This document shows positions 1 through 64,000 of a DNA stretch of 64,000 nucleotides, in pieces. The stretch's first letter is position 1; each line of letters opens with the position of its first letter. This DNA is from Chlorobiota bacterium (GTDB taxonomy: Bacteria > Bacteroidota > Ignavibacteria > OLB7), in the NCBI GenBank assembly GCA_028287785.1, contig JAQBOZ010000009.1, positions 124,001 through 188,000 on the forward strand. Direction: 5' to 3'. Below the pieces are notes generated by a model. That model ran no database searches. It worked only from the letters and a program-made list of their open reading frames with translations, and was not told the DNA's origin. A program made the position numbers and the translations under genes.

Positions 1-539
1 GCGCGCTCAGAAATCATGACGCAATCCGCGATGTGATGGCGAAGGTTGTGCCGGGTTACGAACAGATCGCGAAGATCGGTCGTACAAGAGAGGAGTTTCA
101 TGTCGATGGTCGCGTGCGGCACGAGCCGAGCTTTCCGTTCCCGGATGGCCGGGCTCGTTTTATTCCCGTCGATTCGCCGAAGGATGATCTGCTTCCCAAT
201 GAGCTTCGGCTGATGACGATTCGATCGGAAGGGCAGTTCAATACCGTTGTCTACGAGGAGAATGATCGCTACCGCAACCAGTCCGCGCGCGATGTGATTC
301 TTCTGAATGCGCGCGATATCGAGCGGTTTGGTTTCCGCGATGGCGAGCGCATTACCGTGCGCTCATCCGTCGGCGAAATGCGGAACATTCGCGTGGCCTC
401 GTACGATATCGCTTCCGGAAGCGCCGCGATGTATTATCCCGAGGCCAATCTTCTGGTAAGCACCGGCGTCGATCCGAAGAGCGGCACGCCGGCGTACAAG
501 AATGTGCGCGTGACGTTGGAAACGTCAGGCAGGGGATGA
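1..539 (+). CDS. Molybdopterin oxidoreductase (FdhF/YdeP-like) C-terminal part, 5' truncated
   Basis: The frame is open to the left edge, so only the C-terminal ~178 residues are present. An N-H-D-x-I-R-D motif starts the readable part, and from about residue 65 there is a molybdopterin-dinucleotide-binding fold with R-S-E-G-Q-F-N and Y-R-N-Q-S-A-R-D. These match the YdeP/FdhF-like alpha subunits that bind a bis-MGD cofactor in the cytoplasm. The substrate cannot be told from this end: formate-dehydrogenase-like proteins of this branch often lack proven activity. A GTG at 33 would be an internal codon, not the start. No partner subunit follows. Confidence 0.85.
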   Translation, partial: ALRNHDAIRDVMAKVVPGYEQIAKIGRTREEFHVDGRVRHEPSFPFPDGRARFIPVDSPKDDLLPNELRLMTIRSEGQFNTVVYEENDRYRNQSARDVILLNARDIERFGFRDGERITVRSSVGEMRNIRVASYDIASGSAAMYYPEANLLVSTGVDPKSGTPAYKNVRVTLETSGRG

Positions 540-787
540 ACTGCCCGACGATCGATTATTTCCGGATTCAGCGATGGATGCGATCCCTGCCTGACGTTAC
601 GTTCACTTGATAATTATCGTGAAGCGGTTCACGACGAACAGATAGCTTCGAGGATAGTATATTCACCCCGGATCGGGGCCTGAAAGCCATCGCGCCGATC
701 ACGCCACTCCCCCCGCCATGCCTCGAACACAATCGCGTCGGCGCGGAATATCCGTGAAGCGACATCGATACCATTTCTTCCGCGATC

Positions 788-2104
788 ATGAAAAATGCAT
801 CGGGCTTCGCACTCGTCGTCGTTCCTGCTCTTATCCTCTCCTCCTGCTTCTTTAAATCCGACGAAACCGGATCGGCGGATAATGTGAAGGAGACAATGAT
901 CTGTCACACGCCGAAAGGGGATTATCTCATCACGCACGAGGAGATATTTCACGCGACATCGAAATCATCAGGTAGCTCCGGCACATTCATATCCGGCTAC
1001 GCCGATTATCGGTTTACGGTTCGTGAGCTCCAGTCGGGCAGGCTGGTGAAGCGATTGGTTACGGGAGATCGATCCGAGGATATTCTGCCGCTTGGATATG
1101 ATGGAACGCGCCTCTGGTGCTATAGCGCCGATAAGGAAATCGGGCTGCATGGGCGCGATCCGATAACGCTGCTCGTTACCGTTACGCAGGCGCAGATCAC
1201 GGCGGCAAATCCATCGCTCGCACATAATCTGAGCGCCCCGGCGGCCACCGAAGCTGGTAAAATGTATTCCTACGATTATTTCAGCGGGCGCGTGATCCTG
1301 ACCGATCTTCAGGGAAATATTCTGGCGCTCGATCCCGCCACGCTCCGCACGACATCGATTCCCAAAATGCCGGAGTCTCCGGTGCATTTCCACAATGCCA
1401 GCTCCACCAGCGCGTATCGGTGGGGGAAGGAGACGATTTCCCTTGTCGGCGAGCCACGCAGGAAAATAGAGCTCTCCGGCGGCCGGACGAGCCGGGAGAG
1501 TTATCTGAATGCGGCGCTGTTGCTGGAGCAGGGGAGCGATCATCTGGCGGAAGTTGGAAATCGAATGAAGGGGGGAAATCAGGATGCCAGAGCGGATCTG
1601 CGGCGGCAGTGCGATTCCCTGAAGCTTCTCTATCCCGTCCTGAGCGAAGGGCGTCGGGCATATGCCAGCATTCGCGATGCCGATATCCCCAATCATTATT
1701 ACGAGAAGGCAAGAATGCTGGAGCGATTGACCGAGGACAGCGTTCACGACGATGACCGGACCCTCGATCACCTTTCCTCCATGGTGCTCGGCTGCGATTC
1801 CACCACGGCCTATATCCTTCATTCAGGCAATCTGACCGACACCAGCAATATTCTCATTTCCAGAATCGGCCTGAAGAATGGAGAATATGTGACGCTCTGG
1901 ACAACACGGGTTCCGAACATTTTCTTCGACCCTTCAAAGGGCATCAGGAAAAATTCTCTCGGCGATGTATTTAAATCGGGAAATCCCCATTTCGATTATG
2001 AATGGTACGGCGTGGAGGGAAATGTCCTTGTGGGGATAAAAATGCTCTTTGCATTCGGGATCGATATTCTCACCGGAAAGCTGCTATGGAGGGAACAACT
2101 GTGA
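788..2104 (+). CDS. Lipoprotein with PQQ-like/beta-propeller features
   Basis: 438 residues. The first 20 form a lipoprotein signal: a short charged start, a hydrophobic run and a lipobox L-S-S-C with the lipidated Cys at 20. The middle has repeated blocks such as L-Q-G-N-I-L-A-L-D-P and the C-terminus I-L-T-G-K-L-L-W-R, typical of PQQ-like propeller blades that end in a Trp. This suggests an outer-membrane-anchored beta-propeller of unknown ligand. No enzymatic motif is visible. It stands alone, with about 250 bp of non-coding sequence upstream. Confidence 0.7.
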   Translation: MKNASGFALVVVPALILSSCFFKSDETGSADNVKETMICHTPKGDYLITHEEIFHATSKSSGSSGTFISGYADYRFTVRELQSGRLVKRLVTGDRSEDILPLGYDGTRLWCYSADKEIGLHGRDPITLLVTVTQAQITAANPSLAHNLSAPAATEAGKMYSYDYFSGRVILTDLQGNILALDPATLRTTSIPKMPESPVHFHNASSTSAYRWGKETISLVGEPRRKIELSGGRTSRESYLNAALLLEQGSDHLAEVGNRMKGGNQDARADLRRQCDSLKLLYPVLSEGRRAYASIRDADIPNHYYEKARMLERLTEDSVHDDDRTLDHLSSMVLGCDSTTAYILHSGNLTDTSNILISRIGLKNGEYVTLWTTRVPNIFFDPSKGIRKNSLGDVFKSGNPHFDYEWYGVEGNVLVGIKMLFAFGIDILTGKLLWREQL

Positions 2105-2291
2105 TCCTTCACGATATCCCGAAAATGCCGACCCGCCGGGGTCAGGTGGATGTCTCGACCGGCTGCCGGAGAGATCCGGCGGTTCTGGAGAAGCACATTC
2201 CCATGCCGGTAGTATATTCGTGGATGGGCCGGAGCGTCGGTGCGTGGGCCCCATCAACTCAGCATTTATATATCTATCGGGCAACCTCAGC

Positions 2292-2828
2292 ATGAAGGTC
2301 GAAACTCTGCGGATTGGAATGAGCGTGAAGCATCCCTACTACGGCGTGGGAAAGATCAAGGCTATCACCGAGCACACTGTCGATATCGCTTTCGATGATA
2401 AGACGAGGACGATTTCCCCGGATACCGCGGAGTTGCAGCCGGCCGAGCCGACGGTGGAGGTGAGCGGGCTCGATCTTCCGCTCGCGCATTTCGTCCGCGA
2501 TACGGTGGAGAGGGTGATAAACCGTCTTGGGCTTGAGAAGCCGGAGAGCGTCGTGGAGGAGCTTGGCGCGCGGTGGAATGGAGGCGAGCTTGTCATGCAG
2601 CCGGCCGATCGCGGATTGCAGGCCAAGGAAGTGCCGATGGAGGTCTTTTTCCACAAGATCGTGATGATGCGGAACAACCTTCGCGTGCTGGAGCAGAAGA
2701 TCAACGCTCATGCGGTGCTGACCGATGGCGAGAAGGTCGAGATGCAGCAGTATATCACCAAGTGCTACGGCTCGATGACCACGTTCAATATCCTTTTCAA
2801 GCATAAGGATGGACAGTTCGGCGAGTAG
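2292..2828 (+). CDS. SH3-like/CarD-type small cytoplasmic protein
   Basis: 178 residues from an ATG that begins M-K-V-E-T-L. The frame is open further upstream, but that part is low in protein character. Residues 8-45 (G-M-S-V-K-H-P-Y-Y-G-V-G-K-I) resemble the SH3/Tudor-like fold of CarD- and hypoxia-domain proteins, which start with a 'G-x-x-V-x-H-x-x-y-G-x-G' turn. The rest is helical with basic and acidic stretches and no known catalytic motif. It may bind RNA polymerase or nucleic acid; that is inference only. It is followed 70 bp later by an acetyltransferase gene. Confidence 0.7.
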   Translation: MKVETLRIGMSVKHPYYGVGKIKAITEHTVDIAFDDKTRTISPDTAELQPAEPTVEVSGLDLPLAHFVRDTVERVINRLGLEKPESVVEELGARWNGGELVMQPADRGLQAKEVPMEVFFHKIVMMRNNLRVLEQKINAHAVLTDGEKVEMQQYITKCYGSMTTFNILFKHKDGQFGE

Positions 2829-2897
2829 CTCCGATCGGCCCTCCAATTGTCGTGTCCGCCCGCATGCCACGGGTTTCTTCCACGTTCCTGTCTGACC

Positions 2898-3347
2898 ATG
2901 ACGCCGGAATTTCATCAACTCACCCACGCGGATCTGGATCGTCTTGTGGCGATGATGCGCGAATATTATCTGTACGATAATCTCGTGTTCGACGAGGACG
3001 TTGCGCGCAACGCCGCCTCCATGCTGCTGGAGGATGAATCGCTTGGCGGGATCTGGCTGATCCGGCTGGATGGCGTGGAGGTCGGCTATGCGGTGCTGGC
3101 CTATAGCTTCAGCCTGGAGTTTCATGGCAGGCAGGCGTTTGTCGATGAGCTCTATGTGCGGGAGGCGCACCGTGGCCGGAGTATCGGCACCGCCACACTG
3201 GACTTCCTTGCGGTGTTCTGCGGATCGCGCGGCATCCGGGCATTGCGACTGGAGGTGGAGCGGGAGAATAAACCGGCGCAGGGATTGTATCGAAAAATCG
3301 GGTTCGAGCAGCACGATCGTTATCTGATGACACGATGGCTGCTCTGA
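2898..3347 (+). CDS. GNAT family N-acetyltransferase
   Basis: 149 residues from the ATG reading M-T-P-E-F-H. The fold order is typical of GNAT: an N-terminal helix pair, the beta4 strand V-D-E-L-Y-V, then the acetyl-CoA pyrophosphate loop R-G-R-S-I-G (R-x-x-G-x-G/A type), and beta5 L-R-L-E-V followed by N-K-P-A-Q-G-L-Y-R-K-I-G-F. It transfers acetyl from acetyl-CoA to an amine, and the substrate cannot be read from sequence. An upstream in-frame start 51 bp earlier adds residues that do not belong to the fold. Confidence 0.85.
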   Translation: MTPEFHQLTHADLDRLVAMMREYYLYDNLVFDEDVARNAASMLLEDESLGGIWLIRLDGVEVGYAVLAYSFSLEFHGRQAFVDELYVREAHRGRSIGTATLDFLAVFCGSRGIRALRLEVERENKPAQGLYRKIGFEQHDRYLMTRWLL

Positions 3348-3378
3348 AGGCGATCAATACCTAAACCGGATGCAAGCC

Positions 3379-4026
3379 ATGAGCGATTCGACGACCGAGG
3401 GATATTTCAGGGAGGGATGGGAGTGCCTTGCCGGGCAGGATTACGTTGGCGCCATCTCAGCCGTTGCGCCCCATCTCAAATCGAGCGATCCGGGGGAGCG
3501 GACGGAGGCAGGCAAGATCGCCGGCCTTGCGTACTTCAGTCTCGGTGAATATCCCAAAGCGTTGAACTACCTTGCCTCGGTTGCCGAGGGGGGCAGCGAT
3601 GCCGGCGACTGGTTCAACGTGCTGACCTCGGCGACGATGGCCGGGGAGATCGAGCGTGGCGAGCGAGCGCTTGCGCTGGCGATCAAGTGCCAGACCGATT
3701 CAGGTTATTCCCAGCAGCCGAGCATCCCCTTCATCAGGCTCTATTATGCTCACGCGCTCTGCGATGTGGAGGAGTTCGAGCGCGCATTTCTCCAGCTTCA
3801 GGAGCTTGCGGCCCTCTATTCCTCGCTCGGGATTACCGATACTCATTTCCTCTACACGCGCGGCATTCCATTCCTTTCAAACACCATGATCGCCGCGGCG
3901 CGCGTGTTCAAGGGGTTGGGGAATGCGTTCGATTCCGCCGGCTGGCTGGATCGCTTTGCGGAGACGCTCGATGTGGAGGGACGTGTGTTTGTTGTGGAGG
4001 TGCGATCGGAACTGGAAAACATCTGA
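3379..4026 (+). CDS. TPR-like helical repeat protein
   Basis: 215 residues, entirely helical, with TPR-like pairs: A-G-L-A-Y-F-S-L-G-E-Y-P-K-A-L-N-Y-L near residue 50 and Y-Y-A-H-A-L-C-D-V-E-E-F-E-R-A-F near 120. There is no signal peptide, so it is probably cytoplasmic and acts as a protein-interaction scaffold. A second ATG 9 bp upstream is an alternative start. It lies 31 bp after the acetyltransferase gene and may be co-transcribed with it. No specific partner can be named. Confidence 0.6.
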   Translation: MSDSTTEGYFREGWECLAGQDYVGAISAVAPHLKSSDPGERTEAGKIAGLAYFSLGEYPKALNYLASVAEGGSDAGDWFNVLTSATMAGEIERGERALALAIKCQTDSGYSQQPSIPFIRLYYAHALCDVEEFERAFLQLQELAALYSSLGITDTHFLYTRGIPFLSNTMIAAARVFKGLGNAFDSAGWLDRFAETLDVEGRVFVVEVRSELENI

Positions 4027-4147
4027 TGAAATGACGGCGTGGGCGGAGTATCGTCTCGTCAATTCAATGGAATGCAATCGGGGATGTGCCTGTACAAACG
4101 CATCCCCGATTGCTTTTAACCGCGTAGAATATCCTGGTGCCCGTGCA

Positions 4148-4561
4148 TCAGCACGGGAGTATGGTGATACTGACGCAGCCGAACATATCGACCGTTACGC
4201 TCAGGCAGACTGGTGGGCATGGCGGGAAGAAATAGCGAACCGGCGGCCCGTTCGGGAAGGCCATGGTGGCACCGCCGTCGAGCGAAGCCCACACGATGCC
4301 CGGCTGTGGAGGGCATGGCGGAGGGATCGGATAGGTAAAGCTGCCGCATGTGTTGACGACCTGCGCGGCCGTCGCCCCGTTTGTCCAACGGCTCGTTACG
4401 ATATACGGAAAACAATTCGGCGGAATGGAGCAGGAAGCCGTGATTACGTACGTACACGGACACTGCGGGATCTGCGCCGATGCTGACGATGTCGCGCCGA
4501 TGCTGGCGATGACAAGCGTAAACAAGGCAACGAGCATTGCCAGAACAGTTCTTCGCTTCAT
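4148..4561 (-). CDS. Small secreted Cys/Pro-rich protein
   Basis: 137 residues. The first ~29 form a classical signal peptide (M-K-R-R, a hydrophobic core, then A-S-A-Q). The mature part has about ten Cys and many Pro in pairs such as C-P-C, C-S-I-P-P-N-C and P-P-C-P-P, which suggests disulphide bonding outside the cytoplasm. No family is recognised. Its promoter region carries the same palindrome-plus-minus-7 arrangement found upstream of the two beta-propeller paralogues at 8.1 and 10.1 kb, so they are probably co-regulated. Confidence 0.75.
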   Translation of the reverse strand: MKRRTVLAMLVALFTLVIASIGATSSASAQIPQCPCTYVITASCSIPPNCFPYIVTSRWTNGATAAQVVNTCGSFTYPIPPPCPPQPGIVWASLDGGATMAFPNGPPVRYFFPPCPPVCLSVTVDMFGCVSITILPC

Positions 4562-4806
4562 AAATTTTGTCTCCGGATTAATCTGGTTGATTGGTCCGGC
4601 ATCTGTTCGCTGGAACAGTCGGAACCGGTGTGATATTCGATGTCATGTTCCGTGAAATCGAAATCACTCCGCGCCGACAACGGGGATGCCGTGAAGTCCT
4701 TTCTGAATATTCGCCACGGGCCGGGATAGTATATCATGTACGCCCACCGCGTGATCCGGGACCACGGTACGCGACACTGAATTCCGGCGCATTGGAAATT
4801 CAGTGG

Positions 4807-4857
4807 CGAAATTAGATGTTCGATATAATTTTCAACAGTACATCATTGTGTACCCCC
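4807..4857 (-). promoter_or_regulatory. Palindromic box plus TAnnTTTG-like -7 element
   Basis: On the minus strand the palindrome core GTACACAATGATGTAC (4838-4853), flanked by G-runs, is followed 23 nt later by TAATTTCG (4814-4807), close to the Bacteroidota -7 consensus TAnnTTTG. No good -33 TTG lies at the usual distance, so the palindrome may be the site of an activator. The downstream gene is the secreted Cys-rich protein, about 250 nt away. The rest of the 4562-4959 intergenic region shows nothing else I can name. Confidence 0.5.
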
Positions 4858-4959
4858 GGAAAATAGTTTCGTGCGGTGACGCGCTGTCGAAAATTGCCTG
4901 ATCATGGCGCTGCAAATAAATCGCGGTCGTTGTTCCCCTCATCTTCGTATCATCACATC

Positions 4960-5355
4960 ATGGCGCCAAGAAAGAGAACAATTGAGGAGATCGTCATGCT
5001 GGCCGCGCCGGTGCTGAGCCAGCAACAGCGAAGTGATTTCGACGAGGGGAGATCGCTCTTCAACGCGGGGAGCTACTGGCACGCGCATGAGTCATGGGAA
5101 AGGGTGTGGCTGGCGATGGGAAACGGCGACGGGGATGATGCCGAAATCATCCTGCGCGGGCTGATCCAGCTTGCCGCCGCGCTTCATCTGTCGGGCATCG
5201 GCAGGATGGATGGCTCCATGAGCAACTTCAGGAAGGCGGAGGAGAAGCTGGCGATCGCCCCGCGTGATTTTCTCGGCATCGATATTCCGGCGCTGGTGGG
5301 GTTTATCCGCGCACGCCGGTCGGGTGATGCATCGATCGTTCCTCCGCCTGTCTAG
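4960..5355 (+). CDS. DUF309 domain protein
   Basis: 131 residues from ATG (M-A-P-R-K-R). It contains the DUF309 signature F-D-E-G-R-x-L-F-N-A-G-x-Y-W-x-A-H-E-x-W-E-x-x-W near residues 27-50 and a second helix L-R-G-L-I-Q-L-A-A-A-L-H. The family is a small all-helical metal-site-like domain whose biochemical role is not known. An earlier in-frame start at 4876 would add 28 residues without family similarity. Alternative start: the ATG at 4996. Confidence 0.85.
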   Translation: MAPRKRTIEEIVMLAAPVLSQQQRSDFDEGRSLFNAGSYWHAHESWERVWLAMGNGDGDDAEIILRGLIQLAAALHLSGIGRMDGSMSNFRKAEEKLAIAPRDFLGIDIPALVGFIRARRSGDASIVPPPV

Positions 5356-5487
5356 TGGGCTTTCCAGGTGAATGCCGCCGCCTCGCTGCCGGGGGCCTGT
5401 CATGAGGTCTTACACTTCACCGAGGCCGATCCGGCTAAATTGCCGGGCAATCTTCAACCATATCCGCGTTTCGCAACTCGTCGATCT

Positions 5488-7386
5488 ATGAGCATTATCT
5501 CTCTTGAAAACGTCAGCAAGGATTTCGGTGTCGGGCCTCTGTTCCAGGAGGTGACGTTCGGTCTGGAGGCGGGGGAACGCGTGGGGCTTATCGGCTCGAA
5601 CGGCGCCGGGAAAACCACGCTGCTCAGGATCATCGCCGGCGATGATCAGCCGGATCGTGGCCGTGTGATGCGCGGCGGAAATCCCGTGGTCTCCTATCTC
5701 TCGCAGAACCCTCCGTTCGATCCCGAGGGAACGGTGCTGGATGCGATCTACGCCGCGAGCACCGAGACCATGCGGATGCTCCACGATTACGAGGCGGCAT
5801 GCAACGCGCTCTCCACGCATGACGGCGATGATACGGCATTGATGGCGCGGATCTCCGAGCTGGGATCGGAACTGGAAGCCATCGGCGCCTGGAGCCTTGA
5901 GACGGAGGCCAAGATCATTCTGGACCGGCTCGGCATCAGCGATACATCGGCAAAAATGGGGACGCTCTCCGGCGGCCAGCGGAAACGCGTCGCGCTTGCC
6001 CACGCGCTGATCGAGCGACCCGATCTTCTGATCCTGGATGAGCCGACCAACCATCTCGATGTTGATACGATCGCGTGGCTGGAGTCCTATCTGGCGCGCT
6101 ATACCGGCGCGCTGCTGCTGGTGACGCACGATCGCTATTTCCTGGATCGCGTGACCAACCGGATTCTGGAGATCGATCGGGGTCGCGTGCAGGGCTACAC
6201 CGGCGGCTACGCTTATTTCCTGGAGAAGAAGGATGAGCAGGAGCTTCGTCTCGAAGTAGAGGGGCGGAAGCGGGAGGCGCTGATCCGGCAGGAGCTTGCA
6301 TGGCTCCGGCGCGGGGCAAAGGCGCGTACCACCAAGCAGAAGGCGCGGATCGATCGCGCCGAGAATCTGATGGCGCAGCCGAAGGAGAAGAAAAAAGAGG
6401 AGATGGATATCTCCGTCGGCTCGCGCCGGCTCGGAAGCCGGATCATCGAGATGCACAACGTGTCGAAGTCGTACGACGGAAAGAAACTTCTGGATGGGTT
6501 TACCTACACGTTGCAGCGCGGCGACAGGATCGGCATCATCGGGCCGAACGGATCGGGGAAGACGACACTGCTCGATATCATCACCGGCAGGGTCGAGGCG
6601 GATTCCGGTCGGGCGGATATCGGCGAAACCGTCGTTATCGGCTACTACGATCAGGAGAGCCGCGCGCTGGACACTGAAATGCGCGTGATCGAATATATCC
6701 GCGAGGTGGCCGACAATATCACAACCGCCGATGGATCGTTGATCACCGCCAGCCAGATGCTCGAGCGATTCCTCTTCCCTCCGGCAATGCAGTACGGCGT
6801 CATCGGCAAACTCTCCGGCGGTGAACGGCGACGGCTCTACCTTCTCCGCCTGCTGATGGGGACACCGAACGTCCTGATCCTCGACGAGCCGACGAACGAT
6901 CTCGATATAGAAACTCTCCAGACGATGGAGGATTACCTTGAGGGTTTCGGCGGCTGCCTTATCGTGGTGAGCCACGATCGATATTTTCTTGACCGGACGG
7001 TGGACCACATTTTTCGGTTCGATGGTGAGGGCCGGGTGAGGGAGTATCCCGGAAATTACAGCGCCTATCTGGAGATCACCGAGCGTGAAGCCGCCGAGGC
7101 GGCAGCGGCTGCCCAGCCCCCGAAGCCGGCTGAAGTCCCGAAGCAGACGCAGACGAAAAGCGATCCATCGGCCCGGAAGCTCAGCTACAAGGAGCGGCAG
7201 GAGCTTGGAGTGCTGGAAACGCGTATCGCCGCCGCCGAGGGGAAGAAGAGGGACCTGGAGGAGAAGATCGCGGCGCTGGGATCGGATTATGTCGCCGTTC
7301 GCGATCGCTCGGAGGAGCTTCAGAAGCTGCTTGCAGGTCTTGAACGGGATATGGAGCGCTGGGCGGAGCTTGCGGAGTTCGCATAG
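5488..7386 (+). CDS. ABC-F family ATP-binding protein (Uup-like)
   Basis: 632 residues with two ABC domains and no membrane segments. Domain 1: Walker A G-S-N-G-A-G-K-T at 36-43, signature L-S-G-G-Q, Walker B L-L-I-L-D-E-P-T-N-H-L-D. Domain 2: G-P-N-G-S-G-K-T, L-S-G-G-E-R, L-I-L-D-E-P-T-N-D-L-D. The linker is rich in Arg/Lys and the C-terminus has a Pro/Ala-rich spacer followed by a coiled coil, as in Uup. ABC-F proteins act on ribosomes (translation factors, antibiotic protection) or, for Uup, on DNA and ribosome stalling. The start chosen is the ATG before S-I-I-S-L-E-N-V; the upstream extension has no family match. Confidence 0.92.
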   Translation: MSIISLENVSKDFGVGPLFQEVTFGLEAGERVGLIGSNGAGKTTLLRIIAGDDQPDRGRVMRGGNPVVSYLSQNPPFDPEGTVLDAIYAASTETMRMLHDYEAACNALSTHDGDDTALMARISELGSELEAIGAWSLETEAKIILDRLGISDTSAKMGTLSGGQRKRVALAHALIERPDLLILDEPTNHLDVDTIAWLESYLARYTGALLLVTHDRYFLDRVTNRILEIDRGRVQGYTGGYAYFLEKKDEQELRLEVEGRKREALIRQELAWLRRGAKARTTKQKARIDRAENLMAQPKEKKKEEMDISVGSRRLGSRIIEMHNVSKSYDGKKLLDGFTYTLQRGDRIGIIGPNGSGKTTLLDIITGRVEADSGRADIGETVVIGYYDQESRALDTEMRVIEYIREVADNITTADGSLITASQMLERFLFPPAMQYGVIGKLSGGERRRLYLLRLLMGTPNVLILDEPTNDLDIETLQTMEDYLEGFGGCLIVVSHDRYFLDRTVDHIFRFDGEGRVREYPGNYSAYLEITEREAAEAAAAAQPPKPAEVPKQTQTKSDPSARKLSYKERQELGVLETRIAAAEGKKRDLEEKIAALGSDYVAVRDRSEELQKLLAGLERDMERWAELAEFA

Positions 7387-7560
7387 GCAGACCGTTGAAG
7401 GACACCATCTGCTGCGTTGTCCTTCACCGTTCGCTCACTGCGGCGTCCAGACGGACGCCGCATTCGCTCAGGTTCGGCCGCCTTGCATCTGGTCGTCCTT
7501 GAACCGTCCGCATCCTCGAAGTACGCCGAACAACGTATCCACCGCATCAATAGAATCATT

Positions 7561-7614
7561 CTCCCAGGCCCCGGATGGGCGCCATAGCCTGTGCGCGGGG
7601 CATCGCCCCGCGCA
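7561..7614. repeat. Dispersed REP-like element, copy 1
   Basis: A GC-rich element ending in the hairpin GCGCGGGGCATCGCCCCGCG. It aligns closely with 19809-19863, which has CCCCGGAGGGGCG and GCGCGGGGCAGCGCCCCGCGC in the same order. Both copies lie between genes. It resembles the extragenic repeats often scattered in planctomycete and FCB genomes. Confidence 0.6.
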
Positions 7615-7757
7615 TGATAAAATTCAGATGAAATATGAAATAAAATTAAATGTGCAGTTTTCCGAATTGTATGTTTTTCGTGAAAAATGATGGAATTCGG
7701 ATTCGTTGTATCGCCACTGTCAATCATTAATCGTGCTTAAATCGTAAATATTTACCA

Positions 7758-7808
7758 GGGGTACACAAAGATGTACTCCCACATGGTAATTCGGAATTGC
7801 TATTTTTG
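7758..7808 (+). promoter_or_regulatory. Palindromic box plus TATTTTTG -7 element upstream of propeller paralogue 1
   Basis: The core GTACACAAAGATGTAC sits at 7761-7776 with symmetric flanks (GGG/CTCCC). It is followed 24 nt later by TATTTTTG at 7801-7808, an exact TAnnTTTG -7 element. The coding start at 8077 leaves a leader of about 260 nt. The 7387-8076 gap otherwise holds only the REP-like repeat. Confidence 0.55.
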
Positions 7809-8076
7809 CGCCGCGTGATGGAAGAGCGTAATGCTTCTTCTCACGCCGTATCACATTGCGGATTGCCCGATTATATCTCGTGCATTTTCGTGTGTTCGTG
7901 TCGTTCCCCCACAGACCAAAGCGACACGCCGGAACGATATCCGGCACCAGCTCACATTCGATTATTTCGAATTACAACCAATCAAGTCATCCGTGGCCGG
8001 TGGGACGCGCGCATATGCGCCATCCGGAGCATGCCGCGCATGCGGGTGAGCATTTACTCAATCACAGGGGGTTCCG

Positions 8077-9591
8077 ATGAGGAAAACTGCAAAGCGATTT
8101 GCAACGGGATGTCTGGCGCTTGCGGGCGCGGTGGCATTGATGATGGGCGCGGGGACGGTCGCGCACGCGCAGTATCAGGGATTGTATGGCGGCGCAAACG
8201 CCGATGCCGCGGAGGGGGGAATTATTCCAACCGGCGATGGTGAATATATCGCCGTGGGATATACCCTGAGCCTGGGCGCCGATCAGGATGTATATGTGGT
8301 GAAAACCAATCGCTGCGGACAGATCGTCTGGTCGCATGCCTATAATTTCGGTGGATTCGACTGGGGACGGAAAATCCGCGAAACGCGCGATGGGAATTAT
8401 GTGATCGTGGGGACCACGGAAAATCTCTTCAGCTGCACCAACGTGGATGCCTTCCTGATGGAGATCGATCGCGATGGCAACGTGCTGTGGGCAAACACCT
8501 ATGGCGGGCGCTCAAAGGATCTCGGACAGGATGTCCAGATCGACCCCGATGACGGCGATCTCTATTTCTGCGGCCAGAGTGCCAGCTTCGGTGCCGGCGG
8601 TTACGATGGATGGATCGGCCGTACCGATCCCACTGGCAACCTTCTCTGGAGCCGAGTCTACGGCGGTGAAAGCGATGATCTGTTCAACAGCCTCGCCCTT
8701 TCCTGCAACGGCTCGGTATCCGCGGCCGGAAGCACCAGAAGCGCAACCGCCGCCGGCGATGAGCAGGTCTATGTGCTTCAGGCCAGCCGCGCAAACGGAT
8801 TCCCGCTCTGGTCGCAGCATTATGGACGCGATCGCGATGAGTCGGCATGGAGCATCGTGAGCTATCGTGATGATATCCTCTTCGTGGCCGGCCGGACCAA
8901 CCACTACGGCGGCCCCAATCAGGGATATGTCCTCGGCCTCAGGTGCGGCGATGGCGCGCCGATCGGCGATCTCGCGGTCTACGGAGCAAACCTTACCGGC
9001 GATGATCAGTTCACGGAAATCCAGGTGCTGCCGACCGGAAATCTGATCCTGACCGGCTTCCTTCAGAATGCACCGCAGGGCTTGGGTCGCTACGATGTGC
9101 ATCTGTTCGAGATGACTCCCGCCTTCGTCCCCGTGCTTACCCGTGTCTACGGTCGTGGCGGTGATGAGCAGGGATGGTCGGTGGCAGTCACCCGGCCGAT
9201 TTTCCCCACGCAGCCGTATGGCCTTATCCAGGCCGGCTGGAGCGAGAACAGCTTCCATGGCCTGGGCGGTCGCGATCTCTATGAAATCCTCTCCGACAAC
9301 GGCGGAAAGTCGGGCTGCAACGAGACAAAGCCTGCCATCCGTTGGGATTCACCGAAGTTCGAGCCGGAGCGGTTGCCGACCTGCTGGCCGATGGTGGACG
9401 TTCAGTGCCGTGCCCGCGTCGAGGAGCTCGATGGGGGAGAGGCTCGTCTTCTCTGCACCCCGTGCGTGCCGAATATCTCGCCGGAGAATGATCCTTCGTT
9501 CAGCCAGCGCGTTCCGTCGATGAATGGCGATGGCGTCGCGGCGAAGGCGGCAAATGGGCGGCAGGGCACCTTCCTCAGCCCGCAGAAATAA
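8077..9591 (+). CDS. Secreted beta-propeller protein with Cys-rich tail, paralogue 1
   Basis: 504 residues. A signal peptide of ~31 residues ends A-H-A-Q. The body is built of repeated blades of the form 'D-x-Y-V-V-K-x-x-x-x-G-x-I-x-W-x-x-x-Y-G-G', with at least six Y-G-G or F-G-G turns between 45 and 390. The last ~90 residues carry a Cys cluster (C-N-E, then P-T-C, V-Q-C, L-C-T-P-C). The same layout recurs in the next two genes. It is probably exported and forms a structural or binding propeller; no catalytic residues are evident. An RBS-like AGGGGG precedes the ATG. A strong hairpin terminator follows. Confidence 0.8.
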   Translation: MRKTAKRFATGCLALAGAVALMMGAGTVAHAQYQGLYGGANADAAEGGIIPTGDGEYIAVGYTLSLGADQDVYVVKTNRCGQIVWSHAYNFGGFDWGRKIRETRDGNYVIVGTTENLFSCTNVDAFLMEIDRDGNVLWANTYGGRSKDLGQDVQIDPDDGDLYFCGQSASFGAGGYDGWIGRTDPTGNLLWSRVYGGESDDLFNSLALSCNGSVSAAGSTRSATAAGDEQVYVLQASRANGFPLWSQHYGRDRDESAWSIVSYRDDILFVAGRTNHYGGPNQGYVLGLRCGDGAPIGDLAVYGANLTGDDQFTEIQVLPTGNLILTGFLQNAPQGLGRYDVHLFEMTPAFVPVLTRVYGRGGDEQGWSVAVTRPIFPTQPYGLIQAGWSENSFHGLGGRDLYEILSDNGGKSGCNETKPAIRWDSPKFEPERLPTCWPMVDVQCRARVEELDGGEARLLCTPCVPNISPENDPSFSQRVPSMNGDGVAAKAANGRQGTFLSPQK

Positions 9592-9652
9592 TCGCGTCGA
9601 TCCGAAATGCGCGGGCATCCGGATACGTGATATTCCGATCATTGATGATGAA

Positions 9653-9687
9653 ATGGGGAGATGCTTCCATCTGGGGCATCTCCCCAT
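9653..9687 (+). terminator. Hairpin after paralogue 1
   Basis: A 12-bp perfect stem ATGGGGAGATGC / GCATCTCCCCAT with an 11-nt loop, 60 bp after the stop codon. The stem sequence is nearly the same as that after paralogue 2, so the terminator was probably duplicated with the gene. Confidence 0.65.
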
Positions 9688-9836
9688 GTTCTTTACGTGA
9701 GGGTGGCTCTCTCGATATCGAAATAAACTGAAAATATAATCGATTGGTAAAACGCTGTTCTAACACATGAATATGATATCGTCAAAAAGCGATTTTTCGA
9801 GAAATGATAATGACCTGCGTGGCCCGATAATGGCGT

Positions 9837-9885
9837 GGGTACACAAAGATGTACTCCCGATCGCAATCCCGTAATTGTATATTTA
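9837..9885 (+). promoter_or_regulatory. Palindromic box plus TATATTTA -7 element upstream of propeller paralogue 2
   Basis: The same core GTACACAAAGATGTAC (9839-9854) as at 7.76 kb, followed 22 nt after the palindrome by TATATTTA (9878-9885). The start codon at 10143 leaves a leader of about 250 nt, as for paralogue 1. Nothing else is recognised in 9688-10142. Confidence 0.55.
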
Positions 9886-10142
9886 TGACACGTTGTGATG
9901 CGGTGCTGATATTTACCGTTGAAATTCCTTTTGCTTGAATTTCATTGTCCAATCACATCGTTCTGGAATGCAGTGTGTTCGCGCCTTCCTCCCTTCGTAG
10001 CAGGCGCGCCGGTGAAATCCCGGCACCCGGTCATAATATTCTCATCATATCACCCGCTGCCGGCAACGATGGGCGCTTTCTGCGACGTCCGAAACATGTC
10101 GTGCCGCCGGGTGATTATTCAACCAATCAACAGGAGCATCAG

Positions 10143-11675
10143 ATGGGATCCACAGCCAGGCGATTGACGAAGGGATGTATGGCGTTTGCGGCGGCGGCAT
10201 TGATGATGGGCGCCGCGATAAACGCACACGCGCAGTTTCAGGGAATTTATGGAGCGGATCGGGAGGATGCCGCCGAGGGGGGAGTTATCCAGTCTGGTGA
10301 TGAATTCGTCGCGGTGGGATATTCCGACAGCTATGGTAATGACCGCGATGTATACGTCGTGAAGACCGACAAGTGCGGAAATATCGTGTGGGCGCGCACC
10401 ATCGATTTCGGTGGCGAGGACGTGGGCCGGAAAATCCGCGAAACTCGCGACGGCAACTATGTGATTGTCGGCTATACCGAGAATCGCTTCAATTGCTGCA
10501 CCCACGATGACGCATTTCTCTTTGAGCTGGATCGCAATGGAGGCGCCATCAACTGGGCTTCCACATACGGCGGGCTTTCCAAGGATCAGGGAATGGATCT
10601 TCAGATCGACAGGGAAACCGGCGATATCTACGCCTGCGGCCAGAGCGCCAGCTTCGGCGCCGGCGGTTACGATGCCTGGCTGTTCAAAACCGATCGCGGC
10701 GGCGGGCTTCTCTGGAGCAGAGTGTATGGTGGGCGTGCCGATGATCTGCTCAACAGCCTGACGATCGGCTGCTCCGGCACCGTGATCGGCGTTGGCAGCA
10801 CCCGCAGCGCAACCAGAGCCGGCGACGAGCAGGTTTATGTTGTGAAGGCCGATGCAACCGATGGAAGCATCATCGGCGGCTGGCCGAAGCATTATGGTAA
10901 TCGCGGCGACGAGTCGGCGTGGAGCGTTGCCACATACGGCGATGACGAGCTTCGCATCGTCGGGCGGACGAACAATTTCGGCGGCCGCAATGAGGAGTAC
11001 GCGCTGGCAATCAAATGCGATGATGGCAGCCGCATCGTCGACCGCGCATTCTGGGGCTCCAGGCACGACGGCGACGATCAGTTCACCGAGCTTCAGGTGC
11101 TTCCCACCGGCGATATCGCAATTGTTGGATTCCTTCAGGATAACCCGATCGGTTTCGGTGGTTACGATGTTCATCTCCTCCAGACCGACAAGCTTTTCAC
11201 GCCCATCAACCCCGGAATCTTCGCATACGGCGGCAGGGCGAACGATCAGGGCTGGTCGATCGCCGTTACCACGCCACTCGATGCGTCCGAACGCTACGGC
11301 CTTGTGATGGCAGGGTGGTCGGAGAGCTTCGAGGGCCTTGGGCCGCGCGATCTTTATGAGATCCGTACCACCGCCATCGGAAAATCGGGTTGCAACGAGC
11401 GGAAGGTGGAGCTGAAGTGGGATGATCCCAAGTTCGACCCGCAGGAGCTGCCGACCTGCGATCCGCAGGCGCAGGTGCAGTGCAACGCCAAGGCGGAAAT
11501 GCGTGAGGTCAAGGGACATCGCGTCCTGTGCGGTCCATGCGGCCCAACGCCTCAGCCGAACGAGCTCGGGTTCAGCCAGCGCATCCCGTCGAACGGCGGA
11601 AATATTCTCAACAACGCCTCGATGAAGGCAGGAGCCGCGAAGGGAGAGGGAGCATTTCTCGTCTCCCCGAAATGA
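10143..11675 (+). CDS. Secreted beta-propeller protein with Cys-rich tail, paralogue 2
   Basis: 510 residues from the ATG before G-S-T-A-R-R; the frame is open upstream but that part lacks protein character. Signal peptide with an A-H-A-Q end at about 32. Blade motifs match paralogue 1 almost block for block, for example V-Y-V-V-K-T-D-K-C-G-N-I-V-W and S-F-G-A-G-G-Y-D-A-W. The C-terminal Cys pattern (C-N-E, P-T-C, V-Q-C, L-C-G-P-C-G-P) is kept. Overall similarity to paralogue 1 is clearly above half, so this is a recent tandem duplicate. Function unknown beyond secretion. Confidence 0.8.
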   Translation: MGSTARRLTKGCMAFAAAALMMGAAINAHAQFQGIYGADREDAAEGGVIQSGDEFVAVGYSDSYGNDRDVYVVKTDKCGNIVWARTIDFGGEDVGRKIRETRDGNYVIVGYTENRFNCCTHDDAFLFELDRNGGAINWASTYGGLSKDQGMDLQIDRETGDIYACGQSASFGAGGYDAWLFKTDRGGGLLWSRVYGGRADDLLNSLTIGCSGTVIGVGSTRSATRAGDEQVYVVKADATDGSIIGGWPKHYGNRGDESAWSVATYGDDELRIVGRTNNFGGRNEEYALAIKCDDGSRIVDRAFWGSRHDGDDQFTELQVLPTGDIAIVGFLQDNPIGFGGYDVHLLQTDKLFTPINPGIFAYGGRANDQGWSIAVTTPLDASERYGLVMAGWSESFEGLGPRDLYEIRTTAIGKSGCNERKVELKWDDPKFDPQELPTCDPQAQVQCNAKAEMREVKGHRVLCGPCGPTPQPNELGFSQRIPSNGGNILNNASMKAGAAKGEGAFLVSPK

Positions 11676-11742
11676 TGATCCATCGTCCGAATATTTTCCG
11701 CTTTCCGCGGGGAATAAACGGATGATGGCCCGATGATGCTTC

Positions 11743-11770
11743 GGGGAGATGTTTTCATGGGCATCTCCCC
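11743..11770 (+). terminator. Hairpin after paralogue 2
   Basis: Stem GGGGAGATG / CATCTCCCC with a 10-nt loop. It is nearly identical to the stem after paralogue 1. The following gap to 12099 holds a possible AT-rich promoter (TATTTTTTTTG near 11875) and an imperfect TGCCA/TGGCA inverted repeat at 11852-11870; these are weak. Confidence 0.6.
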
Positions 11771-12099
11771 ACATTATTCCATCGCGATTTCCCCGCGCGA
11801 AAACAATTGCAGTAAAACGCATTCTGGCTGAATCGATGCCAACGATATCGGTGCCATTCACCTTGTGGCATCAATATTTTTTTTGAGCGCGCGATCGCAT
11901 GCACGGGAAATACCGGGCCGAACGGTCGATGTATCGGCTTTTCACCGTGCGGATTGCGGTTGCGGGTTCACCAACAGAGTCAGCCCTTCGAATGCCGCAC
12001 GCGGACGCCGGGAATGCGCGATCAGGGACGACGCGCGTGGCCCCGGCGGCGGGCCGTTCCGGGGAGATCAGCACACATATCAACGGAGAGGAAATTATC

Positions 12100-13602
12100 G
12101 TGAAGAACAACAGAAAACGATTTACGGCGATGCTTGCCATCTGCCTCGGATTCTTTTTCCTATCGCTTGGGAGCATGCAGGCGAAGCTCATCTGGCAGAT
12201 TGCCACCGGCGCCGATCGCAACGATGCGGCTCGTGGCGGAATCATCCAGACGAGCGACGGCGGGTATATCACCGTTGGCGAGTCGCAGAGCTTCAGCGGC
12301 GGCGATTATGATGTCTACGTCGTGAAAATCGATCCGTGCGGATTTCTTCAGTGGTCCAGCACGTACAACATCGGCGGAAACGATTACGGCCGGAAAATCC
12401 GGCAGACCCCCGATGGTGGCTACATCATCACCGGCGAAACCGACAACAAGTACAGTTGCTGCACCAACAGCGATGCGTTCCTCCTCAAAATCAAGGAGGA
12501 TGGCGAGGTAGACTGGACGAAAACCTACGGCGGATATCTGAAGGATGAATCCTCCGATGTCGAACTTTATAATGGCGGCCGCGGATATATCATGGCCGGC
12601 AGCACGTCGAGCTGCGGCGCGGGAGCGACCGATGCATGGCTGGTCCTTACCGATGACGGCGGCAATGTGGTCTGGGGAAAGGCGTACGGCGGGTACGATG
12701 TCGATAAATTCAACAGCGTTGTGCAGGCTGAGAATGGCGATCTGATCGCGGCCGGTTTTACCAACAGCTATAATGTGACCGATCCCGTGTTCAGCACCTC
12801 CGATGTCTATATCGTCCGCGTCAACGCCAGCGGCAATGTCCTCTGGGCAAATCATTACGGCGGCGGCGGCAATGACGTGGCGAACTGCGTGATCGAGGCG
12901 AAGGGGGGAGAGATCGTCGTTGCGGGTTACACCACATCGCTCAGCACGAAGTATGAGGCATATCTGCTTCGCGTGAAGGGGAGCGGCAGCTTTATCGCGG
13001 ATGTCGTTCATGGCGGCGGCCACGAAGCCGGTCGCGATGAATACCGCGAGCTGCGCGAAATTCCCGACGGCAGCGGGGAGATCATCACCGTCGGCCGGAT
13101 CATGAAGCCCTACTCCGGCTCGCTGGGGGATTACGATGTCTTCGCCACGCGCGTGAAGGCATCGCTCGGCAGGATCTGGAGCAAGAACTACGGCGGCGGC
13201 AGTGCGGATGAGGGATATTCCGTGACGCTGGTGAAGGAGCCGGATGTCAGGGAGTATAATTTCGCGTTCGCCGGCGTTACGCTGAGCTTCGGCGGGGGAT
13301 TGGAGGATGAATACGTGATCAAGGCGTGGTCCAACGGCGAGACGTTCTGCAACGAGTCGATCCCCGGCGTGATCGAGGAGAAGCCGGGCTTCAAGGATTA
13401 TCCCGCGCCAACGTGCGAGCCGCTCTTTATCGTTCAGTGCGTTGCGAAAACCGCGCCGGTGTACAACGAGAAGTACACGCGGATCTGCGTTCCGTGCGAT
13501 GCGCCGTTCGACGGAGGAAATGGAGTTCTCGGGCGGAACGACGGCCCCGCTCAGGGACGCAACATGGTGGATCTTGGCCGCTCGCCACTCGGCGCGCGTT
13601 AA
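12100..13602 (+). CDS. Secreted beta-propeller protein with Cys-rich tail, paralogue 3
   Basis: 500 residues from a GTG preceded by GGAGAGG about 10 nt upstream, which decides this start over longer in-frame options. The signal peptide is M-K-N-N-R-K-R-F followed by a hydrophobic core. Blades of the type D-V-Y-V-V-K-I-D-P-C-G and Y-G-G recur through the body. The tail keeps C-N-E, P-T-C, V-Q-C and C-V-P-C. It is more diverged than paralogues 1 and 2 are from each other and lacks their upstream palindrome. Probably exported; role unknown. Confidence 0.8.
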   Translation: MKNNRKRFTAMLAICLGFFFLSLGSMQAKLIWQIATGADRNDAARGGIIQTSDGGYITVGESQSFSGGDYDVYVVKIDPCGFLQWSSTYNIGGNDYGRKIRQTPDGGYIITGETDNKYSCCTNSDAFLLKIKEDGEVDWTKTYGGYLKDESSDVELYNGGRGYIMAGSTSSCGAGATDAWLVLTDDGGNVVWGKAYGGYDVDKFNSVVQAENGDLIAAGFTNSYNVTDPVFSTSDVYIVRVNASGNVLWANHYGGGGNDVANCVIEAKGGEIVVAGYTTSLSTKYEAYLLRVKGSGSFIADVVHGGGHEAGRDEYRELREIPDGSGEIITVGRIMKPYSGSLGDYDVFATRVKASLGRIWSKNYGGGSADEGYSVTLVKEPDVREYNFAFAGVTLSFGGGLEDEYVIKAWSNGETFCNESIPGVIEEKPGFKDYPAPTCEPLFIVQCVAKTAPVYNEKYTRICVPCDAPFDGGNGVLGRNDGPAQGRNMVDLGRSPLGAR

Positions 13603-13716
13603 GTTTTCCGGCAAAACGTTCTGAGGAGATCTCGTTTCGCGCTCCGCGCTCCGTTTTCCCCTGGCACGCCGGTCGGCAGCGAAACAAAATCGCGATCAGA
13701 TGACGCGCAACGGCGG

Positions 13717-13744
13717 AAGGCGCCCCGGCAACGGTGGCGCCTTT
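13717..13744 (+). terminator. Hairpin terminator after paralogue 3
   Basis: Stem AAGGCGCC / GGCGCCTT with an 11-nt loop, then a T-rich stretch (TTTGCTGTTTTC), typical of intrinsic termination. Confidence 0.65.
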
Positions 13745-13789
13745 GCTGTTTTCGGAGCGTGGCATATCTCTTGAGCTGTTCCCGCTCCA

Positions 13790-14524
13790 ATGGCACACAC
13801 TTCGGATATCGTCGCCGGCAGTTGCGGCTTCCGCTCCTCCCGCGAAAAATATTACGCGCGCTTCCCGGTGGTGGAGGTGCAGCATACGTTCTATCAGCCC
13901 CCGGCCGTCTCGACGCTGGAGGGATGGCGAAGCGAGGCGCCGGAAACGTTCGAGTTCACGCTGAAGGCGTGGCAGCTTATCACGCACGAGCCGCGCAGCC
14001 CAACGTATCGGCGGCTCAGACGCAAACTCACCGATCGCGAGCTGGCCGATGCCGGCGCGTTCCGCAACACCCCGATCGTCAGGGAGGCGTGGGAGATCAC
14101 CGCGGCCTCGGCGGTCGCGCTGCGCGCGCGATCGATCCTCTTTCAATGTCCCGCCAGCTTTACGCCGACCGAGGAGCACGCCGATGCAATGCGCGAGCTG
14201 ATCACATCGATCGATCGCGGCGATTTCCGTCTCTGCTGGGAGCCGCGCGGCGGCTGGCCTCACGATCTGGTGCGCGATCTCTGCGATGAACTCCGGCTTG
14301 TCCACGTTGTCGATCCGTTCGCCGACACCAGCGTCACGCCGGACGATGTATATTTCCGGCTGCACGGGCGCACCGGCTATCGCTACGTCTACGAGGATTT
14401 CGAGCTGGATGAATTGCTGGAGATGATGCCGGCCGGCGGGCGATCGTACGTGTTCTTCAACAATATCGCGATGCGCGAGGACGCCGAACGATTCAACCGG
14501 CTGGTGAAACAATCTCCGGCGTGA
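13790..14524 (+). CDS. DUF72 (YecE-like) protein
   Basis: 244 residues. It shows the DUF72 TIM-barrel features: I-V-A-G-S-C-G-F-R at the start, a Y-Y-A-R-F-P-V-V-E-V-Q-H-T-F-Y-Q block, F-E-F-T-L-K-A-W near 55, and the late F-R-L-H-G-R-T-G-Y-R-Y followed by Y-V-F-F-N-N. Family function is not settled; a nuclease or DNA-metabolism role has been suggested for relatives. Cytoplasmic, single gene, ended by a strong terminator. Confidence 0.9.
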   Translation: MAHTSDIVAGSCGFRSSREKYYARFPVVEVQHTFYQPPAVSTLEGWRSEAPETFEFTLKAWQLITHEPRSPTYRRLRRKLTDRELADAGAFRNTPIVREAWEITAASAVALRARSILFQCPASFTPTEEHADAMRELITSIDRGDFRLCWEPRGGWPHDLVRDLCDELRLVHVVDPFADTSVTPDDVYFRLHGRTGYRYVYEDFELDELLEMMPAGGRSYVFFNNIAMREDAERFNRLVKQSPA

Positions 14525-14547
14525 TTGCGTGATGCCGGAGATTGTTT
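14507..14547 (+). terminator. Intrinsic terminator after the DUF72 gene
   Basis: Perfect 14-bp stem AAACAATCTCCGGC / GCCGGAGATTGTTT with a 13-nt loop. The left arm overlaps the last codons of the DUF72 gene. Confidence 0.8.
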
Positions 14548-14715
14548 TGCGTCGCGCGGAGAATTTTTCTCCGGGAAGTTTTTCAGGAAAATTTCTCAGG
14601 ATTTTTTCGCGCGAATTTTTTTCGTTGAGAGTTGCGCTGTTGAAATCTTTTCGCGTGCCGTTCGCGTCATCGTTCTTTTTTTCAATCCCGCCGATCACAA
14701 AAGGATCTTTACAGC

Positions 14716-15387
14716 ATGAGCCAACGAACCGCGCTGATCGTGGGAGCCACCGGGCTGGTGGGACGCAACTGCCTGGAAATTCTTCTCGCAACCGGGCGCT
14801 ACTCCGGCGTGACCGCGCTGGCGCGCCGCGAACTTCCGGTGAAACACCCGCGGCTGATCGTCCACGTGATCGATTTTGACAGGCTGGAGGAATCGCGCGC
14901 GTTATTGAAGGCCGACGATATCTTCTGTTGTCTCGGCACGACGATCAAGGCCGCCGGTTCGCGGGAGGCGTTTCGGAAGGTCGATTACTCCTATCCGCTC
15001 GATGTTGCGCGGATCAGTCGGGAGGAGGGAGCGGGGCAGTTTCTTCTCGTTTCCTCTTCCGGCGCATCGGCAACGTCGTCGATATTCTACAGCCGGGTCA
15101 AGGGGGAGCTTGAGGAGGCAATCCGGGCGTTGCGATATCCTTCCGCCGGGATCTTCCGCCCGTCGCTGATTCTCGGCGATCGGGGTGAATTTCGCCTTGG
15201 CGAGAAGATCGCGACGGCGATCATGAAGGTTGTGGGGCCGCTGCTTGTCGGCTCGCTCCGAAAATATCGGGGCATTCAGGCGCGCGATATCGCCCGGAGC
15301 ATGGTTGCGATCGCGGAACGAAATCTTCCCGGCTTCACCATTTATGAATCGGATCGGATCGCGGCGATCGCGCATGGGGAGAAATAG
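14716..15387 (+). CDS. NAD(P)-binding atypical short-chain reductase (HTATIP2-like)
   Basis: 223 residues. The N-terminus has a dinucleotide-binding glycine motif G-A-T-G-L-V-G (residues 10-16). L-G-T-T-I-K-A-A-G-S is followed by a conserved L-V-S-S-S-G-A block, then Y-S-R-V-K-G-E-L-E with the Y-x-x-x-K pair expected at the active site, and R-P-S-L-I-L-G-D-R. This is the NAD(P)H-binding family of HTATIP2-type proteins. Substrate unknown. It stands alone after an AT-rich spacer. Confidence 0.85.
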   Translation: MSQRTALIVGATGLVGRNCLEILLATGRYSGVTALARRELPVKHPRLIVHVIDFDRLEESRALLKADDIFCCLGTTIKAAGSREAFRKVDYSYPLDVARISREEGAGQFLLVSSSGASATSSIFYSRVKGELEEAIRALRYPSAGIFRPSLILGDRGEFRLGEKIATAIMKVVGPLLVGSLRKYRGIQARDIARSMVAIAERNLPGFTIYESDRIAAIAHGEK

Positions 15388-15497
15388 AAGAGGGCGGCTG
15401 TTATTTAATCAGGAAAATCATATGCGAGCCAATCGAACAGCTCCCATCCTCGTAACGGCGTGATATCATGCTGATAATATTCGATAGCCGTAATGCC

Positions 15498-15653
15498 ATG
15501 TCACATCATCGATTCCGATTTCTTCTTCCCGGCGTGATGTTCATCTCCATCATTCTGATCGGCTGCGACGGAATAGGCGGCCCGGCCCCCGACAGATCGG
15601 TGCTGGTTCCGCCTAAACTGAGTCTCTACCATCGGGCGGATGCCTATATATAA
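15498..15653 (+). CDS. Putative very small lipoprotein
   Basis: 51 residues from the ATG reading M-S-H-H-R. A hydrophobic stretch ends in the lipobox-like I-L-I-G-C (Cys about 23), followed by a short Gly/Pro tail. It could be a real small lipoprotein or a chance frame; its end nearly touches the end of the convergent pseudouridine synthase gene. Confidence 0.35.
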   Translation: MSHHRFRFLLPGVMFISIILIGCDGIGGPAPDRSVLVPPKLSLYHRADAYI

Positions 15654-15663
15654 GGAAAGAATC

Positions 15664-16359
15664 CTACGCCGGGACCACATCCTCCCAGCCCAGCTTGCTG
15701 AAAAGGATCTCCAGCTCCTGTGGCAGCGGCGCGGTGATGGCGAGCGGTTCGCCGGGAACCGGATGCGGCAGCGATAGCCGCCAGGCGTGAAGAATCATCC
15801 GGTGAACCCCGAAGTTCTCGCGGAAAAGCCGGTTGTGCCGTCCCTCGCCATGAACGGTATCGCCGACGATCGGGTGGCGGAGATGCGCCATATGCCGCCG
15901 GATCTGATGCCGCCGTCCCGTTACCGGCTCCGCCAGGACCAGCGAGTAGCGCGCCGTCTGAAAATTTCCGATCGGAATCGGCAGCTCGCACCGCGCCAGC
16001 GTCCGAAATCCCGTCACCGCCTCCACAGCCGTCATCCCCGGCTCCTCCGCCAGCGGATAATCGATCTCCCCGTCATCCGGCGACCAGCCGCGCACCAGCG
16101 TCAGATATTGTTTTTCCACCTCGCGACCCGAAAATCGTTCAGCCAGAAGCCGCGCCGTCGCTGGATTCAGCGAAAACAGAAGCACGCCCGATGTTCCGCG
16201 ATCGATCCGATGCGCCGGATACACAAGTTGCCCAAGTTGATCGCGCAGGAGCGTCATGCAGGTCGTGCGATCCGGCGCTTCGGCAGAGCGATGGACCAGC
16301 AGCCCGTCCGGCTTGTCGATCGCCACGATATGATCATTGTGATAGAGAATGCGGAGCAT
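15664..16359 (-). CDS. RluA-family pseudouridine synthase (TruC-like)
   Basis: 231 residues from the ATG reading M-L-R-I-L-Y-H-N. It has the RluA order: I-V-A-I-D-K-P-D-G-L-L-V-H at the start, the catalytic Asp in A-H-R-I-D-R-G-T-S-G (about residue 52), K-Q-Y-L-T-L-V-R-G, and late G-R-R-H-Q-I-R-R-H and R-M-I-L-H-A-W-R-L. No S4 domain is present and the length is short, which fits TruC (tRNA U65) better than RluC/D. A longer frame upstream has no family similarity. Confidence 0.88.
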   Translation of the reverse strand: MLRILYHNDHIVAIDKPDGLLVHRSAEAPDRTTCMTLLRDQLGQLVYPAHRIDRGTSGVLLFSLNPATARLLAERFSGREVEKQYLTLVRGWSPDDGEIDYPLAEEPGMTAVEAVTGFRTLARCELPIPIGNFQTARYSLVLAEPVTGRRHQIRRHMAHLRHPIVGDTVHGEGRHNRLFRENFGVHRMILHAWRLSLPHPVPGEPLAITAPLPQELEILFSKLGWEDVVPA

Positions 16360-16441
16360 GTGATATTTTCGAATCGTCGATTGCGGAATAACGTTCATGT
16401 CGCCGCGCTCCAATCGGGCGCGGCCGGAGGGAAGATACATC

Positions 16442-17812
16442 ATGCGGAAACGGATTGGCGCGGATGTCGCCATCATCGGCGGCGGCGTGGCCGGGCTGGC
16501 GGCGGCGCGGATCCTGGCCGACGCGGGGTTGACGGTGCGGATTCTGGAGGCGCGCGATAGAATCGGCGGGCGCGTGCACTCGCGTATCGATCCCGTCACC
16601 GGGTTGCCGGTGGAGCTGGGGGCGGAGTTCATCCACGGAATCCCGGCGGAAACGTTCGAGCTGATCGATGCCGGGAGCGTTCCGATCTACGAAGTTTCCG
16701 GCGAGCACTGGCGTTCGGCGGGCGGAAAACTTTCGCCGATGCGGGATTTCTGGGGAACGCTGGAGAATGTCAATGAAAAGATGAGCGGCATCGGGCGGCG
16801 CGATATCTCCTACGCGGAGTATCTGGAGAAATACGCGGGGGGAGGGAAGAATTCCGCGGCGCGGGCGCTGGCGCAGCGTTACGTGGAGGGATTTCACGCG
16901 GCGCGGATCGAGACGGTCGGCGTGAAGGGATTGCTCCGCGCCGAAAACGCTTCGGAAAAACTTTCAGGCGATCGCGCGTTCCGGATGACGCATCAGTACG
17001 CGAATATCGCCGCGTTGATTCTCTCCGGCGACGAAAAAAAATCCGTGAAGAACGCGACGGAAATTTCCATCGATCTTGAAACGATCGTACAAACCATCAA
17101 CTGGAAAAAAGGACGCATCACGATCGGTGCGGTTTCGGCGGCGGGCGCGGAGCTTGAGCCAATCTCAGCGCGCCGCGCGCTGATCACGCTGCCCCTCGGC
17201 GTGCTGAAATCTTCTCCCGGCGATCGCGGCGCAATTGCGTTTGCCCCCGATCTTCCCGAAAAACGGGCGGCGTGGGATGCGCTGGAGATGGGGGATGCGG
17301 TGCGTATCGTCCTCCGGTTCCGCGATCGATTCTGGGAACGGCGCGGTTTCGGCGGCCGGCGATCGCGGCCGAGCCTGGAGGGGATGAGCTTTCTCCACTC
17401 GGACGATCCCGGCTTTCCAACGTGGTGGAGCTGTTTTCCCATCCGCGCGCCGATGCTCACCGGCTGGGCCGGCGGCCCGGCCGCGACCCGATTGCTGGAG
17501 CTGGACGATTCCGGGATCGTCGCCGAGGCCGTTGCGTCGCTGGCGCGGATTCTTGGAACCGATTCGGATTTCATCAACGGTGAGCTGGAAACGTGGTACG
17601 TTCATAACTGGAAGCACGATCCGTTCAGCCGTGGCGCGTACAGTTTCGTGAGCGTGAACGGGCTCGCGGCGCAGAAACGGCTGGCCGCGCCGGTCGCGGA
17701 AACGCTTTTCTTTGCCGGCGAGGCGTTGAGCATGGATGGAAATATCGGCACGGTGCATGGTGCCATTGCATCGGGGCGGCGGGCGGCGATGGAGATTCTG
17801 ACAGAGTGTTGA
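16442..17812 (+). CDS. FAD-dependent amine oxidase
   Basis: 456 residues. The FAD dinucleotide site is V-A-I-I-G-G-G-V-A-G-L at residues 9-19, then the R-I-L-E-A-R-D-R-I-G-G-R motif at about 34-44 and E-L-G-A-E-F-I-H-G. The C-terminal F-A-G-E-A and G-T-V-H-G-A-I-A-S-G-R-R complete the flavin-binding fold of monoamine/polyamine oxidases. Substrate unknown. It diverges from the pseudouridine synthase gene and is followed by a hydroxylase gene after 15 bp, a probable two-gene operon. Confidence 0.9.
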   Translation: MRKRIGADVAIIGGGVAGLAAARILADAGLTVRILEARDRIGGRVHSRIDPVTGLPVELGAEFIHGIPAETFELIDAGSVPIYEVSGEHWRSAGGKLSPMRDFWGTLENVNEKMSGIGRRDISYAEYLEKYAGGGKNSAARALAQRYVEGFHAARIETVGVKGLLRAENASEKLSGDRAFRMTHQYANIAALILSGDEKKSVKNATEISIDLETIVQTINWKKGRITIGAVSAAGAELEPISARRALITLPLGVLKSSPGDRGAIAFAPDLPEKRAAWDALEMGDAVRIVLRFRDRFWERRGFGGRRSRPSLEGMSFLHSDDPGFPTWWSCFPIRAPMLTGWAGGPAATRLLELDDSGIVAEAVASLARILGTDSDFINGELETWYVHNWKHDPFSRGAYSFVSVNGLAAQKRLAAPVAETLFFAGEALSMDGNIGTVHGAIASGRRAAMEILTEC

Positions 17813-17827
17813 ACAACGACAAATGAT

Positions 17828-18580
17828 ATGGATGGATTGATCGAAACGCTTCGCGGGCTTTCGCTTCCCGTGGCGGCAATTCTTTTTCTCGCGGAAAACA
17901 TCGTCATCGCGATTCTCGCCGTCGGGTTTGGGAATCTGCTGGCGCGCATGTATGCGGGCCGGCCGGTGACGCATCCGCCGGAAAAACTTTCGCGCGCGGA
18001 AATTCTTTATTCGGCATCGACAATTATTCTCAACTCCGCGATCACATTCATCGGCTTCCTCCTCTGGCGCGCCGGCATCGTCCATTTCCGCGAAGATGTC
18101 GGGATCGGCGTGCTGCTGGATATTCTGCTGATCACGATCGTGATGGATTTCGCGATGTATGTTCTTCACCGCGCCGCGCACATTCGATTTCTTTTTCCGC
18201 TGCTGCATCGCACGCATCATCATTACGATCGACCGCGACCGCTGACGCTGTTCGTGCTGAACCCGTTCGAGACGCTGAGTTTCGGATCGTTGTGGTTGAT
18301 CGTGATATCGCTCTACAGCGCGTCGTGGCTCGGCATGTCGATCTATCTTGGCCTCAATGTGCTCTTCGGAATGATCGGCCACATCGGCGTGGAGCCATTC
18401 CCCGATTCGTGGAAGCGGATTCCGGTGCTGCGATATATCTCCACCAGCACATTCCACGCGCAGCACCACCACGATCGCGAATGGAATTATGGATTCTACA
18501 CGCTGATCTGGGACAGGATATTCGGCACGCTCTCGCCCCGTTACGATGAGGATTTCGGCAGAACGCCGGGTGAGAAGTGA
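17828..18580 (+). CDS. Sterol desaturase/fatty acid hydroxylase superfamily membrane protein
   Basis: 250 residues with four to five hydrophobic segments. The di-iron histidine boxes are all present: H-R-A-A-H (114-118), H-R-T-H-H (127-131), a central His near 185 in G-H-I-G, and F-H-A-Q-H-H-H-D (209-216). These place it among membrane di-iron hydroxylases acting on lipid or carotenoid-like substrates. The neighbouring flavin oxidase suggests a shared oxidation pathway, but that is inference. Confidence 0.9.
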   Translation: MDGLIETLRGLSLPVAAILFLAENIVIAILAVGFGNLLARMYAGRPVTHPPEKLSRAEILYSASTIILNSAITFIGFLLWRAGIVHFREDVGIGVLLDILLITIVMDFAMYVLHRAAHIRFLFPLLHRTHHHYDRPRPLTLFVLNPFETLSFGSLWLIVISLYSASWLGMSIYLGLNVLFGMIGHIGVEPFPDSWKRIPVLRYISTSTFHAQHHHDREWNYGFYTLIWDRIFGTLSPRYDEDFGRTPGEK

Positions 18581-19069
18581 ATGCGGCTGGGGTGTTCGTT
18601 CATCGATGTCTGAGATTTCCCTCATCCCCATCGATGTATATCGAATCCGATAACTGCTGTATCACGGATCATCATGAAAACCATCCTTCTCGATCTTCTC
18701 ACCCACAGCTACGGCTCGCAGAGCGGTTTCGATTCCTCGCAACATCTCACCCTTGGGATAATGCCTCGAAGCTCTCGGCGATTCAGGGGGATGACGCGGT
18801 GCTGGAGATCGTGCTGAAGTAGCGATGTGCGTGGCACGTGATGACATGGACGATCGGAAGATCGCCCGTCGAAGTTTCATTGCCTCGATGGCAAACTCCA
18901 TCCTCCCACCATTTTCCGTGTCGATCATGGAAGCCCGGAACCGCATTTCCCGGTGAACCATTCCACCGTTCCGAATCCCCGAAAGAGTTTTATCTTCGAC
19001 GATTGCGCCGTTCGATGAACCTCCTGTTTGTCGCCGCGCTTCTGAAATAAAATTTCCGCGGAAAATTTT
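18581..19069 (+). other. Intergenic region with a possible decayed short ORF
   Basis: No confident gene. From 18674 an ATG reads M-K-T-I-L-L-D-L-L-T-H-S-Y-G-S, then the sense seems to move to another frame that ends W-D-N-A-S-K-L-S-A-I-Q-G-D-D at 18822. This could be a broken small gene. Just before the next gene lies an imperfect palindrome AAATTTCCGCGGAAAATTTT. Confidence 0.25.
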
Positions 19070-19741
19070 TTGATCAATCGTTCCATTCCATTCGCAATGC
19101 TTGCCGCCGTTCTGCTCCTTGCGGCCGGCTGCAAGAGCTCGACCGATCCCGGCTCGTCGAATCAGATCCCGCTGATTCCGCTGGCGATCGGAAACGAATG
19201 GATGTACGATGAGCTCAGCCTGGATTCCACCGGCGAGGTTATGAGAACATTTCACGACACGGTGCAGATCATCGCAAATGATGTGATCGATGGCGAGCAG
19301 TGGTATGTTCAGCACGGTCCGAACCCCACGGGGGCGTTGACGTATCTCGTCAACCGCAACGACGGGCTCTATCAGTTTCATCCGCAGTGGGGGGACAAGA
19401 TCGTCCGCTATCTCCATTATCCCGTTTCGTTGAACGATGACAACAACGTGCGGGATGACTATTTCGGCACCGACACCGATGCGTACACGGTTACGTTCCA
19501 TACAAGAATCAACGCGCTGCATAAGAGCGTGAAGGTGCCGGCCGGAACGTACGACTGCGTCGAGGTGGCGCAGGAATATCGTGGAGACGCGGCGCTTGGT
19601 CCCAACGCGGGAGCACCTCCCGTGTTCGAATATTATGCGCCGGGGATCGGGTTGATCGAGCTGGAATGGTACGATAAAACCTCCACCGGAACCCCGTTTG
19701 TGTACTACCGGCGGGTGCTGACAAGCGTTCATGTCCAGTAG
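19070..19741 (+). CDS. Lipoprotein of unknown function
   Basis: 223 residues from a TTG; the alternative is the ATG at 19097, which would leave the signal without a basic start. Lipobox L-A-A-G-C with Cys at 21. The mature start I-P-L-I-P-L-A-I-G-N-E-W-M-Y is a motif common in FCB-group lipoproteins of about this size. The C-terminus has a repeated beta pattern ending Y-A-P-G-I-G-L-I-E-L-E-W. Probably an outer-membrane lipoprotein; no enzymatic motif. Confidence 0.75.
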   Translation: MINRSIPFAMLAAVLLLAAGCKSSTDPGSSNQIPLIPLAIGNEWMYDELSLDSTGEVMRTFHDTVQIIANDVIDGEQWYVQHGPNPTGALTYLVNRNDGLYQFHPQWGDKIVRYLHYPVSLNDDNNVRDDYFGTDTDAYTVTFHTRINALHKSVKVPAGTYDCVEVAQEYRGDAALGPNAGAPPVFEYYAPGIGLIELEWYDKTSTGTPFVYYRRVLTSVHVQ

Positions 19742-19767
19742 CGAAGAATCCTGCATGGGCTATTATA

Positions 19768-19863
19768 TGGCGCCCCGTTGGGGCTTGAGGACGGGGAGTT
19801 CCACCGTACTCCTCCAGCCCCGGAGGGGCGTAATTCCTGGTGCGCGGGGCAGCGCCCCGCGCA
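19768..19863. repeat. Dispersed REP-like element, copy 2
   Basis: Begins with GGCGCCCCGTTGGGGC and ends in the same CCCCGGAGGGGCG and GCGCGGGGCAGCGCCCCGCGC modules seen at 7561-7614. It separates the lipoprotein gene from the YheT-like gene. The frame open across it should not be used as coding sequence. Confidence 0.65.
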
Positions 19864-19886
19864 AACAATCCATCTCTCCCGCCCGC

Positions 19887-20846
19887 ATGCCGATCGTTCA
19901 ATCCTCCTCGTTCCGACCGCCATTTCTTTTCCGCGCCGGACATCTCCAGACCATCATCCCCACGCTCGTCACGACATTTCCCGATGTGCGATATCGTCGC
20001 GAGCGGATCGATACGCCCGATGCCGATGTGCTCGATCTGGATTGGGCGGAGACGGGGTCGGACCGGGTCGCGATTCTCTCGCACGGGCTGGAGGGGAGCG
20101 CGGCACGCTGGTATATGCGCGGGATGGCGCGGAGCCTGAACCGCGCGGGATGGGACGCGCTCCCCTGGAATTTCCGGGGATGCGGCGGCGAGATGAACCG
20201 GACACTCCGTTTTTATCACAGTGGCGCCACCGATGATCTTGCCACGGTGATAGCGCATCTGCAATCGCTCGGGCGATATCGGAGGATCGCGCTGATCGGC
20301 TTCAGCCTTGGCGGCAATATGACGCTGAAATATCTCGGCGAACAGGGGAGCGCGATCGATCCGGCGATCATCGGCGCGGTTGTGTTCTCGGTGCCGTGCG
20401 ATCTGAAAACGAGCGCGATCCGGCTGGCGCTGCCGTCGAACAGCATCTACATGCGGCGCTTCATCAAAACGCTCTCCGAAAAAGTCCGGGAGAAATCCCG
20501 CGTGATGCCGGAACTGGACACGGCCGGGCTGGCCGGCATGCGGACATTCCAGCAGTTCGATGACCGCTACACCGCGCCGCTCCACGGATTTCGCGACGCG
20601 GAGGATTACTGGGCGCGATGCAGCAGCCGCGGATTTCTTGGGGCCATCACCATTCCCACGCTTATCGTCAACGCCGCCAACGATCCCTTCCTCTCGCCGG
20701 AATGCTATCCGATTGCCGAGGCGGAGCGGAGCGGCTCCGTGTTCCTGGAGATGCCGGCCTCGGGCGGGCACGTCGGGTTTATGGCCGGGGGCGATCGGTT
20801 CTGGATGGGGGAGCGGGCGCTGAGTTTTCTTGAGGGAATCGATTGA
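19887..20846 (+). CDS. YheT-like alpha/beta hydrolase
   Basis: 319 residues from ATG (M-P-I-V-Q-S). It has the UPF0017/YheT hallmarks: F-R-A-G-H-L-Q-T-I at the N-terminus, S-H-G-L-E-G-S with the oxyanion region, W-N-F-R-G-C-G-G-E, the nucleophile elbow G-F-S-L-G-G-N with Ser about 144, an Asp in N-A-A-N-D-P-F, and a late His in G-G-H-V-G-F. These fit a complete catalytic triad. Natural substrate unknown (esters or lipids in relatives). A longer frame runs through the REP-like repeat upstream and is not likely to be translated. Confidence 0.88.
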   Translation: MPIVQSSSFRPPFLFRAGHLQTIIPTLVTTFPDVRYRRERIDTPDADVLDLDWAETGSDRVAILSHGLEGSAARWYMRGMARSLNRAGWDALPWNFRGCGGEMNRTLRFYHSGATDDLATVIAHLQSLGRYRRIALIGFSLGGNMTLKYLGEQGSAIDPAIIGAVVFSVPCDLKTSAIRLALPSNSIYMRRFIKTLSEKVREKSRVMPELDTAGLAGMRTFQQFDDRYTAPLHGFRDAEDYWARCSSRGFLGAITIPTLIVNAANDPFLSPECYPIAEAERSGSVFLEMPASGGHVGFMAGGDRFWMGERALSFLEGID

Positions 20847-20989
20847 CGTGACATCCGCCCCGGCCGGGCACGCCGGCGGCCCGACCGTGTGGCACGAAAA
20901 TTCGACGTGAGCCGATAGCAATTCATAAAGCGGAGCGCCGGGTTCGATTCTCCGCCGAAACTTCCGTTGACTATCATTCCGGCTTCGTT

Positions 20990-22051
20990 ATGTGGAGAAT
21001 GTTACGGCTGATCGCGCGCTGGTTTGGTGCGCTGTTCGCCTCCCGTCCCGCCCCGGACGGCCCGCGCGAACGCTCGCGACCGTTCTACGTGATCGGACAT
21101 CGCGGCTCGCCGTGCAGCGAGGTCGAGAACACGATCCAGTCGTACGAAACAGCGGTCGAACGTGACGGCGCGAACGGAATCGAGCTGGATCTCTGCCTCA
21201 CCGCCGACGGCGTCGTGGTTGTGTGGCACGACTGGGACCCGGAGGATTCCATCTGCGATATCCGCGCGCGTGGCCTGGAGCCGGATGTCATCTACTGCCC
21301 CTGCATCCCCGGCCGGGAAGATCTCCACAAACCGATCAGCCAGCTTCAGTGCGCCGATGTGGTCGCGAACTTCGGCTATGTTCTCAAGAAGGATATGAGC
21401 ATCCAGGTTCACGGCGTGATCCCGCTCTTCGATGAAGTGATGGCGTGGGCGGTGAAAAAATCCTCGCTCGAAATTCTCTTTCTCGATATAAAAATTCCGG
21501 CGAGCGAGCTTGATATCGTCCCGCGCATGCTGGACGCGATCGATGAGATTCTGCGTCGCCACAAACCGAAATTTCGCGTGGTGTTTGAAACTTCCATCGC
21601 CGAAGTGCTGGAAGCAATGAAACGCCACGCTCCGCATCATGATTTCACGCTCGATATCTCCGCCCCGGCCGGCATCACGATCGATCCGCTGAAGTTCAGC
21701 GCGATGGGGGAGGCGATTGCCCGCGGCAACCAACTGGCGACCGCGCAACGTCCGCGACAGATTACCGCAGCTCCCTGGACCACATACCAGCGGATCGTTG
21801 AGCATGATGTGAGCATACGCGATCACACGCGCGGCGAGCCGCCGACGCTGATCTGCTTCACGGTGAACGCCGAGGAGGAGATGCGCTGGCTGCTCGGCAT
21901 GGGGATCGACGGAATACAGACCGATCGCCCCGATCTGCTTCGCCGCGTCGCCGGTGAAACGCGCCCGCTGCATCACAGGCTTCCGGTTGATGGAAATGGA
22001 TCTGCCGTCGCGGTCGGCAACGCCGGGACGCGCCAGCCATTGCCGCGCTGA
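20990..22051 (+). CDS. Glycerophosphodiester phosphodiesterase-like protein
   Basis: 353 residues. It has the GDPD barrel motifs: G-H-R-G at about 36-39, E-N-T at 48-50, E-L-D-L-C-L-T-A-D-G with V-V-W-H-D, and at the end G-I-D-G-I-Q-T-D-R-P-D-L-L. The catalytic His pair and acidic metal ligands are visible. The insert between strands 2 and 3 is long (about 100 residues), so substrate specificity may differ from GlpQ. There is no clear signal peptide; an N-terminal hydrophobic helix may associate with the membrane. Confidence 0.85.
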   Translation: MWRMLRLIARWFGALFASRPAPDGPRERSRPFYVIGHRGSPCSEVENTIQSYETAVERDGANGIELDLCLTADGVVVVWHDWDPEDSICDIRARGLEPDVIYCPCIPGREDLHKPISQLQCADVVANFGYVLKKDMSIQVHGVIPLFDEVMAWAVKKSSLEILFLDIKIPASELDIVPRMLDAIDEILRRHKPKFRVVFETSIAEVLEAMKRHAPHHDFTLDISAPAGITIDPLKFSAMGEAIARGNQLATAQRPRQITAAPWTTYQRIVEHDVSIRDHTRGEPPTLICFTVNAEEEMRWLLGMGIDGIQTDRPDLLRRVAGETRPLHHRLPVDGNGSAVAVGNAGTRQPLPR

Positions 22052-22375
22052 TTCTTCCACGCGTGCCACGTCCGCCGGTGATCGTGGTATTATTCTTGTC
22101 GAAACAAGTTCACGCCGCTTGCTCTGAGATGATGAACGGGAGATCGAGGATCGATCGCGTGGAAGGCGGGCGGTGGGCTGATGTAACCTCCCGTTACGTT
22201 TCAGCATCGTTTTGACGGGAACCGGCTGGCATGGCCCTTCTCTAAAAGCTGGCAGCTCGTCGCGATGGCAGATCGCGCAAGGGCTTCAAAAGCGTTGTTC
22301 CAAACATCCCTCCGGAGCGCGCCCACTCTCGGGCCGTGACGGTCGGACAACACTTTTTCGATCACTCGCAGCATT
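22052..22375. other. Intergenic region, nothing recognised
   Basis: 324 bp between the GDPD gene and the efflux operon. No hairpin with a T-run and no convincing small ORF is seen. It presumably holds the operon promoter. Confidence 0.3.
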
Positions 22376-23752
22376 ATGCTGGATCAATCTCATCGCGGAG
22401 CATATCCGACCGCGCGTTTCCATTTCCTTCAGGTTGTGGCGGCGCTTATTCTGTTTGGAGCGGCCGGGCTCCACGCGCAGGAAAAAACCACGCTCACCAT
22501 CGATGATGCGCTTCGCATCGCGTTTGAACGAAGTCCCGACCTTCAACTTTCCGCAAACGATACAGCACTGAGCGTCGCCGCCATCGAGCAGCAGCGTGCC
22601 AGCCAGTTGCCCAATCTGAACGTGTCGATATCGCCATCCGAGAGAATCGGCAGGGGATTCGAGCAGACGACCGGCAGCATCGGCACGCAGGCGACGACGG
22701 GGCTCGGGATCGGCGCGTCATCCAGCATGACGCTGTTCAACGGTTTCGCGACGCGCAACGCGATCGCGGAGGCTGAACAGAATCTGGCCTCAAGCCGTGG
22801 AACGCTGGAGCGGACGCGGCAGACGCTGGTGTTCAACGTGGTGACGCAGTTCCTTCAGACCGTGCTGGACAGCGCGTTGATCGGGATCGCCCAGGATAAT
22901 CTTCGCGCCGAGCAGGATGTGCTGGATCGCGTCGCCGCGTTCACGAAAGCCGGAAAAAAAGCTGTCTCCGATCTCTACGGCGAGCAGGCGACCGTCGCAT
23001 CGGCGGAGCTGCGCGTGATCCAGGCCCAGCACGATTACGAGTTGAGCCGCGCGCGCCTTGTCAATACTCTCCAGCTCGATCCGCTCGTGGCCTATTCGTT
23101 TGTGGCGCCATACGCCGATACCACCGCTCCCGCAACCTCCAGTCTCGATTTCGCGGTGCTTCTTGCCGGCGTGATGGCATCGCGACCCGATATCGCGGCG
23201 CAGCAGGCGCGCGTGGCGGCGGCCGAGGACGCGATCAAGGTCGCGCGGGCCGGATATTATCCGTCGGTTTCGGTGAGCGGAAGCGTCGGCACAAGTTATT
23301 CCAGCCAGAACGTGACCGATCCGTTCGGCACGCAGCTCTTCTCGAACAACCCGAACGCATCGGTGGGGCTGTCGATCGGCATCCCGATTTTCGATCGAAA
23401 AGTGACACAGCTCAACGAGGAGCGGGCGATCATCCAGCGCGACAATGAGCTTCTGCGGTTGCGGACGCTTCAGCAGCAGATCAGCCTGGATCTTCGGGGC
23501 GCCTATCTCGATTATCTCACCGCCGCCAAGCAGATCGACGTGACCAACCGGCAGCTTGCATCGGCGGCGGAGGCGTTGAAGGCGGAGCAGGAGCGATATC
23601 GCGTCGGCGTTTCCACGCTGGTGGAGCTATCGCAGGCGCGCGCGAAATATCTGAGCGCGGAGACCGATCGGACGCAGGCGGTGTATACGCTGCTGCTGAA
23701 AGGGAGGGCCATCGAATATTATCGGGGGACAATCGCGCAGCCGGGCCGGTAG
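22376..23752 (+). CDS. TolC family outer-membrane efflux protein
   Basis: 458 residues. A signal peptide ends A-G-L-H-A-Q near 35. The two OEP halves begin with L-T-I-D-D-A-L-R-I-A-F-E-R-S-P-D-L and, later, A-S-R-P-D-I-A-A-Q-Q-A-R-V-A-A-A-E. Long amphipathic helices alternate with a beta-strand part (Y-Y-P-S-V-S-V-S-G-S). It should form the trimeric outer-membrane channel of a tripartite exporter. The adaptor, ABC ATPase and permease genes follow in order, which fits a MacAB-TolC type system. Confidence 0.9.
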   Translation: MLDQSHRGAYPTARFHFLQVVAALILFGAAGLHAQEKTTLTIDDALRIAFERSPDLQLSANDTALSVAAIEQQRASQLPNLNVSISPSERIGRGFEQTTGSIGTQATTGLGIGASSSMTLFNGFATRNAIAEAEQNLASSRGTLERTRQTLVFNVVTQFLQTVLDSALIGIAQDNLRAEQDVLDRVAAFTKAGKKAVSDLYGEQATVASAELRVIQAQHDYELSRARLVNTLQLDPLVAYSFVAPYADTTAPATSSLDFAVLLAGVMASRPDIAAQQARVAAAEDAIKVARAGYYPSVSVSGSVGTSYSSQNVTDPFGTQLFSNNPNASVGLSIGIPIFDRKVTQLNEERAIIQRDNELLRLRTLQQQISLDLRGAYLDYLTAAKQIDVTNRQLASAAEALKAEQERYRVGVSTLVELSQARAKYLSAETDRTQAVYTLLLKGRAIEYYRGTIAQPGR

Positions 23753-23870
23753 CGCCAGTCCCGGCATGTCCGGAAGGACATCGATTCAGAGGCCGGCGCC
23801 GCTTTCCTTATATATATATGGATGCCGGGCGCGCGGGCCGAAATTCTTCCACAATCGTTCGTGGATTTTT

Positions 23871-25247
23871 ATGACCAGGAAGACAAAGATTATCGTGATA
23901 ACCGCCTCCGTGCTTGCAGTGGCGGCGGCCGGCTGGTTTTTCATCTCGAAAGGGAGCAAAACGGCGAACAATTATACGTTCGTCGAGGTAAAGCGGGGGG
24001 ATATCCAGTCGGTGGTATCATCCACCGGAACTCTTGGCGCGCTTGTCACCGTGCAGGTGGGAACGCAGGTTTCCGGCACGATCGGCCAGCTCTTCGCGGA
24101 TTTCAACCAGAACGTGCAGAAGGGACAGCTTCTGGCGACGCTGGAAACGGATCTGCTGGATGCTGCCGTCCGCGATGCCCAGGCTTCCGTGGACAAGGCG
24201 CGCGTGCAGCTCGACGTTGCCAACGATGACTACAAACGGAATGAGCCGCTCTTCAAGAAAGGATACCTTTCGGCCGAGGAGTTCAACCAGTATCGTGGCT
24301 CGCTCGCGGTGGCGCAGGCGGGGCTGAAGAACGCGCAGGCCGCGCTGGATCGCTCGCGGACAAATCTCGGCTACGCGCAGATCCGCTCGCCGATCAGCGG
24401 CACGGTGATCCAGCGGAATGTCGATGTCGGCCAGACCGTCGCGGCCAGCCTCTCCACGCCGACGCTGTTTCTGATCGCCGAGGATCTTTCCCGGATGCAG
24501 ATCAGCGTCAACGTGGACGAAAGCGATATCGGCACGATCAAGGTCGGGCAGACGGCAAACTTCAGCGTGCAGTCATTCCCCGATAAAAAATTCACTGGAA
24601 CCGTCCGTCAGGTTCGGCTTCAGCCCACGACTGTGCAGAATGTCGTGAACTACACGGTGATCGTCGACGCGTCGAACACGGAGGGGGTTCTTATCCCCGG
24701 CATGACCGCGACCGTCGATTTCAATGTGCAGGAGGCGAAGGATGTGCTGATGGTGCCGAACGCCGCGCTCCGTTTTCAGGCGACGCCTGAGATGATCGCC
24801 GAGGCCGCGAAGAATTCTCCAGCGGGAGCCACCGGCGATTCCACCCGCGGCCAGGGTCGCGGTGCGGGAACTGGTGCCGGAGCCGGAACCGGCGGTGGAA
24901 CCGGTGGAACAGGCGCGAGAACGGGAACCGGCGGAGGAACCGGAACCGGAACCTCCACGGGGGGTGATTCCACCAGGCGTGGGCGCACCGGCGCGAGAAA
25001 TTTCTCCAAGATCTGGTATCTGGACAGCGCCGGAAATCTGAAAGTGCTTCCGGTCCGCACCGGCCTGACCGACGGACAGAACACAGAAGTGATGGCAAAG
25101 GGGCTGGAGCCGGGAATGAAGGTGATCAGCGGCGTGCAGGCAACCGGGGCGACGAAAACCCCGAGCACCGGCGGCGGGCTTCCCGGCACCGGCACAAACC
25201 GTCAGGCAGCGCCGGGGGCTGGTGGCGGCGGCGGACGGCTATTTTAG
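23871..25247 (+). CDS. MacA-like periplasmic adaptor (HlyD/RND membrane-fusion family)
   Basis: 458 residues from ATG (M-T-R-K-T-K). A single N-terminal TM helix is followed by a split lipoyl domain (V-Q-V-G-T-Q-V-S-G-T-I and later R-S-P-I-S-G-T-V), a long coiled coil at about 85-165, and a beta-barrel domain with V-D-E-S-D-I-G. Between about 325 and 375 lies a low-complexity Gly/Thr/Ala insertion before the membrane-proximal domain, unusual for MacA. It should join the MacB-type ABC transporter to the TolC channel. The ATPase gene begins 8 bp after its stop. Confidence 0.9.
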   Translation: MTRKTKIIVITASVLAVAAAGWFFISKGSKTANNYTFVEVKRGDIQSVVSSTGTLGALVTVQVGTQVSGTIGQLFADFNQNVQKGQLLATLETDLLDAAVRDAQASVDKARVQLDVANDDYKRNEPLFKKGYLSAEEFNQYRGSLAVAQAGLKNAQAALDRSRTNLGYAQIRSPISGTVIQRNVDVGQTVAASLSTPTLFLIAEDLSRMQISVNVDESDIGTIKVGQTANFSVQSFPDKKFTGTVRQVRLQPTTVQNVVNYTVIVDASNTEGVLIPGMTATVDFNVQEAKDVLMVPNAALRFQATPEMIAEAAKNSPAGATGDSTRGQGRGAGTGAGAGTGGGTGGTGARTGTGGGTGTGTSTGGDSTRRGRTGARNFSKIWYLDSAGNLKVLPVRTGLTDGQNTEVMAKGLEPGMKVISGVQATGATKTPSTGGGLPGTGTNRQAAPGAGGGGGRLF

Positions 25248-25255
25248 GAATATCG

Positions 25256-26008
25256 ATGAACTCAGTAATCAAAACCAGCGGCATCCGCAAAGTCTACAGC
25301 TCCGGCGATGTCGAGGTCGTGGCGCTCGCGACGATCGATCTGACGATCGAGCCGGGAGAATTCGTGGCGATCATGGGCTCCTCCGGCTCGGGAAAATCGA
25401 CGCTGATGAACATCCTCGGCTGTCTGGATTATCCGACCAGCGGAGAATATTTTCTGGACGGCGTAAAGGTGAACGGGCTTGGACGGAACGAGCTGGCCGA
25501 TATCAGAAACACGAAGATCGGTTTCGTCTTTCAGGGATTCAATCTTCTGCCGCGAACCTCGGCGGTGGAAAACGTGGAGCTTCCGCTTTTTTACAACCGG
25601 ACGCGGACGGAGAAGGATTCCGATATCAGAAAGCTGGCGGAGGAGGCGCTGAACCGCGTGGGCCTGGGGGGGCGCATTCATCATGAGCCCAGCCAGCTTT
25701 CCGGCGGCCAGCAGCAGCGCGTTGCAATCGCCCGCGCGCTGGTCAATCGTCCCGCGCTGATTCTCGCGGACGAGCCGACGGGAAATCTCGACAGCCGGAC
25801 GAGCGTGGAAGTGCTTGCGCTGTTTCAGGAATTGAATGAGCAGGGGATTACCGTGATTCTCGTCACGCACGAGCCGGATATCGCCGAATACACGAAGCGC
25901 GTGATCGAAATGCGCGATGGCTCGGTGCTGAAGGATGAGCCGGTGGCGGAGCGCCGGAACGCGGCTGCGGATCTTGCCGCGCGTTCCAGCGTGACGGGAC
26001 GCGAATGA
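25256..26008 (+). CDS. MacB-type ABC transporter ATP-binding protein
   Basis: 250 residues. Walker A G-S-S-G-S-G-K-S at 41-48, Q-loop F-V-F-Q-G-F-N-L-L, signature L-S-G-G-Q-Q-Q-R, Walker [13 protein letters not shown], and the H-loop T-H-E. The [16 protein letters not shown] block is typical of the LolD/MacB/FtsE group. It powers the permease encoded next. The gene is packed 8 bp behind the adaptor gene, consistent with one transcript. Confidence 0.95.
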
Positions 26009-26075
26009 GCCGAGATGATGCGGGGCGGAAGTGATGAAATGATAGTGGACGGCGACAAACGAACGGGATGCGATC

Positions 26076-27296
26076 ATGAACTGGAAGAATATCCTCAACG
26101 TGGCGATGAAATCGATTCTGAGAAACAGGATGCGAAGCCTCCTGACGATGCTCGGGATCATCATCGGCGTGGCGGCGGTGATCGTGATGGTGGCGATCGG
26201 CAAGGGAGCACAGGCGCAGATCGAGGATCAGATCGGCACGCTGGGAACAAATGTGATCATCGCGTTTCCCAACGCGAGCCGGGCCGGCGGAGTCAGCCAG
26301 GGGGCCGGAAGTAACGGCGGAAGATTTACGCTTGATGATGTGGACAAGATCGAAAAAAACGCCACGCAACTGGCGGGCGTCTCGCCGGTGATCCGCTCCG
26401 GCGTGCAGGCGATTGGCGGCTCCGGCAACTGGAGCACATCGATCTACGGAGTTTCGCCGAGCTACCTCGATATCAGGCAGTGGCCGCTTGCCTCCGGAGA
26501 ATTCTTCACCGATCGCGAGATCCGCTCCCGCTCCAAGGTCTGCGTGATCGGCAAAACCGTTGTCGATAATCTTTTCCCGAATCAGGACCCGGTCGGCCAG
26601 GAAATCCGTCTGCGGAATGTGCCGTTCAAAGTGATCGGCGTGCTGACGCAGAAGGGACAGAACGCGGCAGGCGCCGACCAGGACGATGCGATTCTGGCGC
26701 CGTCGACCACCGTGCTGGACAGGCTGAGCGGCGGGCGATTTATCCAGCAGCTTATGGCGAGCGCCGCGTCGCCCGCTCAGATGACGCAGGCGCAGGAGGA
26801 GATGCGGGGGCTTCTGCGGGAATCGCATCGGTTGCAGCCGGGGGAGGATGATGATTTCGTGATCAGAAACCAGACGGAGATCGCCGAGGCGGCGCAGCAG
26901 ACCACGCAGGTTCTTACGCTCCTCCTTGCCTCGATCGCCGGCGTTTCGCTGGTTGTGGGGGGAATCGGCATCATGAACATCATGCTGGTTTCGGTGACCG
27001 AGCGGACGCGGGAGATCGGAATCCGGATGGCGATCGGCGCGCGCGGAAGCGATGTGCTGACGCAGTTTCTCGTCGAATCGGTGGTGCTGGGGCTCTGCGG
27101 CGGGATTATCGGCATCCTCACGGGCGTCGGCGTGGCGCAGCTTGTCCAGGCGGTGAGCGATCTCCACACGAAGATCGATCCATCGATCGTGATCCTCTCA
27201 TTTATTTTTTCCGGCGCTGTCGGCGTCTTCTTCGGCTTTTATCCGGCTCGCAAGGCCGCCGCGCTCAACCCGATCGAGGCGCTTCGCTACGAATGA
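26076..27296 (+). CDS. MacB-type ABC transporter permease
   Basis: 406 residues with the MacB layout: one TM helix near 20-45 (L-L-T-M-L-G-I-I-I-G-V-A-A-V), a large periplasmic domain, and three C-terminal TM helices forming an FtsX domain (about 275-400). Signature pieces are T-L-G-T-N-V-I and E-I-G-I-R-M-A-I-G-A-R. The domain usually couples ATP hydrolysis in the cytoplasm to movement of periplasmic substrates through the adaptor and TolC. The substrate cannot be read. ATPase and permease are separate chains here, unlike E. coli MacB. Confidence 0.95.
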   Translation: MNWKNILNVAMKSILRNRMRSLLTMLGIIIGVAAVIVMVAIGKGAQAQIEDQIGTLGTNVIIAFPNASRAGGVSQGAGSNGGRFTLDDVDKIEKNATQLAGVSPVIRSGVQAIGGSGNWSTSIYGVSPSYLDIRQWPLASGEFFTDREIRSRSKVCVIGKTVVDNLFPNQDPVGQEIRLRNVPFKVIGVLTQKGQNAAGADQDDAILAPSTTVLDRLSGGRFIQQLMASAASPAQMTQAQEEMRGLLRESHRLQPGEDDDFVIRNQTEIAEAAQQTTQVLTLLLASIAGVSLVVGGIGIMNIMLVSVTERTREIGIRMAIGARGSDVLTQFLVESVVLGLCGGIIGILTGVGVAQLVQAVSDLHTKIDPSIVILSFIFSGAVGVFFGFYPARKAAALNPIEALRYE

Positions 27297-27374
27297 TCGA
27301 GTAGTGACTCAGTTTAAATCCAGATCTCCAGTTGACAGCGCAATGATCCATCGATGATCCTCTGATCACTCTTC

Positions 27375-27538
27375 AAGCTCCGGCAGGAGCGCGCCGGTTG
27401 TAGTAACGATACCTCCGTTGCCCGCTCAAGCTCCATCGGAGCGTACTATTCCGCCGGCATGCGAGGATGGTACGCTCCGATGGAGCCTGGAATCATGGGA
27501 TGCGTGGTGATGCTACAACCGGTACGCCCCGATGGGGC
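27375..27538. repeat. Nested inverted-repeat element (REP-like)
   Basis: The inner arms GCTCCATCGGAGCGTAC (27430-27446) and GTACGCTCCGATGGAGC (27470-27486) are perfect. The outer arms CCGGTTGTAG (27394-27403) and CTACAACCGG (27513-27522) are also perfect. The last module CGCCCCGATGGGGCTG resembles the start of the element at 19.77 kb. It is an extragenic repeat after the efflux operon. Confidence 0.65.
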
Positions 27539-27543
27539 TGAAC

Positions 27544-27579
27544 GCGAGATTCCAAATTCTTGGAATCTCGCTTTTTTTT
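27544..27579 (+). terminator. Strong intrinsic terminator of the efflux operon
   Basis: Perfect 12-bp stem GCGAGATTCCAA / TTGGAATCTCGC, 4-nt loop, followed by eight T residues. Confidence 0.92.
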
Positions 27580-27706
27580 GGAATTCCCCGTTTTCTTGAC
27601 GGGCTTGAGTGCTGTTGAGCGCCCCCAGTGTCCTTGAGCAACGGGGATTTAACGGGAATCGGACGACGGTTCAATCGCTTGGAATTGAGGCCAGTCTCTC
27701 AGGATG

Positions 27707-27755
27707 GAGTACACAAAGATGTACTCGCCCTGGCTACCTCATACCACTAACTTCC
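27707..27755 (+). promoter_or_regulatory. Fourth copy of the palindromic box
   Basis: Core GTACACAAAGATGTAC flanked symmetrically (GA/TC). Starting 22 nt after the palindrome is TAACTTCC, a weak -7 element in the position seen in the other copies. The next gene starts about 300 nt later. Confidence 0.4.
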
Positions 27756-27930
27756 TGATACCAAACGAAGCCTGTACTCTTCACCTCGTGGCGGGGGATG
27801 CAATCCTGAGTAGCTGGCATCCCTCTAGGTGCGGCCATCCCTTCATTTCGATTTAGGAGTGACCCTATGCGGTCTATTCTTATGTGCGCCGCCTATGTAT
27901 GTGAGAATGCGCCGAAGTTTGTCTAACAAG

Positions 27931-27953
27931 GATAATGCTGTGTCAGCATTATC
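27931..27953. terminator. Hairpin in the leader of the 28-kb gene pair
   Basis: Perfect 10-bp stem GATAATGCTG / CAGCATTATC with a 3-nt loop, followed by TCTATCTTTG. It lies about 100 nt upstream of the next start codon, so it is either a terminator for the palindrome-driven transcript or an attenuator. Confidence 0.5.
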
Positions 27954-28049
27954 TCTATCTTTGTAATAGTCATCGACTGATGCCCCCATCATCTGAATAA
28001 TATCTACTCAATATCTAACCAATGAACATTGGTGAAAGGAGAATTTCTC

Positions 28050-28499
28050 ATGCCCATCGAAGAACCTCCCATCGAAGAACCTGTTGATATGCCAACCGCT
28101 ATTGGAGCGATGGAAGCCGTTTCAGAGATGCTAGAAAGATACCGTGATGATGCGGAGCTGGTTAGTGCGATCATCAGTCAGTATGAAAGGCAACGAGGTA
28201 TATTCCTATTGCCTACAGCCAGGATCATGGTAATAATTCCAATCTTGGATTATCTGTCTTCAAGCGTCAATCTCCGTGGGGGATTTGACCCGGAGGCGCT
28301 CGATGAATCGATTCGCAAGATTATAGACGGGATAGCAACTGATCCTGATGTGAGAGACGAAAATCGTGAAAATAATGCACGGTCTTCGTTCTCAGTCATT
28401 AGATCATTTTGGATAAATTTTTGCGGGATACCTCCGTTCTGTTCTCGGAGGGGCCCAAGAGGGGAATTCACGGAGGCAGGTGGAGATATACAGTTATGA
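28050..28499 (+). CDS. Unrecognised acidic protein, coupled to a membrane protein gene
   Basis: 149 residues. The ATG at 28050 is preceded by AAGGAGA at good spacing. The N-terminus is acidic with repeated P-I-E-E-P; the middle is helical (E-A-V-S-E-M-L-E-R-Y-R-D-D-A-E). The last third is Arg/Phe-rich and may be read differently if a frame error exists. The stop overlaps the next start (ATGA), so the two are translationally coupled. Codon use and GC differ from the core genes, indicating recent acquisition. Function unknown. Confidence 0.6.
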   Translation: MPIEEPPIEEPVDMPTAIGAMEAVSEMLERYRDDAELVSAIISQYERQRGIFLLPTARIMVIIPILDYLSSSVNLRGGFDPEALDESIRKIIDGIATDPDVRDENRENNARSSFSVIRSFWINFCGIPPFCSRRGPRGEFTEAGGDIQL

Positions 28500-28927
28500 G
28501 TGGTGACTTGTCAAAGAATGCTATGCCCAAGGAAGAACTTCAAAGCAATGTGGCGCCTCTACTTGCTACGTCAACGTTGGAGAATCGCAAGGAAGCTTGT
28601 AAAACATATATCGAGCAGATCAAGTTACTCGTTACTCTTGCATCCGCGTTCGTAGTGGCTCCTGTTGCTCTGATATCATTACTCAATACTAAAGACCGGA
28701 TCAAGGTGCCGCCTGAGATAATTGATAAACTAATCTTATCTGAAGGTTTACTTATAGCATCAATCTTCTTTGGTTATATGGCTCTTGCATCGGTTACTGG
28801 TGAGCAGGATAGTGGAACCTTCAATGTTTATCGTCCTGCGACCCGAATTTACTCGCTGCTACAGGTATTCGCTTATCTTGCTGGAGCCGCCGTTTTCGTT
28901 TACCTTGCCCGTATGCAGTTACTCTAA
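28496..28927 (+). CDS. Small three-TM membrane protein
   Basis: 143 residues. Three hydrophobic segments: about 44-65 (L-L-V-T-L-A-S-A-F-V-V-A), 80-102 (L-S-E-G-L-L-I-A-S-I-F-F-G-Y) and 122-141 (Q-V-F-A-Y-L-A-G-A-A-V-F). The soluble N-terminus of ~40 residues is helical. It starts in the stop codon of the preceding gene. A cytoplasmic partner plus a small multi-TM protein is a common arrangement in defence modules, but no family is recognised. Confidence 0.65.
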   Translation: MSGDLSKNAMPKEELQSNVAPLLATSTLENRKEACKTYIEQIKLLVTLASAFVVAPVALISLLNTKDRIKVPPEIIDKLILSEGLLIASIFFGYMALASVTGEQDSGTFNVYRPATRIYSLLQVFAYLAGAAVFVYLARMQLL

Positions 28928-29043
28928 TGCAGTTAGGCAATGGCTACTATGGCTTAGAGAATGCTAAAGGTTATAGGGGCATTGACTCCCGAGTATGTCC
29001 GTTGGGAAAGAGATAGGTAGTCTAATTATTAGGAGAAGGTTGT

Positions 29044-30057
29044 GTGGGCAAGAACCGACAGCGATATAAACGGAACCATCACTTTATTCCCAGACTATAC
29101 TTGCGGGGGTTCACTGAGCCAGAATCGCCATCTATGTTGTGGGTGTACGAACATGGCCGTACCTATGCTCCCGGTATAGGGCGACTAACATCCAACCCTT
29201 ATTACAACTCCATTTCAAAAGCTGGAATGGAGCAAGATCATTATGCATTCCGCCGCGATGATGGGACGATGGATTACGAGACCTTTGAGAACGCTCTCGA
29301 AAAGAAGGAGAAATCCGCTGATCGGTTGATTGAGAAGATCCGTGGCTTTCTGCCTCTCAATGAGGAAGAAAAACTTGTGCTCGCTCAGTATATGATAATG
29401 ATGCACAAACGGGTGCCTAAGAGGGCGGAGGAAGCACAAGGGGATTGGCCGGAAGTAGTCGAAGAGAGAGCTAAGGTTTGGACTGAGTCCTTTAACGAAG
29501 CTCGTCGTATACGTCAAGCTGAGGGAAATGAAAATGCGCTACAGAACCTCGATAAGTTGCGAATGCGTGTTGAAGAACAATTTAACTTATATCGAGAAGG
29601 TATGACGGATGGGCTGCGCCTTGCGGCGATGCTCAGGGGAATGCCGATGACTCAGATGGCTATCGCGTCCATGAGGTGGCAATACTTCAAGGCACCTCAT
29701 GGAACCTTCTTCGTTACCAATAATAACCCTGTATTCCGATTTAAAAGCCTAGGCCTCAGTAATCTTCAGCCTGAAATTACTTTCCCTATCTCGTCTAGCG
29801 TTGCGATAGTCGGATCATGGTATCTGGATATGCCTGAATTGATTCGCCAGGTTTCATCTGGTGTGGTTCAAGAGATCAACCGACGAACCTGTTTCTCCAC
29901 CTATAGATACGTTTACGCAAGAGCCGCGCATAAGCAGGTGTACGATCTGGTGCAAGACTTGGTGCCTGATTCGGAGAGTAAGCTTTCAGTCCTGTACGAT
30001 TACATCCTACCGGCCACAGGCTTGCCCACGGATCCAGATTGGGTTCGCCAACTCTAA
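29044..30057 (+). CDS. DUF4238 domain protein
   Basis: 337 residues from a GTG preceded by AGGAGAAGG. The N-terminal H-H-F-I-P-R-L-Y-L-R-G-F-T is the DUF4238 signature, and the distal G-T-F-F-V-T-N-N-N-P-V-F block (about 220) is its second conserved part, with acidic and Asn residues that may form an active site. The family is common in accessory islands; its activity is not established. The lower GC than the 0-27 kb core supports horizontal acquisition. Confidence 0.8.
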   Translation: MGKNRQRYKRNHHFIPRLYLRGFTEPESPSMLWVYEHGRTYAPGIGRLTSNPYYNSISKAGMEQDHYAFRRDDGTMDYETFENALEKKEKSADRLIEKIRGFLPLNEEEKLVLAQYMIMMHKRVPKRAEEAQGDWPEVVEERAKVWTESFNEARRIRQAEGNENALQNLDKLRMRVEEQFNLYREGMTDGLRLAAMLRGMPMTQMAIASMRWQYFKAPHGTFFVTNNNPVFRFKSLGLSNLQPEITFPISSSVAIVGSWYLDMPELIRQVSSGVVQEINRRTCFSTYRYVYARAAHKQVYDLVQDLVPDSESKLSVLYDYILPATGLPTDPDWVRQL

Positions 30058-30346
30058 CGAGTGCGTTGCGTATATCTTCCTGGAGCTTCCTAGGTTCTCA
30101 TATTGGAATTGCCGAGAAGATAGACTAAATGACAAAATCGGCATAAGTCAAGTCCTGGTTCGTTCAGCCATTGAAGAGAGCATTAATGTATGGCGAAGGC
30201 ACTACTAATGTGCCAGGTATTTCGTATCACCGCCAGCGGCTATTATGCGCCCGTACATGGAGTGAGAGCGCTTATGGTTCATGGTACAATATGACATCGT
30301 CCGCAAGTAGTTGGCTCGCATTCTGCTACGTTATCGGGATGATCTC

Positions 30347-30398
30347 GATGCGGACACGGCCGCCAAGGGATATCCTTATCGACCGTGTCCGTAGCATC
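30347..30398. terminator. Hairpin between convergent genes
   Basis: Arms CGGACACGG (30351-30359) and CCGTGTCCG (30383-30391), with a further GATG/CATC pairing outside a two-base bulge, then TCTCTTTTG. It lies between the DUF4238 gene and the convergent CAP-domain gene. The rest of 30058-30411 shows no gene. Confidence 0.55.
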
Positions 30399-30411
30399 AT
30401 CTCTTTTGCTA

Positions 30412-31377
30412 CTACACGGTCGTGGATAAGTTGATGTAGTAGGAATAGTTCCGCGATTGACCGTTCACAACCACGTTGTTGATCGATACGGTATACCTGA
30501 CTCCAGACTGAAGCGATGTTCGCCACAACAAGTGATTAGGAATCCCAAAATTCTGATAGTCCGCCCGAACGTTTCCAACCGGAGCTTTCTCCCCATGTTC
30601 TCCCACGATCGATATGGTGGCATTATCATACTTCACCTTGTCGCTGTTGGCGAACATTCCTGATCGATCGGCGATCACGGAGAACGAGTAATCGATCTCC
30701 GAGTTGACCAGCCGGGCAGGATAGGTCTCGAACGGATAGGCGACGAAATCCACCGGCATTGCGTTCGCGTTCTGCTCGTCGGTATAGATGACCTTGATCA
30801 CCGCGCCATCAACTCCCCACTCCGATCCGGACCACGGCTTATCGACTCGCGAAAACGATATCCACTTGAGGAACGGGCTCAGAAGCCACGCCCGGTGGCC
30901 CGGAAAGGCGTTCGCTGAATCAGCCAGCCACCCGTCGATAATCGTCTCGGTGGTTGGTATGCTCTCGTTGCTACCAGACCAAAGGTGAATACTCAGATTG
31001 CTCTTGCTGCTGGCATCGGCGCCAGCTTGGCTCCAGAACTTGAGCGATGGTTGCGGATTGTGATCCAGCGTGTTGTTGGCGGCAATGATAAGTGCGGCAC
31101 TGGTGATTCCAGCATCATCGGCGGAGTGATAGGCAACCAAGGGAAGTTTGTGGAGGGAGCGAATAGCGTTCACATAGTTCAGTGCCTTCTGTCGCTCGCT
31201 CTCTTTCAGAACGCCGGGGTTGCCGTTAGCTACATCGGGAAGCGTGGAATACATTGATGCAAGCGATACAGTAGCGGTAGAGTCGGTTGTTCCGGGCGTC
31301 GTGGGGGCATTCTCAGTACATGCACTCAGGATCAATAGAATTGAAAATAGCGGAATCGATCGGATGCCGAGTCTCAT
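30412..31377 (-). CDS. CAP/SCP-domain lipoprotein
   Basis: 321 residues. Lipobox L-I-L-S-A-C with Cys at 20. A Thr/Ser-rich linker is followed by a CAP-like domain at about 60-200: A-L-N-Y-V-N-A-I-R-S-L-H-K-L-P-L-V, T-L-D-H-N-P and F-P-G-H-R-A-W-L-L-S-P. The C-terminal part (about 215-321) is beta-rich, possibly an Ig-like adhesion domain. Outer-membrane anchored; CAP domains often bind lipids or act in cell-surface interactions. Role here unknown. Confidence 0.75.
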   Translation of the reverse strand: MRLGIRSIPLFSILLILSACTENAPTTPGTTDSTATVSLASMYSTLPDVANGNPGVLKESERQKALNYVNAIRSLHKLPLVAYHSADDAGITSAALIIAANNTLDHNPQPSLKFWSQAGADASSKSNLSIHLWSGSNESIPTTETIIDGWLADSANAFPGHRAWLLSPFLKWISFSRVDKPWSGSEWGVDGAVIKVIYTDEQNANAMPVDFVAYPFETYPARLVNSEIDYSFSVIADRSGMFANSDKVKYDNATISIVGEHGEKAPVGNVRADYQNFGIPNHLLWRTSLQSGVRYTVSINNVVVNGQSRNYSYYINLSTTV

Positions 31378-31580
31378 AGTTCCTCCACATTAAGATTTAA
31401 AATGCTACATGGGTGATTTTTTGAATGCACGGAGCATGTGATAGGTAGAAGTCAAGCATTGTCTATGATGAATATCAAAGAGCCAAATTCGATGGCATCG
31501 AATCTGCTTTGCAATCTCTGATGAAAGACAATGAGCCCATGTATGCCTGATAGTATTGTTCGTGCAAATCCGCTTAACAG

Positions 31581-32447
31581 TCATTGAGTGTCAAGTTTAT
31601 TGAGGCATAGAAGAGTTTCTGGGTTTATCCAATCACCGCCGACATGATTTAATTGCAGGTTCTGTCGAACCAGTGACCAACGTCTCAGCAAGTCATCCTT
31701 ATCGTTTACGCCAAGTACTGTCGCCAAATTTTGAAAATGCTCTTTGTGCACAGCGCGGAGAATAAACGTAAAACTATTGTGATCGTCCGCATATGGAAGA
31801 CAACGAGGAAACCAGTACGGAGAAAATGGCCTTCCTGATGAATAATCAAGATGAAGCACACTACGTACGAATAGGATATAATCCACTTCCATTAAGCGCT
31901 CAAAATCAAAATCTCTCCGGTCAGCGCGTTCCTTAATGATTTCTCCAGTGCAACTGAAGACCCTCAATCCCAAACGGGCTTTTCGCAACTCCTCAAGCGC
32001 CGACACGTATTTGCAAAATACGCTGTAATCCCAGGACTTGCCTTTCTCTTCAGGGGCCGTCCCAGTATAGTGGAATTGCTTTGAAAGGAGTTTATCAATT
32101 GTATTGAATCGCCGTTCTCTTAACAGAATCGCAGCATAATAAAGGAATAGTTCGTAGGCGATAAATTTGTAATTGTCAAATGCCAATTGCTTCCAAGACT
32201 GCATTGCGGCAGTTCTAAACAGATATGGAATAATTCTCTCAAAGAAATAAAAAAACTCATCGTATATATCCTCACTATTGATAAAGGAAGCACAAAACGA
32301 TGCCAGATCGATAAAGTCGTTGCGATATGCTATGAAGTTGTTGATGCTCTCCATGACAACCTCATCGATCTTAAAAGGATTGGAAAGGTCCATCCTGAAA
32401 TCTTCAAGCGCTTCGGATAGTGTCCTTAGATAATCTCGTATCAGCAT
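31581..32447 (-). CDS. C-terminal helical part of a split SEFIR/TIR-like protein
   Basis: 288 residues, mostly helical, with M-L-I-R-D-Y-L-R-T-L-S-E-A-L-E-D at the start and aromatic-rich blocks (Y-D-E-F-F-Y-F-F-E-R). It begins within the last codons of the SEFIR gene: A-ATG-C-TGA joins the two frames. Adding one A to the AAA just before would give ...N-P-A-Y-K-M-L-I-R-D in a single frame of about 485 residues. I therefore read it as the effector or sensor half of one protein, or as a coupled second gene. No independent family is recognised. Confidence 0.7.
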   Translation of the reverse strand: MLIRDYLRTLSEALEDFRMDLSNPFKIDEVVMESINNFIAYRNDFIDLASFCASFINSEDIYDEFFYFFERIIPYLFRTAAMQSWKQLAFDNYKFIAYELFLYYAAILLRERRFNTIDKLLSKQFHYTGTAPEEKGKSWDYSVFCKYVSALEELRKARLGLRVFSCTGEIIKERADRRDFDFERLMEVDYILFVRSVLHLDYSSGRPFSPYWFPRCLPYADDHNSFTFILRAVHKEHFQNLATVLGVNDKDDLLRRWSLVRQNLQLNHVGGDWINPETLLCLNKLDTQ

Positions 32448-33037
32448 TTGTACGCCGGATTTTGCTGAATAAAGAAATCCGTAATCCGATTCAGTTTATG
32501 CGTCACCTTAATAGGGACGGGATCAGGCTCCAGTATGTGAGACGGTGGAGCTCCAAGCGGAGGTCTCTTCACGGAACGCCGATCATAGATGATTCGGAGA
32601 AGCCGTTCGTATTCATCTTCAAATCGTTGCGGATCGACGAAATCAAGGTAGATACGGCTCTTCAAGTATGTCGGCAGGTATGCTTTCCCTTCTCCGTCAA
32701 TTTCTGTTACGATCGGGATGAATTTTTCCTGCACTGCGGAGTCATATACTTTCGGTGAGACTATCTGCGATTCTGTCCCTACTCCTCCTTCGCGAGCGTT
32801 CGCCTTCTCAGCATATCGTCTATCGATGATCAACAGCACTTTTTGTATGTCAGAATCACTCACCATGCGCTCCATGAACGCATACTTATCCTGTCCCTCC
32901 TTTAAATCCCATTGATCAAGGATGACCTGAACGCCATCCTGTGTTAGCCTCTCGGCCAACACACGGACCCAATCAGAATGCTTTGGGGTTGTCCAGCTAT
33001 AGGAGATGAAAATCTTCGGGTTTTCTATGGTTGCCAT
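32441..33037 (-). CDS. SEFIR (TIR-related) domain protein, N-terminal part
   Basis: 198 residues from the ATG reading M-A-T-I-E-N. The SEFIR fold is clear: K-I-F-I-S-Y-S-W at 8-15, S-D-W-V-R-V-L-A-E-R-L, G-V-Q-V-I-L-D-Q-W-D-L-K-E-G, and S-D-S-I-Q-K-V-L-L-I-I-D-like order (seen as S-D-S-D-I-Q-K-V). Bacterial SEFIR proteins (bSEFIR) are known anti-phage NADases acting by abortive infection. The frame ends seven bases into the downstream gene, which holds the expected C-terminal domain. A longer upstream in-frame start is possible but the domain begins here. Confidence 0.85.
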   Translation of the reverse strand: MATIENPKIFISYSWTTPKHSDWVRVLAERLTQDGVQVILDQWDLKEGQDKYAFMERMVSDSDIQKVLLIIDRRYAEKANAREGGVGTESQIVSPKVYDSAVQEKFIPIVTEIDGEGKAYLPTYLKSRIYLDFVDPQRFEDEYERLLRIIYDRRSVKRPPLGAPPSHILEPDPVPIKVTHKLNRITDFFIQQNPAYKC

Positions 33038-33876
33038 CAGACCCGTGCTCGTTGTCGGTATGCTGTTATGCGTGATGTCATCGTGAGGTAGGGCGACAAT
33101 CATCACAGTCAATATCAAATATAACGCTTCCGCTCTTCCGCAGGATAGAATTGTTGAGTATTCAAATGTGATGGTTCAAAGCGCTCGTGTCTTTTCGCCG
33201 TTGTTGAAGGTGGCTATACCATTGACCAGTCCGATAATGCCGGTCACGCGCAGCCTGTTGTCTTTTCAGCACATGATGTTCAGCGGTATGTCCAAGATAG
33301 AGAGTAATGAAATTCAATGAGAGGAGTTGTTTTGCCGGTGAATGTGTATAAACTATAGCTTACGACAGTGGTTAGCGTACGTGCCGGATTCCGAGTGTTC
33401 TCGGATTGGTTGCCCAAAGCATCAAGCGTCCGTTGATTCGGGGGCGGGCCAACGAGCGCTCAATCGGTCGATGGCTTGTTGTGACGTTTGTCAAGCATAC
33501 GACAATTGTTTGTCAACAAGCCGATTATGTATGGTGTATGCAGCCCGAATAAATATTCCTTCAATGGCAAATATCTCTTGACAAGCATGTCATGCCTTGC
33601 GTAGTTTCGTCTATCGAATACCTCAACGCAATAATCATTCACAGCTAGTTTAGAATGGAAAAGCGTCAAGCTTGATATTAGATTCTGTTGTTTGTGTTCC
33701 TATGGTTGTAGGAATAAGAATCTAAATAGATAGCAGGAATCCAGGATTTATCCCTTATCCTGGATGGATGGACCACGGCACCCGCGATGTTCAAATTTTA
33801 GTAGTAGCCCTCTGTCACCTTTCATAAAAGGTGACGGGATATTCTATTGCCCTAACAATCTTTCCTCCGAAGTAGT
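33038..33876. other. AT-rich intergenic region with two perfect hairpins
   Basis: About 840 bp with no gene I can support; short open frames at 33342-33669 on both strands lack protein character. Two perfect 9-bp hairpins lie near the downstream gene: ATCCAGGAT / ATCCTGGAT (33739-33765) and GTCACCTTT / AAAGGTGAC (33814-33835, 4-nt loop). The second sits about 40 nt before a start codon and could be an attenuator or an operator. Confidence 0.45.
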
Positions 33877-34824
33877 ATGAATGCTCTCTCAGTACTGCTC
33901 CGCGTGGCCTGCTGTGCTACGCTCATTCTCATCGTCACCGTTGCATGTTCTTCCCGAACATTTTCCCAGCCAGAGATCCCGCCTCATCCGCCGGAGGTCG
34001 TTCTCTTTATCGGCCATCTGAATTTTGATTGCTATCCCGATACTGCTGTCGGGTGGATGGACGAGAACTTTCACTATCTGGTCCACTCACTGCACTGGGG
34101 ACACGCGGTCACGCAACGCCAAGGAGATGAACAGCGCGGCGATACAAGCTGCCTGGATCATATTCCAGCCGATAAACGGGTTCCAATTACCACGATCAAT
34201 TATCCATCGTGGGATTCTCTTTCAGGGAGTGTCTCGTTCCAGAAGATGAACCCCGATTCCCTTACTGATTTACTTATTACCATCTGGGGGCGTGTCGGCG
34301 ATGCACGGAATCGCCACGATACGCTACGACCATTGCTCCTGTTTGGGCAGCATGGGCTTGATACACTCAAGGACTTGGATCTCGCCAAGGTGGAGGGATT
34401 TCAATCGGCACCGTTCTTCGCGATGGCTCTTCAGTTCGGAACCGATCTTGTCGAACCGGAAGTGCGCGATCTTTCCGGGCGGGTCAGTCACTCCATTGCA
34501 CCGATCGCCTATACTGTCGATCGCCGTGAGGACAAGCAGCCGGGTGATGATAGAGCGAAGAATCCAATTCAGGTACGGGTCTATCCAAACCCAACTGGAA
34601 CAGCGGCACAGATCGAATCAGAATCGACACCGGCAGGAGAATATAACGTGGAAATCGTGGGTGTCAACGGGCAGGTGTATCGCCGTCAGGATGTGAGCGT
34701 CAGCGCAACACGTGGATTATTTCGTGTACTCGATGTACACGATATCCCGAGCGGGTATTATTTGGTTCGATTGCATTCCGCCTCGAAGCTTATCGGTAGT
34801 TATCCCATCATCATCACTCGCTAA
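33877..34824 (+). CDS. T9SS-sorted exported protein with C-terminal sorting domain
   Basis: 315 residues. The N-terminus is an export signal with a lipobox-like V-T-V-A-C at 20-24. The central ~190 residues have no recognised family. The last ~85 are a type A T9SS sorting domain: V-Y-P-N-P-T-G, a middle V-E-I-V-G-V-N-G-Q-V, and I-P-S-G-Y-Y-L-V-R-L. Such domains take proteins across the outer membrane by T9SS, often with surface attachment. The gene is followed 14 bp later by the RHS gene, so they probably form one operon. Confidence 0.8.
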   Translation: MNALSVLLRVACCATLILIVTVACSSRTFSQPEIPPHPPEVVLFIGHLNFDCYPDTAVGWMDENFHYLVHSLHWGHAVTQRQGDEQRGDTSCLDHIPADKRVPITTINYPSWDSLSGSVSFQKMNPDSLTDLLITIWGRVGDARNRHDTLRPLLLFGQHGLDTLKDLDLAKVEGFQSAPFFAMALQFGTDLVEPEVRDLSGRVSHSIAPIAYTVDRREDKQPGDDRAKNPIQVRVYPNPTGTAAQIESESTPAGEYNVEIVGVNGQVYRRQDVSVSATRGLFRVLDVHDIPSGYYLVRLHSASKLIGSYPIIITR

Positions 34825-34838
34825 TTGGATACATCATT

Positions 34839-35384
34839 ATGAAGAGTATGATTAGGATTTTTCGTGCAGTGCTGGCGGTGATGATCATTATTGCTCCAGC
34901 AAGGCTATCTGCCCAGTACACCTCAGGTGCCTTTGGCCTTAAACAGCTTTCGGAGACGTACGATGAGCGGGGATTCGAGCAGGGAAAATCGATTTCAGTC
35001 GATGGCAAGCTGATGGTTTCCGGATCGAACGGAAACGTCTCCTACAGCTACCCGATCTCGCATACGACCGTTTCCGGCTTCCCCTTTGACGTCAGCCTCA
35101 ATTACTGCGGTTCTGTCGGCTGCACGGCATTCAAAAATTTGATCCGGGGAGCCTTTATTCCACCTATGAGGGATGGGATAAATTCCATCAGAATCGTCCC
35201 GCATGGATTATCGGTGTCAATGGCTTTGCTATTCAGGCGATTGCTACCACCGCCTCGCATCATTGTGCGGTTGAGCTTCAGACCGCTTCGAAGAATAGCT
35301 TCGACGACGCCGATTTTGTCTGGACGATCGACGGATATGACTTTTGTAATCGTATGGGGCCGGCCGCTGGCGAAAGCGACCTGA
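34839..35384 (+). CDS. N-terminal part of the giant RHS protein (frame interrupted)
   Basis: Begins with a signal peptide (M-K-S-M-I-R-I-F-R, hydrophobic core, L-S-A-Q). Then Y-S-Y-P-I-S-H-T-T-V-S-G-F-P-F and V-S-L-N-Y-C-G-S-V-G-C are typical starts of exported RHS/YD proteins. After T-A-F-K-N at about 35137 the sense moves to the frame of the next entry. One extra A in the run 35133-35137 would join both and give ...T-A-F-K-K-F-D-P-G-S-L-Y-S. The residues from there to 35384 in this frame are not meaningful. Confidence 0.7.
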   Translation: MKSMIRIFRAVLAVMIIIAPARLSAQYTSGAFGLKQLSETYDERGFEQGKSISVDGKLMVSGSNGNVSYSYPISHTTVSGFPFDVSLNYCGSVGCTAFKNLIRGAFIPPMRDGINSIRIVPHGLSVSMALLFRRLLPPPRIIVRLSFRPLRRIASTTPILSGRSTDMTFVIVWGRPLAKAT

Positions 35385-38300
35385 ATTATACCGACATCAT
35401 CCGGCTTCTCCGCTCCGATGGGAGCGTTTTGGAGCTGGTAAAAACCACCGACAGCATGGGGGATGATAACGACAATCGCCCCGATCTGTTCACCGGCCAT
35501 TATTTCGTCAACGAGGCGAATGCAAAAGGCTATGGTCTGGTGGAATATGATTCCACCTACTGGCCGAGCTATATCCATGACTATGCATTTGGCTATGCCC
35601 ATATCCCCCGCAAGCTCCGGTATTATCCGGGCGATGGTTTGGAATATGTCTTCCGTGAGTGGATCATTCCCTATGGCATCGATCCCTATATCGGCAGGAG
35701 CAATTCCTCGTCCCTTGTCTGGGGCGGCGCAAAGGCTGGGCCGACGATCTTCTATCTGGAGTCGATCAACAGCAATTCCGGCATTATCTCCGGCTTCAAG
35801 CGCTCGCGGCATTTTTATCCGAACGAGTTTATTACGCTTGAAGGGGGGAATATCTACAGCCCCAAGCTCGATTCGACGCTTGACTCAACACGGGGCCGGG
35901 CACTCATCACCGATTTCTACGGGCATACGATCAACTACGGCGATTACGGGTTGACCATCCAGTCGTTTGGACGCACGACCAAGGTGCAGTTCGCCACGCA
36001 GTCGCGGAGCGGTTCAGCGGCCAGCAATTCGGTGATGCCGCTGGCCTCAAACGGGTATCCTACCTATCAGTCCGATCAGCTCGCGAAATTGCCGGAAAGT
36101 GCATCGGCGATCAACCGATCCTATCTGGGGTATGTGACGGCAATCATCGACCCTGAAGGACGCAAGACCACCTTTGCCTACGAGCAATATACCCGTCGCT
36201 ATAAGGATTGTGGATTCCCGAAACCAACTGGTGGTAGTACGATCTCGGTTGCGTTGAAGAATTACCGGCTCAAGCGGGTCACCGAGCCGACGGCAACCTA
36301 TGCGATCCACTATATGAACGGGGAGAATCGTTTGGGAGCTCCGAACGAGCATGATAGCACGAGCGATCAGTCGCTGGTGTATACCGGTTCGCATTTCAAT
36401 TTCCCTTTTCTGATGAACAACGTTGCCAGCTATATCAAGAAGTACGATAAAGCTGGGCATCTGCTGACGACGCAGCACAATGTCTATAGCTACGATGATG
36501 GTCCCTCGCGCGGGTTATTCGATTATGGGCGCCAGGAATTCACCGACAACATCACCGGGCAGACGAGGTTCATTGAGAATACCTACGATTTCCATACGCT
36601 CTCTGATTTCGTTAGCTGGCTACCGCAACCGCGCTATACCGCTCTGACCAGTACCAAAGAGGTGGGCGCCGATACGGTGTATACGACGACCATGTATGAT
36701 ACGCTCCCTACCAGCAGAAACTTTCTTTATCCATCGCAGCAGACCACGACGGTCAACGGCATTACCAAAAGCAAGCAGTATTTCAGCTACACGGCTGATA
36801 CGCTCCGCCAATACGATAATAGCGTTACCACGCGGCGTTTCGGTTGGGAGATCACCAAGCAGGTAACGAGCACGGCTCATCCGGCCAATGGCAATGCCTT
36901 GTTCCGCGATACGGTGGAATACACCTATCTGCCAGCGGTGGATACCACGCTCTGGCGGCTGGATACCAATATCCTGAAACTCCAGATGATCCAGCGGTAT
37001 CTGGAGTTGAAGGCGCATGATTCGATCAGTGTGCCGTGGGAATATGCGTTTTACGATCCCCGCGTGCTGCGGTTTACGGTCGACAGCGCGGAGGAACGTG
37101 GCGTGCTGCCGCCACAATTCGGCATGGTGCAGCGGCAGTGGCGGAGCGATGGTTCGGGGAATTTCATCAGTGGCGTGAGCAACTATTATCACAATCCTGT
37201 CGGCCCCTTCCATTATTTCAATGATCTCCAGTTCCGGGGCAGTCTGTTGGCTGATACGGTCATCGGGCGGAACCGCGCGACGAAGTTCGTCAACGGCCAG
37301 TACAGTTATAACCGGGGATGGGGAAAGAACCTGCTGCAATTCTCGCGGAACGCCAATGGCGCGTTACGGCGCTATTATTTCGATGATTATTCATCGCTGA
37401 AAATTCGTGATGGTTCGGGGAATTATCGAGCGCTCGGTCATATCAAGACCAACAACGATGTGTCGCATGATACGCTCCTGCCGCATGGGCAATACTTCGC
37501 GTATTATTTCGAGAAGCCGCTGATCTCGGAGCAATACCTCCGGCACTACAATACGAGTGGTGTGCTGAAGATCGACACGCTACTGCAGATGAACGAATAC
37601 AGTTTCTATGGCCGGGTAAAAAGCGCGATCGATTACAACGGCAATTATGCCCGGTTCGCGTATGACAGGAATGGCCGGATGCTGACCGGCTGGCTACCAT
37701 TCGATTTTCCGAGGCAGGAAAGCCCGGACACGATCGCCTACACCGGCACCGAGGCGATTGATCTGATGGGGGTGACGCACCATGTCATGAGCATCGATAC
37801 CATGAACTGCGCCGTCGATACATCATGGACGGGGGCGGGGCCATCGGATACCACGGAGGTGGAGGGGCTGTACGCCGCTCATCCGGTGACGGTGCCGGAC
37901 AGTTGCCCCTGCGCGCACGGGCATCATGGTCCCACCACCAAGCGTGATCGCAACGAGTTGCTGGAATCGTGCGTGACGCCTCGGTACTATCCCGGCGGCG
38001 AATACTATCTCGGCGTGTTGGACTATACGGTTGATTCCGCCAGCTCGCTGAGGTTTATCAGCCCCATCACTGACGCAAAGCTCCAGCTTCACATCACCAA
38101 CATTGAAGGGGAATGCGTGGCACTCTCGGTGGAGGTGCCGCAGTTCGGGTTCACCAAGCTCTACTATCTCAACTGCGACGAGGGGGCTTCGCTTGGAGGA
38201 GGTGGAGCGCGGACAAAACGGGATGATGACCGATCGCTGTTGAGCGATACGCTCGGCGATCCTACCTATGCGTTCAACGTCAGCCTGGCCTCGATCAAGG

Positions 38301-41300
38301 ACTCACTGGCGACGCTCGTGCTGGGGCAGCATCTGAAGATCTATCTCCATGTCTCGACTGCTGGTGACGGCGTGACGTTCGTCGATGGCTCGCAGGGGGA
38401 GGATACGCGACCGAAGCTCCTGCTGACCGGCACCTATCATCGTATCTCCGATGGCGCTGACTACACGGTCGCCTATCAGCACGACGATTCGGCGTTGAGT
38501 ACGACCATGGCTGCGAAGATCGACGACAGCCTCCACACGATCAACAGCTATGATCCCACCTACACACTCGGTGCGAAGATTCGCCGGGCACAGGCCACTC
38601 ATTTGTTCGGTGCAGATTATCGGCTGAATAAGACACTGATTTCGATGATCGGCAGTGCGGTTGACGCCGCGCGGGTTGACACGGTTGATCAGGTCTACAC
38701 TGGCAATGGCGCACGCCTGATGACGAAGAATACGATGCGCGATTCGGTGCAGACGCGGTATGATGTCTCAGGGCGTCCTGATTCGATCATCAACGCCGAC
38801 GGGACAATGAGCTTCGCAGCATACCGCACCGGTACGCCGGCGAGCTTTGGGATCACTGGCCAGGAGTTTTACGGCTTTTGTGCTGCAACGACGGTGACGA
38901 ATGAAGACGGTGTAAAGCACACAACATATACCGATGCGTTCGATCATGTGCGTCGCGAGATAGCCGACACCAATGGCCTCCACCTGACGACCCTCTTCGA
39001 TTATGACTCGCTTGGGCAATTGACGCGGGTGATCAACCCGAAGGGAGATTCCACCCTCTATCTGTACGACGACCTTGGTCGCACTGCGATAAAGGTTCAG
39101 GCGGATATCGGTGGCGTCTCCTATGCCTATGATCATCTTGGAAACATTCGCTTCACGCAGAATCAGGATCAGTACTGGAAAGGGCGGATGACATTCACTG
39201 AGTACGACGATCTGAACCGCCCCACGCTTATCGGCGAGGCGATTCTGTGTGATCGGTACGGTGATCCGGATTATGAGAACGACGGGCCGGAGGACGGCTG
39301 GCTCTGGGGAAATCTCTTCGATGGTAGCGGACACACGATCGGATCGCGGGCGCGGCACGGAAAGGAACGGGATCGGACGGTACTTGGCGAGGGAACTGGT
39401 GGCGGCGACGATGGTGGGGGCATCAGCATCGACCCGTGCAGTGGGATCAATCGGATGACGGAGATTATTGATGGCTCGAAGCTCCATACCGGTGACACGA
39501 CACGGGATACGCTGGTGACGGCCAATCCTACCGTCTGGAACACAGCCCTTTCAGCGGTGCCGACATTCTGGCCATATTCAAAACTGGCAAAGAAAACCTG
39601 CACGTTGACGGCGATCGAGCCGCTGCTGAACGAGACATCCGCTCCGGTGACGCCGCTGTTGATGCACCCCGTGCAGAACTACGCCTCGCCAGCCGGTCCC
39701 CGCGCGACGATCGATGACTTCGAGGATGTGGCGAAGTATCCACATTTCCCTCGCATCGCCGTTGCCTACGATACGTTACCACCGGCACAGGGGGCGATCT
39801 GGTCAACCCTTCCGGCGAAATCGCGATGGGACTCTCTTGCTCCGACCGGCCATCTTCGCAACCTGAAGGGGCATGAGGTTGCGACGGCGTATCGCGAGCA
39901 TGGCGGCGAGCCGTATCATTTCAATGTGTTGAGCTATGACGAGCGTGGCCGTGTCGAGGCACTGCTCCGTTATACCGAAAATCTCGGGTTCGATGCTGTC
40001 TACTACAGCTATAACTCGATGAACAAGGTGACGGCAATCCGCTCCTGCGATGTATTGCGGCAATACGTCACTTACTATGGCTACGACAACAATGGCCGGG
40101 TCGATACGATCTGGACGAAGCTAACCCCACCGTCGACGAACCTCGGGCTGGCCGCCAGTGGTAACCTGAACACGCTTCGGTATCCAACGCTGCCGCCGCA
40201 TCCATTTGCGGCCGACATCAGTTATCATTACACGAGGACCGGACAGGTCGATACGATGCGTTATCTGCCAGTGAGCGCGTGGGTGAGCTATGCCTACAAT
40301 CATCGTGAATGGCTCGACTCGCTGATGGCGCGGAAGGGAACCGACACATTGTTTCGCGAGGTACTGAACTATGATCCGGCGGGGCAAATCACGCAGCAGA
40401 GGTATCAGCATGCTGGAGGGACGGAGCAGACGCAGGTCTACAGTTATGACTCGGTGCAGCGGTTGACAAGCTATACGCAGGGCCCGATCAGCGAGCAGTA
40501 TTACTATGACAAGGTTGGCAACCGGGACTCAACGGTATTCAGCGATGGAATGAACCCGGTACTCCGGAACGACTATACGTATGGCGGGTTCGTCGGTGGA
40601 GCAAATCGTTTGGCGCAGACGAAGAAGCAGACTCCAGGGCATGTCCTTGCCTATCCCGGCCAGGTGACATACGGGTACGACAGCAATGGGGCGGTGAACC
40701 GGAAAGCGCGTGTGCCGGAGGCGGGAACGAGCTGGGCGGATGGAGGGCGGCAGGAGTTTGTGTATAGCTATCGCGGTCTGCTACGGCGGGCGGCGGATGG
40801 AAGCTGGGACTCGATGAGTGTGGAGGCGAGGTATCGATATAGCCCGGCTGGAGAGCGGGAGCAGAAGCGGATCACGGCGGGGAATCAGAGCGACACGGTG
40901 CGGAAATATCCCTGGGTATACTATTTACTTGGGGGAAATGGAGCACAGCTTGCTGTGTATCACGGGCAACAAACAACCAGTACAGTCTGTTCGGATACCG
41001 GACGACGGGTATATATGTATCCGTTCGAGTACCTTTCGCCGGGGATCGGATATAATGGTGTGCATGAGGATCTGAGTCAGGTAATTACGATGCCGAATGG
41101 GACAAAGGAATTTCGCATCAGCGATCACTTGGCATCGATGCGGGTGAGCATCCAACAGTTTGGCGCGACAACGCATTATGATTACGATCCTTGGGGAAAC
41201 CCTGGGATACCGTCAACAGGATTGCCGGAGCGTAGAGGGTTCAACGAGCACGAGAAGGATCTTGAGACACAGTTGTTCGATCAAGGAGTCCGGAAATTTG

Positions 41301-41611
41301 ATCCAGAGACGGGAAGATTCCATAGCGTAGATCCATTGTGGGAGAAGCAACATGGTGAATCGCCATATTCGTACTGCTTTAATGATCCTGTGCGTTATAC
41401 TGATCCGGATGGGAAGCAGGCAATTCCGCTCGATCCATCGGAGTTGGAGGCAATAAAATGGGCACCAATATACTTAACGCACACGCTCGGGAATTTCCGT
41501 ATACTCACCTCCCGGTTCCTTGCGAAGCTCTACGGCGTTCGGCATGTTCACCATGTCGAAGCACTAGGGTTCCCCCAATTAGCCCGACCATCTCAGTTCC
41601 GTGAGGGCTGA
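35354..41611 (+). CDS. Giant RHS/YD-repeat polymorphic toxin-like protein
   Basis: 2085 residues from the first ATG; the homologous frame is open from 35138 (Y-S-T-Y-E-G-W-D-K-F). Many YD repeats (for example Y-D-D-L-G-R-T, Y-D-E-R-G-R-V, Y-D-S-V-Q-R-L) build the beta-shell. The RHS core is at about 1930-2020: D-H-L-A-S-M-R, Y-D-P-W-G-N, F-D-P-E-T-G-R-F-H-S-V-D-P-L and Y-S-Y-C-F-N-D-P-V. After D-P-D-G-K a short tip of ~65 residues with a V-H-H motif remains; its activity is unknown and it may be truncated. Such proteins carry C-terminal toxins used in competition; the export signal sits in the preceding fragment. Confidence 0.9.
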   Translation: MGPAAGESDLNYTDIIRLLRSDGSVLELVKTTDSMGDDNDNRPDLFTGHYFVNEANAKGYGLVEYDSTYWPSYIHDYAFGYAHIPRKLRYYPGDGLEYVFREWIIPYGIDPYIGRSNSSSLVWGGAKAGPTIFYLESINSNSGIISGFKRSRHFYPNEFITLEGGNIYSPKLDSTLDSTRGRALITDFYGHTINYGDYGLTIQSFGRTTKVQFATQSRSGSAASNSVMPLASNGYPTYQSDQLAKLPESASAINRSYLGYVTAIIDPEGRKTTFAYEQYTRRYKDCGFPKPTGGSTISVALKNYRLKRVTEPTATYAIHYMNGENRLGAPNEHDSTSDQSLVYTGSHFNFPFLMNNVASYIKKYDKAGHLLTTQHNVYSYDDGPSRGLFDYGRQEFTDNITGQTRFIENTYDFHTLSDFVSWLPQPRYTALTSTKEVGADTVYTTTMYDTLPTSRNFLYPSQQTTTVNGITKSKQYFSYTADTLRQYDNSVTTRRFGWEITKQVTSTAHPANGNALFRDTVEYTYLPAVDTTLWRLDTNILKLQMIQRYLELKAHDSISVPWEYAFYDPRVLRFTVDSAEERGVLPPQFGMVQRQWRSDGSGNFISGVSNYYHNPVGPFHYFNDLQFRGSLLADTVIGRNRATKFVNGQYSYNRGWGKNLLQFSRNANGALRRYYFDDYSSLKIRDGSGNYRALGHIKTNNDVSHDTLLPHGQYFAYYFEKPLISEQYLRHYNTSGVLKIDTLLQMNEYSFYGRVKSAIDYNGNYARFAYDRNGRMLTGWLPFDFPRQESPDTIAYTGTEAIDLMGVTHHVMSIDTMNCAVDTSWTGAGPSDTTEVEGLYAAHPVTVPDSCPCAHGHHGPTTKRDRNELLESCVTPRYYPGGEYYLGVLDYTVDSASSLRFISPITDAKLQLHITNIEGECVALSVEVPQFGFTKLYYLNCDEGASLGGGGARTKRDDDRSLLSDTLGDPTYAFNVSLASIKDSLATLVLGQHLKIYLHVSTAGDGVTFVDGSQGEDTRPKLLLTGTYHRISDGADYTVAYQHDDSALSTTMAAKIDDSLHTINSYDPTYTLGAKIRRAQATHLFGADYRLNKTLISMIGSAVDAARVDTVDQVYTGNGARLMTKNTMRDSVQTRYDVSGRPDSIINADGTMSFAAYRTGTPASFGITGQEFYGFCAATTVTNEDGVKHTTYTDAFDHVRREIADTNGLHLTTLFDYDSLGQLTRVINPKGDSTLYLYDDLGRTAIKVQADIGGVSYAYDHLGNIRFTQNQDQYWKGRMTFTEYDDLNRPTLIGEAILCDRYGDPDYENDGPEDGWLWGNLFDGSGHTIGSRARHGKERDRTVLGEGTGGGDDGGGISIDPCSGINRMTEIIDGSKLHTGDTTRDTLVTANPTVWNTALSAVPTFWPYSKLAKKTCTLTAIEPLLNETSAPVTPLLMHPVQNYASPAGPRATIDDFEDVAKYPHFPRIAVAYDTLPPAQGAIWSTLPAKSRWDSLAPTGHLRNLKGHEVATAYREHGGEPYHFNVLSYDERGRVEALLRYTENLGFDAVYYSYNSMNKVTAIRSCDVLRQYVTYYGYDNNGRVDTIWTKLTPPSTNLGLAASGNLNTLRYPTLPPHPFAADISYHYTRTGQVDTMRYLPVSAWVSYAYNHREWLDSLMARKGTDTLFREVLNYDPAGQITQQRYQHAGGTEQTQVYSYDSVQRLTSYTQGPISEQYYYDKVGNRDSTVFSDGMNPVLRNDYTYGGFVGGANRLAQTKKQTPGHVLAYPGQVTYGYDSNGAVNRKARVPEAGTSWADGGRQEFVYSYRGLLRRAADGSWDSMSVEARYRYSPAGEREQKRITAGNQSDTVRKYPWVYYLLGGNGAQLAVYHGQQTTSTVCSDTGRRVYMYPFEYLSPGIGYNGVHEDLSQVITMPNGTKEFRISDHLASMRVSIQQFGATTHYDYDPWGNPGIPSTGLPERRGFNEHEKDLETQLFDQGVRKFDPETGRFHSVDPLWEKQHGESPYSYCFNDPVRYTDPDGKQAIPLDPSELEAIKWAPIYLTHTLGNFRILTSRFLAKLYGVRHVHHVEALGFPQLARPSQFREG

Positions 41612-41647
41612 GAGCGCTCCTAGTGCGCGCTGATAAATGGTCGGGCT
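41581..41647. terminator. Inverted repeat over the RHS 3' end
   Basis: Arms AGCCCGACCAT (41581-41591, inside the last codons) and ATGGTCGGGCT (41637-41647), followed by CTTCTTT. It probably ends the RHS transcript. Confidence 0.55.
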
Positions 41648-41666
41648 CTTCTTTATCAGAAGCACT

Positions 41667-41909
41667 ATGACCAAGATTGCAGAACCGATCGGGAGCGGCT
41701 CTCCCGATGCCGTAGACCCACCAGACCGCACTACCCCACTCCTTGACCCTGTAGACCGATTGCGACGTGTCCTTGCGTTCGTAGCGTGTCTCCGTGATGC
41801 CTTCGATGTAGCTGGCAGGGAGTACGGGGAAGAGCTACAGGAACGGACGTGGGTCGTGGACTACGTGAGCGATGAGATAGCAGCAGTGGCGGGGATGCTG
41901 GAGGGTTAG
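41667..41909 (+). CDS. Small acidic protein, candidate immunity or accessory
   Basis: 80 residues from ATG (M-T-K-I-A-E-P). An acidic Pro-rich start is followed by one long helix (R-R-V-L-A-F-V-A-C-L-R-D-A-F-D-V-A). It is the first gene after the RHS toxin, the position expected for the cognate immunity protein, but no immunity family is recognised. A strong terminator follows. An upstream in-frame start 30 bp earlier would overlap the terminator of the RHS gene. Confidence 0.45.
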   Translation: MTKIAEPIGSGSPDAVDPPDRTTPLLDPVDRLRRVLAFVACLRDAFDVAGREYGEELQERTWVVDYVSDEIAAVAGMLEG

Positions 41910-41927
41910 TAGAATACAACCAAAGAC

Positions 41928-41971
41928 AAACGCAACGCCCTCTTGACTCTAGTCAAGAGGGCGTTGCGTTT
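41928..41971. terminator. Very strong bidirectional hairpin
   Basis: A 21-bp perfect stem (AACGCAACGCCCTCTTGACT and its complement) with a 2-nt loop, ending GTTTT. It separates the RHS module from the next gene. Confidence 0.9.
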
Positions 41972-42091
41972 TAGTGGTGCCCGCATGCGTTTGGCCGAAC
42001 ACGTAGCTCACATTCGCGAACCACTTGCCTGCCCGCATTCAATTGCGTATGTTTGATTTGTCGGGACGGGACGGATTAAACGGAGCTGTAT

Positions 42092-42880
42092 ATGACCGAA
42101 GCAGGTATTAAACGAATTCTGGCATCCCTAGCGTTGAATGATGAACAACTTGACGAGGCGGCCAAGCGCGAGGAATATCATACGAAGGAGCTAGCTGGAG
42201 TCATTGAGGAGAGGCAGGCATTGCGAGAGAGCCGGGCCCCACTGGAAGCTCTTCTTGCAAGAGCTGGAGTGAGCTATACGCCCCGAAGAGATGCAAAGGC
42301 GGCATCGTCATCCGAGCCTGCTACGCGGGAGACAATGGAGAAGCACGACGGCTTAAAAGGTTTTTCCGAGAGACAGGTTCTTGATATCCTGCCAGCTTAT
42401 CCGGGCCTTTTGTCGACTGCTGAGGTTACGGCGGCATTGGGATTATCTAGGCAGGATACGAGAAATGTATCGTCGAATCTTAACCGCCTTGCGGTTAAAG
42501 AGGTTGTTCGCAGAGTGAAGGACGGGGGACGGGCAAGCTGGGGGCTGCCTCAGACCATCGCGAATACGGCTCAGTTGGATCTTGCTTACCTTGGGCATAT
42601 TCCAAAGAGCCAAGGACAAGAGAATGTCGCCCCCTCCATCGTACACGATCCTGCCTATCCCCTCTCCGGGACGATTGTTGAAAAAGTGCTGTATTGCGTC
42701 CGTAGTGGAGTGCCGCAACCCACGGGGAGGAAGGTTTACGACTATATGAAGTCGATCGAGCCGAATATCAACAAGAATAGCGTGTATCCGACAATCTCTG
42801 ATCTGATTAAGAGAAAGCGCCTATGGCGGACAGGGTTGCTTGGTGCCGGTGGTGAGTCAATCTTACGGATAACGGTATAA
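42092..42880 (+). CDS. Coiled-coil protein with winged-helix-like domains
   Basis: 262 residues. The first ~60 form a coiled coil (D-E-Q-L-D-E-A-A-K-R-E-E-Y). At about 92-150 there is a winged-helix-like module (F-S-E-R-Q-V-L-D-I-L-P-A-Y-P-G-L-L-S-T), and at about 200-255 another helix-wing pair (V-Y-P-T-I-S-D-L-I-K-R-K-R-L-W). This layout suggests a DNA-binding protein. No catalytic motif. It stands alone, with a terminator on both sides. Confidence 0.6.
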   Translation: MTEAGIKRILASLALNDEQLDEAAKREEYHTKELAGVIEERQALRESRAPLEALLARAGVSYTPRRDAKAASSSEPATRETMEKHDGLKGFSERQVLDILPAYPGLLSTAEVTAALGLSRQDTRNVSSNLNRLAVKEVVRRVKDGGRASWGLPQTIANTAQLDLAYLGHIPKSQGQENVAPSIVHDPAYPLSGTIVEKVLYCVRSGVPQPTGRKVYDYMKSIEPNINKNSVYPTISDLIKRKRLWRTGLLGAGGESILRITV

Positions 42881-42884
42881 CAGA

Positions 42885-42916
42885 AGAGGCGGCCTAGTGT
42901 CACCTAGACCGCCTCT
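42885..42916 (+). terminator. Hairpin terminator after the coiled-coil gene
   Basis: Stem AGAGGCGG / CCGCCTCT plus CTAG / CTAG with one mismatch between, loop TGTCAC. The sequence from here to 43180 has a frame reading F-V-N-N-T-S-Q-G-E-L-F-I-H-Q that may be a decayed fragment, but I cannot name it. Confidence 0.7.
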
Positions 42917-43194
42917 GAGTTATTTCTTGCTACAGGGCAGAACCATGCAACAAGCTGCCGTCAACCTCACAGTCGAGAGAGCGTGAGCGACGTAAAACGC
43001 GGATAGAGCCCGTGAAAGACTCTCTCAGGATGTCAACCGGCGCCGGGCGGCTTTACTTTGACGGGAAGGCCGTTCGGTTCCGACTTTGTAAACAATACCT
43101 CTCAGGGAGAACTGTTTATACACCAAGGAAATTACAGCACTGTAAGCAGTTCTCCAAATGGCCCGGCACTGCCGGAGCTGAAGGAGACATCAAT

Positions 43195-43389
43195 ATGGCC
43201 CCCAATAGGGCATCAATCCGCAGACAGCGGGCATATAGGATCAACGATCGCCTTCTTGATCCGTTCAAGGAACTCAACGAACTATTCGAAGCGAGATGGA
43301 TCTTCGTAGAGGAGATAGTAACGGCTCGTGGTACTGTGTTGATCCTGGAACGCGAAGAGAGCGAGCCGCTCTTGACGGCGATGAACTAA
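43195..43389 (+). CDS. Small basic protein, unrecognised
   Basis: 64 residues. The ATG at 43195 has AAGGAG 8 nt upstream, which decides the start against a longer frame from 43012. The sequence is R/N-rich at the start (M-A-P-N-R-A-S-I-R-R-Q-R) and then alternates hydrophobic and acidic residues (W-I-F-V-E-E-I-V). It ends just before a GC-rich hairpin and a convergent insertion sequence. Function unknown. Confidence 0.5.
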   Translation: MAPNRASIRRQRAYRINDRLLDPFKELNELFEARWIFVEEIVTARGTVLILEREESEPLLTAMN

Positions 43390-43397
43390 GACGATGC

Positions 43398-43415
43398 GGG
43401 CCCCTCGCGGGGCCC
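43398..43415. terminator. GC-rich hairpin between convergent genes
   Basis: GGGCCCC / GGGGCCC with loop TCGC, then ATCTATTTCTTCTTT on the + strand. Confidence 0.7.
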
Positions 43416-43417
43416 AT

Positions 43418-43618
43418 CTATTTCTTCTTTGCCTGCGCCACCTTCCGTTGCTGCTTCTCCTTCTTCCGCCGCTTCTCCTTCCTCTCTTCCGCGTCAATCT
43501 CACTCTTCGGTACAGCCATCACCTTCCGGGCAAACTCCTCGAACGCTAGGTACTCCGCAGAGTCGCCTTGCTCCGGTTGCACCGTGTCGGGTTGCGGTTC
43601 CGCTTTCTTACTTGGCAT
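43418..43618 (-). CDS. Small Lys-rich passenger protein of an IS1595-type element
   Basis: 66 residues, ending in a highly basic run. The middle reads E-E-F-A-R-K-V-M-A-V-P-K-S-E-I-D. Its start overlaps the last codons of the transposase gene by 11 nt, so it is translated with it. Such short ORFs follow many IS1595/ISXO2-like transposases; their role is not known. Confidence 0.7.
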   Translation of the reverse strand: MPSKKAEPQPDTVQPEQGDSAEYLAFEEFARKVMAVPKSEIDAEERKEKRRKKEKQQRKVAQAKKK

Positions 43619-44540
43619 GGCCGATCAATTGTTTGTATGTGACGCGGCGTCCTTCCATACCCTTCACGGCAAGCCGGAAGCGATCCGCATCGTTTCCCTT
43701 GCGAGCATTGTACCGGAAGACTTGTTCATCAAGATACCGCTGAAGGTGGACGGGTTCAACGGCGACGTAAGTGCCGTGCAGGGTCCGTTTGAGCAGGCTG
43801 AAGAAATTCTCAATCCGGTTCGTTGTCACGTTCTTCCGAACATACTCAAACGAATGATTGATTGCCTCATGGATGTACTGCTCATCGAGTCCCACATATG
43901 ACGGATGCGAATCGGTGAACACGTCACTACCATAGGCAACGTTCTTCTTCAGTTCGCCCTGTAGTATCTCCTTTGTCGTATCACTGATCACGTTCGCCTT
44001 GACCGCTCCACCACGCTGTAGGATGCCCATGACGATAGCCTTGCCAATACCACCACGGCCCGCGTTCAGACGCTTGTAAGCGTGCTTGTTCTTCTCCAGA
44101 CCACCGATATACGTTTCATCCGCTTCGATCTCTCCAGTGAGCTTGCTGAAGCTCCGGGTTTTAAGAACAAGACGTAAACGGTGAAGCAGGAACCATGCTG
44201 ATTTCTGAGTGATACCAAGGGCACGGTGAATCTCGTAGGAACTGATCCCGTTCTTCGCATTAATGAGCAACCATAGCCCGCACAACCACGTATCCAACCC
44301 TAGCGGGCTAGCTTCCATCACCGTTCCAATCTTGATAGAGAATTGCTTCTTGCAATCGGAGCAGTGCCACACGCGGCGCGCCTTCGTGAAGGTGTTCTTT
44401 TTCGATCCGCATCGCGGGCACGTTATCCCATCCGGCCACCGAAGAGCGATCATCTTTACAAAGGCTACGTCAGGATCGGCATAGATGATCATTGCTTCCT
44501 GAAGTGTGCGCGGGTTTGGGATCTGATTTTCCATGCACAA
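43608..44540 (-). CDS. IS1595 family (ISXO2-like) transposase
   Basis: 310 residues, apparently complete. N-terminal zinc ribbon C-P-R-C and C-S-D-C (about 40-63), then the DDE/ISXO2 core: E-A-D-E-T-Y-I-G-G, V-F-T-D-S-H-P-S-Y, and T-N-R-I-E-N-F-F-S-L-L-K-R. It should catalyse cut-and-paste transposition. No clear terminal inverted repeats were found by eye at either end. The element sits between the small basic gene and an orphan toxin tip, so its insertion may have removed the N-terminal part of that toxin. Confidence 0.92.
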   Translation of the reverse strand: MCMENQIPNPRTLQEAMIIYADPDVAFVKMIALRWPDGITCPRCGSKKNTFTKARRVWHCSDCKKQFSIKIGTVMEASPLGLDTWLCGLWLLINAKNGISSYEIHRALGITQKSAWFLLHRLRLVLKTRSFSKLTGEIEADETYIGGLEKNKHAYKRLNAGRGGIGKAIVMGILQRGGAVKANVISDTTKEILQGELKKNVAYGSDVFTDSHPSYVGLDEQYIHEAINHSFEYVRKNVTTNRIENFFSLLKRTLHGTYVAVEPVHLQRYLDEQVFRYNARKGNDADRFRLAVKGMEGRRVTYKQLIGHAK

Positions 44541-44614
44541 ATATACGGAAATATATCATATGTGCCAAGTATATTATTGCCATAAAATGGATAGTTGTAA
44601 GTGGTCTTACAGCC

Positions 44615-45052
44615 ATGGGAATTATCGATGCAACATCACAACCAAACATTCCTGCTTCTCCTCCTGCCTGGCAGTCGGCGGGAAGCGGGCAGGCTACAAT
44701 ACCAGTCCCTGCCATCCCGGACTTTTCGGTCCCGACAATAATACCTGCGCCTCCATACGTGTTCGCGGAGAGTAGCAAAGGAGAAACAGCTCCGCCTGAT
44801 GGTATAAAATTAACAGGGAATGGAAGGAAGGAAATCGGTAATTTAAAAGACCTAAAAGACAAAAAACTTATTGATGTGATCAAGAGTCGCGGTGGTGGTG
44901 GCAAGCAACTCCACAAGATTGCTACCGATTTGCAGAATCTTTTGTTAGGCGAAGTTGCCAACAAAGCTGCGGCAGGTGATAAGGCTGCCGATACAGCCAT
45001 GAAAATAGTCAAGCAGGCTAATTCCAAAGCTCAAAAATATGGGGGGAAGTAA
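44615..45052 (+). CDS. Orphan polymorphic-toxin C-terminal tip, module A
   Basis: 145 residues from ATG (M-G-I-I-D-A-T). A Pro-rich linker (P-A-S-P-P-A-W) is followed by a helical tip: K-D-K-K-L-I-D-V-I-K-S-R-G-G-G-G-K-Q-L and A-M-K-I-V-K-Q-A-N-S-K-A-Q-K-Y-G-G-K at the end. It has no signal and no RHS core, so it is a displaced C-terminal domain. Its last ~40 residues are repeated in broken form at 45765-45884. An immunity-like gene begins one base after its stop. Activity unknown. Confidence 0.65.
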   Translation: MGIIDATSQPNIPASPPAWQSAGSGQATIPVPAIPDFSVPTIIPAPPYVFAESSKGETAPPDGIKLTGNGRKEIGNLKDLKDKKLIDVIKSRGGGGKQLHKIATDLQNLLLGEVANKAAAGDKAADTAMKIVKQANSKAQKYGGK

Positions 45053-45053
45053 T

Positions 45054-45425
45054 ATGGATTTTCCATTCGGCGACAAACTGGTTGCAATTGAGGGAAAAAT
45101 AGATAAACGATCAACATCCGATATGTGCTTCGATGAGATCACTGTGGTTTTTGAAGAAAAGACCATAGTGCTGCTTCCGTTACCCGATACGGATGAAATC
45201 AATATAGAAGTTGTACCCACGATAAAGTCGAGTAAACGTCGCAAACGGCATCAGCTTTTTCCTATTCTGAGTGGTAAGGCATTGTTAGGTGTTTGGATAT
45301 GCAACAATGATCAAGGATATCAGGATTTGATGGTGCTGGCCTTTGAATATCTACAGCCGAATATTGGTGTTCTTGCTGAGGGCTCGGTTCTGAAAGTCCT
45401 GCAAATGGATGTTTTGCAAAAGTGA
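45054..45425 (+). CDS. Immunity-like protein of module A
   Basis: 123 residues beginning M-D-F-P-F-G-D-K-L. Acidic, with alternating beta strands (T-V-V-F-E-E-K-T-I-V-L-L-P-L-P-D-T-D-E-I-N). It starts one base after the toxin-tip stop, with GGGGGGAAG before it, the usual order of toxin and immunity genes. A truncated copy (M-D-F-P-V-G-S) follows the second tip at 45886. I read it as the cognate antitoxin of module A; no family is named. Confidence 0.65.
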   Translation: MDFPFGDKLVAIEGKIDKRSTSDMCFDEITVVFEEKTIVLLPLPDTDEINIEVVPTIKSSKRRKRHQLFPILSGKALLGVWICNNDQGYQDLMVLAFEYLQPNIGVLAEGSVLKVLQMDVLQK

Positions 45426-45426
45426 T

Positions 45427-45456
45427 ACCGAACCCATGACAAGGGGTAAGTTCGGT
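45427..45456 (+). terminator. Hairpin after module A
   Basis: Arms ACCGAAC / GTTCGGT with an inner CCC/GGG pairing, directly after the stop codon, followed by TTGGGC. Confidence 0.65.
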
Positions 45457-45513
45457 TTGGGCTATTCGGGAATTTTATGGGCTATTCAGGTGGGTGGTGC
45501 GTGCCTTTAATAA

Positions 45514-45648
45514 AGTTACGCACCTGGTCTGCTTATCTTGGGTAGAGCGTATGAGGGGGATAATGATCATCTCAAGCCACGAGGCCCAGGGAGAATTGTA
45601 ATAGATGACAAATCGGGAAAAGCGTGGTGGAGGGGGGCAAATAAATGA
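45514..45648 (+). pseudogene. Remnant of another toxin tip
   Basis: A frame with no start reads S-Y-A-P-G-L-L-I-L-G-R-A-Y-E-G-D-N-D-H-L and then G-P-G-R-I-V-I-D-D-K-S-G-K-A-W-W before stops. The 'G-P-G-R-I-V-I-D-x-K-x-G-x-A-W-W/Y' block is familiar from nuclease-type tips of polymorphic toxins. It has no core and no partner, so it is a fossil cassette. Confidence 0.5.
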
Positions 45649-45701
45649 AATAGCTTCTAACTTGCGGAACTTATTGACACGTAAGTGGATAGGGTAATTT
45701 T

Positions 45702-45915
45702 CACCCGGGCTTCACAGCTACAGCAGCAGGCCATAGCCAATCAACTGTTAACCAATCAGGTTACATGTCAATAACAGTAGGTGAGATAGCTAATCGAGCT
45801 GCGCAAAAGGACGTGGGGGCCGAAAAAGCTATTAAAATGATTAAACAAGCGGGAACAAAAGCACAGAAATATGGTGGAAAATAACATGGATTTTCCTGTA
45901 GGGAGCGAAATATAA
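45702..45915 (+). pseudogene. Broken duplicate of module A (tip plus start of immunity gene)
   Basis: The frame ending at 45884 reads G-E-I-A-N-R-A-A-Q-K-D-V-G and I-K-Q-A-G-T-K-A-Q-K-Y-G-G-K, closely matching the end of the tip at 45052. One base later M-D-F-P-V-G-S-E-I stops after nine codons, matching the start of the module A immunity protein. The gene order and spacing are the same, so the pair was duplicated and then decayed. Confidence 0.65.
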
Positions 45916-45980
45916 CATCTCACGTGCTGTATAAGGGCATGATTTGGCCTAAAATCTTTGGATGAGATGGGAAGTGCCCT

Positions 45981-46286
45981 ATGAGCCAAGAAGAAATGAT
46001 CGATACGATTGGAGCCGAATACGAAATACCGAACGGCTCGTTGTACAAGTTGCGTCAGGGAGAATACGACCAGGAGGGATTGGAGCGGCTTCTGGCAAAG
46101 TTGAGGATGATTCATTTGACTGGTGATATGATCCGTCGAGACCTTGTCTCGGTTCTCTGGTACTTACCCCTATTCATCAGTTATCAGAGGGAACGCGTTG
46201 AGGAGAACGGGTATGATATGAAGTTTTTCGATCGTATGGAGGTTGAGGTGACCAACCTTCTTGAGGAAATATTGGGAACGGCTTAA
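45981..46286 (+). CDS. Small helical protein, candidate immunity protein
   Basis: 101 residues from ATG (M-S-Q-E-E-M). Predominantly helical and acidic (E-G-L-E-R-L-L-A-K-L-R, F-D-R-M-E-V-E-V-T-N-L-L-E-E). It follows the broken module and precedes a terminator. It is likely an orphan immunity gene kept after loss of its toxin, but no family is recognised. Confidence 0.55.
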   Translation: MSQEEMIDTIGAEYEIPNGSLYKLRQGEYDQEGLERLLAKLRMIHLTGDMIRRDLVSVLWYLPLFISYQRERVEENGYDMKFFDRMEVEVTNLLEEILGTA

Positions 46287-46294
46287 TCGTTCCC
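46274..46294 (+). terminator. Hairpin terminator
   Basis: GGGAACG / CGTTCCC with a 7-nt loop across the stop codon, then TCTTG. Confidence 0.65.
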
Positions 46295-46543
46295 TCTTGC
46301 CTCGGGATCAGGCAATCACGGTATGTCAAGGAACGGATGTGAAATAGTACGCCAGCCAACGCGACCGAGCCGTTGCATCTGGCAGAACGAGAGTTCAACC
46401 GACTGCGCCGGCGACCACCGATCCGCAGGAATTCTTTCGCCCACGCCGGACTTTTGAATAAGAATAGGCTATTTGATGACTTTCAGACCGCCCAATTCTG
46501 TTTAGACTGCCCTATGGATCGGGTCGGATCATCGCAAGTTGAT

Positions 46544-47101
46544 ATGGAACCGGAGGCTGCGCACAAGATGCTTTCGGATTTTATTACGGCTTGGGCCGTC
46601 TCTCAAAAACTGGCTTCGGCTCGTGCGGTGCTTTCCGAGCCATTCTCAACGGAACTAGGTCCGGATGATATGGATGAGTTGGAACGTGAGATGCAGGACG
46701 TTCACTATTGGCGGGATAGCCAGCGACGACCTCCACAGAAACCACGAATGAATGAGAACCTGGAGGGAGAAGCCGGGAAGCATGTGGTGGTCGTTCATCT
46801 CCGATGGCCTGTTGAAGCCGGAGGCCGCAGTCGGGTTCAGTCCGATCTGCTGCATGAGTATGGTTTACTGGAAGATCACTTGACGGAAGCCCTGGAGACG
46901 GCGGGAGTGGGCGGATTTGACTGCTCCGAGATTGATCTGGATGAATATCAGATTTTTATGTATGGCCCAGATGCCGATAGGCTGTTTGCGACTGTCGAGG
47001 GGATTCTTCGAGAGTCACCAGTCACCAGAGGAGGATGGGTCATAAAGCTGTATGGCGATCCATTCGATCCAAACGCACAAGGTGTTCGCGTCGAGTTGTA
47101 A
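46544..47101 (+). CDS. Unrecognised protein, candidate immunity protein
   Basis: 185 residues from ATG (M-E-P-E-A-A); an earlier ATG at 46514 is possible and no RBS decides. The helical first third carries many Glu/Asp. The second half is an alpha/beta domain: H-V-V-V-V-H-L-R-W-P, Y-Q-I-F-M-Y-G-P-D-A-D-R-L-F and V-I-K-L-Y-G-D-P. Such ferredoxin-like folds with 'Y-G-P-D-A-D' are seen in stand-alone proteins encoded near toxin loci. Function unknown. Confidence 0.6.
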   Translation: MEPEAAHKMLSDFITAWAVSQKLASARAVLSEPFSTELGPDDMDELEREMQDVHYWRDSQRRPPQKPRMNENLEGEAGKHVVVVHLRWPVEAGGRSRVQSDLLHEYGLLEDHLTEALETAGVGGFDCSEIDLDEYQIFMYGPDADRLFATVEGILRESPVTRGGWVIKLYGDPFDPNAQGVRVEL

Positions 47102-47149
47102 GGCCGATTATAACACCATTCTGGCGCATCTCCGGCCTTTGACAGCTCT

Positions 47150-47545
47150 CTCAGAGCGAAGGTGCGTCAGCAGGAAGGACGCGACTGCCAGCCGTTAGCA
47201 GCGATTCTGGACTCCCAGAGCGTCAAAGAGCGTCAAAACGACCGATCCGGGCGGTCCGTCGCGAAGCTACGATGTTGGCAAAAATCTGAACGGCCGCAAG
47301 CGCCACATCCTTGTCGGTACGATCGGCCTGCTGCTGGATGTTGTCGTTCATGCTGATAATATTCAGGATCGCGATGGAGCGAAACTCCTGCTTCAGCAGA
47401 TCCAGAACCGCTTCACTTGCATTCGCCTGATCTGGGCTGACGGTGGATATGCTGGTGCGTTGCTTGCGTGGGTGCGATTGTTGCGATCGTGCAATCGGCT
47501 GCGACTGGAGATCGTCAAGCGGAGCGATGATGCCTTGATAATCTT
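47150..47545 (+). mobile_element. IS5-type transposase remnant
   Basis: Across two frames it reads A-A-I-L-D-S-Q-S-V-K, then G-K-N-L-N-G-R-K-R-H-I-L-V-G-T and I-W-A-D-G-G-Y-A-G, the DDE core of an IS5-group transposase. Both ends of the gene are missing and at least one frame break is present, so it is inactive. Confidence 0.75.
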
Positions 47546-47787
47546 CCAGAGTTCGTCATTAGCAAGGTGGTTACTCATTGCATGCTCCTTTCAAGAGTTT
47601 CGTTCAATGATTCCTCTCAATTTATCCGCCTCTTTCTGTTAGGGGCTCTAAATGCTTCCGTACGTCCTGCGAGCTGAATAGGCAATCTTGATGATCTCGC
47701 ATAGTCAGGACTGGAGGGATGGATACAACAATAAAATTGGTCTAAACAGGATTTTGCAAACAGAATCTAATGTAAGGAGGAGACATA

Positions 47788-48357
47788 GTGAGCAAGTGCA
47801 TGTTGATGTATGAAGTTCTATCTGAGGCGATGTTCGAAATTCGTGCGTTAAGTCAGGATGAAGAACTTCCTTTTGTCTTTGGCCTAGCATATATAATGCA
47901 CAATATCCATTCGAGGCTTGCACTTGTTCCAGCCGGGACCTTTACATTTCCGGAAATCTGGCAATATTTAACCAAAATGATACATTGGCAGGGATCTGAT
48001 TTCGAAGCTTGGGCAAGTGGTAAACTTCGTGATGGAGGGTACATTACATCCTACTATACAGATCCGCTATCGGAGGGGTCAGAATCGAAGGCGATTCACT
48101 TTCTGCTATCGGAAGCATTCCAGGAGATCAGCGTAATAACGCCGCCGAACCACCGCGCAATAATCCGCATTTCGAAGCTTGTTATGGAATATCCGATAAA
48201 GCTGTATGATGCCATAAACGGACAAGGAACGTGCGATGAAGTATTTGAATCACTGAGAAAGAAAGCGCAAGAAACCGGTGAAGGAGAGGTACAGTGGATC
48301 GACGCAAAACTGGAGATTATTCGCAAGGCTGAGGAATACAGGAGGCAGAATGAATGA
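47788..48357 (+). CDS. Unrecognised helical protein, candidate immunity protein
   Basis: 189 residues. The GTG at 47788 has AAGGAGG 7 nt upstream, which decides it against the ATG 12 bp later. The sequence is helical with aromatic blocks (F-P-E-I-W-Q-Y-L-T-K-M-I-H-W) and a charged tail (R-K-A-E-E-Y-R-R-Q-N-E). It is an intact gene between two IS remnants, the pattern expected of a retained immunity gene. No family is recognised. Confidence 0.6.
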   Translation: MSKCMLMYEVLSEAMFEIRALSQDEELPFVFGLAYIMHNIHSRLALVPAGTFTFPEIWQYLTKMIHWQGSDFEAWASGKLRDGGYITSYYTDPLSEGSESKAIHFLLSEAFQEISVITPPNHRAIIRISKLVMEYPIKLYDAINGQGTCDEVFESLRKKAQETGEGEVQWIDAKLEIIRKAEEYRRQNE

Positions 48358-48488
48358 GACGTTATCATCTGGTTGACCTCCAGAATATTCTTGGGATATG
48401 GCCGGAATTGCTGTGCTGTGGGTAGGCCATGCCCATGCGTTACAGATGGTCAGGTGATTAGTTCATCGTCGCCTCCGGCCATGACTGG

Positions 48489-48608
48489 TTAGCCACAGCG
48501 GCTGAGATGCTGCTCATTGATTTTCCCTACTTCTCCCAGCAGTGCTTTGACGTGTGCGGGAATAGCGGCACGTGAGGCAATGTCACCGGCTGGATCGTGC
48601 GTTATCGC
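48489..48608 (-). pseudogene. Possible gene fragment abutting an IS5 end
   Basis: A minus-strand frame reads H-D-P-A-G-D-I-A-S-R-A-A-I-P-A-H-V and L-L-G-E-V-G-K-I-N-E-Q-H-L before its stop. It has no start and ends near the IS5 remnant. It may be the tail of a gene cut by insertion. Weak evidence. Confidence 0.25.
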
Positions 48609-48626
48609 CTTAGGGCGCGTCGACAA

Positions 48627-49029
48627 TTATCGGAGCCAGAACATGGCACCGGCCAAGTGAACCAGTGCCAGATAACTGCCGGCCGTCTTCTCATAGCGCG
48701 TGGCAATGCGACGAAACAGCTTCACCCACGCGAAGAACCGTTCTACCTTATTCCGATCGCGATAGAGATTGCGGTCGATCACCCGCTGTCGCTTCCGATG
48801 CTTGCACGACGGGATCACCGCTTCGGCTGCGCTGTCGGACAGAAGGTTGATAAACGCATCACTGTCGTAGGCACGATCAGCGATCAGTGCAGCGCTGCGG
48901 TAGCCCTCGATCAGCGACGGAGAAGAGGTGATATCGGCAGTCTGTCCCGGGCTCAGCAAAAACCGCAACGGGTTGCCGAGCGCATCGATCAGCACATGCA
49001 GCTTCGTGCTCAGCCCTCCACAGGCAACA
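48627..49029 (-). mobile_element. IS5 family transposase, 3' part
   Basis: The minus-strand frame reads C-G-G-L-S-T-K-L-H-V-L-I-D-A-L-G, then S-L-I-E-G-Y, D-R-A-Y-D-S-D and V-E-R-F-F-A-W-V-K-L-F-R-R-I-A-T-R-Y-E-K, the C-terminal half of an IS5-group DDE transposase. The N-terminal half is absent: at about 49030 the sequence switches to the toxin tip on the other strand. Confidence 0.85.
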
Positions 49030-49042
49030 AGTTTTATTGTGA

Positions 49043-49321
49043 GTGAGCGAGGGCGGAACAGTATATCCAGTTCCTGAAGGAGCTACTGGGCCAACGCCCG
49101 CAGCAAGTGGTAAGGGTTTCCAGTTTGTAAATGGCAGCGGAGGAAATGGCTTAAGCCCAAAGGTGACAAGCTTCCGTTTCATGGGCCCTGTTACAACAGG
49201 AAAGTTCCAATATCCTGGAGGATATGGATCGTATAGCAACGCCGCTGGGCAAGCCGTAAATCCGTTTACAGGCCAGACCATTCCTAAAACTGATCCTCTA
49301 TGGCATATTAATGCCAAGTAG
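49043..49321 (+). CDS. Orphan polymorphic-toxin C-terminal tip, module B
   Basis: 92 residues; the frame starts with a GTG at the junction with the truncated IS5, so its natural N-terminus is lost. Key blocks are G-F-Q-F-V-N-G-S-G-G-N-G-L-S-P-K-V-T and Y-S-N-A-A-G-Q-A-V-N-P-F-T-G-Q-T, ending D-P-L-W-H-I. This set of motifs is recurrent at the C-termini of RHS-type toxins. Nuclease-like activity is possible but not shown. An immunity-like gene begins 11 bp after the stop. Confidence 0.65.
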   Translation: MSEGGTVYPVPEGATGPTPAASGKGFQFVNGSGGNGLSPKVTSFRFMGPVTTGKFQYPGGYGSYSNAAGQAVNPFTGQTIPKTDPLWHINAK

Positions 49322-49332
49322 TCATTAACACC

Positions 49333-49698
49333 ATGAAGCAAATCACTAGTAATCGAACGATCCTGAACTCTCTTGAGGGAGAGCAACTGAGCGCTATCAC
49401 CTTTGTTCAGGATTATCTACAACTCCATTTTGACGGGCCTTACATTAACGCATATATATGGCCTAAAGTTGTAGTAAGGCAACATTCCACAGGATATCAC
49501 GATCCGAGGTATCGTGATATCCTGTGCGAGCAGATTGCAAAAATCGTTAAGCGAGTTGCCCTGCTTGACGAAGAGCGCTTAGAAATTCAATTTCAGGATG
49601 AAACATTGATTGTAATTCCATTACGAGAAGAGGATAAGGCTACAGCCGAAGCTGCTATGTTCCAAGATTCCAATGGCGAAACATGGAATATCTGGTGA
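49333..49698 (+). CDS. Immunity-like protein of module B
   Basis: 121 residues. L-E-G-E-Q-L-S-A-I-T-F-V-Q-D-Y-L-Q-L-H-F-D starts a compact alpha/beta protein with Y-R-D-I-L-C-E-Q-I and I-V-I-P-L. This pattern (ITFVQDYLQL-F-D-G and a WP block) is common in genes directly after the module B type of tip, so it is probably the cognate immunity protein. It is complete and may still protect the cell from toxins of relatives. Confidence 0.7.
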   Translation: MKQITSNRTILNSLEGEQLSAITFVQDYLQLHFDGPYINAYIWPKVVVRQHSTGYHDPRYRDILCEQIAKIVKRVALLDEERLEIQFQDETLIVIPLREEDKATAEAAMFQDSNGETWNIW

Positions 49699-49731
49699 TA
49701 TGATATTCCCCCGCTTTGGTAGAGCGGAGAG

Positions 49732-50055
49732 TTGTTGATGCAGGTGCAAGAGCAGGCGATCAGCAGCCACGAATGCGTACGATTCCTGAAGCACCTTGTC
49801 CGGCATCTGGGCAAGGTCCTGGTTGTATGGGACGGAGCGCCGATCCATCGATCGAAGGTTGTCAAAGAGTATGTGCGCAACGACGCCGAGAGGCGAGTAC
49901 ATCTGGAGCGATTGCCGGCATATGCACCGGAGATCAATCCAGACGAGGGGATCTGGCAATACTTGAAGCGTATCGAGTTGCGATGCGCAACACAACGGCT
50001 CCGGCGACGGCCTAATGTTTTGAATGCCTGCTTGCGGCAAACAGGTGCCCTTTAG
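49732..50055 (+). mobile_element. IS630 family transposase C-terminal remnant
   Basis: Reads V-V-W-D-G-A-P-I-H-R-S, then L-P-A-Y-A-P-E-I-N-P-D-E-G-I-W, the last two acidic blocks of an IS630 DDE domain. The N-terminal DNA-binding part is missing, so the fragment is inactive. Confidence 0.8.
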
Positions 50056-50094
50056 GTACTAATGCGCTTGTCAATAACAAGTAAGAAGTACAGA

Positions 50095-50547
50095 ATGCAG
50101 GATAAAATAAACGAATCTCTCGCGAAAATCGAGTTCAAGCTTGAGCAGGATGAGGATGGCTATCCACCTGCCAAATATGAAACTGTGTGGGCAAGCGAAA
50201 ATAATGGACATTATATTATTGAGAATGTCCCATTCTTTGCAAGGGGCGTGAGTTATGGAGATGTTGTTAGTGCAAAGATGGTTGATGGTTTTCTGTCCTT
50301 TCAGGAAGTCATTCGCCGATCAGGGCATTCTACTGTAAGAATTGGAGTTTATAATCTGGAAGAGATTGACTCGATTTGTAAAGAATTAAATGCTCTTGGC
50401 TGTGATATTGAGAAGAGTCATCTGCCTAGTCTATTTTCGGTAGATATCCCACCAGATGCCAACATTCCTGCCATTAGAGAGTACTTGGAGAAGGGCGCCG
50501 AAGATGAACAATTTGGTTATGAGGAAGCTTCGGTTACTTGGCTCTAG
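50095..50547 (+). CDS. DUF4265 protein, candidate immunity protein
   Basis: 150 residues from ATG (M-Q-D-K-I-N). It has the DUF4265 features: D-G-Y-P-P-A-K-Y-E-T-V-W-A, I-E-N-V-P-F-F-A-R-G-V-S-Y-G-D-V-V and S-G-H-S-T-V-R. The family is small, cytoplasmic and frequent in toxin-immunity loci. It lies between IS remnants, again the picture of a retained immunity gene. An upstream in-frame start 33 bp earlier is possible. Confidence 0.75.
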   Translation: MQDKINESLAKIEFKLEQDEDGYPPAKYETVWASENNGHYIIENVPFFARGVSYGDVVSAKMVDGFLSFQEVIRRSGHSTVRIGVYNLEEIDSICKELNALGCDIEKSHLPSLFSVDIPPDANIPAIREYLEKGAEDEQFGYEEASVTWL

Positions 50548-50658
50548 GCTCTGTCTGATAAGTGATGATCGAGGTGTTCACAGATAAGCGCTAGCAAGAC
50601 CACGGCGTGGTACATCATCATCGCGAGTTTATCATGGCGCGTGTCGATACTCATCAGG
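50544..50658 (-). mobile_element. Tail of an IS5-type transposase
   Basis: The minus strand reads S-I-D-T-R-H-D-K-L-A-M and H-A-V-V-L-L-A-L-I-C-E-H-L-D before a stop, like the last helix of an IS5-group transposase. Its upstream part has been replaced by an IS3-type fragment. Confidence 0.5.
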
Positions 50659-50920
50659 GACCGCAGTACACCAGCGCTGTGTTCACTGGACAGTTGGAAC
50701 AGGCAGGCATCGCGATCAGCATGGATGGCCGGGGCCATTGTCACGACAGCATCTTCATCGAGCGGCTGTGGCGATCGGTCAAATACGAAGAGATTTACGT
50801 GCGAGAATACCTGACGATGCAGAAGCTGGAGGAAGAGCTGAATGCGTATTTCAGCTTTTACAACAGCGAGCGACCGCATCAATCGCTGGGCTACCGAACA
50901 CCCGAGGCTGTCTACCGAGC
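50650..50920 (+). mobile_element. IS3 family OrfB C-terminal remnant
   Basis: Reads H-Q-G-P-Q-Y-T-S-A-V-F, then F-I-E-R-L-W-R-S-V-K-Y-E-E-I-Y and F-Y-N-S-E-R-P-H-Q-S-L-G-Y, the DDE(35)E integrase core of IS3-type OrfB. It starts inside the core and ends where the MITE-like repeat begins. Confidence 0.85.
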
Positions 50921-51098
50921 GGTAGTGTCTCAGTTTGAGAAGAAGAGCCATCTCTACCACTGCGTCTTGTCATCCCTGCGCAAGCGGAGATCCATCTGCC
51001 AGCCGTATTGATTCCCGCTTGCGCGGGAATGACAGTCAGAACCTGAGCCTACCAGCCTCGCTCATCAACCACCAGCTACCCCAAACTGAGACACTACC
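50921..51098. repeat. MITE-like repeat with terminal inverted repeats, copy 1
   Basis: Perfect 17-bp ends GGTAGTGTCTCAGTTTG and CAAACTGAGACACTACC. The interior matches the 139-bp copy at 60104-60242 but has an extra ~40 bp containing CCCGCTTGCGCGGGAATGAC, a known extragenic palindrome. It contains no gene. It sits exactly at the end of an IS3 OrfB remnant. Confidence 0.85.
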
Positions 51099-51668
51099 GG
51101 GCTACAGGTGATGATCCGTCCCCAGGGAAGCGCGGCGACCGACCGGATGGCCGGGATACAGTGATGCCATGTTTACAGTTCCACGACAACCGCAAGCATG
51201 GCATCACCATCGTCTCTAAATTCATTACCGATCGAAGCTGGACACGCCAATCGGAACCACGGCAGATGATGGCTGGACCCGTCATCTCCGTCAACCACGA
51301 TACAAAGCTACGTCCCTGAGATGAGGAGAAGATGAGCCGGGGCGGAGGCATCCGGAGGGCCGTTCAATCCACGTTTTCAATTCCTACGCAGCAATGGTGA
51401 GACGATAGCGGAGAACGCTTGCATTATCGCACCATTATCATAGGTAATAATACGAAGGTTTTCGGCCCTCGCAACCGCATCAGAAACCTGCTGAACCATC
51501 AGCCCGACCAGATCCACCACAGCCATCGATTGCAAACGCTCATAACACGTCTATTCGATCAATGCCGGCAGGACGATCAACTTTCAATATCATTCCGTGT
51601 GATATATCTTGTGTTGTACTCCCCGCCAGTCTCCCAGTTCACTCAGCATGCCATAGGAGAATTCCACA
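51099..51668. other. Non-coding stretch with repeat traces
   Basis: No gene I can support. It contains an 11-bp inverted repeat GTGATGCCATG / CATGGCATCAC (51161-51171, 51197-51207) and, at 51433-51545, a copy of a 113-bp repeat that recurs at 54987-55099. On the minus strand both copies read as similar protein pieces, here V-D-L-V-G-L-M-V-Q-Q-V and L-R-I-I-T-Y-D-N-G. Confidence 0.4.
51433..51545 (-). repeat. 113-bp dispersed repeat, copy 1 (gene fragment)
   Basis: Aligns over its whole length with 54987-55099, about three quarters identical by eye. Both read on the minus strand as V-D-L-x-G ... R-I-I-T-x-D-N, so the repeat is a piece of a coding region. The parent gene is not in the window. 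Confidence 0.55.
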
Positions 51669-51932
51669 ATGACCTTACTCGACGGAGCACCAAGCTCAAT
51701 AGTACGTGGCGAGGATGTAACTGCCGGTGCAATCATCAACAGAGAACATCCCCTCCCGGTATATTTACCAAGAGAAACTACATTAGGCGAGGATGGGCAC
51801 ACCCCTCTTGCCGATGGCGGGGTTATCGACAATGGGCATCCAATTCCCGTGTGGATGCCAAAAGCGACATCCTATCGCAAATTGTTCCCAGTAGGGAATT
51901 GGTATCTGAGACTCGGAGAGCAGGAACAGTGA
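51669..51932 (+). CDS. Small unrecognised protein
   Basis: 87 residues; ATG with AGGAGA about 9 nt upstream. It shows two similar halves: G-A-I-I-N-R-E-H-P-L-P-V-Y-L-P-R and G-V-I-D-N-G-H-P-I-P-V-W-M-P-K, an internal duplication of about 30 residues. The protein ends next to IS3-type fragments. Function unknown; it may be another accessory toxin-locus gene. Confidence 0.55.
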   Translation: MTLLDGAPSSIVRGEDVTAGAIINREHPLPVYLPRETTLGEDGHTPLADGGVIDNGHPIPVWMPKATSYRKLFPVGNWYLRLGEQEQ

Positions 51933-51974
51933 CCAGCCCGAAATATGTACCAGAAGTTATACGAGAGATGTTGA

Positions 51975-52120
51975 GTTGATCTCGGCCGATATCTGCTGCG
52001 CGAACACCGCCGGCGGCAGGTTCTCAGCGCACTGTGCGACCGATGATGATTGTACTGCCGCCGGTATTCTTCCACCAGAACGATCGCTTCAGTCAGGCTG
52101 TCAAACACCTCCATCGATAA
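51975..52120 (-). mobile_element. IS3-type OrfB tail remnant
   Basis: The minus strand reads F-D-S-L-T-E-A-I-V-L-V-E-E-Y-R-R-Q-Y-N and H-R-S-H-S-A-L-R, the end of an IS3-type integrase. It stops exactly where the end of the next element (TGACCTGCCCCC) begins, so the elements are nested. Confidence 0.65.
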
Positions 52121-52720
52121 TGACCTGCCCCCCGAAAAGTAAGTACCTGTAAGTAAGTTTTCTGACAGCAAATTCGACGCAAAATCCATCTTTGGCCGTC
52201 TCCGTAAATCGAAGTATCAGATTACTTACGCGTAGGTACTTGATCCATAAGTTGTGCGAGTCAACGATCCCAATTGGGGAAGGAGATTCGCATGAAGAAG
52301 CGTCATACAACCGAAGAGATTATCACGCATCTGCGCTCGATCGAGCGCATGCTCGCTGGCGGTGCCACGGTCGATGAAGCCTGCCGACAACTTGGATTCG
52401 GATCGCAGAGCTATTATCGCTGGAAGCGGACGTACGGAGGCATGCAGCCATCGGAGGTGCATCGAATCAGGGAGCTGGAGAAGGAAAACCAGCGTTTAAC
52501 GAAGATCGTTGCCGAGTTGACGATCGACAACAGCATTCTGAAGGAAGTAGCTCAGGGAAAATGGTAGGCTCGTCAGCACGGCGGCGGGCCGTTGAGCATG
52601 TCCAGCAGCCGAGCCTGTCGCGTACTGGAGCAGGGCCGTGCGACACAGCGATATCTTCCACGGACGACCGCTCATCCTCCTGATGGCGGCCCCGAGACAG
52701 AGATGCCCAGCCTCCATTGT
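52121..52720 (+). mobile_element. IS407-like (IS3 family) element, right part deleted
   Basis: The left end is TGACCTGCCCCCCGAAAAGT, typical of the IS407 group. OrfA is complete (next entry). OrfB is open from about 52564 and shows R-A-V-E-H-V-Q and R-A-C-R-V-L-E-Q-G before breaking; its integrase domain and the right end are missing before the secreted-protein gene at 52759. Confidence 0.75.
52292..52567 (+). CDS. IS3/IS407-type OrfA (HTH) protein
   Basis: 91 residues from ATG (M-K-K-R-H-T-T-E-E-I). It has the OrfA helix-turn-helix (A-C-R-Q-L-G-F-G-S-Q-S-Y-Y-R-W-K) and a leucine-zipper tail (I-R-E-L-E-K-E-N-Q-R-L-T-K-I-V-A-E-L). It binds element ends together with OrfB; as OrfB is truncated, the element cannot move by itself. 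Confidence 0.85.
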   Translation: MKKRHTTEEIITHLRSIERMLAGGATVDEACRQLGFGSQSYYRWKRTYGGMQPSEVHRIRELEKENQRLTKIVAELTIDNSILKEVAQGKW

Positions 52721-52758
52721 TCATGGAAACTGGGCATGAAGGCTGGCTCGACGTTCGA

Positions 52759-53373
52759 TCAGTTAATTGTCGTCGTCTGACTGGTAAGCGTGAAGGCAGT
52801 CACACCTGGCTGCGTGGGATCTTCGAAATCGATCTTGTCGTTGACCAGCGACCAGGACTCGTTGATCTGGGGATCCCAGGAGTTCAGATTCCTGTTCTGG
52901 AGATGCTGCTCCTGGATGGCCGAGTAGACCACACCCGGATGGCTGGAGAGCGTCACCGTGGGATAGAAATAGAGGTCGCCAGTTGCCGGGAATCTGGAAG
53001 CGGCGGTATTCGACTGCACCACCGTGTTCCTCGTCTGCTTCGACTGATCGAAGCCGGTGGTGAAGGCCCCCTGCGTAGGACTGACGCCGTTGAAGTTGAG
53101 CGATGCCGGTGTGATCGTCTCCGACCACGGAGACTCGGTAGAAGCAATATTGTTGAAGTTGCCCGTACCATTGGCTGTCAGTGTCTCGGTTCCTCCGCCA
53201 AAGGCAAGACTGAACCTGATCGTGATGGTGATCGTGATCGTGCAGGGTCTTGATACGGGACATGGCTGGGGAAGGGGTGCCGGGGTAGCGGCCCCCGCCA
53301 AATGGGGTGTGAAGCCCATTACCCCCAGAACTATAAGGGCAGTGGAAAGAAGTCTGCTTGTTCTTGCTTTCAT
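52759..53373 (-). CDS. Secreted protein of unknown function
   Basis: 204 residues. Signal peptide M-K-A-R-T-S-R with a hydrophobic core and an A-G-A-A end near 29. The mature part starts with a Cys pair (P-C-P-V-S-R-P-C), then T-I-T-I-T-I-T-I and long beta-rich stretches with many Thr/Asn. It is probably extracellular or periplasmic; no motif is recognised. The minus-strand upstream gap includes no clear promoter. Confidence 0.7.
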   Translation of the reverse strand: MKARTSRLLSTALIVLGVMGFTPHLAGAATPAPLPQPCPVSRPCTITITITIRFSLAFGGGTETLTANGTGNFNNIASTESPWSETITPASLNFNGVSPTQGAFTTGFDQSKQTRNTVVQSNTAASRFPATGDLYFYPTVTLSSHPGVVYSAIQEQHLQNRNLNSWDPQINESWSLVNDKIDFEDPTQPGVTAFTLTSQTTTIN

Positions 53374-53819
53374 GATGTTACTCCTTTGATTGTATGAGGG
53401 ACGGTTATGGGAGCGTTGTCATCTGATTCAGTAAATGTAATAGACAACCACTATTGACTTCGATCGACATGCCCTCCTCCAATACCGTAACGAGAGCAGG
53501 ACGAATGGTATCTCGATGCGCAATGCAGATTGTCCGATACATTCGGTACAAACTTACCGTGAACATTCGCGGAGAATTTCTTCCCGATTGCTGATCGCTC
53601 GTTGCCGTGCAACCCGTATAGCACCTGCGCTTGTACAGCCGCTCATGCAGGAAGCAGATTCGCCATCGCATGGGTTTCTACCACTCGTCGGCGGATTGCC
53701 GGAAAGTCCCCAGAAAGTATCGGATGATGGAGATGATGTGGTGAACCAGAAGAATATATCCGCATGGAGAAACCATGCGCCGAGATGAAACAACCCCCTC
53801 GTGGGAGATCGCGATGCCG
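53374..53819. other. Gap with ambiguous short frames
   Basis: Three overlapping minus-strand frames could each encode 30-90 residues, one of them beginning in the stop codon of the lipoprotein gene (GTGA overlap). None shows a domain or sustained protein character, so I leave it unassigned. It may hold one small gene damaged by a frame error. Confidence 0.3.
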
Positions 53820-54995
53820 TCACCGTTGTGGTGAACCGATGATCAGTGGGGGAGCGAATCCCCCTTCGTAGGTATAGCCGGTGGGATATAGCGTCCTGTG
53901 AGCGATCCTGTAGGCGGTGATCCTGCCATCATAGTCCCTGTCGTCCAGGCTCGTCTGTGAGGGAGGAAGTTGTGCGATACGGCTCCAGCTCCCCGGATCG
54001 GTCGGGTGGAAGGTTCGGTAGACATCGTATCCGGCGATTGGGACCGGCCTTACCGAATCGGTGCTGTTGGACCACTCCAAATGAACGCCGCCAATCTTTC
54101 CGCGACTCCAGCGTGACCCGGTGGTATCGAACACCAGCGTGCGGGTGATCCTCGGCGGCTTGGTGAAGTATGCGCTTGCCCCCTGGCCGAAGGTGAGGCT
54201 GGCCTCCGTTACCGTTACCAGCGGAGGAGCCGCTGTATCGGCCATGTTCCGCTCGTGGTAGAATAAGAGGGGACGCGCCGCGAGATGAAGAACGGCGCCA
54301 TAGGGAGGCCATGAGGACGCATGCCCCTCCAGCACCTCCTTCGACCGGGTTGCCATCCGGATGGGAACCGAGGCCCCCTTAAAAATCACATTCAGGTACA
54401 ACCGACCGCGTAGCGAGATATCGAAGCCTCCTGATCCCGATCGCCGTGGACGCGCGGTAAGCTCCCCCCCCTCATTATCCATGAACACCACCCACTGGAT
54501 GGTGTAGGGAGAATCGAGCCGACCAAACTGCGCGAATCTGGAAATGGTCAATGCCGCATCCCTCGATGTCCCGCCGAAGCACGCTAAACCGACGCTGTTC
54601 GACAACTTGTCGGAGTGAAGCTCAATATTGTGCCCCATAGCCCGCGCGGAGACATCAAACGACAGGGGGAGGGAAAGAAGATCGGCCTGAGATCCCTCGG
54701 GGACCGTTACCGGGACCACAGAGCCGGGGATACCTCTTCTCTTCCTGTTGGTCCCGGCAGTCGCCGTATCCCCCATCCCAATCGTATCTCTGTCGGTCAC
54801 ATCGACGGAAGTCCCGGTATTGATGGTAGCGTGCGCCTGGGGACTTGATCGAATACCGCCATGAGGGAGCCCCCGCGCCGGAGAGTACTCTCCGCATCCA
54901 TTCATCATCGACCATGCTGCGGCGACCATGCCCATCAGCATCAAGACGCGGGCCAGACACCGACTGGCACTTCCCCGATAGACATTCATTATCAT
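53820..54995 (-). CDS. Lipoprotein with an FN3-like end
   Basis: 391 residues. The signal is M-I-M-N-V-Y-R-G ... M-M-N-G-C with the lipid Cys at about 34. A Thr/Gly-rich segment (about 40-95) leads to beta-rich sequence. The C-terminal ~90 residues read V-H-L-E-W-S-N-S ... G-Y-D-V-Y-R-T and Y-R-I-A-H-R-T, the pattern of a fibronectin type III domain. Cell-surface role likely. Its start lies inside the 113-bp repeat at 54987-55099, so its promoter region was shaped by that repeat. Confidence 0.7.
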   Translation of the reverse strand: MIMNVYRGSASRCLARVLMLMGMVAAAWSMMNGCGEYSPARGLPHGGIRSSPQAHATINTGTSVDVTDRDTIGMGDTATAGTNRKRRGIPGSVVPVTVPEGSQADLLSLPLSFDVSARAMGHNIELHSDKLSNSVGLACFGGTSRDAALTISRFAQFGRLDSPYTIQWVVFMDNEGGELTARPRRSGSGGFDISLRGRLYLNVIFKGASVPIRMATRSKEVLEGHASSWPPYGAVLHLAARPLLFYHERNMADTAAPPLVTVTEASLTFGQGASAYFTKPPRITRTLVFDTTGSRWSRGKIGGVHLEWSNSTDSVRPVPIAGYDVYRTFHPTDPGSWSRIAQLPPSQTSLDDRDYDGRITAYRIAHRTLYPTGYTYEGGFAPPLIIGSPQR

Positions 54996-55099
54996 GGGTA
55001 ATAATACGGACGGTTTTCGACCTTAGCAACCACTTCAGGAACACCGCTACATCACCCCCAATCAGATCCACCGCAGCCGTTGATTGCAGACGCTCACAA
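54987..55099 (-). repeat. 113-bp dispersed repeat, copy 2
   Basis: Matches 51433-51545. On the minus strand it reads V-D-L-I-G-G-D-V-A-V and V-R-I-I-T-H-D-N-E. The start codon of the lipoprotein gene lies at its left edge. Confidence 0.55.
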
Positions 55100-55304
55100 T
55101 GCCTCTACTTGACATCGCGGTCTACGATCTGATGGGCCGTTCCATCGTGAAGCTGGACCGCGATGTCTGGAACGATCATGGAGAACCAACCGCACTGATT
55201 GACCTGAACGGAGTAGTAAGTGGGATGTATATTTTTCCGTTGTGCGTGCCACGGGCAGCACCAATGCCGGCACCGGCACGAGCCGCTTCCTGTTGACGCA
55301 CTAG
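55096..55304 (+). pseudogene. Orphan T9SS sorting-domain remnant
   Basis: Reads L-L-D-I-A-V-Y-D-L-M-G-R-S-I and L-I-D-L-N-G-V-V-S-G-M-Y-I-F, the second half of a type A sorting domain, then loses frame in the T-run 55232-55236. One extra T restores S-V-V-R-A-T-G-S and a natural end F-L-L-T-H. It is the tail of a lost T9SS cargo gene. Confidence 0.65.
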
Positions 55305-55354
55305 GAGAAGTCAAACGCAAGATCAATTATCCAGCCCGGCGCAAGCGCAACGCC

Positions 55355-55824
55355 TTATCGTAAATGGGTTACGATCCAGGAGAATTCGTCTTTTACATTA
55401 ACATTCCCCAATACCTGATCAGTACATATTAACTTCCTGAACTTCGGAACTGCCTGTTGCAAATCCTCAATGGATAGTATGATCTTCTTGTCGATGGATA
55501 TCTTATCACCGTTGGTAAGCTCAAGTCCTATAAACCGGCTTCTCCCAATGCTATCGAGTACTTCATTGTACGGCGCCACCAAAAAAAATTTCGATCATTA
55601 CCCAGCGCATCACCCTTCATAATCAAAATCACCCTACTGGTCGATTTTTCTTCTTCCACCGATGTTACTTCTGATGTATCAAATGTGAAGGGATTTCCAT
55701 TTGAAAGCTTAACGATCAACAGCTGACCGCCGGTGCGAACCTGAGCACCTACTTTTAACGTATTTACAGAACACAGAAGTATTCCCCAAAGACACGATAT
55801 CGCAATGAACATCATTCTCTTCAT
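55355..55824 (-). pseudogene. Small secreted protein gene broken in an A8/T8 run
   Basis: The 5' part (from 55824) starts with a signal peptide (M-K-R-M-M-F-I-A-I-S) and L-L-I-V-K-L-S-N-G-N-P-F. The 3' part (55355-55582) reads L-V-A-P-Y-N-E-V-L-D-S-I-G-R and L-T-N-G-D-K-I-S-I. Both repeat a 'K-L-S-N-G / L-T-N-G' strand pattern. One more base in the run 55581-55588 joins them into one ~155-residue protein. Either a true frameshift or an error; function unknown. Confidence 0.55.
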
Positions 55825-56246
55825 GTTGCCCCCAGTTAATGGATTATGGAAAACGGGCCATCATAGTTAAAAGCCGGCCCATAAAGTGAGAATCGAAAAA
55901 ACGCTGGAGGGGAGATTAGACAAGCGGCACCGCATATCCGCTATCCGCATCGTGCTTGCCATAAGCTGCGTGAATGGCGGGGATGGTCACATCGCAAAAT
56001 GTGAAGCCCAAACCGCAGATACAATCACCGCTCCGCACACTCCAGAACACGCTATTTTCCATTTCCGAAAACCTTCTCCCCCGTTCCTGTCCAGATCAGA
56101 AGTTGTCGTCTTTTCCAGTGTTTCCGACCACGACGGAACGGGACCAAATGATTAGAGGGGGGGCTAGGATGTGTCGGGTTAACGTGAACGAGTGCAAGAT
56201 AACTAAATTTATCTTGCACTCGTAAAACTCTCAGACAGTCCAGCTT
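55825..56246. other. Gap ending in a perfect 14-bp hairpin
   Basis: No gene supported. At 56189-56222 a perfect 14-bp stem (CGAGTGCAAGATAA and its complement) with a 6-nt loop lies just downstream of the minus-strand gene at 56247, probably its terminator. Confidence 0.45.
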
Positions 56247-56468
56247 CTACCCATCCGTGCAACTTGATCCTGTCTTTACCCACCCCTTATTGGTACACTT
56301 AAACTGCACCTTGTTACGGCACTTCAGTGTACCAATAGACCATTCCTGTCCATCCCATGTACAACTAGTACCTACGGCCTCAGAAGGGCCAGCCGCTGCT
56401 GCCGCGTCCTCCTCGGAATCATACAGGGGGCCAGTAACACCCTTCGGATCATCATATTCTGAATCCAT
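56247..56468 (-). CDS. Small Cys-containing protein
   Basis: 73 residues; the ATG has GGAGG 5 nt upstream on the minus strand. An acidic, Ala-rich first half (E-E-D-A-A-A-A-A-G) is followed by C-T-W-D-G-Q-E-W-S and two C-x(4-10)-C-like pairs. It resembles a secreted Cys-knot type peptide, but has no signal sequence. A hairpin follows on the 3' side. Function unknown. Confidence 0.55.
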   Translation of the reverse strand: MDSEYDDPKGVTGPLYDSEEDAAAAAGPSEAVGTSCTWDGQEWSIGTLKCRNKVQFKCTNKGWVKTGSSCTDG

Positions 56469-56597
56469 GCTGCCTCCAGTTAACTAAATAAACCGTTGTG
56501 GGAACGATCACAAAATAGTGAATGCACGATAAGAAGCAATTCACTACTTTGATGATGCTCCCCTAACAGACTTTTAACTGGTAAAGGAGATGCTATT

Positions 56598-56867
56598 ATG
56601 AACTTGGATACTGATAAGCAACCAAAGATTCTTCGGAATCCGGACGGAGGTACGGACCTAGACCCCAAGAATCCGAATGGTATTAAACCAGACAATGTTG
56701 TTGTCCTTAAGAGTGGTGGGCCGGATATGGTTGCTCAACTTCTCTTAAAGAACATGGATGATACTATATGGTATGCGTGGTGTGTATGGCAAGATCGAGA
56801 GACAGCTCCCCATGCTGTACATGAGCATTTATTTGATTTAAGACTACTTGGATGGAAAGCAGGGTAG
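56598..56867 (+). CDS. Small protein inside an inverted-repeat cassette
   Basis: 89 residues; ATG preceded by AAAGGAG at good spacing. N-terminal acidic/Asn-rich part (D-T-D-K-Q-P-K-I-L-R-N-P-D-G-G), then V-V-V-L-K-S-G-G and a Trp-rich segment W-Y-A-W-C-V-W. It is soluble, single-copy, and flanked by the inverted repeats. Function unknown. Confidence 0.6.
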   Translation: MNLDTDKQPKILRNPDGGTDLDPKNPNGIKPDNVVVLKSGGPDMVAQLLLKNMDDTIWYAWCVWQDRETAPHAVHEHLFDLRLLGWKAG

Positions 56868-56893
56868 AAGAATAAGACCGGAAAGTTGATATC

Positions 56894-56927
56894 TGAATGC
56901 ACGATAATGCTTCTTATCGTGCATTCA
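56894..56927. terminator. Hairpin after the cassette gene
   Basis: Perfect 14-bp stem TGAATGCACGATAA / TTATCGTGCATTCA with a 6-nt loop. Confidence 0.65.
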
Positions 56928-56957
56928 CTTCCCGACCTGGTTGTAACGTGGCAACCC

Positions 56958-57218
56958 TCAGAAATCGAACATTCGATTATCCAAATCTTGCGCTTGGCTC
57001 CGAAGTTTTTTTGCCAACGCCGTATCCCACCGCCTTTCCGCGTCACGCGCCTCCCTCCGGAGAAGATTAACCTTCTCCGCCCTGGCAAGCACTCTCCTAC
57101 TGCCGGCCGGACCGATCATAAACATGAACTCCATCATCTCCGGTTCCGGTTTCTTCCCCCGAATCTTCCCGGCCAGCCAGGAAACCAGGCTGATAACCAA
57201 CCAGATGAAGTATCTCAT
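56958..57218 (-). CDS. Small membrane-anchored basic protein
   Basis: 86 residues. One N-terminal TM helix (I-W-L-V-I-S-L-V-S-W-L-A-G) and a charged helical cytoplasmic tail (A-R-D-A-E-R-R-W-D-T-A-L-A-K-K-L-R). It lies downstream of the protease operon on the same strand but 118 bp away. No family is recognised. Confidence 0.5.
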   Translation of the reverse strand: MRYFIWLVISLVSWLAGKIRGKKPEPEMMEFMFMIGPAGSRRVLARAEKVNLLRREARDAERRWDTALAKKLRSQAQDLDNRMFDF

Positions 57219-57335
57219 AGACCAGAGTCAGATAACCATTCGCCGTTCGTAGTTCTTAAGGACTGTCTTAGTCTTACGGCGTGATCCTCCAGAAAATGCG
57301 TGGGACGGGAAATAAGAGGGGGAATTGCAGACACT

Positions 57336-58937
57336 TTAAAATTGGAATCGGTACTCGACGCCGGCCCCAAGCCCGATGGCTTCAAAAATTTCGGAGCGCT
57401 GACCTATGCGATCCAGTATTAACTGGGTCCAGCCAGACCATCCTATGCAGGTGATTAAAGACACAGCATGAGATAGAGGTATCTGTCCGACAATGTTCAA
57501 CCCGTAACGATCGCTCCACATGGCGCCAGTAACCGCCTTTCCCCAAGATAGATCCATTTCAATCATCCCGCCATTATAGTATCGCACGATCGGGATGCCT
57601 ACGTTGCCGGAGATCCAGATCGCATTGTAGTCATAGCTATAAGAAGAAAGGTACGCGCCCCTTATGCCGAACCCGGCGTATATCGGCACATCGAAAATGG
57701 TAACCATCTTGGATGAAAAGTCTATTGTCGCGGAACCAGTAGTTGTCGTATGAATCATCAGATAAACCGATGCTCTGGTGCGTGTGGTTTCGGGCTGGAG
57801 ATCATAGGATCCTGAACCGGCTTCACGGAGCAGGTCCGCTACTTCGGCGTGCCAGCGCTCCAGCGCGATCAGCATTGCGGTCCGGCCGCGGTCATCGCGC
57901 ATATGAACGTTCGCGTCACGACGCAGCAACGCGACCACGATATCGACACGCCCATTCCGGGCAGCCATCATCAATGCCGTAAACCCGTTCGCATCCTGCA
58001 CATCGACAAACATTCCGGCGTCGAGAAATTTCTCGACGAGGCGTACATCTCCGCGGCCAGCCTGGGCAATAAATCCGTCCACGTTGTAGTCGACACTATC
58101 CTTCTGCAACTCATTCCGGGCGCCGTTCGGCCTCGTGGTGCTCTCGCCATCCAGGGAAAAAAGAAATGTGGGATTCTGACTCTGCAGACGCTTCAATACA
58201 CGACTGGTGTCTGGTCTGTACCAATGAATTTCACACCACGGGATGGCCCAGCAGATTTTGGTGCTGCCGCCTCCCAGGCCTCCATTTGAAACTCCTATGA
58301 CATGTCCGCTATCGTCCAGAAGGGGGGAGCCGGAATCACCGGGATGCAGGACATCTTCGACACTGATGACGAATCCATCGATATGCGGGCTGCCACGTTC
58401 ACCCAATGCATCGAAGTCGGTCGGTGGTACCAGCTCGCGCAATTGCTGGCGAGGCGTCTCACGCAATGCCACCCGCGATGATACGACCGATGAAATACCG
58501 AATGGATGGCTGAACATCCGCAACTGCCTGAGATGTATCCAATTCTGCGACGTGTCCGCGTCCAGGCCATCGTCCGATATGGTCGTGGAATCGTTCGAGG
58601 TCAGAAAAGCGACATCATGCTCTACGTCCACCAGCGCGATGTGCATTTTGCCCTTGAACTGAGGCGCGTCGTCCAACCCGAATACACGTATGTCTCCCCT
58701 GCTGTCGGCATCGGCAACGCCGTGCAGCGCCGTGACGAAACCTCGAAGCCCACGAACCCTGAAGCCCGTCAGAACCCGGGTTGCCGTTCCCTTATCGCTG
58801 ATGCGGGCACGAATCAGATAGATGTTTCTTTTTACGCTATCCTGTATATCGAGGACATGCTGTGCGCTCGCATTGATCGAACACGCGGTTGCCATCAGAG
58901 ATACGAGAAGAGCACATGGAATCATTTTCTTGTGCAT
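57336..58937 (-). CDS. Exported trypsin-like protease fused to ankyrin repeats and a barrel-like C-terminus
   Basis: 533 residues from ATG (M-H-K-K-M-I-P) with GGAGG just upstream; a longer in-frame start lacks an RBS. Export signal ends A-T-A-C or A-S-A-Q. The catalytic triad of a chymotrypsin-fold protease is visible: His72 (T-A-L-H-G-V), Asp108 (V-E-H-D-V-A-F-L) and Ser202 (P-G-D-S-G-S-P). Ankyrin repeats follow at about 315-380 (G-F-T-A-L-M-M-A-A-R-N-G-R). The last ~150 residues alternate beta strands with Gly/Tyr and end in Phe, as in outer-membrane barrels. It overlaps the upstream membrane-protein gene by 16 bp. The combination is unusual. Confidence 0.8.
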   Translation of the reverse strand: MHKKMIPCALLVSLMATACSINASAQHVLDIQDSVKRNIYLIRARISDKGTATRVLTGFRVRGLRGFVTALHGVADADSRGDIRVFGLDDAPQFKGKMHIALVDVEHDVAFLTSNDSTTISDDGLDADTSQNWIHLRQLRMFSHPFGISSVVSSRVALRETPRQQLRELVPPTDFDALGERGSPHIDGFVISVEDVLHPGDSGSPLLDDSGHVIGVSNGGLGGGSTKICWAIPWCEIHWYRPDTSRVLKRLQSQNPTFLFSLDGESTTRPNGARNELQKDSVDYNVDGFIAQAGRGDVRLVEKFLDAGMFVDVQDANGFTALMMAARNGRVDIVVALLRRDANVHMRDDRGRTAMLIALERWHAEVADLLREAGSGSYDLQPETTRTRASVYLMIHTTTTGSATIDFSSKMVTIFDVPIYAGFGIRGAYLSSYSYDYNAIWISGNVGIPIVRYYNGGMIEMDLSWGKAVTGAMWSDRYGLNIVGQIPLSHAVSLITCIGWSGWTQLILDRIGQRSEIFEAIGLGAGVEYRFQF

Positions 58938-59740
58938 GCTTCCTCCAGGAGTTGCTGAAGGCAGGATAGATCGGTGCATTTTCCAGCTGCCTTGCTGAGT
59001 TTCTCGTCGCTGCTGTTTGTCAGCAGCAACCGGAGCCGCTTCTCATTGCTGCGCGCCTCGCGGAGTCGTGCGCAATCATCATCGGAAACGGTAAATAGTC
59101 CCGCCGTCGATGTACCGCGTCCCTGACCGGATTCTTTTTTCTGATGCTCGACACCGGTGTGACCCCGTGCATCGTTGCCGGTCATCTTCTGCATCGGCTG
59201 TGATTCATGCGGTGCATGAGTGGTGGTATCTATTTTCTGCGAATTGGATCCGTCGGAGTGTGCGGATCTACTATCCGGCGGTGACTCATATGTGGAAAAT
59301 CCGGCATCCACACGCTGCACCGGCTCATCAGCGGGATAGAGATTGTTGAGTAGCAGCCGGGTAAGCGTCTTTTCCGAGAGTCCGGTTGGCGCCCATTCCT
59401 GAACAAACCCATGAACATTCGGTCCGAACCAGCCGTTGGTCCGGGCGTAGATGCCCGCTGATGCCCCGGCGGCGAGCCCGATCAGCATCAGAACCACGGG
59501 GCGTGGATCGACGGTATACTGCGGTGCGTGCGGACGAACCTGTAACCCCGCATGTTCATCCGTGCCCGGGTCGTATTTCAAGCCGGCGAGGGTGCTGACT
59601 AGGCCGACCACGAGCGCGATCACACTCGTCAATACGATATGTACGACCGGAGATACCGAGAGGCCCACAAGCCAGCCAACGGCAACTCCACACGGAAAAA
59701 GCCAGAGCACAACGCCTTTCCTGGCAGCAGCAACAATCAT
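58922..59740 (-). CDS. Three-TM protein, partner of the protease gene
   Basis: 272 residues. TM segments at about 7-25 (V-V-L-W-L-F-P-C-G), 28-52 (V-V-H-I-V-L-T-S-V-I-A-L) and 84-102 (L-M-L-I-G-L-A-A-G-A). A hydrophilic His/Ser-rich linker and a C-terminal helix with D-C-A-R-L-R-E-A and C-T-D-L-S-C-L-Q-Q-L follow. The gene ends inside the protease gene, so the two are co-translated. Role unknown; it may anchor or sense for the protease. Confidence 0.65.
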   Translation of the reverse strand: MIVAAARKGVVLWLFPCGVAVGWLVGLSVSPVVHIVLTSVIALVVGLVSTLAGLKYDPGTDEHAGLQVRPHAPQYTVDPRPVVLMLIGLAAGASAGIYARTNGWFGPNVHGFVQEWAPTGLSEKTLTRLLLNNLYPADEPVQRVDAGFSTYESPPDSRSAHSDGSNSQKIDTTTHAPHESQPMQKMTGNDARGHTGVEHQKKESGQGRGTSTAGLFTVSDDDCARLREARSNEKRLRLLLTNSSDEKLSKAAGKCTDLSCLQQLLEEACTRK

Positions 59741-60103
59741 AATTCCGGTGGTTTGTGGTGTGAAATATTAATAGTGTGAAGATCCGGCCCGGACTGATAA
59801 CAAAGCTCCGGATAATCGCGAAAAATCTACCGTGCGCGGGAACAATAATTAGAAATATCGGTTCTAAACGGCCGGAAGCGAAAAGGGGGGGAATGTGCGG
59901 GATGAACGATTACGCGCGCACCAACCGGCAGTACGTGCACTATGGATATTCGTCCCGGGTGAACGCAAATGCTTTACGATCCGATCGAAGACGGAATTTT
60001 GCAGATTTCCAGATATTACGGGGGGAGCATGGTGATTGTACAGTCAACAATCGATGGCAAATATACGGGGATGAGCCGTCGGATGCAACATTGTTGATCC
60101 GTT
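59741..60103. other. Gap upstream of the protease operon
   Basis: 363 bp. It should hold the minus-strand promoter of the operon. A plus-strand frame of about 110 codons lacks protein character and ends in the repeat at 60104; not supported. Confidence 0.3.
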
Positions 60104-60242
60104 GGTAGTGTCTCAGTTTGAGAAGAAGAGTCATCGCTACCACTGCGTCTTGTCATCCCCGCGCAAGCAGGGATGACAGTCAGAACCTGAGCCTACCAGC
60201 CTCGCTCATCAACCACCGGCTACTCCAAACTGAGACACTACC
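60104..60242. repeat. MITE-like repeat with terminal inverted repeats, copy 2
   Basis: The same 17-bp ends as copy 1 (GGTAGTGTCTCAGTTTG / CAAACTGAGACACTACC), 139 bp long. GTT lies on both sides, a possible 3-bp target duplication. It has no coding capacity. Confidence 0.85.
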
Positions 60243-60990
60243 GTTCTTATCGATCATTTTCCCTTGTAGTAGAGTTACTCGATATCGCTCTATCGTGCCT
60301 TCCGATCGAGCGCGCTGATTCAAATCTTCAGCTTCGTGGCACTATTCCCTGCCAAGTTGATACCACACGGACGTAACGATCGACCATCTGGCAGGACGTG
60401 TGGCCGGATGTGCGTAAGCAATCCGATGGGAGGTTAATGCCGCAGCAGGATACCCGAGCCGACCCCCGCCATGCACCGCGTAGCGCTCCAGCACCGGCAA
60501 CCCCAGAAGGCCAAATTGTAGCACATAGTGGACTCACCCGCGCGTTCGGTGGTGTGGCCGATGTCGCAGAAGTTGAAGCCCTTCTGAGCTAACCCGTCCC
60601 CGTAGCGGCATCCGGTTGACCGGATGCCCGGCCCCGCGTTTCGTACTATTCAACATAATCCTCGATATGAGGGACGTGCGTGGCGGGACACTCGGCCCCA
60701 TCGCGTTCAGAACGATGATGTTCACCGGATCGACTCCCGCGCCGAAGCTCCTGCTTACCTGACTGCCAACGGCCGAACAGGGCGATGTCTCGACCGGAAG
60801 ATTCAGATCCCGGACCCCGTGCGGGCTCGGCCCGATCGCGAAGACCGGAATCCGACCTACCATCGCATGCTGCGCGAAGGTTCTCGCTCCAATCATAGGC
60901 TGAGGGAAGACCATGCGTGGCTTGCAACGCGCTGAGGCGTGTAGAACGATGCGAGATGATCAGGATACCGCTCCAACGCGCTCCGTGCGT
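60243..60990. other. Unassigned region with one unit of a dispersed repeat
   Basis: About 750 bp where all frames give mixed, uncertain protein sense on both strands. At about 60505-60555 it carries CCAAATTGTAGCACA(T)AGT and GTTCGG, an inverted relative of the tandem units at 62.4-62.6 kb. I cannot support a gene here. It may be remains of mobile-element genes. Confidence 0.3.
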
Positions 60991-61548
60991 TCAGAAGGGC
61001 CACTGGAGCGTTTCCAGCCGCATCGGCGTCGTGGCAGACGTCGTCGAGATAGGCGACCAGCATTCCGGCATCTCCAACAAGCCCATGGCGCTGGCAAACT
61101 GCTGCGTGCCGTACGGTCGGCCATCCACGCTTTCCCATGGTGGCAACCACATCGCGCTGTACGAGGCTTGTCTCCCATCGCCGAAACAATGTCCTCTCCA
61201 TGTGCTGCTCCGGCTCATCGCTTTTCTTCGTTGGAGAGACAACGTTGACCTGAGGATGACGAAAAAAGCAGGGACGAATGACAGTACGATGTCCACCCAT
61301 CCTAGGAAAGATGGGGTGAAAAAAAGCAGGCGTATTGAGCTATTTCGGTCATTCCACCTCTGAATCAGCGTATTTCCAACCGATTTCTCGTTGTTTTTCT
61401 CATGTTTGGTTGGATTATCCGTGGTAAACGGCACCACCAGGACCATCACACTGGCAATTGCAGCACCAATCAGGGTATCACCCATCGCATTCATGGCGTG
61501 GCCGTGATCGTGGTGATGGAATGCCGGTTCGTCGGTCATGAGTGTCAA
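60991..61548 (-). CDS. Two-TM membrane protein with a His-rich start
   Basis: 185 residues. The N-terminus has F-H-H-H-D-H-G-H. TM1 is at about 26-42 (L-I-G-A-A-I-A-S-V-M-V-L-V-V) and TM2 at about 83-100 (V-D-I-V-L-S-F-V-P-A-F-F-V). The last third (Q-F-A-S-A-M-G-L-L-E) is less convincing and could be read in another frame. The gene is 7 bp behind the next one on the same strand, so they are probably one transcript. Function unknown; a phage membrane protein is possible. Confidence 0.45.
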   Translation of the reverse strand: MTLMTDEPAFHHHDHGHAMNAMGDTLIGAAIASVMVLVVPFTTDNPTKHEKNNEKSVGNTLIQRWNDRNSSIRLLFFTPSFLGWVDIVLSFVPAFFVILRSTLSLQRRKAMSRSSTWRGHCFGDGRQASYSAMWLPPWESVDGRPYGTQQFASAMGLLEMPECWSPISTTSATTPMRLETLQWPF

Positions 61549-61555
61549 TCCTTGG

Positions 61556-61849
61556 CTATGGGGTCAGGAGGAAAGTCATTGCCGGTTTCGAGATCGGATA
61601 TGATGACCAGCACGGTGCCGGGGAGTTTTGCGTTGTTGCCCTGCCCTGCGAGCGCGGTGCCGATGATTGCCATCTCTCGTGCCTGAGGGCGTTCGTACTC
61701 GATGCTCCAGGAGCGTCCCACGTCGTGAGCATCGTTTCGTGTCTTGCCTGCCGGTCGTTCAGTTCATCGATCAGCATCCTCCAGCGAATGCGATGAATGA
61801 TCCAGCCAAGGGGCATTCCCAGAATACTTGCCGTTGCTACGGACATCAT
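61556..61849 (-). CDS. Small TM-anchored protein
   Basis: 97 residues. M-M-S-V-A-T-A-S-I-L-G-M-P-L-G-W-I-I forms one TM helix, then R-M-L-I-D-E-L-N-D-R-Q-A-R-H-E-T, a charged helix. The tail is Ser/Pro-rich and less protein-like. It may be the membrane-protein partner of the next gene. No family is recognised. Confidence 0.4.
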   Translation of the reverse strand: MMSVATASILGMPLGWIIHRIRWRMLIDELNDRQARHETMLTTWDAPGASSTNALRHERWQSSAPRSQGRATTQNSPAPCWSSYPISKPAMTFLLTP

Positions 61850-61969
61850 GAGCGTTGTTTCTCGGAGTATGATCCTTTTTCGTGCTGCCGCGACATACTT
61901 TCGCTGGCACTCCTGCCGTTCTTCGCAATGTGTCTCTATGCGTCATCGATATGTACCCTAGCCTACCCT

Positions 61970-62174
61970 CCATATACCTTTTTTTTATATATATAAAGGA
62001 TTAGTATATAAAGAATGACACATGACACATATGACGCATGTATCACCTTATTCTATATGTGCAGGAGCATACACGTATAGAAAGAAGCCAGAAAACATGT
62101 CTATTTGCGTCATGTGTCATTCTGAACATTCGTTGTTCAGAATAGCATCCATTCTTCAGAACGTCCCACGTCCT
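61970..62174. promoter_or_regulatory. AT-rich segment with repeated short motifs
   Basis: A T-run followed by TATATATATAAAGG, then ATGACACATGACACATATGACGC, which pairs with GCGTCATGTGTCATTC 80 bp further on. Three TTCAGAAC/GTTCTGAA boxes and the hairpin ATTCTGAAC / GTTCAGAAT (62123-62149) follow. The cluster of inverted and direct short repeats is what is expected of an operator or an origin region in a mobile element. Nothing in it proves which. Confidence 0.4.
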
Positions 62175-62642
62175 TCAGAACATCATTCCTCGTGCATACG
62201 CGCTCGGATACCGGCGATAACGCCGTCCGGTCGTTGCTGAAATCCCCATCACGTTGTTGCGCGAACGTGGACCCGCCGGCGGCTCGGCCAAGGGTATGGC
62301 TTCCAACCAATTGATCTCCATCAGCAGGATCGTGCTCCCCCGCAGGCACTCCCACTCCGGGAGTGTCTGCTCCCGACGCTGGTACCGCGAACGGGGGGAC
62401 ACCGGACTGTGTGCTACAATTTGGCCCAGTACGGCTACCGCTACCGGCCTCCAGGCGACGAGCAGGATCGCGCGCTTTCGCATGCGCTCCCACCCCCGCA
62501 GATGGTGGTACCGCGAACGGGCGGGCACCGACTGTGTGCGACAATTTGGCCCGGTACGGCTACCGGCCTCCAAGCGACGACGATCGCACGAAGGGGGTCC
62601 GGTAGCAGAGCGGACGGAACGATCGATGGGGGATTCATCCAT
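62175..62642 (-). CDS. Predicted protein over a tandem repeat, low confidence
   Basis: 155 residues starting M-D-E-S-P-I-D. The start overlaps the end of the next upstream gene by 8 nt (ATGGATGA), a sign of translation coupling. Within it two units show similar sense: R-S-R-Y-H-H-L-R-G-W-E-R-M-R-K-R and R-S-R-Y-Q-R ... W-E-C-L-R-G. The composition is Arg-rich and could be an artefact of the repeat. Function unknown. Confidence 0.3.
   Translation of the reverse strand: MDESPIDRSVRSATGPPSCDRRRLEAGSRTGPNCRTQSVPARSRYHHLRGWERMRKRAILLVAWRPVAVAVLGQIVAHSPVSPRSRYQRREQTLPEWECLRGSTILLMEINWLEAIPLAEPPAGPRSRNNVMGISATTGRRYRRYPSAYARGMMF
62381..62595. repeat. Tandem repeat with a 126-bp period
   Basis: GGTACCGCGAACGG starts units at 62381 and 62507; each continues with TGTGTGCTACAATTTGGCC or TGTGTGCGACAATTTGGCC and GTACGGCTACCG. 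A third related unit lies inverted at about 60.5 kb. Confidence 0.6.
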
Positions 62643-62880
62643 GCATACCGAACGGATGGAGGTCACGTTCAATCCGCGTCTGTCCTTCGTCGATGTTCTC
62701 GTGTCTGCCCATGCCCTTGATGATGCCCGAGACACCATGCACAACCTTCTCAATACCCGTTCCCGGATTGTCCGGGTCGTTCTTCTTGGAGGAGAGAAGG
62801 CCATTCTTGGCGTTCAAGCGTATGCCGCATTGTGTATCGATGTCAATGAGGATCGCGTGTTGCGTTGCGTTGCCGGTCAT
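62635..62880 (-). CDS. Small protein in an overlapping minus-strand operon
   Basis: 81 residues. Reads I-L-I-D-I-D-T-Q-C-G-I-R-L-N-A-K-N-G and V-H-G-V-S-G-I-I-K-G-M-G, good protein composition. It starts in the stop of the upstream gene (ATGA) and its end overlaps the next start. Small overlapping genes diverging from a CI-like repressor are typical of early phage operons. Function unknown. Confidence 0.5.
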   Translation of the reverse strand: MTGNATQHAILIDIDTQCGIRLNAKNGLLSSKKNDPDNPGTGIEKVVHGVSGIIKGMGRHENIDEGQTRIERDLHPFGMHG

Positions 62881-63038
62881 GATAGCGCCACCAGTCTTCG
62901 TGCGGCCAGTTCGCAGGCCTCATGGTTCTTCTTGGCGCGTTCAGCGATCCGGCAGAGAGCCTCGTTGAGGATGTCCAGATCACCGCTCTTCATTCGCACG
63001 CTGGCACGTTGGTCGGAGATGCTGATGAAGACGTTCAC
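62877..63038 (-). CDS. Small first gene of the minus-strand operon
   Basis: 53 residues from a GTG (V-N-V-F-I-S-I-S-D-Q); an internal ATG gives M-K-S-G-D-L-D-I-L. The body is one long charged helix (L-N-E-A-L-C-R-I-A-E-R-A-K-K-N-H-E). The stop overlaps the next start as ATGA. The frame is open further upstream without a better start. Position and size suit a Cro- or early-phage protein, but no HTH is visible. Confidence 0.4.
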   Translation of the reverse strand: MNVFISISDQRASVRMKSGDLDILNEALCRIAERAKKNHEACELAARRLVALS

Positions 63039-63105
63039 GGACGCGGCTGGCTCACTGCGTGTCGCGATGGGACTAAAGCTATTTCCCCATACGGTTGAAG
63101 AACTG

Positions 63106-63136
63106 TTGACAAAGGATTGACGAAGTGTTAAGTTTG
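63106..63136 (+). promoter_or_regulatory. Bacteroidota-type promoter of the CI-like gene
   Basis: TTG at 63106-63108 and TAAGTTTG at 63129-63136, a 20-nt spacer, an exact TAnnTTTG -7 element. Just downstream CGTATTAGTCTACG has dyad symmetry and could be a repressor operator. The first base of the message would be near 63142. Confidence 0.6.
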
Positions 63137-63275
63137 TAGGCGTATTAGTCTACGAATGCGTAACGGCGGCGAATATAACTGTTGTCCAACGTCGAAAGCA
63201 AGACATTGTCGTCATGCCGTAGACGATTTTGCATACAATGTTCCGATAACCGTATTCGATGATGGGGTAGCTGCG

Positions 63276-63623
63276 ATGGGCGTGTACGGCAAAGCCGTCC
63301 TCGAACGATTGAGGGATGCGCTGAGGATTCCAAACGCACGAGGGGCACAGGTCAAGCTGGCGCACCGGCTTGGCATTACGCGGGCCGAACTCTTTCGATG
63401 GCAGAGCAGGGATCAGGTGGGGTTTGTCCGCGTTCTCGACGTGTGCGACGATGAAGGCTTCGATGCAAATTGGATTCTCTTCGGGAAGCACTTCAACGAC
63501 CTCTCCGCTGTGCAGTTCCTCGATATCCAGCCGCCCACCGATGAGATCATGGAACTCGATCAGATTGCTGAAGCCATCCAGAAAGTGCGATCGGCGGTCG
63601 CGGCTCGGAAAGGTTCCGCATGA
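63276..63623 (+). CDS. CI-type phage repressor-like HTH protein
   Basis: 115 residues from the ATG reading M-G-V-Y-G-K-A-V-L-E-R-L. An N-terminal HTH: V-L-E-R-L-R-D-A-L, then V-K-L-A-H-R-L-G-I-T-R-A-E-L-F-R-W, and C-D-D-E-G-F-D-A-N-W-I-L-F-G as in Phage_CI_repr domains. The longer upstream frame (start 63156) lacks domain sense. A separate S24-like gene follows in an overlapping frame, so a split repressor/protease or a CI-umuD order is possible. It probably represses the divergent minus-strand operon. Confidence 0.75.
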   Translation: MGVYGKAVLERLRDALRIPNARGAQVKLAHRLGITRAELFRWQSRDQVGFVRVLDVCDDEGFDANWILFGKHFNDLSAVQFLDIQPPTDEIMELDQIAEAIQKVRSAVAARKGSA

Positions 63624-64000
63624 GTTCGGCGTTATCACCTTTCCGGTCGTCTTCCCCACGAGGCCGCACATTACCCCGTCGCCTCGCGACGATGATCATT
63701 TCGTCAACCCAATTGAGTTTTATTGGTATGCCCATCACCCCCCCCCAAACAAGCGGTGGTTTGATTATTTCTGTACGAATCATCCGAAGAACACCTACTA
63801 CGCTCGCGTGGCAGGCAACTGTATGTCCCGCGTCGGAATCCGCCAAGGCGATGTTCTCAGTATCGATGCCGCGATGGAGCCAAAACCCGGTGAGATTGTC
63901 TATGCACGCACCGGCAGCGCGGGCCTTGTAACGCAGCAATGGGCACCTCCGTTTCTCCTCTCACTCAACGATGATGCTACCCCGACACGCATGACTCCCG
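63541..64000 (+). CDS. S24/UmuD-like protein without the usual Ser-Lys dyad, 3' truncated
   Basis: The frame is open to the window end; start uncertain (ATG 63541 or TTG 63565, both inside the CI-like gene). After T-P-S-P-R-D-D-D-H-F-V-N-P-I-E, like the UmuD F-P-S-P-A-D-D-Y region, it reads H-P-K-N-T-Y-Y-A-R-V-A-G-N-C-M-S-R-V-G-I and G-D-V-L-S-I-D. In LexA/UmuD the motif is G-D-S-M with a catalytic Ser, and a Lys lies in T-V-K; here Cys replaces Ser and L-V-T-Q-Q lacks Lys. It could be inactive or act by another residue. Polymerase V-type umuC may follow outside the window. Confidence 0.65.
   Translation, partial: MRSWNSIRLLKPSRKCDRRSRLGKVPHEFGVITFPVVFPTRPHITPSPRDDDHFVNPIEFYWYAHHPPPNKRWFDYFCTNHPKNTYYARVAGNCMSRVGIRQGDVLSIDAAMEPKPGEIVYARTGSAGLVTQQWAPPFLLSLNDDATPTRMTP

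Follow-up and report, generated by a model that had tools for sequence, protein, structure and literature searches.

We identified, in the 64,000-nucleotide stretch of DNA analysed here (the window), a pair of overlapping minus-strand genes whose products we call P0001 and P0002. P0001 joins a trypsin-like protease domain with a complete catalytic triad to ankyrin repeats and to a C-terminus with a beta pattern and atypical codon usage, and neither this fusion nor P0002 was found in the sampled relatives. Our preferred reading, to which we give about an even chance, is a lineage-restricted mosaic: a periplasmic serine protease tethered at the outer membrane, with ligand-docking ankyrins and a co-translated inner-membrane partner. 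Export, barrel formation, membrane topology, partnership and activity of the two proteins are predictions within this reading.

Organization of the gene pair

The coordinates and strand given in an initial annotation of this DNA agree with both minus-strand open reading frames (ORFs), and its 16-bp overlap between the protease and membrane protein genes was borne out. The features of the locus are as follows (all on the minus strand).

58922–59740: P0002, 272 aa, the upstream gene
57336–58937: P0001, 533 aa; from the N-terminus, a signal peptide, the Trypsin_2 protease, roughly three ankyrin repeats and a Phe-ended C-terminus with a beta pattern, probably a small outer-membrane beta-barrel
58922–58937: 16-bp overlap of P0001 and P0002 (P0002 stop 58924–58922, P0001 start 58937–58935)
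58942–58946: GGAGG, ribosome-binding-like site, 4 bases 5′ of the P0001 ATG, within P0002
58863–58937: signal peptide, approx. residues 1–25 of P0001, hydrophobic core and ATACSINASAQ
58290–58769: protease core, residues 57–216, Trypsin_2 match with catalytic His72, Asp108 and Ser202 (GDSGSP)
57798–58073: ankyrin repeats, approx. residues 289–380, Ank families over cut-off
57339–57785: beta-patterned C-terminus, residues 385–533, Phe-ended, probable outer-membrane barrel, most atypical codons

The mechanically called ORF of P0001 begins at 58979, 14 codons before the ATG at 58937. The latter was chosen as the start because of the upstream GGAGG, the 16-bp overlap and the exact numbering of His72, Asp108 and Ser202 that it yields. 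The GGAGG and the overlap make translational coupling of the two genes likely, and their order suggests that they may form a functional unit. A promoter and terminator scan gave counts near expectation (6 promoter-like sites vs. 3.6 expected, 1 terminator-like site vs. 3.4), and therefore nothing to rely on.

The partner had been described as a protein with three transmembrane segments, and P0002 indeed contains three hydrophobic segments predicted to span the membrane (about residues 8–28, 30–52 and 80–99), followed by a hydrophilic tail of 174 residues with cysteines at positions 223, 255, 260 and 269. Its reading frame is favoured by codon statistics, and a Pfam search of P0002 returned no family over the cut-off. 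The positive-inside rule, applied by eye, would place the N-terminus inside and the tail in the periplasm, where the cysteines could pair.

Signal peptide and protease domain

The N-terminal ATACSINASAQ is a probable signal peptidase I site, while ATAC (residues 16–19) could alternatively be read as a lipobox. The proposed chymotrypsin-fold protease with an intact His72-Asp108-Ser202 triad was confirmed at the level of domain and residues: Trypsin_2 (PF13365) matches P0001 over the cut-off (31.6 vs. 27.6 bits, E 3.1e-7, Pfam; 33.8 bits in the genome search), and when P0001 was aligned with seven Trypsin_2-type proteins, all three catalytic positions proved invariant. P0001 is a predicted secreted protease. 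A PDB sequence search with the protease part yielded nothing stronger than E 0.0018, and most of these weak matches centred on the Ser motif.

P0001 resembles the Trypsin_2/S1C proteins (HtrA/DegP relatives) in the His-Asp-Ser order, the GxSG motif and the export signal. It differs from them in its Ser motif (GDSGSP where they have GNSGGP), in an insertion of approx. 17–23 residues before the Ser strand, and in carrying ankyrins plus a beta C-terminus in place of a PDZ domain; identity is 19–26%. Pfam found no PDZ domain in P0001 and the degP_htrA_DO model, whose cut-off is 416 bits, scored only 17, which places the protein outside the HtrA/DegP family proper.

Two exported-looking proteins of the class (L033 and L038) share with P0001 a signal-peptide-like start and a Trypsin_2 domain followed by a repeat solenoid; unlike P0001, they carry TPR instead of ankyrin repeats, have no beta C-terminus and place the Ser in GSSGG/GSSGS. 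The combination of protease and repeats is thus a recurrent theme, which lends support to a more ordinary explanation, namely that P0001 is a soluble periplasmic Trypsin_2 protease with incidental repeats and a soluble beta C-terminus, and that P0002 is unrelated to it. We regard this explanation as possible but rather unlikely, in view of the properties of the C-terminus given below.

Ankyrin repeats and their predicted export

Five families (Ank_2, Ank_4, Ank, Ank_5 and Ank_3) exceed the Pfam cut-off at residues 293–374, in agreement with the ankyrin repeats first reported for the protease protein. The layout comprises one canonical repeat (317–349) with a cap-like repeat on either side.

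The initial annotation considered such a protein unusual on the grounds that ankyrin repeats are mostly cytoplasmic. This argument did not hold, since most of the ankyrin matches examined look exported. By a crude test of N-terminal hydrophobicity (best 9-residue mean at least 2.2), this was the case for 3 of the 4 other ankyrin ORFs found in the genome and for 11/17 of those found in related genomes; these figures count best ankyrin matches once each and are no census. Two adjacent exported ankyrin genes with many repeats (ORFs of 219 and 281 aa; L011 1150–2906 and L012 584–2340) were also observed in the same genome. Moreover, a published ankyrin protein, Bd3460 of Bdellovibrio bacteriovorus, is exported to the periplasm and acts there in trans as an inhibitor of peptidoglycan endopeptidases; its best non-predator BLAST match, in Leptospira kirschneri, shares an operon with a protease (PMC4686830). 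Ankyrin export and protease-solenoid fusion are therefore each already known, and it is the triple combination that appears to be new.

Bd3460 is like the proposed P0001 in having periplasmic ankyrins that act on an envelope peptidase, and in its two-gene operon; it differs in being a separate small trans inhibitor with neither a protease domain nor a barrel (PMC4686830). The precedent of Bd3460 and its Leptospira kirschneri match would fit a self-protection or autoinhibition role, with the ankyrins serving as a built-in inhibitor of the P0001 protease or of a partner enzyme. Such a role seems improbable to us: P0001 has about three repeats as against at least six in Bd3460 (of which AR4–6 are named; PMC4686830), and contact between repeats and active site is hypothetical in P0001.

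The C-terminal segment

A beta-rich, Phe-ended C-terminus had been proposed, and this description was upheld by strand-alternation statistics and by the terminal sequence VEYRFQF. The two-residue hydrophobic alternation over residues 385–533 (mean 2.16) was reached by 0.4% of 2000 shuffles. Expressed as z against its own shuffles, the value is 2.81, which falls within the range of 12 OMP_b-brl proteins encoded in this genome (1.47 to 4.61, last 150 residues) and above 85 of 85 soluble trypsin-fold segments (maximum 2.65). Values between −0.6 and 0.75 were obtained for the tail of P0002 and for the remaining parts of P0001. The comparison with the trypsin-fold segments and the C-terminal Phe argue against a soluble protease.

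Profile searches were less clear. OMP_b-brl (PF13505) matched the segment under the cut-off (15.8 vs. 28.7 bits, E 0.016, Pfam), a result which favours the soluble explanation; nine out of nine shuffled versions of the segment gave no match to any OMP family. With a profile built from the 12 barrels of the genome, the segment scored 3.1 bits, a value reached by 25 of 1000 shuffles (116–781 of 1000 for four control segments), while the scores of 10 of 12 left-out barrels were equalled by no more than 1 in 500 shuffles. The C-terminus of P0001 thus scores like the weakest true barrel members. AlphaFold run without homologues (single-sequence mode) gave a pLDDT of 29.5 for full-length P0001 and the last 153 residues alike, and a PDB sequence search with the segment returned nothing useful.

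Apart from P0001 itself, the segment had only two matches in the class (2 of 293 other genomes), a TonB-receptor-like protein of 763 aa and an exported protein of 286 aa. Judged by their sequences, both look like outer-membrane proteins, which again speaks against a soluble segment. The source genome encodes 13 OMP_b-brl matches, and the organism therefore has an outer membrane. The segment shares with OMP_b-brl barrels the alternation, the terminal Phe, the length and a weak profile match, but lies below the curated cut-off and is fused behind a protease and ankyrins. The barrel initially proposed is weakly supported, and we consider a small outer-membrane barrel plausible, indeed likely.

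In type V secretion, a passenger is followed by a C-terminal, Phe-ended barrel. P0001 has this order, and it might accordingly be an autotransporter whose barrel exports protease and ankyrins as its passenger onto the surface of the cell. We hold this to be highly improbable, because the usual autotransporter translocator has 12 strands, for which 149 residues are too short, and the Pfam matches included no Autotransporter family.

Codon usage and surrounding DNA

Synonymous codon usage, referred to eight long ORFs of the window taken as clear genes, came to 0.02 in the signal-protease part and 0.04 in P0002; the ankyrins had 0.08 and the C-terminus −0.198. The last value is below all 84 windows of the reference genes (−0.091 to 0.346), and the last 447 bases of the 13 barrel-match genes of the same genome gave 0.151 to 0.310. 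The GC content of the C-terminal segment (0.494) is also lower than that of the other parts (0.55 and 0.60). Synonymous codons do not set the P0001 frame apart from other frames, but it becomes distinct once amino-acid choice is included.

Such atypical usage fits import or mosaic assembly, and P0001 looks like a recent mosaic gene. The same codons could also mean a non-native reading, which weighs against the mosaic and its barrel. An imported protease-ankyrin frame might have run by chance into noncoding DNA, leaving a decaying or read-through gene, and the C-terminal codon usage, no better than that of other frames and under all reference windows, would be expected in that case. This is nevertheless very unlikely in our estimate, given that 149 codons stay open while the five other frames contain 4–11 stops, and given the rarity of the strand alternation among shuffles.

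Several further elements were observed in the surrounding DNA. Two direct copies of a 140–180 bp element with 17–18 bp inverted ends (GGTAGTGTCTCAGTTTG), 90–93% alike in their shared parts, lie at 50921–51099 and 60104–60243; they are the sole two matches in the genome and bracket a 9-kb stretch that includes P0001 and P0002. A frame abutting the 50921–51099 copy reads like the C-terminus of what we take to be an IS3-type transposase. The motif CTGTGTGC(T/G)ACAATTTGGCCC occurs at 60488–60529, 62405–62440 and 62530–62565; two of the copies are direct and separated by 125 bp, the third is inverted, and another short repeat lies next to the motif.

An 86-aa ORF with a hydrophobic N-terminus is located 117 bp downstream of P0001 (56958–57218, minus strand); it has a weak DUF1771 match, below the cut-off, and may belong to the unit as its third gene. 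Further along, a run of minus-strand ORFs (52759–56468; 204, 391, 98 and 73 aa), several with signal-peptide-like starts, gave no family in Pfam, and this stretch looks like a set of orphan exported genes.

Distribution among relatives

We searched 294 genomes of the class and 395 of the phylum, two overlapping samples that include the source genome. Pairwise, the protease part of P0001 was matched in 11/293 other class and 19/394 other phylum genomes, nearly always in the short stretch where HtrA-like proteins carry their Ser motif. P0002 was matched in one of 293 other class genomes, weakly and over its own low-complexity linker, and in none of 394 in the phylum sample. In the class search, the same-genus genome (G001) and three others of the same family contained no match to the protease, P0002 or the C-terminus; ankyrin-region matches alone were found in G001, G003 and G004, and none in G002.

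Among 145 loci compared, no ORF besides P0001 combined protease and ankyrin matches. An alignment-driven genome search returned 80 generic HtrA-like loci, mostly Ser-motif matches, none with ankyrins in the same ORF, and single-protein searches of genome contigs and viral contigs revealed no relative. In plasmid and phage records P0001 was matched in the ankyrin region only (phage matches span residues 242–410), and P0002 had no match in the plasmid records. No title or abstract beginning in the literature searched, from which subscription papers are mostly absent, named a bacterial trypsin-ankyrin-barrel protein.

At present sampling, the fusion and the P0001/P0002 pair are orphans, with no full-length relative detected for either gene, and this status favours the mosaic reading. 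The initial annotation had allowed that the gene might be a recent fusion absent from relatives, which would count against its proposal, and this applies in part, as both the fusion and P0002 are absent from the sampled relatives. The lack of a conserved partner gene, with a pairing seen in gene order only, weighs against our preferred reading.

A trypsin effector of a conflict system was also considered. The NTP-dependent EAD/death-like systems resemble the pair in combining a trypsin-like peptidase with small partner domains (PMC8195603). Pfam detected no EAD or NTPase families in P0001, P0002, the P0002 tail or seven neighbouring ORFs, and PADLOC returned generic protease and ankyrin matches only. 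The pair differs from these systems in the missing EAD in the P0002 tail, the missing NTPase and the exported protease (PMC8195603), and this candidate was rejected for the absence of an EAD family and the predicted export.

Proposed mechanism and significance

In the favoured mosaic, (i) P0001 would be exported via its signal peptide, and (ii) its C-terminal approx. 149 residues would insert into the outer membrane as a small barrel of about 8–10 strands. An even-stranded barrel has both termini toward the periplasm, so that the protease and ankyrin parts would lie in the periplasm, anchored to the outer membrane. There, (iii) the ankyrins may dock a protein ligand (substrate, inhibitor or partner) next to the trypsin-like active site, and such docking would, we propose, permit selective cleavage at the envelope. 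P0002 (iv) would reside in the inner membrane, with a periplasmic tail that could be ligand, substrate or regulator; a tethered protease plus docking module, perhaps with this tail as its ligand, would be the simplest version. Finally, (v) the unit would have been acquired, or assembled from known domains, recently.

A more elaborate version is a trans-envelope switch, in which the ankyrins hold the P0002 tail until stress or a ligand causes its release or cleavage and a signal crosses the envelope. We consider this version quite doubtful. If true, regulated proteolysis of the envelope would here have a new architecture, brought about by gene fusion within one lineage.

As an orphan whose partner is not conserved, P0001 alone opens no long-standing question. 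Should both the barrel and the pairing be real, it would be an outer-membrane-tethered protease guided by periplasmic ankyrins, an arrangement unseen in the relatives searched. On a smaller scale, P0001 illustrates how new envelope proteins are built from stock domains within a single lineage.
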